DNA from: Bacillota bacterium
GTDB taxonomy: Bacteria; Bacillota; Limnochordia; Darwinibacteriales; Darwinibacteriaceae
Reading direction: 5' to 3'
Assembly: GCA_012521465.1 (NCBI GenBank)
Contig: JAAYMI010000161.1
Coordinates: 1 to 36,377 of the forward strand
Length of the DNA stretch: 36,377 bases
Under the pieces are notes generated by a model. The model was not told the origin of the DNA, made no database searches, and saw only the letters and a list, made by a program, of their open reading frames with translations. The position numbers and the translations under genes are program-made. This document shows, piece after piece, positions 1-36,377 of this stretch. Position 1 is the stretch's first letter; each line of letters begins with the position of its first letter.

Positions 1-468
1 CCTGACCAGCCGCAGGGGAAAAACCGCCGCCCACAATCCAAGCGGAGGCGCAGGCGCCTACCTGCCACGGTAAAGCTGTGCCTCATAGCCGTGCTCTTGG
101 TTTCCCTGGGGGTACTGTACATATCACAGCAGATTAATACCATGTACCTGTCCTTACAGCTGGCCGAGCTGCAAGAAGAGGTGAACTTGGCTAAGCAGAG
201 AAATGGATACCTTAGGGTACAGTTGGAGCAAGCTCGTTCAATCCAGGCCATCGAGGAGTTGGCTAGGACCAGGCTGGGCATGGTTGACCCGGAAGAGACG
301 GCTGTCTTGGTTGCTGCCAATCACGAGTCTGCGTACAGTGGCTCAGGAACGCGGCGTGGCGGACAGGCTACTGCTGCTCCATCCAATGCCGACAACGCTT
401 GGACGATGGTAGCCAACTGGCTGAACAAGCTGTTCCCAGTGGGAGGAGTAGAAGCTGGCGAACTATGA
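1..468 (+). CDS. ftsL: Cell division protein FtsL (5' end outside window)
   Basis: Small bitopic division protein of the FtsL/DivIC type, which joins FtsQ/DivIB and DivIC at the septum and activates the FtsW-PBP synthase. The frame is open from base 1, so the gene starts upstream of the window. An internal GTG at 91 would cut the protein inside its membrane segment. Visible in order: a very basic cytoplasmic stretch (bases 25-60, many Arg/Lys), one hydrophobic segment (about bases 67-125), then a Leu-rich coiled-coil region ending in the RLGMVDPEE motif typical of FtsL/DivIC, and an Ala/Ser-rich tail of about 50 residues. Identity rests on this layout and on lying directly before the division PBP; sequence conservation in this family is low. 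The stop lies one base before the PBP start, suggesting translational coupling. Confidence 0.85.
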   Translation, partial: PDQPQGKNRRPQSKRRRRRLPATVKLCLIAVLLVSLGVLYISQQINTMYLSLQLAELQEEVNLAKQRNGYLRVQLEQARSIQAIEELARTRLGMVDPEETAVLVAANHESAYSGSGTRRGGQATAAPSNADNAWTMVANWLNKLFPVGGVEAGEL

Positions 469-469
469 T

Positions 470-2167
470 TTGAGGCGCAGTGTGCGGCGCCGTACTGCTG
501 TCATCTTTGTCTTGCTTGTACTGTGCAGCTTGGGGCTGGTAGGCCGCTTGGCTTACCTCCAGATTATCCGGCATGGGCATTACAGCGAATTGGCTGTTGC
601 GCAGAGGATGCGGCCGCGCGTGGTGGACCCCCAGCGCGGCAGTATCCTGGATCGAAATTATAAGACGTTAGCTATCAGTATCGGAGCCGATGCAGTCTAC
701 GCCATCCCCGCGCGAATAGGCGACTTGAAGCAGACTGCTCAGTTGTTGGCTCCGTATTTGTCGTTAACGGCGGCGGAAATTGAGGAAAGGCTGCGGAGCC
801 AGACGTCCGGCAGCGTGTGGTTAGCCCGCAAACTTACACCTGAACAGGCGGAGACGATCCGTGATCTGAAGCTGCCTGGGATCTATCTCGTGGAACGACC
901 GCAAAGGTACTACCCGAATGGAACGTTGGCTGCCCACGTTTTGGGGATAACGGGCATTGATAACCAGGGACTAGAGGGATTGGAGTATTATTACGATGAG
1001 TACCTCAGGGGCACTCCTGGACGCCTTGCGGCCGAGGCTGATGCCGCTGCGCGCTTGATCCCCGGCGGCGACGCTGCTTATCAGCCACCCATTGACGGCT
1101 ACGACTTGGTCTTAGCCCTTGACTCGGTGATTCAGCATATAGCTGAAAGTGAGATTCGCAGAGCGGTGGAGGACACAGGCAGTGAGCGAGGGATCGTCCT
1201 GGTCATGAATCCCCGGACTGGAGAGATCCTGGCCAGCGCTGTCTACCCGTGCTTTGATCCCAATAACTACTCGGCCTATTCCTTAGAAACAAGGCGGAAC
1301 GTGGTGGTTACAGACCAATTTGAACCGGGGTCCACTTTTAAGGTAATTACTGCCGGAGCTGCTCTGGAGCTGGGAGTGGTTGCGGAAGAAAGCAGGTTTT
1401 TGTCGGGCCCATCCCTACAGATCGGCGGCGGTACTATTCGCAATTGGGATGGACGAGCACGAGGGGACGTAACTTTTCAGCAGGCCCTTGAGACTTCAGA
1501 TAATATCGTTTTCGCACAGGTGGCAGTGGAAATGGGGCCAGAGCGGTTCTATCCCATCATCCGTGCTTTCGGCATTGGCAGCAGGCTCGGGGTAGACTTC
1601 CCTGGCGAAGCCCGCGGAAGTGTGGTGGCACCAGGGGAAGTGAAGTTTGGCGAGGAGATCCGCTGGGCGAATATCGGTTTTGGGCAGGGAATCGCCCTCA
1701 CACCGCTGCAGCTCATTACTGCTGTTAGTGCTGTTGCCAACGGCGGTGTTGTGATGCGCCCGCGTTTTGTCACTGAGATTCGGGACAGTCAGGGACGGCT
1801 TGTGGAGAGGTTTGAGCCAGAACCCCTGGGGCGCGCCCTGAGTGCCGCTACAGCACAGCGCCTCAGCGCACTTCTGCGGTCCGTTGTGGTGAACGGCGGA
1901 GGTAGACAAGCAGAGATTCCCGGCTATTTCCCTGCAGGCAAAACGGGCACTGCGGAAGTACCGGAGCGAGGAAGGTACGGCGACGAACGGATTTCGTCGT
2001 TTGTGGGGTATGCTCCTGTCGATGACCCGGCTCTCGCTGCGTTGGTGATCTTGTACAAACCCCAGACCGAGGTGCGCTACGGCAGTGTCCTGGCGGCACC
2101 CGTGTTTAGGGAGGTAATGGAGCAGAGCTTAAATCACTTGGGCGTGGAACGCCGGAGGTCGAAGTAA
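470..2167 (+). CDS. ftsI: Class B penicillin-binding protein (FtsI/PbpB/SpoVD type), D,D-transpeptidase
   Basis: Septal peptidoglycan transpeptidase that cross-links glycan made by its SEDS partner FtsW. The 565-residue protein has an N-terminal membrane anchor (about residues 9-30), a PBP dimerisation domain (about 48-200) and a transpeptidase domain with all three active-site motifs: S288-T-F-K (nucleophile S288), S343-D-N and K491-T-G. It ends soon after the catalytic domain, with no PASTA repeats, whereas Bacillus PbpB and SpoVD carry them. Only one class B PBP lies here, so whether it serves vegetative division (PbpB/FtsI), spore cortex (SpoVD) or both cannot be told. Start is TTG at 470, directly after the ftsL stop; the closest GGGAGGAG (441-448) is rather far upstream, and a GTG at 482 is an alternative. 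Confidence 0.93.
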   Translation: MRRSVRRRTAVIFVLLVLCSLGLVGRLAYLQIIRHGHYSELAVAQRMRPRVVDPQRGSILDRNYKTLAISIGADAVYAIPARIGDLKQTAQLLAPYLSLTAAEIEERLRSQTSGSVWLARKLTPEQAETIRDLKLPGIYLVERPQRYYPNGTLAAHVLGITGIDNQGLEGLEYYYDEYLRGTPGRLAAEADAAARLIPGGDAAYQPPIDGYDLVLALDSVIQHIAESEIRRAVEDTGSERGIVLVMNPRTGEILASAVYPCFDPNNYSAYSLETRRNVVVTDQFEPGSTFKVITAGAALELGVVAEESRFLSGPSLQIGGGTIRNWDGRARGDVTFQQALETSDNIVFAQVAVEMGPERFYPIIRAFGIGSRLGVDFPGEARGSVVAPGEVKFGEEIRWANIGFGQGIALTPLQLITAVSAVANGGVVMRPRFVTEIRDSQGRLVERFEPEPLGRALSAATAQRLSALLRSVVVNGGGRQAEIPGYFPAGKTGTAEVPERGRYGDERISSFVGYAPVDDPALAALVILYKPQTEVRYGSVLAAPVFREVMEQSLNHLGVERRRSK

Positions 2168-2230
2168 GCAGGAACTCTAAGTGGCATTCTTGTCTATCCT
2201 TGCGAATAATAGTGTACGGGAGGGTACATC

Positions 2231-3682
2231 TTGCGCCTAAGTGAACTTGTGCAACGAATTGACCATGAGCTGGTAGGTCAAGACGTTGACATTACTAGCA
2301 TTGTGTATGATTCGCGGCAGGCCGAGCCTGGCAGCTTGTTTATCGCTGTTAGGGGTTTTCGGCATGATGGCCATGACTACGCTGCCCAGGCAGTAGCGAA
2401 TGGGGCCGTGGCTCTTCTGGTCGAACGCTTCCTAACTGACCTGGCTGTGCCGCAGGTCGTGGTCGCAGATAGCCGAACGGCAATGGGTCTTGTAGGAGCC
2501 GTTTTTTACGGACAGCCTGCCCAAAAACTCAAGGTAATCGGAGTAACGGGAACAAACGGGAAGACCACTACCACCTACATGATTAGGAGTATCCTCGAAC
2601 AGGCGGGTCATACCGTTGGTCTAATTGGGACGATCGAAACTGTGGTGGGTAAGAGCAGTTCCGTCAGCGAGCGCACTACTCCCGAATCCCTTGATCTGCA
2701 GCGGGTGTTGGCCAAAATGGTGGAGGAGAAGTGCACCTACGCTGTCATGGAAGTATCATCGCATGCGCTAGAACTAAAACGCACTGCAGGAATGCACTTC
2801 CACAGTGGAGTGTTTACTAATCTCACTCAAGATCATCTTGATTTCCATCAAACTGCCGTGGAGTATTTTCAAAGCAAGGCCAGGCTGTTCAAGCAGCTTA
2901 CAGGCTTTGGGGTAATTAACCTCGATGACCCCCACGGGAGGGCCATGGCAGCTGAATGTGCGGCGCCAATAGTGGGATATGGAGTGGAGCAGATGGCCCA
3001 AGTGCGGGCGAAGGACATAGCCGTGAATCCCCAGGGCGCAGTATACACTCTCTGCAGCCCCTGGGGGAACACCTCCTTGGAACTGCGCCTGACTGGCACG
3101 TTCAATGTCTACAACTCCCTTGCCGCAGCCGCCGTCTGCCTGGGTGAAGGAATTGACTTGGAAACGGTGCGGCGCGGGTTAGCATGCCTCCCGGGGGTGC
3201 CCGGTAGATTGGAATTGGTTGATGTGGGTCAGCCTTTTACTGTAATCGTAGACTATGCCCACACTCCCGATGGCCTGGAGAATGTTCTGCGCACTGCCCG
3301 GGGCATCACGGCGGGGCGACTTGTGGTGGTGTTCGGAGCAGGGGGCGATCGAGACCGGACGAAGCGCCCTGTGATGGGAGAGATCGCAGCCAAGCTGGCA
3401 GACCAAGTGATAGTCACGTCCGACAATCCCCGGGGTGAAGATCCTGCTGCGATATGTTCTGCCATCGTGGAAGGCGTGCAGCGCATCCCCGGGCCGGTAG
3501 ACTTGGTGGTGGAGCCTGACCGGCGGAGAGCGATCCGCTTGGCGGTCGCCAGCGCCCGTCCCCAGGATACGGTGCTGATCGCCGGTAAAGGTCATGAGAC
3601 TTACCAAGAGATACAGGGCATTCGCCATCATTTTGATGACCGGGAAGAGGCACGCCAGGCGTTGAAGGAGCTGTATGAATGA
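2231..3682 (+). CDS. murE: UDP-MurNAc-L-Ala-D-Glu:meso-diaminopimelate ligase MurE
   Basis: Cytoplasmic ATP-dependent ligase that adds the third amino acid to the peptidoglycan stem peptide. The protein is 483 residues, normal for MurE. The Mur-ligase ATP loop is G107-T-N-G-K111-T-T-T, followed by the central domain (with SSHAL and HLDFH motifs) and the C-terminal domain with D398-N-P-R401. The DNPR signature is the one that selects meso-diaminopimelate rather than lysine, so this organism should have A1-gamma type wall peptides. Start is TTG at 2231 with GGGAGGG six bases upstream. It overlaps murF by four bases (ATGA), indicating coupled translation. The 63 bases before it show no clear promoter. 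Confidence 0.97.
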   Translation: MRLSELVQRIDHELVGQDVDITSIVYDSRQAEPGSLFIAVRGFRHDGHDYAAQAVANGAVALLVERFLTDLAVPQVVVADSRTAMGLVGAVFYGQPAQKLKVIGVTGTNGKTTTTYMIRSILEQAGHTVGLIGTIETVVGKSSSVSERTTPESLDLQRVLAKMVEEKCTYAVMEVSSHALELKRTAGMHFHSGVFTNLTQDHLDFHQTAVEYFQSKARLFKQLTGFGVINLDDPHGRAMAAECAAPIVGYGVEQMAQVRAKDIAVNPQGAVYTLCSPWGNTSLELRLTGTFNVYNSLAAAAVCLGEGIDLETVRRGLACLPGVPGRLELVDVGQPFTVIVDYAHTPDGLENVLRTARGITAGRLVVVFGAGGDRDRTKRPVMGEIAAKLADQVIVTSDNPRGEDPAAICSAIVEGVQRIPGPVDLVVEPDRRRAIRLAVASARPQDTVLIAGKGHETYQEIQGIRHHFDDREEARQALKELYE

Positions 3683-5016
3683 GACCTTTGACTTTAGAGC
3701 AAGCAGCTGAGCTAGCTGGTGGAACGCACCGTGGGGAAGGCTTGATCACCAGCGTCACGATCGACAGTCGCACGGCCACCTCAGGAAGTCTGTTTGTGGC
3801 CCTGCCTGGAAGCAGAGTGGATGGGCACCAGTTTGTCCCTGAAGTCCTTGCCCAGGGCGGTTTTGCTATGGTTCGCGCCGGGAAGACGGCTCTATTAGGA
3901 GTGATCGAAGTAGCTGATCCTTTGACTGGGCTGCAGAACCTAGCGCGAGGCTATCTATCTAGTTTTGATCTGCCTGTGATCGCCGTTACAGGCAGCAACG
4001 GCAAGACCACAACGAAGGACATGATCAGCCGTGTCCTGCAGGAACGCTTTGCCGTGCAGAGGTCTATCGGAAATTACAACAATGAAATTGGGCTCCCCCT
4101 CACAGTGCTCGGCCTTGAAGAAGGCCACGAAGCTTTGGTTGTGGAAATGGGAATGCGGGGATTGGGGCAAATCGCTGCGCTGGCAAAGATCTGCCCGCCT
4201 CAAGTTGGCGTCATCACCAATGTGGGCCCTGTGCACCTAGAACTGCTCGGCAGCATGGAAAACATCGCCAGTGCCAAAGGGGAGCTTCTCGAAGCTCTGC
4301 CGCGCAGTGGACTTGCTGTGCTTAACGGGGATGATCCCCTAGTGCGAAGGCTGGCCGGGCGCACTCAGGCAGAGGTGGTTTTTTACGGCAGAGCTCCGGG
4401 GAATGACTTACAGATCTCGGGCGTTGTCAGCGACAACCAGGGCCGTGTCGCGTTCTATGCAGAAGGCTTGGGGGTCTCCGGAGAAGTCGCCTTGAACATT
4501 CCTGGAATTCATAATGCCTGGAATGCGGCGGCCGCTTTGGCTGTAGGCCTGAAGTTTGGCGTGCCTTTTGTCCAGTGCCGCAGGGCTCTGCAGGATATCA
4601 GTCTGAGTGCCATGCGGCTGGAGGCTGTGTGCACTCCGTCCGGTGCAGTGATTCTCAACGATGCTTACAACGCCAGCCCCGCTTCTATGCGGTCCGCGCT
4701 TGACACGCTAGCAGCTATGGAATGTCTTGGGCGAAAGATAGCGATTCTCGGTGATATGCTTGAGCTGGGGCGCATCAGTGAGCAGGCTCATGTTGAGATC
4801 GGAGCGTATGCAGCCGAGCGCTGCGACAATCTATTCTTTGTGGGTCGATGGGCCGAGAGTTACCGCAGGGGAGCAGGGCGCGGTGAGGTATTTGCAGCTC
4901 CAGACGACTTTCTCCGCAGCCTGCCACAGGTCCGATCAGGTGACTTAGTACTGGTAAAGGCTTCCCGCGGTCTTCGCTTGGAGCGTGTCGTGGAGCGCCT
5001 GGAGAAAGGAGAATAG
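3679..5016 (+). CDS. murF: UDP-MurNAc-tripeptide:D-alanyl-D-alanine ligase MurF
   Basis: Cytoplasmic ligase that attaches D-Ala-D-Ala to complete UDP-MurNAc-pentapeptide. The 445-residue protein has an N-terminal uridine-binding domain (1-80), the ATP loop G105-S-N-G-K109-T-T, the central motif around NEIGLPLT and NVGPVHLE, and the C-terminal domain with the NDAYNASPASM motif that is characteristic of MurF among the Mur ligases. The ATG lies inside the murE stop region (ATGA), so murE and murF are translationally coupled. Four bases separate it from mraY. Confidence 0.97.
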   Translation: MRPLTLEQAAELAGGTHRGEGLITSVTIDSRTATSGSLFVALPGSRVDGHQFVPEVLAQGGFAMVRAGKTALLGVIEVADPLTGLQNLARGYLSSFDLPVIAVTGSNGKTTTKDMISRVLQERFAVQRSIGNYNNEIGLPLTVLGLEEGHEALVVEMGMRGLGQIAALAKICPPQVGVITNVGPVHLELLGSMENIASAKGELLEALPRSGLAVLNGDDPLVRRLAGRTQAEVVFYGRAPGNDLQISGVVSDNQGRVAFYAEGLGVSGEVALNIPGIHNAWNAAAALAVGLKFGVPFVQCRRALQDISLSAMRLEAVCTPSGAVILNDAYNASPASMRSALDTLAAMECLGRKIAILGDMLELGRISEQAHVEIGAYAAERCDNLFFVGRWAESYRRGAGRGEVFAAPDDFLRSLPQVRSGDLVLVKASRGLRLERVVERLEKGE

Positions 5017-5019
5017 CTG

Positions 5020-5988
5020 ATGCCGCAGGTTTATCCAGCAATCTTTGCTGCCTTAATCGCATTCGGAGTAAGCATCTTAGCGGGACCGGGAACCATCTAC
5101 TACCTCAGGAGGCTCAAACTGGGGCAGCAGGTGCGAGCTGACGGGCCTAAGACTCACCTAAAAAAAGCGGGAACACCCTCTATGGGCGGGATCCTCATCT
5201 TAGCCGCGCTAGTCGTTGCGGTAGTGCTCACCAGTTCTATGGAGAGCCAGATCACGGTGGCTCTGCTGGCAGCCCTGGGCTACGGCGTGATTGGCTTGGT
5301 AGACGATGCTCTGAAAATCGTGGCCAAGCGTTCTCTTGGCCTTAGGGCCCGAGATAAACTGGTTGGTCAGATTGGCATCGGTCTTTTGGTTGCTCTGTAT
5401 GCACTCGGGCAGGAGGATATCGGCACAACCCTCGTGGTACCTTTTAGCGGTTCTACGCTGGAGCTGCACCCGGTAGTCTTTGTGCTGTTCAGCGTGTTTG
5501 TCATGGTGGCGGCGGGCAACGCCGTGAACATCACCGATGGACTCGATGGCTTGGCGGCAGGAACCACGGCCGCAGCGGCACTTGCTTTTGCTGTGCTGGC
5601 ATGGCTGCAAGGCAGCCCTGATCTGACTGGGTTTTTTGCGGCAGCCGCAGGAGCCTGTTTGGGTTTTGCATGGTTTAATGCCCACCCAGCGCAAGTTTTT
5701 ATGGGTGATACGGGCTCGCTCGGCTTGGGTGCTGCGTTGGCAGCGGGAGCGATTCTCACCCGCACTACGCTGTTTCTGCCTATTATCGGCGGGCTGTTTG
5801 TACTGGAGACTCTATCTGTGATCTTGCAGGTGATCTATTTCCGGTTGACCAAGGGCAAGCGGATTTTTCGCATGGCACCACTGCACCATCATTTTGAACT
5901 GGAGGGTTGGTCTGAGACGACGGTCATGATCCGCTTCTGGCTGGTTGGGACTGTGATGGGTTTAATTGGCTTGCTTGGTGCTCTTTAG
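5020..5988 (+). CDS. mraY: Phospho-MurNAc-pentapeptide transferase MraY
   Basis: Integral membrane enzyme that transfers phospho-MurNAc-pentapeptide to undecaprenyl phosphate, making lipid I. The 322-residue protein has about ten hydrophobic segments and the family motifs: a DDALK catalytic pair in the first cytoplasmic loop, NAVNITDGLDGLA, QVFMGDTGSL, and the C-terminal histidine motif HHHFEL. Ribosome site GGAGAAAGGAG lies just upstream of the ATG. In most Bacillota murD follows mraY; here the next gene is ftsW, after a 63-base gap. Confidence 0.97.
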   Translation: MPQVYPAIFAALIAFGVSILAGPGTIYYLRRLKLGQQVRADGPKTHLKKAGTPSMGGILILAALVVAVVLTSSMESQITVALLAALGYGVIGLVDDALKIVAKRSLGLRARDKLVGQIGIGLLVALYALGQEDIGTTLVVPFSGSTLELHPVVFVLFSVFVMVAAGNAVNITDGLDGLAAGTTAAAALAFAVLAWLQGSPDLTGFFAAAAGACLGFAWFNAHPAQVFMGDTGSLGLGAALAAGAILTRTTLFLPIIGGLFVLETLSVILQVIYFRLTKGKRIFRMAPLHHHFELEGWSETTVMIRFWLVGTVMGLIGLLGAL

Positions 5989-6051
5989 AACCACTGGGCA
6001 ATGATTAAACCGTTCCTTGCTGAATATAGATTAGGGAGGGGGGCACGACCG

Positions 6052-7146
6052 ATGCTGGTAAAGGGCGGCAAGCCTGATATTCTGATCTTTGCGGCCGTAA
6101 TAGCGCTGCTCAGCATAGGATTGGTCATGGTGTTCAGCGCATCCTCTGTGATGGGAATCGCTGACTACGGCGACCCCTATCGATACTTACAGCGGCAGAC
6201 TGTCTTGGCAGCAGTTGGGCTCGCAGCCTTGTTTATCTTGATGCGCATTGATTACCATATTTTCAAGGTCCTAGCCCTTCCTGGTCTGATTGTTTCGTTT
6301 GCTCTCTTGGTCCTCGTCCTTTTTGTCGGCCAGGGTACGAGCGGGGCAACGCGCTGGATCCGCCTGGGAGGCTTTAATCTGCAGCCCTCAGAAATCGCAA
6401 AGTTTACCATGATCAACTACGCGGCGGTCTACATTTCCACCAAGCGGGATCGGGTGCGGAGGTTCTTCACTGGCCTGCTGCCGCTGCTTGTGATCTTGGG
6501 AGTTAAGTTCGGATTGATCATGCTGGAGCCAGATTTCGGAACTGCTGCCGCATTGGCTTTTGCTGCCCTCGTGGTCATTTTTGCTGGCGGAGCCCACTTA
6601 GGACAGCTCGTCTTGTTGGGAGCACTGGCAGCTCCTGTTGTCTGGCAGCTTGTAGTCAAAGAAGAATACCGGTTCAGGAGGCTGACCGCGTTTTGGAATC
6701 CGTGGGCGGATCCCACTGGTGCTGGTTGGAACATCATTCAGTCGCTGCTGGCCATCGGCTCAGGCGGCTTGTTCGGTTTAGGTCTCGGCCGCAGCCGTCA
6801 GAAGTTCTCATACCTGCCGGAACATCATACTGACTTCATTTTTGCGATTTTGTGTGAGGAATTAGGTTTCGTGGGCGGGGCCATGGTAGTGCTCCTGTTC
6901 TTTGTGTTAGCATGGCGCGGCCTAAAGATTGCTCTGCAAGCACCGGACATGTACGGTTCGCTGCTGGCCATCGGCATCACCGCTATGATTGCCTTTCAGG
7001 CCATGATCAATATGGGCGTGGTTACAGGTTCCCTGCCTGTTACCGGGATCCCGCTGCCGTTTATCAGCCACGGTGGTTCGTCGCTCTTAACTAGTTTAGC
7101 AGGGATCGGAGTGCTGCTCAGCATTTCCCGCCAGTGCAAGAGCTGA
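6052..7146 (+). CDS. ftsW: SEDS peptidoglycan glycosyltransferase FtsW/SpoVE
   Basis: Polytopic SEDS-family glycan polymerase acting with the class B PBP at the septum or on the spore cortex. The frame opens at ATG 6001, but ATG 6052 is preferred: GGGAGGGGGG lies just upstream and the product then begins with a short polar stretch before the first membrane segment, giving 364 residues. Visible motifs include the E-H-H-T-D261-F segment in the large external loop, whose Asp is the catalytic residue in RodA/FtsW, and the C-terminal PFISHGGSS motif of FtsW/RodA/SpoVE. Its place in the division cluster favours FtsW/SpoVE over RodA. MurD and MurG, which normally flank ftsW/spoVE, are absent. Confidence 0.93.
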   Translation: MLVKGGKPDILIFAAVIALLSIGLVMVFSASSVMGIADYGDPYRYLQRQTVLAAVGLAALFILMRIDYHIFKVLALPGLIVSFALLVLVLFVGQGTSGATRWIRLGGFNLQPSEIAKFTMINYAAVYISTKRDRVRRFFTGLLPLLVILGVKFGLIMLEPDFGTAAALAFAALVVIFAGGAHLGQLVLLGALAAPVVWQLVVKEEYRFRRLTAFWNPWADPTGAGWNIIQSLLAIGSGGLFGLGLGRSRQKFSYLPEHHTDFIFAILCEELGFVGGAMVVLLFFVLAWRGLKIALQAPDMYGSLLAIGITAMIAFQAMINMGVVTGSLPVTGIPLPFISHGGSSLLTSLAGIGVLLSISRQCKS

Positions 7147-7174
7147 CCGAATTCCGCCTTTTCACCATTACCTG

Positions 7175-7222
7175 CTACCCGCATACTATGTACGGTACGA
7201 CGTACGGTACTTCTGCGGGTAG
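7175..7222 (+). promoter_or_regulatory. Inverted repeat enclosing tandem direct repeats in the murA leader
   Basis: CTACCCGCA (7175-7183) is perfectly complementary to TGCGGGTAG (7214-7222), giving a 9-bp stem. The 30-base loop holds two copies of GTACGGTAC (7190-7198 and 7202-7210) separated by three bases, with a small palindrome at their junction. The right arm ends on the first bases of the murA ribosome site AGAGGTGG (7221-7228). No U tract follows, so it is not a standard terminator; an operator or translational control hairpin is possible. Confidence 0.5.
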
Positions 7223-7232
7223 AGGTGGTACA

Positions 7233-8486
7233 ATGGCGAAACTACTGATCGAGGGTGGGCGTCGGCTGAACGGTACGATTCGGATCGGCGGAGCCAAGAA
7301 CTCCGTGCTGAAGCTCATGGCAGCGGCAATCCTTGGCCATGGCGCGTTTCACATCACGGACGTTCCGGCCATAGATGATGTCCGCACCATGGTCGGCGTA
7401 CTGCGTTCCCTTGGTGTGCAGGCATTTCTGCAAGGCAACGAGCTGCATCTATCCGTCAACGGGGTGCACGGGCGACCCCCAGAGCGCTTAGTGCAGTCAA
7501 TGCGTGCTTCTGTTCAGGTGATGGGCCCCCTTCTCGCGAGGTTAGGCAGTGCGGAGATCGCCCTGCCTGGCGGATGTGCCATCGGAACTCGCCCGCTGGA
7601 TATTCACCTCGATGGCCTGCGCAGGTTAGGTGCCCGTATTGAAGAAGTGGAAGGTCGAATTGTAGCCAAGGCCGAGGTGTTGAAAGGCGCTGATATCGTC
7701 TTGCGCTATCCTAGTGTGGGTGCGACTGAGAACATCCTGATGGCTGCCACTTTAGCCCAGGGTACCACTGTGATCCGCAATGCTGCCCGTGAGCCGGAGA
7801 TTCTGGACATTCAAGAGTTCCTTAACCGCATGGGAGCGAAGGTGCAGGGGGCAGGAACGTCTGTGATCACGGTTCACGGTGTACCCGATCTGGGATGTGC
7901 CGATTATCGCGTGATTCCGGATCGCATCGAAGCAGGCACCTATGTTATCGCGGCTGCCGCAACCGGGGGGCAAGTGCAGCTCCTGAACGTAATCCCCCAT
8001 CATCTCGAGCCCCTCCTACGCATTCTGACGGCCATGGGTGTGCCCATTGAGGTCGAGGAGGGGATAGTGCGGGTGTATCCCGCCGAAGAGTTGTCTCCCG
8101 CGCAGATCCAGACAGCGCCTTATCCCGGTTTCCCCACGGACCTGCAGCCGCAGTTCACGACCCTTTCTCTCAAGGCTAGGGGACAGAGCATTGTGCGGGA
8201 ATCGGTTTACGACAACCGTTTCGGATACATCCGGGAACTTGGCAAGATGGGGGCGGATATCACTGTCAGCCAAAATCGGGCCGTGGTTAACGGAGGCCGT
8301 CCGCTGTGGGGCACAAGCCTTGTCGCGGGAGACCTGAGGGGAGGAGCGGCTCTCATTATTGCCGGCCTTATGGCCGAAGGTTATTCAGAGATCGATGGAC
8401 TGTACCATGTTGACCGGGGGTATGAGGATATTGCCGGCAGGCTGCAGGCCCTTGGGGCAAGGGCTCTGCGGCTGGAGACTGGCTGA
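7233..8486 (+). CDS. murA: UDP-N-acetylglucosamine 1-carboxyvinyltransferase MurA
   Basis: First committed enzyme of peptidoglycan synthesis: transfers enolpyruvate from PEP to UDP-GlcNAc in the cytoplasm. With start ATG 7233 (ribosome site AGAGGTGG at 7221-7228) the protein is 417 residues, standard for MurA. It shows K22-N23 in the GGAKN motif and catalytic C115 in PGGCAIGTRP, with the same numbering as the E. coli enzyme. Cys at 115 rather than Asp predicts fosfomycin sensitivity of this enzyme. The frame extends upstream to 7134 within ftsW, but that stretch lacks a ribosome site and family similarity. It sits where murG/murB are usually found and may be one of two MurA copies, as is common in Bacillota. 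Confidence 0.95.
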   Translation: MAKLLIEGGRRLNGTIRIGGAKNSVLKLMAAAILGHGAFHITDVPAIDDVRTMVGVLRSLGVQAFLQGNELHLSVNGVHGRPPERLVQSMRASVQVMGPLLARLGSAEIALPGGCAIGTRPLDIHLDGLRRLGARIEEVEGRIVAKAEVLKGADIVLRYPSVGATENILMAATLAQGTTVIRNAAREPEILDIQEFLNRMGAKVQGAGTSVITVHGVPDLGCADYRVIPDRIEAGTYVIAAAATGGQVQLLNVIPHHLEPLLRILTAMGVPIEVEEGIVRVYPAEELSPAQIQTAPYPGFPTDLQPQFTTLSLKARGQSIVRESVYDNRFGYIRELGKMGADITVSQNRAVVNGGRPLWGTSLVAGDLRGGAALIIAGLMAEGYSEIDGLYHVDRGYEDIAGRLQALGARALRLETG

Positions 8487-8498
8487 TGTTAGATTTTA

Positions 8499-8517
8499 GT
8501 GCAGCTGTCAGCTGCAC
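8499..8517. repeat. Perfect 9-bp palindrome between murA and ftsQ
   Basis: GTGCAGCTG, one T, then CAGCTGCAC. As RNA it would fold as a 7-bp stem with a TGTCA loop. It lies 13 bases after the murA stop and five bases before the ftsQ ribosome site GGGAGGT (8522-8528). No U tract follows, so it could be a DNA-binding site or an RNA processing or stability hairpin rather than a terminator. Confidence 0.5.
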
Positions 8518-8536
8518 AGATGGGAGGTTAATTGGC

Positions 8537-9208
8537 ATGGCTCAAGCTAGGACAAGCTTGGCATCGCTCATGGTCATTTTGGTTATCCTGATGTACTTAT
8601 TCCTCAATTCGAGTTACTTCACTGCCTCTGAACTGAAGTGGACAGGCCTCGTCTTACTTAGTGCCGAGCAGTTGGATGAATATGTTAACTTCCAGCCAGC
8701 GAACGTGCTCCGCTTGGACAAGTGGGCTCTGCAGCGGCGGCTGGAGGAGCACCCGTGGGTAGAAAGGGCGTCTGTGCGGTGGAGTTGGCCCAACAATGTG
8801 GAAGTCATGGTTTCTGAGCGCATGCCCCTAGCCTGGATTGCCCAGCAAGACCGTATCTTTGTTCTGGACAAGACGGGCGTACTTATGACTCCACCGCAGC
8901 AGCTGTCTGTCTTGGAACTACCGCAGGTGGTAAACATCGATCTATCCTCTACGGCCCAGCTGAAAGCTGCGGCGCGGGTGCTCTTAGCGGTGCCTCCCGC
9001 TATGGTGGGAACACTGGCTAAGTGGGACGCGGCGCAGCAAGCTCTCGTTTCCAAGTCTGGAGTGCAAGTGCTCATGGGAGACACTGAGGACCTTGAGCTG
9101 AAGTTCCTTCTGCTGGAGGAGCTGTGGCACGACTTGGCAGATCAGGGAATTGATCCGGCGGTGATCGATCTCCGTATTCCCAAGAATCCGGTGGTGCGGC
9201 CAAGGTAG
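8537..9208 (+). CDS. ftsQ: Cell division protein FtsQ/DivIB
   Basis: Bitopic septum protein that scaffolds FtsL and DivIC. Start ATG 8537 is preferred because GGGAGGT lies eight bases upstream; an in-frame ATG at 8486 overlapping the murA stop would add 17 residues. The 223-residue product has a short cytoplasmic end, one membrane segment (about 7-24), then a POTRA domain (about 30-100, containing the conserved HPWVERASV stretch) followed by the FtsQ/DivIB beta domain ([10 protein letters not shown] onward). Its position before ftsZ supports the call. Confidence 0.9.
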
Positions 9209-9243
9209 AAAGGGAGTTTTTTCCCCCTATTTCAGAGCCGCAA

Positions 9244-9272
9244 AGAGGGAAAAGAGTTTTAGTGTTGAATGT
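9244..9272 (+). promoter_or_regulatory. Candidate sigma-H promoter for ftsZ
   Basis: AGAGGGAAA (9244-9252) matches the sigma-H -35 consensus RnAGGAwWW at all but one position, and GTTGAAT (9264-9270) matches the -10 consensus RnnGAAT, with an 11-base spacer as expected. A start near 9277 would leave a short leader. In Bacillus subtilis a sigma-H promoter raises ftsAZ expression at sporulation onset; function here is inferred from sequence only. Confidence 0.4.
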
Positions 9273-9309
9273 TGTGAGGAGGAATTCGTTGCGCAAAGAG
9301 GGGGATCCC

Positions 9310-10362
9310 ATGTTCGAGTTTGATTTAGAGAGCCCACAGTTTGCAGATATAAAAGTAATCGGCTGTGGAGGTGGCGGAAGCAACGCAGTTAATCGCATGA
9401 TCGCTGCTGGTTTGCGAGGCGTGCAGTTTATTGCTTTGAACACGGATGCACAAGCCCTGCAGTTGTCGGACGCCACTGTTAAGATTCAGGTTGGCCAGAA
9501 GCTGACCAAGGGACTAGGTGCGGGATCCAATCCCGAAATCGGTCAGCGGTCGGCCGAAGAATCACGAGAGGATATCCGCCAAGCCCTCGAAGGCGCTGAT
9601 ATGGTTTTTATCACCGCGGGCATGGGAGGCGGAACGGGCACGGGTGCTGCACCCGTAGTGGCGGAAATTGCCAAAGAACTTGATGCGTTGACAGTTGGGG
9701 TGGTGACAAAGCCCTTCAGCTTTGAGGGAAGGCGCCGTGCAGCCCAGGCGGAGAAAGGGATTGAACTGCTCAGAACAAAAGTTGATACGCTGATTACCAT
9801 CCCAAACGATCGCCTGCTGCAGGTCGTGGATAAGCGGACCTCGATGGTGGAAGCCTTTAGGATCGCCGATGATGTGCTCCGCCAAGGGGTGCAGGGCATC
9901 TCAGACTTAATCACTGTCCCGGGATTGATTAATCTCGACTTCGCCGATGTGCGAGCCATCATGACCAACGCTGGCTCCGCTTTGATGGGCATAGGGCAGG
10001 CGACGGGCGAAGATCGCGCCGTGAAGGCCGCGAAGCAGGCGATCAGCAGTCCCCTCTTGGAGGCATCCATCGAGGGTGCCAAGGGCATCCTTATGAGTTT
10101 GACCGGCGGGTCCAACTTAGGTTTGTTTGAAGTAAACGAAGCTGCTGAGATCGTAGCCGAGGCGGCGGACCCCGAGGCTAACATCATCTTCGGCGCCGTA
10201 ATTGATGACAGTTTCCAGGACGAACTGCGCATCACCGTGATTGCAACCGGGTTCGATGTGGACCGGAAAACGGCGCCCGTGTTCGATCTCGGGAAAGAGC
10301 TTGATGCGCGTCCGTTCAGCACAGATGAGTTAGATATTCCGGCATTTCTACGCAGAAGATAG
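9310..10362 (+). CDS. ftsZ: Cell division GTPase FtsZ
   Basis: Tubulin-like GTPase that polymerises into the Z ring. Start ATG 9310 has AGAGGGGG upstream and gives the usual MFEFD...IKVIG opening (350 residues). Alternatives in frame are TTG 9289 (with GAGGAGG at 9276-9282) and GTG 9262. The tubulin signature G106-G-G-T-G-T-G112 is intact, as are the N-terminal [13 protein letters not shown] nucleotide loop and the C-terminal peptide DIPAFLRRR, which binds partners such as SepF and FtsA. The linker before it is short. ftsA, normally just upstream, is absent, so membrane tethering may rely on SepF or a distant ftsA. Confidence 0.97.
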
Positions 10363-10384
10363 GCATCACGCTGGAAAAAGATTG

Positions 10385-10407
10385 GCCTGCATCTAACAGA
10401 TGCAGGC
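10385..10407. terminator. Bidirectional terminator between ftsZ and sigE
   Basis: GCCTGCATCT, loop AAC, then AGATGCAGGC: a perfect 10-bp stem. On the plus strand it is followed by TCCTTTATT, and on the minus strand by CAATCTTTTTCC. It lies between the converging ftsZ and sigE stops and can serve both. Confidence 0.8.
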
Positions 10408-10411
10408 TCCT

Positions 10412-11140
10412 TTATTCCATCTTCTTGATCTCCCGGCGGAGTTTTTTCAGGATTTTCTTTTCTAGACGGGATATGTAGGATTGACTGATACCCAACAGGT
10501 CAGCAACCTCACGCTGCGTCCGTTCGGTGCCGCTGTTTAGTCCGAAGCGGAGCTCCATAATCTTCTTCTCTCGACCAGTCAGGCGCTCGAGGGCTGCCTC
10601 CAGCAGTGCTTTGTCAACTTCTTCCTCGATGTACTTCACCACATCGCTTTCAGATCCCACCACATCAGCCAGCACCAGTTCATTGCCATCCCAATCGGTG
10701 TTGAGGGGTTCATCGAATGATACCTCTGCCTTTAGTTTACTTGTGCGGCGCAGGTACATGAGAATCTCGTTCTCGATACAGCGACTGGCGTATGTAGCCA
10801 GCTTTATGTTTTTCGAGGGGTCGAAAGTGTTGACTGCCTTAATGAGGCCGATTGTCCCGATAGATACAAGGTCCTCGATTAGGATGCCGGTGTTCTCGAA
10901 CTTGCGGGCAATGTAGACAACCAGCCGCAAGTTTCGTTCGATCAAAGGGGTCTTGACAGAATCGTCCCCCTCGCTGAGCCGAGCTAGAAGGAGCTGTTCT
11001 TCTTCGCTGCTCAAGGGCGGCGGGAGCACCTCGCTGCTGCCCACATAATGCACCTTAGGAACAAGGCCGATGCGGCGCAGAAGGGCAACGAGCCAAAGCC
11101 GGACCTGGATTCTAAACCTTAGGGTTGTGAGACGCCGCAT
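10412..11140 (-). CDS. sigE: RNA polymerase sporulation sigma factor SigE (pro-sigma-E)
   Basis: Mother-cell sigma factor, made as an inactive membrane-associated precursor. The 242-residue protein begins with a basic, amphipathic pro-sequence (about residues 1-30) ahead of the conserved [10 protein letters not shown] segment, as in pro-sigma-E of Bacillus (239 residues); SpoIIGA removes the pro-sequence after septation. Region 2 contains the [14 protein letters not shown] and [13 protein letters not shown] motifs; region 4 has a helix-turn-helix around [17 protein letters not shown]. The start lies inside the end of spoIIGA (29-base overlap), so the pair forms a coupled operon. Unlike in Bacillus, the operon runs opposite to ftsZ and sigG. 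Confidence 0.96.
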
Positions 11141-12089
11141 GCCGCTGTCCTCCTTCTACTGTGGGCACACTTGCCAGCTGGTCGATTGCCTGCTGCAGCA
11201 GGCTGGGGGGAATGAGAGCCTCATATTTCCCATCTGGGTCGAGAGTGCGGGGGTGAATCGCGATGATGGGCTGCACTACCGGTCCATTTTGACCAGCGCG
11301 GATGTGCACCGCATCTGGGCGAAAGCCAATTAGAATCCCGTGTTCTCTCCCGATGGACGAAAAGGGGATCAGGCGAAATCTTGTTGACCATTCCGATGAC
11401 TCCATCAGTGTATCGATGGAGGAAAGGTTCCCCTGTTCCAGGGCTTCCACTGCTGCCGAGATCGGTTCTGGGAGCAGCTCCTTAATGGCCTGCTGTTCCA
11501 CGATCATAACGGGCTGAAGACTGAGGGGATCCTTGAGGTTGTTGCCCGTGTCCACCAACGCCTGCACCGATGCCAATCTCCCGGCACAGGCAATTTCCAC
11601 GGGGAGATGGTAGACGTTGTGAATAATCCGCTGGTGGACGATTCCCCAGCCCAGCTCCGCAATTAGGAGAATGGAACCGGCTGCCGCCAGCATGCCTAGG
11701 GTATAGGCGGGTTCAGTGGGGGATCCTAGGAGAAATGCGCCCGCCAAGCCCGCACCTGCTGCAACAAAACCGATGAGGTAGAAATAGCCTAAGATTCTGG
11801 CCACAGCCTTAACAGTCACCGGATAGAACGCGGCTGAGACCATGAGGAGGGATACTAGGGCGATCGTGGGCAGGAACCGCAGTACTCCATAGTAAGGTAT
11901 GATGCCTAAGCCAGCTAACAGATACAAGGCATAGTGAAGCGTTCCCAAGGCGGCACCGGCGGCAAGCTTCACTGGGCGAGTTGAGGTGCGGGTGACTTCC
12001 GCCGTTGCCCACAGCAGAAGGTACTCGAACAAGAAGTTCGCACCGAGGCGCAAGAGCCACGCGTCCACGTAGAAAGTATACTGCGGCAC
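11112..12089 (-). CDS. spoIIGA: Sporulation sigma-E processing aspartic protease SpoIIGA
   Basis: Membrane-embedded protease at the sporulation septum that cleaves pro-sigma-E after a signal from forespore SpoIIR. GTG at 12089 is chosen: an AAGGAGGG site precedes it and the product then starts with the family-typical YVDAWLL...[10 protein letters not shown] segment. The frame runs up to 12344, overlapping sigG on the other strand, but without family similarity. The 325-residue product (309 in Bacillus) has about five membrane segments in its first 150 residues and a cytoplasmic protease domain with the catalytic D180-T-G-N motif, close to D183 in B. subtilis. The 3' end overlaps sigE. I found no convincing Spo0A box or -35/-10 pair upstream. 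Confidence 0.93.
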
Positions 12090-12255
12090 TCCGTTTCCCT
12101 CCTTTACAATGGCTGGTCCTGCCAAGATATTATGGGGAATGGCACCAAAATCCTCTCTTATCCCGCACAATTCTTCCGCCGGCGCCTCTTGGAATAGATC
12201 CCCGCGAAGGTGGTCATACTGAAAACTGTAACTGGTTCCTTTTGGGGGGATTACT
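12090..12255. other. Divergent spoIIGA/sigG intergenic region
   Basis: 166 bases between the divergent spoIIGA and sigG starts. It holds the spoIIGA ribosome site (complement of 12094-12101), a candidate sigma-F/G promoter for sigG (12192-12221), and the sigG site GGGGGGA (12244-12250). No convincing promoter is visible for spoIIGA. Confidence 0.6.
12192..12221 (+). promoter_or_regulatory. Candidate sigma-F/sigma-G promoter for sigG
   Basis: GAATA (12192-12196) and CATACTG (12215-12221) separated by 18 bases resemble the sigma-G consensus (GMATR, 18 bases, CATnhTA; one mismatch at the last base). A start near 12228 would give a leader of about 28 bases. In Bacillus sigG is first transcribed by sigma-F and then by sigma-G itself; this site would allow that loop. 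Confidence 0.4.
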
Positions 12256-13032
12256 TTGCATAAGGTGGAGATCTGCGGAGTCAACACAGCCAAGCTGCCT
12301 GTGCTGCCCAACAAGAAGATGCGGGAACTCCTCGCCAGAATCAAGGAAGGCGATCAAGATGCTCGGGAGGAGATGGTCCAAGGAAACCTGCGCTTGGTGC
12401 TCAGCGTGATTCAGCGTTTCAACAACCGAGGGGAGCTGGTAGATGATCTGTTTCAGGTGGGCTGCATCGGACTTATGAAGGCGATCGACAACTTCGATCT
12501 GAGTCAAAACGTAAAATTCTCAACCTACGCCGTCCCCATGATTATCGGGGAGATCCGCAGGTACCTGCGGGACAATAACCCCATCCGAGTGAGCCGTTCC
12601 TTAAGGGACACGGCATATAAGGCGCTGCAGGCTCGGGACTATTTGGCAAACAAGCACGCACAGGAGCCCACGATCAACCAGATTGCCGCCGAACTTAACA
12701 TTCCCAGGGAGGAGATTGTGTTCGCCCTGGACGCTATCCAGGAACCTGTTTCTCTATTTGAACCCATTTACAATGATGGCGGCGATCCGATCTTTGTAAT
12801 GGATCAGATCAGCGATGAACGCAATACCGATGCCAGCTGGGTAGAGGGCGTGAGCATTAAGGAAGGCATGGCCAAACTGGGAGAACGAGAGCGCCTGATC
12901 CTCACAATGCGGTTTTACGAGGGGCGCACTCAGATGGAGGTGGCCGATGAAATTGGGATCTCTCAGGCGCAGGTTTCACGTTTGGAAAAGGCCGCGCTGC
13001 GCCACCTGCGCAAGTACATGGCTACGTCGTGA
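12256..13032 (+). CDS. sigG: RNA polymerase sporulation sigma factor SigG
   Basis: Late forespore sigma factor. The 258-residue protein has the highly conserved sigma-G opening VEICGVNTAKLPVLPN, which distinguishes it from SigF and SigB. Region 2 shows GCIGLMKAIDNFDLSQNVKFSTYAVPMIIGEIRR-type sequence, and region 4 has a helix-turn-helix around EVADEIGISQAQVSRLEKAA. There is no pro-sequence, as expected. Start is TTG at 12256, five bases after GGGGGGA; a TTG start may restrain expression. It is followed after 16 bases by spoIIR. In most spore formers sigG lies downstream of and parallel to sigE; here the two are divergent. Confidence 0.96.
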   Translation: MHKVEICGVNTAKLPVLPNKKMRELLARIKEGDQDAREEMVQGNLRLVLSVIQRFNNRGELVDDLFQVGCIGLMKAIDNFDLSQNVKFSTYAVPMIIGEIRRYLRDNNPIRVSRSLRDTAYKALQARDYLANKHAQEPTINQIAAELNIPREEIVFALDAIQEPVSLFEPIYNDGGDPIFVMDQISDERNTDASWVEGVSIKEGMAKLGERERLILTMRFYEGRTQMEVADEIGISQAQVSRLEKAALRHLRKYMATS

Positions 13033-13048
13033 GGGAGGGAGATGGGAA

Positions 13049-13723
13049 ATGAACACTGACAGACCGCGCATACGCCTAGTTACCGCCCTCTTGCTGATTG
13101 TCGTGGCTGCAGCCTTATGCACCGCGGTGGCGGGAGTTGCAGCCCTTGTGGAAACCGATTCCGCATTTGCTAAGGAAAACCTTATTCGCCTGCACGTCAT
13201 CGCACACAGCGACTCCCCAAAAGATCAAGACCTGAAGCTCTTGGTGAGGGATGCAGTGCTCAAGGAGACCAGGGCCTTATTCTCTGAAGTGAATACTAAG
13301 CACGAGGCGCGGCGACTCTTATTGGAAAACCAAGCACGAGTGGTCCAAGCAGCAAAGCAAGTTGTGGAAATGCAGGGATTTGACTACGAAGTGAGCCTCG
13401 AGGTGGGAGCGTATCCCTTCCCTGAGCGATCCTACCGAGGCCTTACGCTTCCTGCAGGGACTTACGACGCGGTCCAGATCAGAATTGGGGCTGCTCAGGG
13501 CGGGAACTGGTGGTGTGTGTTGTTTCCTCCCTTGTGCTTCGGCGAGCTAGAAGTGGGCGGCAGCTCCGGGGAACTAGCCCACGTCGATCCACAGGGCGAG
13601 GTTGGGAAAATCGCCTTTCGCTTCAGGGTCGTGGAGGTCATCCAGGCAGCGAATTATCCTGAACAGCTCCGGAGTTGGTGGCAGGCCTCAGCGGCGGGGC
13701 TGACAAGAATAAACAGCCAATAG
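13049..13723 (+). CDS. spoIIR: Stage II sporulation protein R (SpoIIR)
   Basis: Secreted forespore signal protein that triggers SpoIIGA in the mother-cell membrane to process pro-sigma-E. ATG 13049 follows GGGAGGGAG and gives 224 residues, the same length as in B. subtilis. It has an N-terminal hydrophobic signal/anchor (about residues 12-34) and the family motifs IRLHVIAHSDSPKDQDLKL near the N-terminus and GNWWCVLFPPLCF in the C-terminal half. Being adjacent to sigG puts the trigger for sigma-E next to the forespore sigma gene; both would be read in the forespore. A terminator begins at its stop codon. Confidence 0.95.
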   Translation: MNTDRPRIRLVTALLLIVVAAALCTAVAGVAALVETDSAFAKENLIRLHVIAHSDSPKDQDLKLLVRDAVLKETRALFSEVNTKHEARRLLLENQARVVQAAKQVVEMQGFDYEVSLEVGAYPFPERSYRGLTLPAGTYDAVQIRIGAAQGGNWWCVLFPPLCFGELEVGGSSGELAHVDPQGEVGKIAFRFRVVEVIQAANYPEQLRSWWQASAAGLTRINSQ

Positions 13724-13751
13724 GAACGGTCTTCAAGGCCGTTTCTTTTTT
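13723..13751 (+). terminator. Rho-independent terminator after spoIIR
   Basis: A 9-bp stem pairs 13723-13731 with 13737-13745 (two G-T pairs) around a TTCAA loop, followed by six T (13746-13751). It starts on the last base of the spoIIR stop codon and ends the sigG-spoIIR unit. Confidence 0.85.
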
Positions 13752-13794
13752 CATGCTGGGGGCATATAGTGTAGGGGAAGCAAGGAGGGGCACC

Positions 13795-14043
13795 ATGCTG
13801 ATCAAGACCACCGAACTCCGCCAGCTCGATGTAATCAGCGTCGATGAGGGCCGTTTCCTGGGCCGTGTCTGCGACGTAGACCTGGATCCCGGTACAGGGG
13901 AAGTCCGCGCCCTGATTGTGGAACGGCCCGCGAGTAGGTTCTTGTGGTTTATCCGCGGCGATGACCTAGAAATCGCGTGGCGTGACGTCGTGTTGGTGGG
14001 CGAGGACGTCATCTTAGTGAAAAACAGAACATGGCGCCGCTAG
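13795..14043 (+). CDS. ylmC: PRC-barrel protein, YlmC/YmxH sporulation family
   Basis: Small 82-residue protein made of one PRC-barrel fold. Its opening, LIKTTELRQLDVISVDEGRFLG, and the later DVDLDPGTGEVRALIVE are typical of the YlmC/YmxH family conserved in spore formers next to sigG, as here. The molecular role is not established. Start ATG 13795 has AAGGAGGGG upstream (13782-13790); the frame extends to 13675 through the spoIIR terminator, which is not credible as coding. A CATATAGT element (13763-13770) resembles a sigma-E -10 but lacks a -35. Confidence 0.85.
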   Translation: MLIKTTELRQLDVISVDEGRFLGRVCDVDLDPGTGEVRALIVERPASRFLWFIRGDDLEIAWRDVVLVGEDVILVKNRTWRR

Positions 14044-14080
14044 GGGTTTTGGGGTATAATGGGTTAGGAGGAGAGTTGCC

Positions 14081-14539
14081 ATGCGTTGCCCTTTTTGCCT
14101 AAATATGGACAGCAAAGTACTTGATTCACGCCAGACAGAAGAGGGCGCCTCTATCAGGCGGCGCAGAGAGTGCACAGCCTGTGGGAAGCGCTTTACTACT
14201 TACGAGCGTCTCGATGAAGTGCCGTTAATGGTTGTGAAGAAGGATGGACGGAGAGAACCTTTTGCGCGCACGAAGATTCTCAATGGGATTCTGAGGGCGT
14301 GCGAAAAGCGGCCCATATCTCTGCAGACCATTGAAGAGATGGTGGACAAGATCGAAAAGACGGTGCGAGCGAACCTTGAACACGAGGTTTCTTCGGGGGC
14401 CATCGGTGAACTAGTCATGGAGCACCTGCGTGAGCTTGACGATGTAGCCTACGTAAGGTTTGCGTCTGTATACCGGCAGTTCACCGATATTGACCGCTTT
14501 ATCGAGGAACTTGAGCAGCTGCGAAAGGTGAACCGCTAA
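14081..14539 (+). CDS. nrdR: Transcriptional repressor NrdR
   Basis: Repressor of ribonucleotide reductase genes that senses ATP/dATP. The 152-residue protein has a zinc ribbon with C3, C6, C31 and C34, followed by an ATP-cone domain (about 49-139), the standard NrdR layout and length. Ribosome site AGGAGG (14067-14072) precedes the ATG. A perfect TATAAT (14055-14060) lies upstream, but its -35 region is poor and the implied start would fall almost on the ribosome site, so the promoter is doubtful. Its stop overlaps the pgeF start by one base (TAATG). Confidence 0.97.
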
Positions 14540-15240
14540 TGTGGGTGCGGACTGAGCATTCTGGGCAGATGCTTTGGCAGGTCGCTGATTGGCTGGCTCT
14601 TCCCTGGCTGAAGCACGGCTTTAGCACCAGTGCCGCTGGCAATCTCCTGGAGACAGAAAAGCGAGAAGCGTTTGGCAGTGCTGTTGGTATGCCTCCGCCA
14701 TGGACAACCGTGCGGCAAGTTCACGGGAGCGAGGTCGTCTGGGTCAATGAGCGGTGGCTCACGGAAGCGGTCCATACTACCGCCGATGGCATGGTAACTC
14801 GGACCTCCGGTGTAGTGCTGGCGGAGTTCTTTGCAGACTGCGTGCCGCTGTTGTTTGTGGATCCCAAGACTCGAACGGTAGCGGTGAGCCACGCAGGCTG
14901 GCGGGGCACTAAAGCCGAGATTGGACTCAAGACTGTTGCCGCGATGGTGAGGGCAGGCTGCAGGGTGGAGGATATACAAGCCGCTGTCGGACCGAGTATC
15001 GGTCCTTGCTGCTACGAAGTCTCTCACGAGCTAACGGCTTACTTCCCGGGATCCGTTTTCTCAAAAGTAGGTGGCAGGCTGCACCTGGACCTGTGGTCCG
15101 CCAACGCTAAACAGCTGAGGGAAGCGGGGATCCGCCAAGTCTCCACAGCCGAGCGCTGCACTATGTGCAGTGGAGAATTCTTCTCGTATCGGCGTGACCA
15201 AACCGCCTTCCGGATGGCGGCTCTTATCACTGTCGATTAG
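14539..15240 (+). CDS. pgeF: Peptidoglycan editing factor PgeF (YlmD/YfiH family)
   Basis: Multicopper-oxidase-like (laccase-domain) cytoplasmic protein; in E. coli the homologue removes mis-incorporated L-Ser from UDP-MurNAc-dipeptide, keeping wall precursors correct. The 233-residue product has the metal-site residues H62 (VRQVHG), C101 (FADCVPLL) and H118 (SHAGWRG), plus the GPSIGPCCYEV motif. Start ATG 14539 overlaps the nrdR stop by one base, so it is translationally coupled. Being near mur genes fits the wall-quality role; purine nucleosidase activity is also reported for the family. Confidence 0.93.
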   Translation: MWVRTEHSGQMLWQVADWLALPWLKHGFSTSAAGNLLETEKREAFGSAVGMPPPWTTVRQVHGSEVVWVNERWLTEAVHTTADGMVTRTSGVVLAEFFADCVPLLFVDPKTRTVAVSHAGWRGTKAEIGLKTVAAMVRAGCRVEDIQAAVGPSIGPCCYEVSHELTAYFPGSVFSKVGGRLHLDLWSANAKQLREAGIRQVSTAERCTMCSGEFFSYRRDQTAFRMAALITVD

Positions 15241-15292
15241 GGTAAAGGGATTTAGATACTGATGTAGAACATCGCTTTAGAGGTGAACGATT

Positions 15293-17530
15293 TTGGCCCG
15301 AGGCAAAGCCACCCACATCAAGCAAGAATCGGACCGGACGCGCTACCGGGAGATCATTGGCATTTTCCTGTTGGCGCTGTCCGTTTTTGCCATTGTAACA
15401 CTGTTTACGCACAGTACTGGCTGGGTTGGCAACCGGATCCGTCCCATCCTGCGGGCGCTGTTCGGCGATACCGCCCTGCTGTTCGCACTCAGCCTGCTGT
15501 ATCTGTCTTTGAATGTCTTCCGCGGCAGTCTCTGGCCGCTTCCCATCCGGAGGATCCTAGGCTTTGGTCTGCTGCTTGGCTGCATCGTCACCGTGTATCA
15601 TTTGCTGTACTATCGCGGCCACAGCCTTCCACCGAGCTTGGCCGAGGAACTGGCTCACGGCTGGCGGGGAGAAGGTGCCGGGGTTACGGGTGCCGTGTTA
15701 ATGGTGGCTGTCTTGGTCAGTTTCGGATTACCCGGCGCCTATATCATGTTGGGGGCTCTCTTTTTAGTGGGAATAATCTTGTATTTCCATATCTCCCTCA
15801 TTGCACTCGGCAAGGGGATCGTCGCGGCGATTAAGGGGGCAGTTCACAGGGTTGTGCGCCAGAGCTTCGAGCGCCTGCATGCCCAAAAGGCTCGCCTGCA
15901 GAACTGGCATGAACAGAAAAAACTAGACCGCCTGGAAGCACAGGTGGCACAGGAACAGGCGCAGCCTGTAGCTCAAGATGAGGAACTGACGGAACCAATT
16001 CCGACGAGAAGTCCGCACTCTGCAGCCAGTTCTGCCAAGCAGAAGGGGAAGCGAAGCAAAGGTGAGGAAGCACAGGAACAACCCGTGCAGTTGGAACTGC
16101 CCGCCGTAGGTGAGGGCACCGATTATGTCATGCCTCCGCCCTATCTGCTGAAGAAGAATCCGGCGAGGGCGCGTAGGACTGCCAGCGCCACACAGGCTGC
16201 CCTTCTGGAGGAAACGCTGGCCAGCTTTGGCGTGTCGGCGAAGGTGGTCAACGCAGCACACGGTCCGGTGGTAACACGCTACGAACTGCAGCCTGCACCT
16301 GGCATAAAGGTCAGCCGCATCACTGCTCTTGCTGACGACCTTGCCTTGGCCTTGGCAGCGGCCGATGTGCGCATCGAGGCACCAGTACCGGGGAAAGCTG
16401 TAATCGGGATTGAGGTTCCCAATAAAGATACGGAAATGGTGTATCTGCGGGAAGTTATTGAAGATTCGGCTTTCAGCGAGCATCCGTCGAAAGTGGCTTT
16501 GGCTCTCGGGAAAGATATCTATGGGCAGCCAGTGATCGCAGACCTGAAGAAGTGGCTGCACGTCTTGGTGGCTGGCGCCACGGGGTCGGGCAAGAGTGTT
16601 TGTCTGAACTGTATGATCGCCAGTTTGCTTTTCAGGGCGAAGCCAGACGAAGTGAAGCTGCTCATGATCGACCCCAAGCGGGTAGAACTCGCTGTATACG
16701 ATGGCATTCCGCACCTCATTACCCCGGTCGTAACCGATCCGAAGAAAGCAGCTGCTGCTTTACGCTGGGCGGTAATCGAAATGGAACGGCGCTATGAGCT
16801 TTTCGCGGAGCGGGGCGTGCGGAACGTCGAGATGTACGCCAATTTGCCTGAGGAATCTAGTGAGGGCGAACCAAGGGAGCATCTCCCTTACATTGTAGTT
16901 ATAATTGATGAGCTTGCTGACCTGATGATGGTGGCCGCGGCGGAGGTGGAGGATGCTATCTGCCGGCTGGCCCAGATGGCTCGCGCTGCAGGCATCTACC
17001 TGATTGTGGCGACACAGCGGCCGAGCGTCGACGTGATCACAGGTCTGATTAAGGCCAATGTTCCCAGTCGAATTGCCTTTGCCGTGTCCAGCCATGTGGA
17101 TTCCCGCACCATCCTCGACAGCGGTGGTGCCGAACGGCTGATTGGCAGGGGAGATATGCTCTACTATCCCCTCGGTGCTGCTAAGCCCACTCGAGCCCAG
17201 GGGGCTTGGGTGTCCGATGACGAAATCGAGGCGCTGGTCAGCTTTTGGAAGAAGCAGGGCGAACCACTATATGATGGAGAGATTGTTCAGGAGAAGACGG
17301 GCAGCCAGGAAGATTGGAATGATGATGATGAGCTGCTCGAAGATGCCATTCGGCTGGTGGTGGAAAACGGCCAGGCTTCCATTTCTATGCTCCAGCGTCG
17401 GTTTCGCATTGGCTACAGCAGGGCAGCGCGGCTCATCGACATGATGGAGCTGCGTGGAATTGTGGGCCCTTATCAGGGGAGCAAACCAAGGGAAGTATTG
17501 GTCGACAGCTCGATCTTGGCGGAGAGGTGA
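15293..17530 (+). CDS. spoIIIE: DNA translocase FtsK/SpoIIIE
   Basis: Septum-anchored hexameric DNA pump that clears chromosome from the septum and, in spore formers, moves it into the forespore. The 745-residue protein has about four membrane segments in residues 18-170, a charged Gln/Glu-rich linker (about 190-260), the motor domain with Walker A G428-ATGSGK434-S and Walker [10 protein letters not shown], and a C-terminal winged-helix gamma domain (last ~65 residues) that reads KOPS/SRS sequences. Start is TTG 15293 with AGAGGTGA upstream. It is the only such gene here, so it may serve both division and sporulation. The downstream HTH gene starts eight bases after its stop coordinate. Confidence 0.96.
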
Positions 17531-17535
17531 GGGGA

Positions 17536-17934
17536 ATGAAAGAGCTGGGGGTTAAGTTATTTGAAGCCAGGACAGCACTGGGCCTTTCCCTAGAAGACCT
17601 TGAGCGGCGCACCCGGATTCGGGTGGAATACCTTAAGGCAGTGGAAGAGGGTAATCCGGAAAAGGTTCCAGGCGAGGCCTATTTTCGCGCTTTTGCTCGT
17701 ACTTATGCCCGGGAGGTTGGGCTTGATCTTGATGAACTAGTAGGCAAGTATGAGGTGCAGCAGACGCCTGAACTGCGCATTACGGAGCGCCCGTCACTGC
17801 GGGAGCGGCGGGCAAAAGCCCGTCGGCGTCGACGTCTGCGGTTCTTGGCAGTAACAGTGGCCGCGGCAGTACTGGCTGCAGTGGGATACTGGTTGTGGTC
17901 AAAAGGGTTCTTGCAGATGCTTTGGGATAGATAA
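17536..17934 (+). CDS. RodZ-like helix-turn-helix membrane protein (YmfM type)
   Basis: A 132-residue protein with an N-terminal HTH domain (about 5-70; contains LGLSLEDLERRTRIRVEYLKAVEEG and the AYFRAFARTYARE segment seen in RodZ), a very basic stretch (about 90-103), and one membrane segment (about 104-122). RodZ links MreB to the wall machinery; full-length proteins carry an extracytoplasmic domain after the membrane segment, but only about ten residues remain here. Start ATG 17536 follows AGGTGA; a GTG at 17527 overlapping the spoIIIE stop is possible. The truncated form resembles Bacillus YmfM, found in the ymf-pgsA region. Confidence 0.8.
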   Translation: MKELGVKLFEARTALGLSLEDLERRTRIRVEYLKAVEEGNPEKVPGEAYFRAFARTYAREVGLDLDELVGKYEVQQTPELRITERPSLRERRAKARRRRRLRFLAVTVAAAVLAAVGYWLWSKGFLQMLWDR

Positions 17935-17949
17935 CTGGGAGGTTACAGC

Positions 17950-18843
17950 TTGAGGAGTCAAGACAGGTTAGTGCGGGGCATCATCGGGGGAGACAAAGCA
18001 CGAGCCTTCGTGCTGCGTACGACGGACGTGGTCAATGAAGCTCAGGCATGTCATCACACGTACCCTGTGGCTACGGCCGCACTGGGAAGAACCCTCACGA
18101 TTGCGCTGGTTCTTGGTGCTATGCTTAAAGGGGACGAGTCCGTTACCGTGCAGGTGCGGGGCAGTGGTATTCTAAACGGTATTGTGGCCGTGGCGGACTC
18201 CAAGGGACATGTGCGGGGCTATGTTGGCAATCCCCAGGCCCATCTGCCATTGACGGCCAATAACAAACTGGCTGTTGGGGAAGCAGTTGGACGGGGATTG
18301 TTGTTTGTCATGCGGGACTTGGGACTGAAGGAGAAGTACCAAGGATCGGTTCCCATTCAGACTGGTGAAATCGGAGATGACTTCGCCTATTATTTTGCTC
18401 TTTCGGAACAAACCCCATCGGTGGTAAGCCTCGGAGTGTTGGTTAATCCCGATAACTCGGTCCGGTCTGCAGGAGGATTGGTGGTCCAACTGCTCCCCGG
18501 TGGCGAGTCGGATGATGCGTTCGTGGCTGAATTGGAACGGATCGCAGCAGATTTACCCCCCATGAGCCAGGTGTTCGTTGATGATGTTCAACCGGGGCAG
18601 GTGCTCCAGAAGTTCTTCGGGCATCTCGGCGTAAAGCTGATTTCAGAAGTGCCGGTGAGCTACAGCTGTGATTGCTCGCGGGAGCGCTTTCAGCGCGGCC
18701 TTGTGGCCTTGGGCACAGCAGAACTGGAGGACCTAATTGCCGAGGGAGAACCTGTAGAAACGGTGTGCCGCTTTTGCAGTAAGCGATATCTGTTCCCCTT
18801 GGCGGAGGTAAAAGATCTGCTCGCAGAACTCCGCAGATCCTAG
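17950..18843 (+). CDS. hslO: Redox-regulated chaperone Hsp33 (HslO)
   Basis: Cytoplasmic holdase activated by oxidants. The 297-residue length is standard. The C-terminal zinc switch is intact: C240-D-C242 and C273-R-F-C276. The N-terminal domain carries the GGDKARAF and HTYPVATAALGR motifs typical of the family. Start is TTG 17950 with GGGAGG upstream (17938-17943). It lies between the RodZ-like gene and spoIIP. The 3' flank holds the candidate spoIIP promoter and no clear terminator, so read-through into spoIIP is possible. Confidence 0.95.
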   Translation: MRSQDRLVRGIIGGDKARAFVLRTTDVVNEAQACHHTYPVATAALGRTLTIALVLGAMLKGDESVTVQVRGSGILNGIVAVADSKGHVRGYVGNPQAHLPLTANNKLAVGEAVGRGLLFVMRDLGLKEKYQGSVPIQTGEIGDDFAYYFALSEQTPSVVSLGVLVNPDNSVRSAGGLVVQLLPGGESDDAFVAELERIAADLPPMSQVFVDDVQPGQVLQKFFGHLGVKLISEVPVSYSCDCSRERFQRGLVALGTAELEDLIAEGEPVETVCRFCSKRYLFPLAEVKDLLAELRRS

Positions 18844-18856
18844 CGGGGCTAAATCG

Positions 18857-18887
18857 GGAATAAATGGTACTACCTTCCGCATATATT
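18857..18887 (+). promoter_or_regulatory. Candidate sigma-E promoter for spoIIP
   Basis: GGAATAAA (18857-18864) and CATATATT (18880-18887) with a 15-base spacer fit the sigma-E pattern (-35 GkmATAnn, -10 CATAnnnT). A start near 18894 would fall at the ribosome site, leaving a leader of about 16 bases before GTG 18910. spoIIP is sigma-E-dependent in Bacillus. Assigned by eye. Confidence 0.45.
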
Positions 18888-18899
18888 TGTGTCGGAAGG
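18873..18899 (+). promoter_or_regulatory. Inverted repeat covering the spoIIP ribosome site
   Basis: CCTTCCG (18873-18879) is perfectly complementary to CGGAAGG (18893-18899) across a 13-base loop that contains the candidate -10 box. The right arm is part of the ribosome site GGAAGGGGG (18894-18902). Transcripts starting upstream would fold and hide the site; transcripts from the sigma-E promoter would lack the left arm. Confidence 0.5.
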
Positions 18900-18909
18900 G
18901 GGAATCGAT

Positions 18910-19692
18910 GTGGCCAGAATGCGAAGAACGGAGAGAAACGGCCCTGGTCTGTTGTTTATTCTCGTTACTCTGGTTGTGGTCGCGGTGGTGGGAGCACGTT
19001 TTTTGGGATTCTATCCTCAATCCGGTGAAGACGACCTGGGCCCACCTCAGCAGGACGCGGCCCATGAGGAAGCCCCGCCAGAAGGGCCTGTTGTGGACCC
19101 TACACCGAAAGTGCTGGTGTTCCACAGCCACGCATCGGAGAACTACCATCCTAATGAAAGCCACACCACTGGACAAATTCCCGGCGATGTGGTGGCGGTG
19201 GGCAAAGCCTTAGTCGATAAACTGAGCGCTTTAGGGATAACGGCGCTGCACGACACCACAATTCATGACAAACCGCGCTACAGTGAAGCATTCATCAATT
19301 CCGATCGGATGGTCGAAGCCGTTCTCAAAGAACATCCGGAGATCCAAATCGTGCTGGACATCCACCGCGACGGGCTCCAGGATAAACCGGAAAACTATAC
19401 CCGTGCCGAAGTGCAGGGCATGCCGGTAGCGAAGATCCTATTCGTGGTTGGGGATAAGGACAATACAAAGGTAGAGGAAAACCTGCAGTTTGCTCAGAGT
19501 ATGAGCGATGCGCTAGAGGCCAAGTATCCGGGAGTCAGCCGAGGAGTGCGGGTGTTCAAGTCTGATTACAGCGGCGAGCTTCATCCCAACAGCGTGATGG
19601 TGTTGGTGGGAGACTGGCGGGGGAATACACTCGAAGAAGCGATCCGCAGCGCAGAGTTACTTGCAGAAGTAATAGTTTCGCTTATAAAGTAG
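18910..19692 (+). CDS. spoIIP: Stage II sporulation protein P (SpoIIP)
   Basis: Septal peptidoglycan amidase/endopeptidase that thins the sporulation septum and drives engulfment with SpoIID and SpoIIM. GTG 18910 is chosen because GGAAGGGGG lies seven bases upstream and the earlier in-frame GTG 18889 would lie next to the -10 box of the candidate promoter. The 260-residue product has an N-terminal membrane anchor (about 12-33), a Pro/acidic linker (about 38-66), and a SpoIIP catalytic domain with H72 in the HSHASENYHP motif and H152 in DIHRDG. It is clearly shorter than Bacillus SpoIIP (about 400 residues), mostly in the linker. A strong hairpin follows the stop. Confidence 0.92.
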   Translation: MARMRRTERNGPGLLFILVTLVVVAVVGARFLGFYPQSGEDDLGPPQQDAAHEEAPPEGPVVDPTPKVLVFHSHASENYHPNESHTTGQIPGDVVAVGKALVDKLSALGITALHDTTIHDKPRYSEAFINSDRMVEAVLKEHPEIQIVLDIHRDGLQDKPENYTRAEVQGMPVAKILFVVGDKDNTKVEENLQFAQSMSDALEAKYPGVSRGVRVFKSDYSGELHPNSVMVLVGDWRGNTLEEAIRSAELLAEVIVSLIK

Positions 19693-19695
19693 GAT

Positions 19696-19728
19696 AATAA
19701 GGTAGGCCCGGAGAAGGTCTACCTTATT
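19696..19728 (+). terminator. Hairpin terminator after spoIIP
   Basis: AATAAGGTAGGCC pairs with GGTCTACCTTATT (13 bp, one G-T pair) around a seven-base loop, starting four bases after the spoIIP stop. The 3' side ends TTATT but no longer U run follows, so termination may be partial. Confidence 0.6.
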
Positions 19729-19769
19729 GAATGTGGCAGCTGTCCTAGATGCATTGGGAGTGATAGTCG

Positions 19770-21134
19770 ATGACGCAGCATATTCATCTAGTGGGAATCG
19801 GGGGCACAGGCATGGGTCCCCTGGCTAAGATCTTCCTGGAAATGGGCTACAGAGTAAGCGGGTCAGATCTGCAGAACTCGGAAACAACCGCGTATCTGCA
19901 GAATCTTGGCGCGCAGGTGTTTTTCCGCCACGCGCCGGAGAACGTCAATGGCGCTACCCAAGTGATCTATTCCAGCGCCATTCCCGGTGAGAATCCGGAG
20001 GTGGTGGCCGCCAGGCAGAGGGGGATCAGAGTGCTCCACCGCTCTGAGGTTCTGGCTGAGCTGCTCAACAGCCGCCGCGGGATCGCAGTAGCTGGTGCCC
20101 ACGGCAAAACCACTGTTACTTCTATGATCGCGCTGTGCCTGGAATGGGGCGGGCTTGATCCTACAGTGCTCATCGGTGCACATTTTGCCCCCTTTGGACC
20201 GGGTGCGAAGTATGGTCGCGGAGAGTTTGTTGTCGCCGAAGCAGATGAGAGTGACAAGAGCTTTTTGCGCTATCGGCCGGAAGTAGGGATCGTCACTGCT
20301 ATCGAGGCAGATCACTTGGAGAACTATGACGGGATGTTTGAAGAGCTGGTAGATTCCTATCGGCAGTTCCTGGATAACTGCAAGCCCGTTGGGCTGCGCA
20401 TTCTGGGGATAGACAACCCCGTGCTGCGGGAACTTGCCGACGACTATGAAGCTGAGACGTATGGTTTATCGCCTGATGCCATCTGGCGTGGAGAGATCAC
20501 GAGGATCGCTCAAACTTCCTCCAACTTCGTAGTGTATTACCGCGACGAGATCGTAGGAGAATTTGCGCTTCGGGTTCCCGGGCGCCACAATGTGGCTAAT
20601 GCGCTGGCCTGTATTGCAGCAGGTCATTACGCCGGCCTGTCTGTTGACGCGCTGCAGAAAGGTCTTGCGGGCTTTGTAGGCGCCAACCGCCGATTTCAGA
20701 TCGTGGGAGAGAGACGGGGAATCCTGATTGTGGATGACTATGCCCACCATCCCACAGAAATTGCCGCCACGCTTAGAGCAGCACGAGAAGGATGGAACCG
20801 GCGGATCATTGCGGTGTTTCAGCCTCACCGCTATTCCAGAACTCAGCTGCTTATGAACGATTTTGTTGCAGCTTTTGACGACGCCGACTTGGTCGTGCTG
20901 ACTGACATTTACGCACCTCCCCCGGAGAAGGCCATCCCCGGTATCAGCTCAGTGATGCTGGCGGACAAGATCAGAGAACGAGGGCGGCCGGTTGTCTCGG
21001 TGGTGCCAAAACAGCAGGATGTAGCTGCATTCCTTGACGGATGCGTGCAGCCGGGGGATCTGGTAGTGGTGATGGGTGCAGGACCTATCTGGCGCGCTGC
21101 CTATGAACTGCTGGAGCGTTTGGCAGATGACTGA
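19770..21134 (+). CDS. murC: UDP-N-acetylmuramate:L-alanine ligase MurC
   Basis: Cytoplasmic ligase adding the first amino acid to UDP-MurNAc. The 454-residue protein opens with the HLVGIGGTGMG nucleotide-binding motif and has the ATP loop G109-A-H-G-K113-T-T, the EADESD and HLENYD motifs, and the MurC signatures DDYAHHPTEI and FQPHRYSRT. Ribosome site GGGAGTGA (19756-19763) precedes the ATG. It stands apart from the murE-murF-mraY block by about 14 kb and is separated from spoIIP by a hairpin, so it is probably transcribed on its own. Its last 34 bases overlap the convergent yqhG-like gene. Confidence 0.97.
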   Translation: MTQHIHLVGIGGTGMGPLAKIFLEMGYRVSGSDLQNSETTAYLQNLGAQVFFRHAPENVNGATQVIYSSAIPGENPEVVAARQRGIRVLHRSEVLAELLNSRRGIAVAGAHGKTTVTSMIALCLEWGGLDPTVLIGAHFAPFGPGAKYGRGEFVVAEADESDKSFLRYRPEVGIVTAIEADHLENYDGMFEELVDSYRQFLDNCKPVGLRILGIDNPVLRELADDYEAETYGLSPDAIWRGEITRIAQTSSNFVVYYRDEIVGEFALRVPGRHNVANALACIAAGHYAGLSVDALQKGLAGFVGANRRFQIVGERRGILIVDDYAHHPTEIAATLRAAREGWNRRIIAVFQPHRYSRTQLLMNDFVAAFDDADLVVLTDIYAPPPEKAIPGISSVMLADKIRERGRPVVSVVPKQQDVAAFLDGCVQPGDLVVVMGAGPIWRAAYELLERLADD

Positions 21135-22036
21135 TCACGCTCGGTAGAGGTGACCTCATGGGTCAGCGGGTCATAGGTGGCATGGAAAACCCGTTCAGTT
21201 TGACCTACCTCCATAAGCTTATAGCAGAAGTTTGGTACATAGAGGAGTGCCCCGCGCATTGGCTGGACCAAGACGCGGGGCGCATAGTTTTCTACTAGGG
21301 CTCTCTGTCTAGCCGCTAACTCATCCTGACGCATACTGCCCTCGAAAAAGCTGGCCAATTTGCGCTGCTCGGCCTCGAGAGCCTCGTGGGCTTCTTCGGC
21401 CCATGTTTGGTCTTGGACTGCAAGTTCTTCGCCTATATGGCGGCAGAGCTTGTTATAGGCCTGCTTGTAGCTGAGCACGCGGCGCTGTACTGGCCCGAAT
21501 GGAGGCCCTCCGACGAACAGCTGGGTTGAGATGGGCAGGGGGGTGACCCGTCCTGTACACAGATGGACGCTGATGCTGTAAAGCGTATCCCGGCGGTGAT
21601 GCGTAATGCGGCTGATCTGAAACACAATCCAGAGGTATGGCGAAAAGCTCCGTTCTAGGTTGAGGACATAGAAACGTGTAGGGTATTGAGCGGAGCCGCT
21701 CAGCCTCTGGACCATACTTGCCCGGATGCTGGGCTCGTGGAAGCGGTCATGGGGCAGATGAGCTCGGGACAAAAGGGCTTGTTTTTGGACTGCCTGCAGG
21801 ATCGTATCAAGGCGATAGCTGCCCGAGGTTATGAGCTCAGCACCGTACGCATCCGCCAGTTTGCGGTCAAAGGTGAATTGGAATAACCGTTCTTTTGCTC
21901 GCCAACCGTCGAGTTCTTTGGCAAGGGCTTCGTCAAGGAACACCTGCCAAATGCCGCGGCGGATCTCGAGAGGCTCTTTTCTAAGCAGGCGGAAAAAAGT
22001 GAACACAAGCTCTGCTATATTCTTGTCTACGTTCAA
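21101..22036 (-). CDS. yqhG: YqhG-like protein, partner of SNF2 helicase
   Basis: A 311-residue protein of unknown function. TTG 22036 is chosen: GAGGAGGG lies five bases upstream and the gene starts two bases after the helicase stop, so the two are translated together. The frame extends to 22144 within the helicase, without support. The stretches ITSGSYRLDTIL, HHRRDTLYSISVHLCTGR and APRVLVQP resemble, from memory, those of Bacillus YqhG, which likewise sits directly downstream of the SNF2 protein YqhH. The middle is Glu/Ala-rich and probably helical (about 220-265). The Ser-rich C-terminal end is encoded antisense to the end of murC. A family search would settle the assignment. Confidence 0.65.
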   Translation of the reverse strand: MNVDKNIAELVFTFFRLLRKEPLEIRRGIWQVFLDEALAKELDGWRAKERLFQFTFDRKLADAYGAELITSGSYRLDTILQAVQKQALLSRAHLPHDRFHEPSIRASMVQRLSGSAQYPTRFYVLNLERSFSPYLWIVFQISRITHHRRDTLYSISVHLCTGRVTPLPISTQLFVGGPPFGPVQRRVLSYKQAYNKLCRHIGEELAVQDQTWAEEAHEALEAEQRKLASFFEGSMRQDELAARQRALVENYAPRVLVQPMRGALLYVPNFCYKLMEVGQTERVFHATYDPLTHEVTSTERDQSSAKRSSSS

Positions 22037-22037
22037 G

Positions 22038-23846
22038 CTAACCCTCCTCAAGTAGGTCCATAATAGGTGAGCGGATCTGCTGTTTGCCTTGGAGGATCCG
22101 CTCGCCGAACTTGTCAAGCTCTCGGCGGATTTCCTCTTTTTCATCGTTTTCGAGAAAGATGCGCATCAGTTCGCTTTCAAAGCTTCTGTCTAGCTTGAGG
22201 TGGAGCAGGATCGCATCGAGTTCGCCGATAATCTCTTGGAACATGTTAATCTTCTTGTGCAGGAGGTACATGATGTGTTCTTCGATAGTATGCTCCGTGA
22301 CTAAGTTGTAGATATGTACATCTCTTGTCTGGCCAAGGCGATGGACGCGGCCGATCCGCTGTTCCAGCCGCATGGGATTCCATGGCAGGTCGAAATTAAC
22401 TATGGTATTGCAGAACTGGAAGTTGAGTCCTTCGCCTCCCGTCTCTGTGCTCACCATGACCTGGGCCTGATTGGCGAACTGCTGCTTAATCCATTCCTTC
22501 TTGCCTCGTGAGAGGCGCCCGTCAAACCCCACCGTAGTGTAACCAGCTTGCTGGAGGCGGTAGCGGATGTAGTCCTGGGTAGCTCGGTACTCCGTGAAGA
22601 TGATTACTTTGTCGGTAAAGGTTGCCATGAGCTGCTCCAATATGTCGCATTTGCTGTTGTGGCGGATCTGCACGGCGCGTTCCAGAAGCTGTACCAAGAC
22701 CGGATTGGCCTCGGGCAGCTGCTTCTCCAGCATTTTCTGAAGTGTCATACCCGCCGCAAAGAAGCTGGAGCATACTTCGCGCTGCAGGGTGATGAGTGGC
22801 AGGATCAGGTTACTGCTTGTTCCGACCCTGCGGGCCACCGCCCTGATAAAGGCAGTAATTTCGTTGTAGAGGTCTTGTTCAGCCGGAGAGAGAGTCACCA
22901 CTATGGGATGGACGATGCGTTTGGTGAACTGGACAGTGCCTTCACCTCGTTTGTTGCGGATCAGCACCTGCGACAGCAGCGTGCGCAGTTCCTCAGGGTT
23001 TTTGGCGGTGCGCTTATCCTGCATAAACTTCGCTCTAAACGACCGATAGCTCCCCAATTGGCCTGGCTTGAGTAGGCTGATCAGGTTATACAGTTCTTTG
23101 AGATCGTTCTGCACGGGGGTGGCTGTGAGCATCAAGCAGAACTTCTTCTGGATGCGGTCCACGAACTTAAAGGCGGCGGTTGAGCTGTTTCTTAGTTTGT
23201 GGGCTTCATCGATAATGAGCATGTCGTATTGGATCTCATGAATGATGCTCGCGTGTTCTGCCCGCTTTGCCGTATCAAGAGACGCAATGAGGATGTCGCT
23301 GTAGGTCCAGTCCCACTTCGTCCGCTGGATACCGGCGATGATGTTGAACTTCTCGTACAGTTCACTGTACCACTGCCAGGCGAGGCTCGCGGGGGTAAGA
23401 ATGAGGCATTTGCGCACCAGGCCGCGCAGAATGTATTCCTTAAGAATTAGCCCCGCCTCTATAGTTTTACCCAGGCCAACTTCATCGGCGAGAATCGCCT
23501 GGCCGCGCATCTCATTGATTGCCCGTTCTGCAGTTTTGATCTGGTGTGGGTAGGGAATAACTCCTACTTTCTTCCAAAGATCGGCAAGATGCTCCAGGGC
23601 CAGCAGTTTTGTGGGATTACGCTCGGTTAGGCTGAGTTCATCACCCTTCAGGGCCAGGAGGAACCATTCCCAGTCGTCAAAGCGTCTCTGCCTGATCTCC
23701 TGGACCAGGCGTTTAAGCCCATGCTGGGAAAATTGCACGCTGAACTTCCCAAGAGAGATGGGCTCAGAATACTCTGGCTTCGGATCGCTCTGCAGTTCAC
23801 GCCCGCCAGACAGAAGGGGCACGGTAAGGGGGAAGAGGGATTCCAC
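22038..23846 (-). CDS. yqhH: SNF2-family DEAD/DEAH helicase (YqhH-like)
   Basis: Superfamily 2 ATPase of the SNF2/RapA type, likely a DNA or RNA-polymerase remodelling motor. With GTG 23846 (AGAGGTGAT upstream; GTG 23855 also possible) the protein is 602 residues. Motifs in order: Walker A DEVGLGKT with K127, DEAH at 213-216, LTATPVQND (motif III), then the helicase C domain with ETGGEGLNFQ and QRIGRVHRLGQ. Short for SNF2 enzymes, with little beyond the motor. The pairing with a YqhG-like gene matches the Bacillus yqhH-yqhG arrangement, whose role is unknown. It follows the atp operon terminator and is probably independently transcribed. Confidence 0.88.
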   Translation of the reverse strand: MESLFPLTVPLLSGGRELQSDPKPEYSEPISLGKFSVQFSQHGLKRLVQEIRQRRFDDWEWFLLALKGDELSLTERNPTKLLALEHLADLWKKVGVIPYPHQIKTAERAINEMRGQAILADEVGLGKTIEAGLILKEYILRGLVRKCLILTPASLAWQWYSELYEKFNIIAGIQRTKWDWTYSDILIASLDTAKRAEHASIIHEIQYDMLIIDEAHKLRNSSTAAFKFVDRIQKKFCLMLTATPVQNDLKELYNLISLLKPGQLGSYRSFRAKFMQDKRTAKNPEELRTLLSQVLIRNKRGEGTVQFTKRIVHPIVVTLSPAEQDLYNEITAFIRAVARRVGTSSNLILPLITLQREVCSSFFAAGMTLQKMLEKQLPEANPVLVQLLERAVQIRHNSKCDILEQLMATFTDKVIIFTEYRATQDYIRYRLQQAGYTTVGFDGRLSRGKKEWIKQQFANQAQVMVSTETGGEGLNFQFCNTIVNFDLPWNPMRLEQRIGRVHRLGQTRDVHIYNLVTEHTIEEHIMYLLHKKINMFQEIIGELDAILLHLKLDRSFESELMRIFLENDEKEEIRRELDKFGERILQGKQQIRSPIMDLLEEG

Positions 23847-23925
23847 GGCGATCACCTCTTTGAACAGTCTTGCCCGTGCGGCGGCAAGTTAAACGGAAGC
23901 ATGGCGATCAGACAGCAGAGCAGCA

Positions 23926-23957
23926 AAAAAAGCCTAGGCTTAACCTTAGGCTTTTTT
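23926..23957 (-). terminator. Terminator of the atp operon
   Basis: AAAAAAGCCTAGG pairs with CCTTAGGCTTTTTT-type sequence in a 13-bp stem (one G-T pair) around loop CTTAAC. On the minus strand the stem ends in a run of T, immediately after atpH. The sequence is nearly symmetrical so could stop either direction, but only minus-strand genes flank it. Confidence 0.88.
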
Positions 23958-23972
23958 GAGCTAGAAAGTAGA

Positions 23973-24494
23973 CTACTTCAGCAGCTGTTCCTTGACCCGA
24001 GCCAAGCGGTGGGCGAGGCTGCCGTCAATGACCTTGCCATCAACCCTGATACGCAGGCCGCCCCACAAGCGCTCATCGACGGATGCTGTAAGCTCAACAG
24101 TCTTGCCTGTGAGCTTGCTCAGTTTGAGCCGCAGTTCCTGCAGAGCTTCAGTAGAGAGCGGAACGGCGCTGAGGACTTCTGCCTTGGCTTTTCCCCGGGC
24201 TCGGTAGACTAGCTCTTGGAAAGCTGCGGCTGCGTCGCTGAGGAGCTGCAGGCGCCTGTTCTCAAGCATCACCCGCAGCAGTGCTTCCGTGTGGGGTGAA
24301 GGCTGCATGTCAGTGATAAGCTTTTCCTTAAAGCTCCTGGGTATCCGCGGGTTAGCGAACAGCGCAGAAACATCAGGTTCCTGCAGCGCCTGGCTGATGG
24401 CAGTCAGCTCTTCTGCAACCTGTTCCTGGACCTCTGCATCTACGATATCATAGAGCGCCTGCGCGTAGCGGTTCGCCACAGCCTTATTGCTCAT
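23973..24494 (-). CDS. atpH: ATP synthase F1 delta subunit
   Basis: Peripheral stalk subunit linking the F1 head to subunit b (OSCP-type). The 173-residue protein has the opening NKAVANRYAQALYDI and the C-terminal conserved region (TGKTVELTASVDERLWGGLRIRVDGKVIDGS split around the GGL-R-I motif) seen in AtpH. ATG 24494 overlaps the atpF stop by four bases. In almost all bacteria atpA follows atpH; here a strong terminator follows 15 bases after the stop. Confidence 0.94.
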   Translation of the reverse strand: MSNKAVANRYAQALYDIVDAEVQEQVAEELTAISQALQEPDVSALFANPRIPRSFKEKLITDMQPSPHTEALLRVMLENRRLQLLSDAAAAFQELVYRARGKAKAEVLSAVPLSTEALQELRLKLSKLTGKTVELTASVDERLWGGLRIRVDGKVIDGSLAHRLARVKEQLLK

Positions 24495-24997
24495 ACCGGC
24501 TCACCCATCTGCGGATCATCCAGTTTTGCTAGCGTATCCTCAATAAGGCGTTCGTGGGCTGATTGGTCCAGGGAGGCACGCACCACCTTCGATGCCAATT
24601 CAAAGGATAGCTGAACCACATGTTCTTTGAGTTCAGACCACGCCTTTTCCTTTTCTAACTGGATATCAAGTATGGCGCGCTGTCGGATCTCTTCCGCTTC
24701 CTGTTTTGCTTTGGCTATAATCTCTGCCTGGAGGGCTTCGCCTCTGCGGACTGCCTGGTCAATATACTCCTTTGCTTGGCGGCTCTGCTCCGCGAGCTGT
24801 TTTTCCAGATCAGCGCGCATCTTCTCCGCCGCTGCCCTCTGTTCTTCCGCCGCGCGGATCTGACCTTCTATGGAAGCAGTTCGTTCATCCAAGAACTTTC
24901 GCACTGGCTGATACAATATCCGCCATAGGACAACTACCAGTATGAGGAAATTTACGGTCTCCCAGAGGAATTCAGTCCCACTGAACAACAGTCTCAC
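24491..24997 (-). CDS. atpF: ATP synthase Fo b subunit
   Basis: Membrane-anchored peripheral stalk subunit. The 168-residue protein has one N-terminal membrane segment (about 10-28) followed by a long charged coiled coil rich in Glu, Lys, Ala and Gln (about 35-140), the classic b-subunit layout. The start is unsure: GTG 24997 has only a closely spaced AAGAAGGG, while TTG 24988 has AGGGTGA at better spacing. A hairpin lies between atpE and this gene. Confidence 0.92.
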   Translation of the reverse strand: MRLLFSGTEFLWETVNFLILVVVLWRILYQPVRKFLDERTASIEGQIRAAEEQRAAAEKMRADLEKQLAEQSRQAKEYIDQAVRRGEALQAEIIAKAKQEAEEIRQRAILDIQLEKEKAWSELKEHVVQLSFELASKVVRASLDQSAHERLIEDTLAKLDDPQMGEPV

Positions 24998-25022
24998 CCT
25001 TCTTGATCTAATTCAAACAATA

Positions 25023-25042
25023 GGGTGCAGGCATCTGCACCC
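25023..25042 (-). promoter_or_regulatory. Intercistronic hairpin between atpE and atpF
   Basis: GGGTGCAG and CTGCACCC form a perfect 8-bp stem with a four-base loop, seven bases after the atpE stop. On the transcribed strand only TATTGTTTG follows, so full termination is unlikely. It could set the ratio of c to downstream subunits by partial termination or mRNA stabilisation. Confidence 0.55.
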
Positions 25043-25049
25043 AATCTCC

Positions 25050-25984
<935 letters not shown>

Positions 25985-25995
<11 letters not shown>

Positions 25996-26353
25996 TGCGT
26001 ATCCTCCTTAGGACAAGCAAACCGTAAATCACAAGCTTCGGAATGAGTAAGCCCACAAAGGTCCACCCAAAGCTCAGCATATTCTGCTGCAGGCTGATGC
26101 TTAAGGCTGCCCCATAGAAGAAGAGCCTCCTAAAATATCCCCGACGGGCTGCCCGCTGGGCAGTCCCTGGTGCTAGGCGCAGAACCCTGCTGGCGTCCAA
26201 ACACAGCATCTTAAAGGTTAGGACTCCCATTGCACCGCCGAAGAAAAGGCTCAGCCCGTAAGCAGCATTCCACAAGGACAAAGCGAGGCTGCCGAGAATA
26301 ACCATAATGAGAGAGTGGCGCAGCACGATGTGCTCGTTGAGCCAGCTTGTCAT
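25985..26353 (-). CDS. atpI: ATP synthase protein I (AtpI)
   Basis: Small four-helix membrane protein of the ATP synthase I family, thought to help assemble the c ring. The 122-residue product has hydrophobic segments at about 12-30, 33-50, 72-90 and 95-115, with a conserved basic loop RAARRGYFRR in the middle. ATG 26353 overlaps the atpZ stop (ATGA), and its own end overlaps atpB by 11 bases. Identity rests on length, topology and position; primary sequence is poorly conserved in this family. Confidence 0.82.
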
Positions 26354-26574
26354 TTGTCCAGCTCATCAGGGGAGAGTTTTGTAATCTGCTGATAAGATGA
26401 CCAAATACCTGCGGCGGCGCCCACAAAAATGAAAAGAAGCGTGAAAATTATCCTCGTGCCTAACACCCGGTCCATATACAGTCCAAGCAATACACCGATC
26501 AAGACCGCGAAAAATATGGTGAGCCCGATTTGGGTGACGAGCCCGAGATACTTCCACGCACTGTTTTTCGCCAA
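26350..26574 (-). CDS. atpZ: AtpZ/AtpI family membrane protein
   Basis: A 74-residue protein with two membrane helices (about 12-32 and 42-60) and the pattern LGLYMDR...TIIF-like...GIWSSYQQI, resembling the AtpZ (ATPase gene 1) family. In alkaliphilic Bacillus AtpZ and AtpI form a complex linked to Mg2+ supply and synthase assembly. Start is TTG 26574 with GAGGG upstream. It heads the atp operon, and its stop overlaps atpI. Confidence 0.8.
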   Translation of the reverse strand: MAKNSAWKYLGLVTQIGLTIFFAVLIGVLLGLYMDRVLGTRIIFTLLFIFVGAAAGIWSSYQQITKLSPDELDK

Positions 26575-26720
26575 TCCACACCCTCGCTTTCTCTCTTGCG
26601 GGAGAGAGTCTCCGAATTATTTCCACATGGGGGCAGGTTTTCCTCCTCCAAACTGGAGAGGATTATGCCTGCGGCAGCAGAATCAGATTATGAACCAAGC
26701 CGGAAAGGGATAGTATTAGT
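26575..26720. other. Divergent atpZ/rimO intergenic region
   Basis: 146 bases with two hairpins: a perfect 7-bp stem CTCTCTT/GAGAGAG-type at 26591-26608 in the atpZ leader, and a bulged 8-bp stem at 26641-26662 (TCCT-C-CTCC / GGAGAGGA). Neither is followed by a U tract. Promoters for both operons must lie here, but I could not pick a convincing -35/-10 pair. Confidence 0.5.
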
Positions 26721-28052
26721 ATGGCAGTTAAAGTAGGCATCGTATCACTAGGATGTGCCAAGAATCTAGTTGACAGCGAGATCATGCTCGGCCGCCTACG
26801 GGAGCACGGCTGCGAAATCGTGGCAGACGCAGGGCAGGCAGACTATGTCGTGGTTAACACATGCGGTTTTATTGGCCCTGCTAAAGAGGAGTCCATTGAG
26901 ACGATTCTGGAAATGGCTGAACTCAAAGAGCGCGGCCGCTGCAGGGGCCTAATCGTCAGTGGGTGCCTGGTACAGCGCTACGCAGATGAGCTTTTCGACG
27001 AACTGCCTGAGGTAGATGCGTTCCTTGGTACAAACGAACTGGATAAGATCGACGACGTGATATCCGATATCGAGGCAGGCCGCCGCATCAAATTGGTCGG
27101 CAGCGGTTTTTATGACTATGACCAGCCAGTAAGGCGGTTGCTCACCACTGGTCATCTGGCATACCTGAAAATTGCCGAAGGCTGCAACCACCGCTGCGCT
27201 TTTTGTGTGATTCCCCAAATCCGCGGCAAGTTCCGCAGTCGCCATCCCCAATCACTTGTGCAGGAGGCAGTAAGTCTGCGCACCCAGGGTGTGCAGGAGC
27301 TGCTTGTGATCGCCCAAGACACAACGGCATACGGCCGGGATTTGGAGAGAGTTTCGCTCGCCTCTCTGCTAGAGGAAATACTGGCTGTGGGCTTTCCCTG
27401 GGTGCGGCTGCTCTACACCTATCCCACGTCGCTTGGCGAGGACGTTCTAGAACTGTTGAGCAGGGAGAATACGCTGGTGAAGTACGTCGATCTACCCCTA
27501 CAGCACGTGTCAAGGCGTGTTCTGAGGGCGATGGATCGGCCGGGAGACTACCGGTCTACAATGGAGCTGCTGAACACCATTAGGCGGCAAGTGCCGCGGG
27601 TCTTTATCCGAAGTTCCTTTATCGTGGGTTTTCCCGGGGAAACAGAGGAAGATTTTGCAGAGCTGATTAAGTTTCTAGAAGAAGCGCGCCTCAATCATGT
27701 CGGGATCTTCCAATATTCACCGGAAGAAGGTTCAAAGGCAGCGGCGATGTCAGATCAGGTACCTGATGAGCTGAAGCAGGAGCGGTACCAAGAGGCCATG
27801 GCTGTTCAGCAGCGTATCAGTAGGGAACTTAATGAGGAGCTCGTAGGGCAGGAGCTGGACGTGATGATCGACGGTGTATCGGAAGAGTCCGAGCTTGTCC
27901 TGGTTGGTCGGCATCAGGGTCAGGCACCGGAGGTAGATGGGGTGGTGTATCTGGGCATGCCAGAGAATGCGCCGCACCCGGGGGATCTTGTCAGGGTCCG
28001 CATCGTGGAAGCGCACACCTATGACTTGGTTGGGGAGGTGGTAGGACCGTGA
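26721..28052 (+). CDS. rimO: Ribosomal protein S12 (Asp) methylthiotransferase RimO
   Basis: Radical-SAM enzyme that methylthiolates an Asp of ribosomal protein S12. The 443-residue protein has the three domains of the family: N-terminal MTTase domain with cluster ligands C12, C48 and C82, the radical-SAM domain with C155-x3-C159-x2-C162, and a C-terminal TRAM domain. The opening SLGCAKNLVDSE is the RimO signature, distinguishing it from MiaB. GGAAAGGGA lies upstream at a rather long spacing. Its stop overlaps the pgsA start (GTGA), matching the common rimO-pgsA pairing in Bacillota. Confidence 0.96.
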   Translation: MAVKVGIVSLGCAKNLVDSEIMLGRLREHGCEIVADAGQADYVVVNTCGFIGPAKEESIETILEMAELKERGRCRGLIVSGCLVQRYADELFDELPEVDAFLGTNELDKIDDVISDIEAGRRIKLVGSGFYDYDQPVRRLLTTGHLAYLKIAEGCNHRCAFCVIPQIRGKFRSRHPQSLVQEAVSLRTQGVQELLVIAQDTTAYGRDLERVSLASLLEEILAVGFPWVRLLYTYPTSLGEDVLELLSRENTLVKYVDLPLQHVSRRVLRAMDRPGDYRSTMELLNTIRRQVPRVFIRSSFIVGFPGETEEDFAELIKFLEEARLNHVGIFQYSPEEGSKAAAMSDQVPDELKQERYQEAMAVQQRISRELNEELVGQELDVMIDGVSEESELVLVGRHQGQAPEVDGVVYLGMPENAPHPGDLVRVRIVEAHTYDLVGEVVGP

Positions 28053-28570
28053 ACCTGGCCAATTGGTTGACTCTGTTTCGGCTGCTTTTGGTGCCCATAT
28101 TTACGTTTGCGGTGCTCTTAGACGTACCCGGTGGGCCCTACATTGGGGCAGTGGTATTTACCATAGCTTCGATCACTGATGGCTTGGATGGATATATTGC
28201 CCGAGCCCGCAAAGAAGTGACGAGGTTTGGCAAACTGATGGACCCCATTGCCGACAAACTCCTGATCACTGCGGCTCTGCTGTGCCTGGTGCAGCTCGGC
28301 AAGGTGACTGCGTGGCCGGCTCTACTTATAATCGGTCGAGAGTTTGCAGTATCGGGGCTGCGCATGATTGCCGCCAGCGATGGAATTATCATTAGTGCAT
28401 CTAAGTGGGGGAAAGTTAAGACAGTCTCGCAGATTATCATGGTCCTAGCCCTTTTGCTTCAGAGGCCTTGGGCGGATCTCTTTCTCTGGCTGACGGTGGT
28501 TGTGACGGTGATTTCGGGTGTACACTATTTCCTCCAAGCCCAGGATATTCTGAGAAGTTCAATGAAATAG
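28049..28570 (+). CDS. pgsA: CDP-diacylglycerol:glycerol-3-phosphate 3-phosphatidyltransferase PgsA
   Basis: Integral membrane enzyme of phosphatidylglycerol synthesis. The 173-residue protein has several hydrophobic segments and the complete CDP-alcohol phosphotransferase motif D-G-x2-A-R-x8-G-x3-D-x3-D in DGYIARA...FGKLMDPIADK. The opening NLANWLTLFRLLLVP is typical. GTG 28049 overlaps the rimO stop. In Bacillus cinA and recA follow pgsA; here cinA is about 5 kb further on and recA is not in the window. Confidence 0.95.
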   Translation: MNLANWLTLFRLLLVPIFTFAVLLDVPGGPYIGAVVFTIASITDGLDGYIARARKEVTRFGKLMDPIADKLLITAALLCLVQLGKVTAWPALLIIGREFAVSGLRMIAASDGIIISASKWGKVKTVSQIIMVLALLLQRPWADLFLWLTVVVTVISGVHYFLQAQDILRSSMK

Positions 28571-28647
28571 TGTGTTATAATATTGATGCTGGTGAGCCTC
28601 ATTTTCCGAGCGCAGCCGGCATCATTTATGCGCCTATAATAACACAC
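28570..28647. repeat. 78-base imperfect palindrome downstream of pgsA
   Basis: Outer arms GTGTGTTATAATA (28570-28582) and TATAATAACACAC (28635-28647) are complementary except at one base. Inner arms TGATGCTGG (28584-28592) and CCGGCATCA (28616-28624) pair over nine positions with one G-T. A 23-base apical loop remains. The element starts on the last base of the pgsA stop. No U tract follows. It may be a structured RNA leader of the next operon or a DNA operator. Confidence 0.55.
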
Positions 28648-28673
28648 ATAAGTACGCTAAGGAAGGGCAGGTC

Positions 28674-29222
28674 ATGGAGATCAGACGCATTAAGGTCCAT
28701 ATCGTGTTGATCAGTTTCATACTGATGCTCATACTGGGGATAGCAGCTCGCAGTTTTTTCCACACCACGAGAGTGGTTGAGCCACTCCAGAGGAGCATTG
28801 AGGCTGTGCCAGGCGTGAGCCAGGTTACACTTGTGCAGAGTGGGCACGGACAAGCTGTGCGGATCGCCCTCAAGGAGGATGCCCGCTTGGCAGAAACGCT
28901 CCCTGCCGTGCAGCAGATCCTACAAGCGTACGGTGGGCACTTCGCTCTCGAAATCCTCGATAACCCGACCTTTAAGGCCCGGGAAGCGCTGCGCCGTATG
29001 ATGTTTGTCGTAGAAGAAGCCGTCGCACAGGGCGGTTTTCAAGCGATGGAGGAAGAGATCTCTGAGATTGCCCGGGAGTTCGGACAAGAACTGATTCTGG
29101 CCATGGACCGGAGCTATATCTACTTGCAGCTCAATGACACAGAAGGCTGTTTGCGGCGAGTGATCAGTCGTGGCAGCGCGGACACCGTGCGGACCGTGGC
29201 TGGGACGGAGGTGGGCTCATGA
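28674..29222 (+). CDS. Membrane-anchored protein of unknown function, coupled to FtsH-like protease
   Basis: Not recognised. The 182-residue protein has a basic start, one membrane segment (about 8-28), then a soluble part: a small alpha/beta-looking region (about 32-100, with PGVSQVTLVQSG) and a helical, Glu-rich region (about 103-145), ending in a short beta-like stretch (RSYIYLQLND). ATG 28674 has GGAAGGG six bases upstream. Its stop overlaps the protease start (ATGA), so the two are made together. A natural guess is an adaptor, regulator or substrate of the protease, but nothing in the sequence proves it. Confidence 0.8.
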   Translation: MEIRRIKVHIVLISFILMLILGIAARSFFHTTRVVEPLQRSIEAVPGVSQVTLVQSGHGQAVRIALKEDARLAETLPAVQQILQAYGGHFALEILDNPTFKAREALRRMMFVVEEAVAQGGFQAMEEEISEIAREFGQELILAMDRSYIYLQLNDTEGCLRRVISRGSADTVRTVAGTEVGS

Positions 29223-30715
29223 GAAGGTATATCGTGGAAGTGGTGATCGGGATCGGACTGGCCGCGGTGGTGCTGGGGTTTCTCGCAGGCCTCGACCTTA
29301 CGCCGCTGCTTTTGGGCGGTGGTTTTGCGGTACTGCTGAAACTCGCACTTGATGGGCGAGCCCCTCTTGGAAGACCATTTGAGGCAATCAGCGCAAGACA
29401 GAGCAAGGGTGTGCTTCCCCAGGTTACCTTTGCGGACGTGGGTGGACAGGACGCGGCGAAGCGTGAACTGATGGAAGCATTAGCTTTCCTGAAGCGAGAC
29501 AGCCTCAGCAAGAAGCTTGGTATTCGGCCTGTGAAAGGCATTCTCTTAGTCGGACCGCCGGGGACAGGAAAAACCCTGATGGCAAAGGCGGCAGCCAATT
29601 ACACTGATTCAGTGTTTGTATCAGCCTCTGGCTCTCAGTTTGTGGAAATGTACGCCGGGGTGGGTGCTCAGCGAGTTCGCAGGTTATTCAAGCAGGCTGC
29701 TTCCCTCGCTGAGCAGCAGGGCAAGCGCAGCTGTGTGGTGTTTATCGACGAAATCGATGTGCTCGGTGCCAGGCGTGGCAGCCACCACGGCCACATGGAG
29801 TACGATCAGACCTTGAATGAGCTTCTTACTCAGCTCGACGGAATCGATAGCAGCCGTGAAGTCCAGACCTTGATCGTGGCTGCGACCAACCGCCCCGACA
29901 TTCTCGATCCAGCGCTCCTGCGACCTGGCCGGTTTGACCGCATTGTTCGTGTCGACCTACCTGACAAGCACGGGCGCCTGCGTATCCTGCAAATCCACGC
30001 CAAGGGCAAACCCTTCGCTCCGGAGGTAGATTTGGAACGGATTGCCCAGGAAACATACGGTTTCTCTGGTGCGCACCTGGAGAATGTGCTGAACGAAGCA
30101 GCCATTAATGCTCTGCGTCGATCGAGTGAGGTCATTGAACCTTCAGACATTCAAGAGGCGATCGAGAAGGTCATGCTCGGCGAAAAGCTTGACCGCACTC
30201 CTACTGCAGCGGAGCGCAGGCGGATTGCCTATCACGAGGCGGGTCACGCCATGATGGCAGAACACAACCGTCCGGGGGCGGTGTCCTCGATCACAATCGC
30301 GTCCCGGGGAAATGCCTTGGGCTACATCCGCCAGAGTCCCACGGCTGACCAGTATCTGCAGACCCGCGATGAGCTGGTAGCGGGCATACAAGTGTGTGTG
30401 GCCGGGGCTGTAAGCGAAGAGCTGTTCTTAGGGCAACGGTCCACCGGTGCTCTAGGAGACATCAAGCAAGCATCTGAAATCGCGAAGCGCATGGTTTTTG
30501 CGGGTCTGTCGCCCTTGGGGATTGTGGGCTCAGATCTGCCGGGCAGTATCCTCCACGAGGCGGTTACAGAAATAATCCGCGTTCAGGAACAGGTTGTTCG
30601 AGCTTACTTGACTGAATACGGAGCTCAGGTGAGGGCTGTTGCGGAGTACCTCTTAGAGCACGACAGTATTACAGGTGAGCAGTTTAGGGGGTTCTTGGAA
30701 AGACTCGCTTCCTAG
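29219..30715 (+). CDS. Compact FtsH-like membrane AAA+ zinc metalloprotease
   Basis: Membrane-bound ATP-dependent protease of the FtsH group, 498 residues against about 610-650 for housekeeping FtsH. Two hydrophobic segments (about 4-23 and 28-44) are joined by only a few residues, so the usual extracytoplasmic domain is missing. The AAA+ domain is intact: Walker A G112-PPGTG-K118-T, pore loop with FVEMYAGVG, Walker B CVVFIDEID, second region of homology with RPGRFDR. The protease domain has H339-E-A-G-H343 and a third-ligand D414 in STGALGDIKQAS. The C-terminal part is also short. Probably a specialised paralogue of FtsH rather than the main one. The stop overlaps the convergent DUF441 gene by four bases. 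Confidence 0.88.
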   Translation: MRRYIVEVVIGIGLAAVVLGFLAGLDLTPLLLGGGFAVLLKLALDGRAPLGRPFEAISARQSKGVLPQVTFADVGGQDAAKRELMEALAFLKRDSLSKKLGIRPVKGILLVGPPGTGKTLMAKAAANYTDSVFVSASGSQFVEMYAGVGAQRVRRLFKQAASLAEQQGKRSCVVFIDEIDVLGARRGSHHGHMEYDQTLNELLTQLDGIDSSREVQTLIVAATNRPDILDPALLRPGRFDRIVRVDLPDKHGRLRILQIHAKGKPFAPEVDLERIAQETYGFSGAHLENVLNEAAINALRRSSEVIEPSDIQEAIEKVMLGEKLDRTPTAAERRRIAYHEAGHAMMAEHNRPGAVSSITIASRGNALGYIRQSPTADQYLQTRDELVAGIQVCVAGAVSEELFLGQRSTGALGDIKQASEIAKRMVFAGLSPLGIVGSDLPGSILHEAVTEIIRVQEQVVRAYLTEYGAQVRAVAEYLLEHDSITGEQFRGFLERLAS

Positions 30716-31164
30716 CCACTCCACTGCAGGAGGCTCACTAGTACAGCCGTAATGCCGGCTGCCATAATGGGGCCTACAGGGATGCCGCCCAAGAACCAGA
30801 CGCCCAGCATCACTCCGACCAGGATGCCAGGGATTACTTCCGGCTGGAGGATGACCATGTCCAGGCCCTGGCTGTTGAGGTAAGAACCAAGCATGCCGCC
30901 AAGAACGGCAATGAGTCCCACGGGCGTCCACAGCGATGCGGCGAGGGATTTGAGGGTGACTTTGCCCGAGGCGAACGGGACCAGAATAGACATGGTCAAG
31001 CACAACAGACCGAGTTCCACTCCTCGTCGTTCCACGACAGGGAGAAGGCGTTCGAGATTTAGAAGCCCCAGCACCAACACGATTCCCGATCCAGCAGCCA
31101 GCAAATTGTTCTTGGTTAACACACCGATTAGGAATATAATTAAAAGAGGCAGAGACTGAGACAT
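30712..31164 (-). CDS. DUF441 family membrane protein
   Basis: A 150-residue protein with four or five hydrophobic segments and the pattern of the DUF441 (E. coli YeaL, Bacillus YtwI) family: LIIFLIGVLTKNNLLAA near the start, LVPFASGKVT and TPVGLIAVLGGMLGSYLN in the middle, and PGILVGVMLGV...GGIPVGPIMAAGI near the end. Function is unknown. ATG 31164 has GGGAGGG upstream on the minus strand. It is convergent with the FtsH-like gene, overlapping by four bases, so no terminator separates them. Confidence 0.87.
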   Translation of the reverse strand: MSQSLPLLIIFLIGVLTKNNLLAAGSGIVLVLGLLNLERLLPVVERRGVELGLLCLTMSILVPFASGKVTLKSLAASLWTPVGLIAVLGGMLGSYLNSQGLDMVILQPEVIPGILVGVMLGVWFLGGIPVGPIMAAGITAVLVSLLQWSG

Positions 31165-31268
31165 GTCGATCCCTCCCGCCTAATTCTATTCCTGGAAACG
31201 GTACGTATGAAAGGTGTTGTTTAACCATCTCGGAAACATCCATTCTTCATCAGATTCAAACCAATCAA

Positions 31269-31679
31269 GTGCTAATGACGTCCCTGGTGGCGTGGGCAAT
31301 TGCCCAGGGGTTGAAGCTAATTACTTGGGCCGCAGCGGCGCGCGAGTGGAACTTCAAGCGGTTGGTGGAACCGGGAGGTATGCCCAGTTCTCACAGTGCC
31401 TTTGTCACCTCTCTGTCTACTGCAGTAGGGATCGAACTGGGATTTGATTCAGTCATTTTTGCTCTAGCGGCGGCTTTCGCGGTGGTGGTGATGTACGATG
31501 CATCTGGGGTGCGCCGCGCCGCGGGCAGGCAGGCTAAAGTCCTTAATGCCATTTTGGAAGACTTAAACAGGCGGGAGCTCCATCCCGAACGCTTGCGCGA
31601 GCTGCTGGGACATACCCCGTTCGAGGTGTTGGTGGGAGCCCTGTTGGGAGTTGTGGTAGCTGTATGGCGGATGAGGTGA
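31269..31679 (+). CDS. yuiD: Divergent PAP2 family protein (YuiD type)
   Basis: Small membrane protein related to acid phosphatase/vanadium haloperoxidases. It has the family motifs PGGMPSSHSA, MYDASGVRRAAGRQA and LLGHTPFEVLVGALLG; 136 residues from GTG 31269. The start is uncertain: neither GTG 31269 nor ATG 31275 has a ribosome site. The frame stays open well upstream and the residues just before (ILHQIQTNQ) look like the usual family N-terminus, but no ATG, GTG or TTG occurs there. An ATT or ATC start (31242 or 31227, the latter after AAAGGTG) is possible. A strong terminator begins in the stop region. Confidence 0.85.
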   Translation: MLMTSLVAWAIAQGLKLITWAAAAREWNFKRLVEPGGMPSSHSAFVTSLSTAVGIELGFDSVIFALAAAFAVVVMYDASGVRRAAGRQAKVLNAILEDLNRRELHPERLRELLGHTPFEVLVGALLGVVVAVWRMR

Positions 31680-31712
31680 AGCACAGGCAATCAACCTGCG
31701 CTTCACCTTTTT
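31674..31712 (+). terminator. Terminator after the YuiD-type gene
   Basis: AGGTGAAGC pairs perfectly with GCTTCACCT, with an inner CAGG/CCTG stem separated by one mismatch and a seven-base loop, followed by a run of T (31708-31712). The left arm includes the stop codon. The convergent lipoprotein gene ends three bases beyond. Confidence 0.88.
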
Positions 31713-31714
31713 AC

Positions 31715-32704
31715 CTAGTGCGACAGCTGGACTGTAACGGGGACGGAGCGATATCCGGCGATGCCGGTATATCCCACCGCCGCGACGCTGTAAGTAACGG
31801 TGTCGGCATTCTCTGGAATGATTTCGTCTAGGTTGTGGAAGAAATGGGATTCTGCGACAGGCTGAGGCGTGAGGATGTACGGGCGTTCCAGAGGATCCGT
31901 CTGGCTGTAGACGAAATAACCGGTAACAAACGGATTGGGATGCGGATCCCAGGAGATCTGAACGTGGCTGCCCTGGAGCTGGGCCGTGACGTTCTGGGGA
32001 GCTTCAGGGATCATGAAGATGACAGCGTTCACAGTCAAGCTTTGGGTCATGGGCTGCCAATTCAGCAAGAGTTCCTGAGCTGATTGAACCTCGACCACCT
32101 GCCAGACACCTGGTGCGATGCGGTTTGCGGCGTGGAATGACTCCGTGTACAGCTCGATGAGGAGATCGTACGTCCCTGGTGCAAGGCTGAACACGTGGGT
32201 GATGGGCTCGTCCAGATCATCCCAGATCAACTCCGTGCGTTCATCATTGAAGTACACCCGGGCACGGCGGGCGTTCTGCCAGAGGGGAGAATCGCCCAAG
32301 TCGATTGTGAGATTGACGAACCCGTCACCGGGGCGGAGGGCTACTTCTACAAGCTGAGTGCCATTGGGCAGAACCTCAACTGTGTGGGGAGTGCTTTGGA
32401 ATTGGACCGTTCCCTCTGCGTCTAGCAGGAGGATGGTAAGCTCCCAGGTGCCAATGGGAAGCTCAACCTCGGCACTTAGGTCCAGTCCGATTACAGGTAC
32501 TTCCCACTCAAAAACGTGCTTGCCTCGAGCTACGACGATGCGGGCTTGTAGAATGCCCTCTCCTTGACCGCTCGCGATGGTACCCAAGACTGTGAGCTGT
32601 CCTTTCGTGTCCGCTGGAATACCGTCACCATGGGGAAGTGCGCAGCCCGCAAGCATGCAAAGGCAGACTGCTGCTGCGATCAGGATTTGGTAGGCTTTGT
32701 TCAA
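31715..32704 (-). CDS. Lipoprotein with a C-terminal fibronectin type III-like domain
   Basis: Predicted secreted, lipid-anchored protein of 329 residues. TTG 32704 is chosen: GAGGAGGTC precedes it and the product then begins NKAYQ followed by a hydrophobic core and the lipobox LAGC, with lipidated C21. After it come repeated beta-strand-rich segments of similar look (about 35-125 and 125-225, with ELPIGTWELTILLLD and LAPGTYDLLIELYTE at comparable places, suggesting two copies of one carboxypeptidase-regulatory or Ig-like fold), then an FN3-like domain (about 235-328, APQNVTAQ...ISWDPHPN...TYSVAAVG). No enzyme motif. Possibly a cell-surface binding or structural protein; function unknown. Confidence 0.8.
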   Translation of the reverse strand: MNKAYQILIAAAVCLCMLAGCALPHGDGIPADTKGQLTVLGTIASGQGEGILQARIVVARGKHVFEWEVPVIGLDLSAEVELPIGTWELTILLLDAEGTVQFQSTPHTVEVLPNGTQLVEVALRPGDGFVNLTIDLGDSPLWQNARRARVYFNDERTELIWDDLDEPITHVFSLAPGTYDLLIELYTESFHAANRIAPGVWQVVEVQSAQELLLNWQPMTQSLTVNAVIFMIPEAPQNVTAQLQGSHVQISWDPHPNPFVTGYFVYSQTDPLERPYILTPQPVAESHFFHNLDEIIPENADTVTYSVAAVGYTGIAGYRSVPVTVQLSH

Positions 32705-32768
32705 GGCAGGACCTCCTCGGCCTCCCTTGGGCAATCATATTATACTACATAATCGGAGGGGGATAAAG

Positions 32769-33845
32769 GTGGATAGACTAAATCTTCTGAAAACACTGTC
32801 GGAGGTCAACGGCATTCCTGGATTTGAGGGCGATGTCCGCAAGCTGATCTCGAAGCACGTCGAAGGAAAATGTGAGTTGCAGACAGACAACTTGGGCAGC
32901 CTGATCTGCGCGAAAACCGGTGCGAGTGATGGGCCGAAAATCATGATCCCGGCGCACATGGATGAAATTGGCTTCATGGTTCATGTCATCACTGACGAAG
33001 GGTTTATCCGCTTTATTCCCATGGGCGGCTGGTGGGATCAAGTGCTTCTCGGCCAACGCGTCCAGATAAAGACGAGTCACGGAATGGTCACAGGCGTCAT
33101 CGGCTCTAAGCCTCCTCATATCCTTAAAGAGGAAGAGAGAAGTAAGGTTGTCAAGAAGGACACCATGTTCATCGATGTGGGCGCCACAAGCAAGGCTCAG
33201 GCCATGGATGAGTTTCACATCCGTCCAGGTGACCCCATTTTCCCCGTCAGCCAGTTTGAGGTCCTCGCCAGCGGCAAAGTGGTGGCGGGTAAGGCATGGG
33301 ACGATCGGGCGGGCTGTGCTGCCCTAGTGGAACTGATCCATAGGTTGCAAGGCCAGGCGCACCCCAACACGGTCTATGCTGCAGCCACTGTTCAGGAAGA
33401 AGTGGGCCTGCGGGGTGCCAAGACTTCCACAGCAGTGGTATCTCCGGATATCGGGATTGCGCTCGACGTCGGCATCGCCGGGGATATGCCTGGCGTCAAG
33501 CCAGAAGAGAGTCCCCTGAGACTAGGAGAAGGTCCTGTGCTCTACGTGGCCGACGGTTCTGTGATCGCCCATTCAGGCTTGCGCCGCTTTGTAATCGCTG
33601 TGGCGGAAGAGCTGAGAATTCCGCTGCAGTTTGCGGCCCTGCTGGGTGGGGGAACGGACGCCGGTGAGATGCACCTCTTCGGCGCAGGCGTGCCCAGTTT
33701 GAGTCTGGGTGTTCCTGTGCGGTATGTTCACGCCCACACCGGCCTGATGCATCTAGACGACTATGAGAATCTGATCAAGCTCTTGGAGGGACTCGTCATG
33801 CGGCTTGATTGGGATGCAGTCAACGAAATTAAGCGCGGTGAGTGA
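32769..33845 (+). CDS. M42 family metallopeptidase (glutamyl/deblocking aminopeptidase type)
   Basis: Cytoplasmic di-metal aminopeptidase that forms tetrahedral complexes in this family. GTG 32769 follows GGAGGGGG (32755-32762) and gives 358 residues, the usual length. Metal and catalytic residues are visible: H63 (PAHMDE), D178 (WDDRAG), E210/E211 (QEEVG), D233 (ALDVG) and H321 (HAHTG). Bacillus YsdC and YtoP and clostridial CelM-type proteins belong here; the exact substrate cannot be read from sequence. It is followed by cinA with a few bases between stop and start. Confidence 0.93.
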   Translation: MDRLNLLKTLSEVNGIPGFEGDVRKLISKHVEGKCELQTDNLGSLICAKTGASDGPKIMIPAHMDEIGFMVHVITDEGFIRFIPMGGWWDQVLLGQRVQIKTSHGMVTGVIGSKPPHILKEEERSKVVKKDTMFIDVGATSKAQAMDEFHIRPGDPIFPVSQFEVLASGKVVAGKAWDDRAGCAALVELIHRLQGQAHPNTVYAAATVQEEVGLRGAKTSTAVVSPDIGIALDVGIAGDMPGVKPEESPLRLGEGPVLYVADGSVIAHSGLRRFVIAVAEELRIPLQFAALLGGGTDAGEMHLFGAGVPSLSLGVPVRYVHAHTGLMHLDDYENLIKLLEGLVMRLDWDAVNEIKRGE

Positions 33846-33850
33846 GGAAA

Positions 33851-35089
33851 ATGCAGGCAGAACTGGTGATAATCGGTACAGAGCTGCTCTTGGGGGAGAT
33901 TGTCGACACAAACGCGCAGTTTTTGGCCAGAGGCTTGGCCAACTGCGGCATAAATCTTTACTACAAATCGACTGTAGGCGATAACTGGGTGCGGATAGTG
34001 GAGACTATCTCGCGTGCTCTATCTCGGTCCGAACTGGTGATCATCAGCGGCGGACTCGGCCCCACAGAAGACGACCTCACTAGAGCGGCGGTGGCTGCCG
34101 TGACAAACCGCACTCTCGAGCTGGACGTGGAGGCCTTGGATACCATCGAGGCTTACTTCAGAAAGAGGTATGGCGATCGTAGTATGCCTCCCAACAACCG
34201 CAAGCAGGCCTATCTCCCGACAGGTGCTGTGGTGATTCCCAACCGCTGGGGTACCGCGCCGGGATTTATTCTGGAACTTTCCCGCAGTGCCATCGTGGCT
34301 TTGCCGGGAGTCCCAGCTGAGCTGGAGCCGATGTTTACAGCGACTGTACTTCCCTACCTGCAGCAGAAGTTTAGGGGCGAGGTGTTCGTCACCCGCAACC
34401 TCAGCTTTACTGGGATCGGAGAATCCAGTCTCGAGGAGTTGGTGAAGGATATTATTCAGTCGCAGACCAATCCCACAGTGGCGCCGTATGCTTCTCAGGG
34501 AGTGGTGCGAATCCGGATTACAGCCAGAGCCGCTACGCCGGAAGAAGGCGAAGCTTTGATTGACCCTGTGGCCACCATGATCGCTGAGCGGACACAGCCA
34601 TACCTGTTCAGTACCACTGGACAGGTTCTGGAAGAGGTGATCGGCGAACGCCTAACCAGCGCGGGCTGGACGTTAGCATTGGCCGAATCGTGTACCGGCG
34701 GCCTAGTGGGCCACCGCATCACCAACGTCCCCGGCAGTTCCCGATATTTCCTGCGGGGATATGTGGTGTACAGCAATGAGGCGAAAGCTGCTGACCTGGG
34801 AGTGAAGCAGGCAACTCTAGCCCAGTATGGGGCTGTGAGCCGCGAAACGGCGGCCGAAATGGCCGAAGGTGTGCGCGCAGCGGCAGGAGCGGATTTTGGG
34901 CTAGCCATTACAGGGATTGCTGGCCCCGATGGCGGTACTGCAGAAAAGCCCGTGGGGCTGGTTTACATTGCCCTTGCCTCTCAAGGAGATACTATCGTGG
35001 AGAGACACTACTTTTCTGGTTCCCGCATGCAGATCAAGCAGCGGTCTGCGCAAGCGGCCTTGACGCTGTTGTGGAAAAGTGTGCGGTAG
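33851..35089 (+). CDS. cinA: CinA: competence/damage-inducible protein, nicotinamide-nucleotide amidase
   Basis: Two-domain protein of 412 residues. The N-terminal molybdopterin-binding-like domain (about 1-170) has ELVIIGTELLLGEIVDTNAQ and GGLGPTEDD; the C-terminal CinA domain (about 250-412) has LALAESCTGGLVGHRIT and AITGIAGPDGGT, associated with NMN deamidation in pyridine nucleotide recycling. ATG 33851 gives the canonical family start; GTG 33842 overlapping the M42 stop is the alternative. cinA is often linked to pgsA and recA; here it follows the M42 gene. Confidence 0.95.
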   Translation: MQAELVIIGTELLLGEIVDTNAQFLARGLANCGINLYYKSTVGDNWVRIVETISRALSRSELVIISGGLGPTEDDLTRAAVAAVTNRTLELDVEALDTIEAYFRKRYGDRSMPPNNRKQAYLPTGAVVIPNRWGTAPGFILELSRSAIVALPGVPAELEPMFTATVLPYLQQKFRGEVFVTRNLSFTGIGESSLEELVKDIIQSQTNPTVAPYASQGVVRIRITARAATPEEGEALIDPVATMIAERTQPYLFSTTGQVLEEVIGERLTSAGWTLALAESCTGGLVGHRITNVPGSSRYFLRGYVVYSNEAKAADLGVKQATLAQYGAVSRETAAEMAEGVRAAAGADFGLAITGIAGPDGGTAEKPVGLVYIALASQGDTIVERHYFSGSRMQIKQRSAQAALTLLWKSVR

Positions 35090-35113
35090 ACTCCATGAGG
35101 TGGGAGGCTAAGA

Positions 35114-36377
35114 ATGGAAAGGGATCAACGCTTTGCGAGCCGGAGAAAATATCTTCCGGCTCTTAGTGTTGTGCTCGGGGCCCTGGTATGTGCCAGCTTA
35201 TTCTCAGAATCAAGCTATGAGGCAGCAGCTTTTGTCGTTGAACTGGATGCAAGTTTGGGCACACGGGGACTGACCCGGTTCGTGCTTCCGCCTGTGGGGT
35301 CCATCAGCGCTGCCACGCATCCCCTTCCGATTCAGTTGACCATCACCCTCCAGAGCATCGATCTGGCCATTCTGCGCACGATCGTGTTTTCAGAATCGGA
35401 TACCATTCAAGCAGTCATTGACTCTGTCCCTGAATGGACTGCCGCAATTGTCCTGCGGTACGTGGTTCGCCTGGTGGTGCTGGGTGCCTTGGGAGCTGCA
35501 ATAGGAGCGTGGCTGGCTGGTTTACGACGCCCGCGTGCGCTGGCCCTAGGAGTCTTGAGCGGTGCGCTGGTGGTGGGGCTGGTTATTGCGCTCACCTATG
35601 CGACGTTTGATCAAGATGCTTTTGCCAACCCTGAGTACAACGGGATTATCGAGGCAGCCCCGTGGATGTTTGAACTGGTGCAGGACAGCCTAGACCGCGT
35701 CGAAGAGCTGGGAAAGCAAATTCAGACAGTCGCAGGAAACCTCTATGCGGTGTTTGCCAATCTCGAAAACGTGGGCCAGATAAGCCTGGGCAGGGTCGAT
35801 CTGCTGGTACTACACGTTTCTGATATCCACAACAACCCTGTTGCTTACGACTTTGCCCGCCAGGTAATCGGCAGCTTTCCCGTCGACCTAGTGATTGATA
35901 CTGGCGATCTAACGGACTGGGGAACAGAATTGGAGGCCGAGATCACCAGCAGGATCAGCGAGCTGAACGTCCCTTATGTATTTGCCACGGGAAACCACGA
36001 TTCGCCCGATGTGGTGGCTCGCCTGCGCCAGACGGCGAACGTTGTGCTGGTGGAGGATGGTGAAGAAGAGATCATGGGGCTGCGTATCGTTGGCCTGGGC
36101 GACCCGGCCGCGCAGCGTTATTCCCCACAGCCAGCGGGCCTTGACGAGCTGCACGCCCTGGCTCAGGCGGTGAACGAAAAATGGGCTCAAGTTGAGAACC
36201 GACCTGATATCTTCATGGTGCACAATCACCGCATTGCTGGGCAGATCGAGCCTGGTTTGTTCCCCGTGGTGCTGTGTGGTCACAGCCACGCTCTCGAGGT
36301 CACTGAGCGTTCCGGGACGTTCTACATCAATGCGGGCACAACGGGAGCGGCAGGAATTCGCGGCTTTCAATCGCGCG
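35114..36377 (+). CDS. Membrane-anchored calcineurin-like metallophosphoesterase (3' end outside window)
   Basis: The frame opens at ATG 35114 (GGGAGG upstream, 35102-35107) and stays open to the window end, 421 codons so far. An N-terminal membrane segment (about 12-30) is followed by a roughly 80-residue extracytoplasmic-looking region, two more membrane segments (about 115-137 and 143-165), a helical linker, then a metallophosphoesterase domain with all motifs: D237-I-H239, G264-D265-L-T-D, G293-N-H-D296, a VHNHR segment and G389-H-S-H392. With an N-in topology the enzyme domain would lie outside the cell. Substrate unknown; such proteins act on phospholipids, nucleotides or cell-wall intermediates. 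Confidence 0.88.
   Translation, partial: MERDQRFASRRKYLPALSVVLGALVCASLFSESSYEAAAFVVELDASLGTRGLTRFVLPPVGSISAATHPLPIQLTITLQSIDLAILRTIVFSESDTIQAVIDSVPEWTAAIVLRYVVRLVVLGALGAAIGAWLAGLRRPRALALGVLSGALVVGLVIALTYATFDQDAFANPEYNGIIEAAPWMFELVQDSLDRVEELGKQIQTVAGNLYAVFANLENVGQISLGRVDLLVLHVSDIHNNPVAYDFARQVIGSFPVDLVIDTGDLTDWGTELEAEITSRISELNVPYVFATGNHDSPDVVARLRQTANVVLVEDGEEEIMGLRIVGLGDPAAQRYSPQPAGLDELHALAQAVNEKWAQVENRPDIFMVHNHRIAGQIEPGLFPVVLCGHSHALEVTERSGTFYINAGTTGAAGIRGFQSR

Follow-up and report, generated by a model that had tools for sequence, protein, structure and literature searches.

A predicted fold-back mask over the spoIIP ribosome site, encoded within a sigma-E-type promoter and conserved across a class of Bacillota

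In the 36,377-nt contig analysed here (the window), the sporulation gene spoIIP follows the housekeeping gene hslO on the same strand (Table 1). The first-pass annotation had remarked that hslO has no clear terminator, and no terminator-like site was found between the end of hslO (18843) and the spoIIP promoter. The arrangement raises the question of how spoIIP could be kept from being translated on RNA running on from its neighbour. The product scored 185.6 bits against PF07454 (cut-off 24.4) and is consequently a member of the SpoIIP family; four further SpoIIP-like proteins (29-40% identity) were seen on contigs C96, C173, C87 and C41 of the same genome (G000). The annotation had also described a 7-bp inverted repeat around the -10 box, with the spoIIP SD sequence as its right arm. 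This repeat proved exact: the arms CCTTCCG and CGGAAGG lie 13 nt apart, with the -10 box GCATATATT (18879-18887) between them.

Table 1. Positions of the genes, predicted promoter elements and hairpin arms at the spoIIP locus of the window.
Feature	Position	Strand	Basis and remarks
hslO (Hsp33)	17950..18843	+	Pfam HSP33, 1e-90; co-directional, upstream of spoIIP; candidate source of read-through RNA
Predicted sigma-E promoter, -35 GAATAAA	18858..18864	+	20-21 nt between the ATA of the -35 and that of the -10 in almost all of the 64 orthologues
Masking hairpin (predicted), left arm CCTTCCG	18873..18879	+	exact inverted repeat; within promoter spacer; kept or covarying among relatives
-10 element CATATATT	18880..18887	+	sequence; conserved in the class; also supplies the hairpin's loop and inner stem
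Predicted transcription start	18893, +/- ~2 nt	+	from promoter geometry, 12 nt past the -10 ATA
Hairpin, right arm CGGAAGG	18893..18899	+	exact inverted repeat; contains the spoIIP SD sequence
spoIIP SD GGAAGGGGG	18894..18902	+	anti-SD duplex -10.1 kcal/mol; 7 nt before GTG 18910
spoIIP, GTG start, 260 aa	18910..19692	+	PF07454 SpoIIP, 1.7e-54; start conserved among orthologues

Only one -35/-10 pair fits upstream of spoIIP, and this pair is conserved. We take the promoter to be of the sigma-E type from its resemblance to the B. subtilis consensus, an assignment also backed by the promoter geometry conserved among orthologues; the genes for sigma-E and sigma-G are both present in the window. 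The sigma-E promoter elements of C. difficile are reported to be very similar to those of B. subtilis (PMC3789822). A genome search with the exact pattern GAATAN{14,17}GCATANANT returned no second site, and exact-motif searching was therefore of no help in finding further members. The explanation that we favour, with a probability of approximately 0.83, is that a fold-back mask would make spoIIP translatable only from its own predicted sigma-E promoter. RNA polymerase that reads through from the housekeeping gene upstream (hslO in the window) would produce an RNA carrying both arms; there the left arm, which the promoter spacer encodes, would pair with the SD sequence and exclude ribosomes. 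Sigma-E polymerase would begin at approximately 18893, past the left arm, and its RNA would have a leader of some 17 nt in which the SD sequence is free.

Taken alone, the 7-bp repeat is unremarkable and could have arisen by chance, as 56 perfect 7-bp inverted repeats with short loops occur in the window compared to 46 ± 10 in shuffles. In the folded RNA the stem is lengthened by CAUA/UGUG with one bulge, resulting in 11 pairs plus two outer pairs. The segment 18870-18905 folds at -16.1 kcal/mol versus -6.6 in shuffles (z -4.25, for a stretch picked after the fact), and the SD sequence is free in a folded RNA beginning at 18893. For the window's own spoIIP the effect is modest: the SD opening cost is 7.1 kcal/mol, and when the upstream sequence was dinucleotide-shuffled, 6 of 100 versions hid the SD sequence equally well. 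An Rfam 15 covariance-model scan of 18600-19100 gave no match at E <= 1.

The two transcript forms were compared by folding 64 leaders of spoIIP orthologues gathered from the genus, family, order and class, the cost of opening the 6-nt SD core being determined in the long RNA, in the promoter RNA and in shuffles. The median cost was 11.1 kcal/mol in the read-through RNA, 1.2 kcal/mol in the predicted-promoter RNA and 4.4 kcal/mol in the shuffles. These values, together with the promoter geometry of the 64 orthologues and the covariation described below, support the earlier proposal that the SD sequence is hidden in read-through RNA and free in sigma-E transcripts. It had further been reasoned that uncompensated loss of the left arm in close relatives would speak against a mask; the opposite was seen in the family and the order, the arm being either kept or changed together with the SD sequence. 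Masking ranked within the top 5% for 53/64 orthologues, compared to 2/30 for spoIVA, 4/30 for sigG, 2/30 for murC, 4/29 for spoIIIAA and 3/25 for window genes in the same test, although the orthologues share ancestry and cannot be counted as separate events, and the shuffles behind the counts ignore relatedness. Outside the class 3/16 spoIIP homologues look masked, with unsure start choices. No matches to spoIIP, spoIVA or sigG were obtained at the thresholds used in the same-order genomes G023-G025 and G036, which probably represent lineages that have lost sporulation. All class genomes examined were assemblies, many of them metagenomic, and the mask is described here from their sequences.

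The main partner of the SD sequence was located in the promoter spacer in 48/64 orthologues and upstream of the -35 element in 14/64 (most of family f9, L073, L089 and L090). It thus lay upstream of the -10 element in 62/64, which implies that only read-through RNA can fold in this manner. No clear mask is seen in the two exceptions, L071 and L084, and the mask is weak in some others (L068, L080, L088, L090).

The gene preceding spoIIP was co-directional wherever it could be read and ended near the promoter, its stop codon in many cases falling within the -35 element. By sequence resemblance these genes are HslO, UPF0182-like or RodZ-like (a family scan was run for HslO of the window). In the sister genomes (L006, L010 and L013) a UPF0182-like gene directly precedes spoIIP, with its stop codon inside the -35 element, while hslO takes this place in the window (18843-18860); the upstream gene has thus been exchanged or lost and the promoter-hairpin kept. 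A terminator-like site upstream of the -35 element was found at 1/63 spoIIP loci versus 11/16 spoIIIAA loci with a placeable promoter, a contrast which suggests that mask and terminator may be alternatives.

A covariance model built from the spoIIP leaders only gave weak matches in relatives within the promoter-SD region of further sporulation genes: at D-Ala-D-Ala carboxypeptidase, VanW-family, spoIIIAA and cwlD-like genes, as well as at yabP-like and tepA-like genes (named by sequence resemblance). Since pairing itself contributes to the score of such a model, masking was also tested without preselection on approximately 1.2 Mb from five relatives, comprising 960 genes with an SD sequence. 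A strong mask was observed in 14/30 genes with a perfect spore-type -10 box versus 41/930 of the others (odds ratio 19, p = 5.5e-11), and in 10/26 when spoIIP was left out (p = 2e-7). Ten control motifs showed no association with masking. The threshold and the -10 patterns were fixed after the first of the samples behind these totals; the second and third, which are cleaner tests, gave p = 1.3e-5 and 0.014, both with spoIIP included. In a sample from the window's own genome (196 genes) 0/3 perfect -10 genes passed the strict threshold (a cost of 8 or more to open the SD sequence, matched by no more than 1 of 40 shuffles), spoIIP falling just short at 7.1. In all 14 masked promoter genes the SD partner was located upstream of the -10 box. 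Their stems are unrelated in sequence, the only shared point being complementarity to their own SD sequence; a ClpP-like TepA relative, for example, carries stems of approximately 18-21 bp that differ between G001, G009 and G004. Masks were also seen at murA and dpaA, and at spoVK, yunB, cwlD and the genes for a carboxypeptidase and a YkuD protein, whose -10 boxes are less perfect.

Sigma-F/G-type sequences (CATACTA) occur among these -10 boxes. The device is consequently specific neither to mother-cell genes nor, given the other upstream genes, to hslO. On balance we lean towards promoter-embedded fold-back SD masks serving in the class as a general insulating device for the sporulation genes of either compartment that follow a housekeeping gene with no terminator in between. 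Regulon-wide use on all sigma-E genes was rejected, as spoIVA and spoIIIAA are mostly unmasked.

Further masks were noted in passing. In sigG of the window (12256, + strand) the SD sequence GGGGGGAT pairs with a segment of that gene's promoter spacer, AGATCCCC, at an opening cost of 12.7 versus approximately 7 in shuffles (0-1 of 40), a feature that is not general in the class. The sigE gene (10412-11140) lies on the strand opposite sigG, unlike the tandem arrangement in B. subtilis. The window's murA (7233, + strand) is strongly masked (15.5 vs 5.9, 0/40) with a -10-like box, GCATACTA, between the arms, and its orthologues in G001 and G004 are likewise masked. An IS30-type-transposase-like ORF at G001:C1:529813 (+ strand; L279-L281) also has a strongly masked SD sequence (14.9 vs 4.4, 0/40), recalling the fold-back protection known for IS10.

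The nature of the spoIIP hairpin was further assessed from how its stem varies. Between families the sequence has been rewritten with retention of pairing, as in CCCCCTTCGCCC/GGGGCGAAGGGGG (L067), CCCTTCGGCAT/ATGCCGAAGGG (L077), CCTCCCTTCCGC/GCGGAAGGGAGG (L095) and CCCTCTC/GAGAGGG (L096). When 24 class members were aligned on sequence alone, 82.6% of the cells were paired, versus 54-61% for slid structures, and 15 cells had changed on both sides of the stem. The covariation score of 0.302 versus 0.203 was reached by 0/500 shuffles, which keep relatedness in. A within-family alignment displayed less variation, in the same direction. Such compensatory changes are those expected of a hairpin selected as RNA, and the comparison of relatives argues strongly for a hairpin beyond chance. 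Accidental complementarity between a purine-rich SD sequence and a nearby pyrimidine-rich stretch, compatible as it is with a repeat that is ordinary by itself, is contradicted at the class level by conservation, covariation, the controls and the promoter association, and is barely credible. It is very unlikely that the repeat is instead a DNA operator for a sporulation regulator, overlapping the -10 box: the dyad is centred on that box, a usual position for a repressor site, but the arm spacing, mostly 13-16 nt, reaches approximately 45 nt in family f9, whose left arm lies upstream of the -35 element. The variable loop length and the tolerated G-U pairs point to RNA rather than an operator, as do the rewriting of the sequence with SD pairing kept and the unrelated stems of the other genes.

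A hairpin between two genes could also slow polymerase, and a transcription terminator or attenuator halting the read-through RNA might look similar. This is nevertheless highly improbable, since the stem is followed by GGGAATCG and the start codon rather than a U-run, no intrinsic terminator is recognised at the site, and the SD sequence is always part of the arm. Alternatively, transcription by sigma-E could start further upstream, so that the hairpin is present in the sigma-E RNA as well and damps or times translation, like the small hairpin at the ribosome-binding site in the B. subtilis sigG leader (PMC5942855). The predicted start does rest on promoter geometry. Still, the sole fitting -35/-10 pair is conserved, and the SD partner precedes the -10 element in nearly all spoIIP orthologues and in every other masked promoter gene, making a leader hairpin clearly unlikely. 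The left arm shifts in position yet keeps to the upstream side of the predicted start site, which fits the read-through mask and not a leader hairpin.

The nearest precedent for a mask of this type is in phage T4, where early RNA of gene e hides the lysozyme start and late-promoter RNA is made without the 5' arm, with an approximately 100-fold difference (PMC3014915). As predicted at spoIIP, the ribosome site is held in a hairpin of the long RNA, a promoter upstream of it yields a short RNA without the 5' arm, and the product is a cell-wall hydrolase; sequence evidence extends to related phages. By sequence, spoIIP shows the same traits, with the SD in the 3' arm of a stable long-RNA hairpin and a predicted promoter RNA without the 5' arm. 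The T4 mask, however, is a phage device that has been measured, whereas the class-conserved mask at bacterial sporulation promoters is predicted from genome comparison. The ribosome sites of I-TevI and similar T4 genes are likewise sequestered, in early and middle RNA, and I-TevI levels rise when the 5' portion of the structure nearest the late promoter is deleted (PMC3014915), although I-TevI is a phage homing endonuclease. PMC5942855 (citing Sun 1991 and Masuda 1988) relates a proposal that a hairpin silences spoIIGA-sigE read-through into B. subtilis sigG. As described there, the hairpin would cover the ribosome site in read-through RNA and be impossible in own-promoter RNA, but it concerns a single sigma-F/G gene and a stem of 20+ bp, compared to sigma-E-type spoIIP and several genes with unrelated stems here. 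The two work alike without being the same element, differing in gene and promoter type. Searches of open papers turned up no earlier description of such a mask, either at spoIIP or across many sporulation genes; the mechanism is already known from T4 lysozyme and B. subtilis sigG, while its conservation at spoIIP throughout the class and its recurrence on several genes appear to be new.

Restriction of spoIIP to the mother cell, as suggested in the first-pass annotation, would follow from such a mask. Strict confinement to the mother cell is not universal, however, since both sigma-F and sigma-E transcribe spoIIP in B. subtilis and C. difficile (PMC3789822). The usual account of sporulation is one of compartment control via sigma factors. 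In packed genomes, sporulation promoters lie right behind housekeeping genes that are active, and the SpoIIP protein is an enzyme that cuts peptidoglycan. A left arm hidden in the promoter spacer would silence the read-through RNA without any cost to the real promoter. Coverage of such genes in RNA-seq is not necessarily a sign of protein, and the recurrence of the mask over the class and on several genes makes the insulation of sporulation genes from read-through directly testable.
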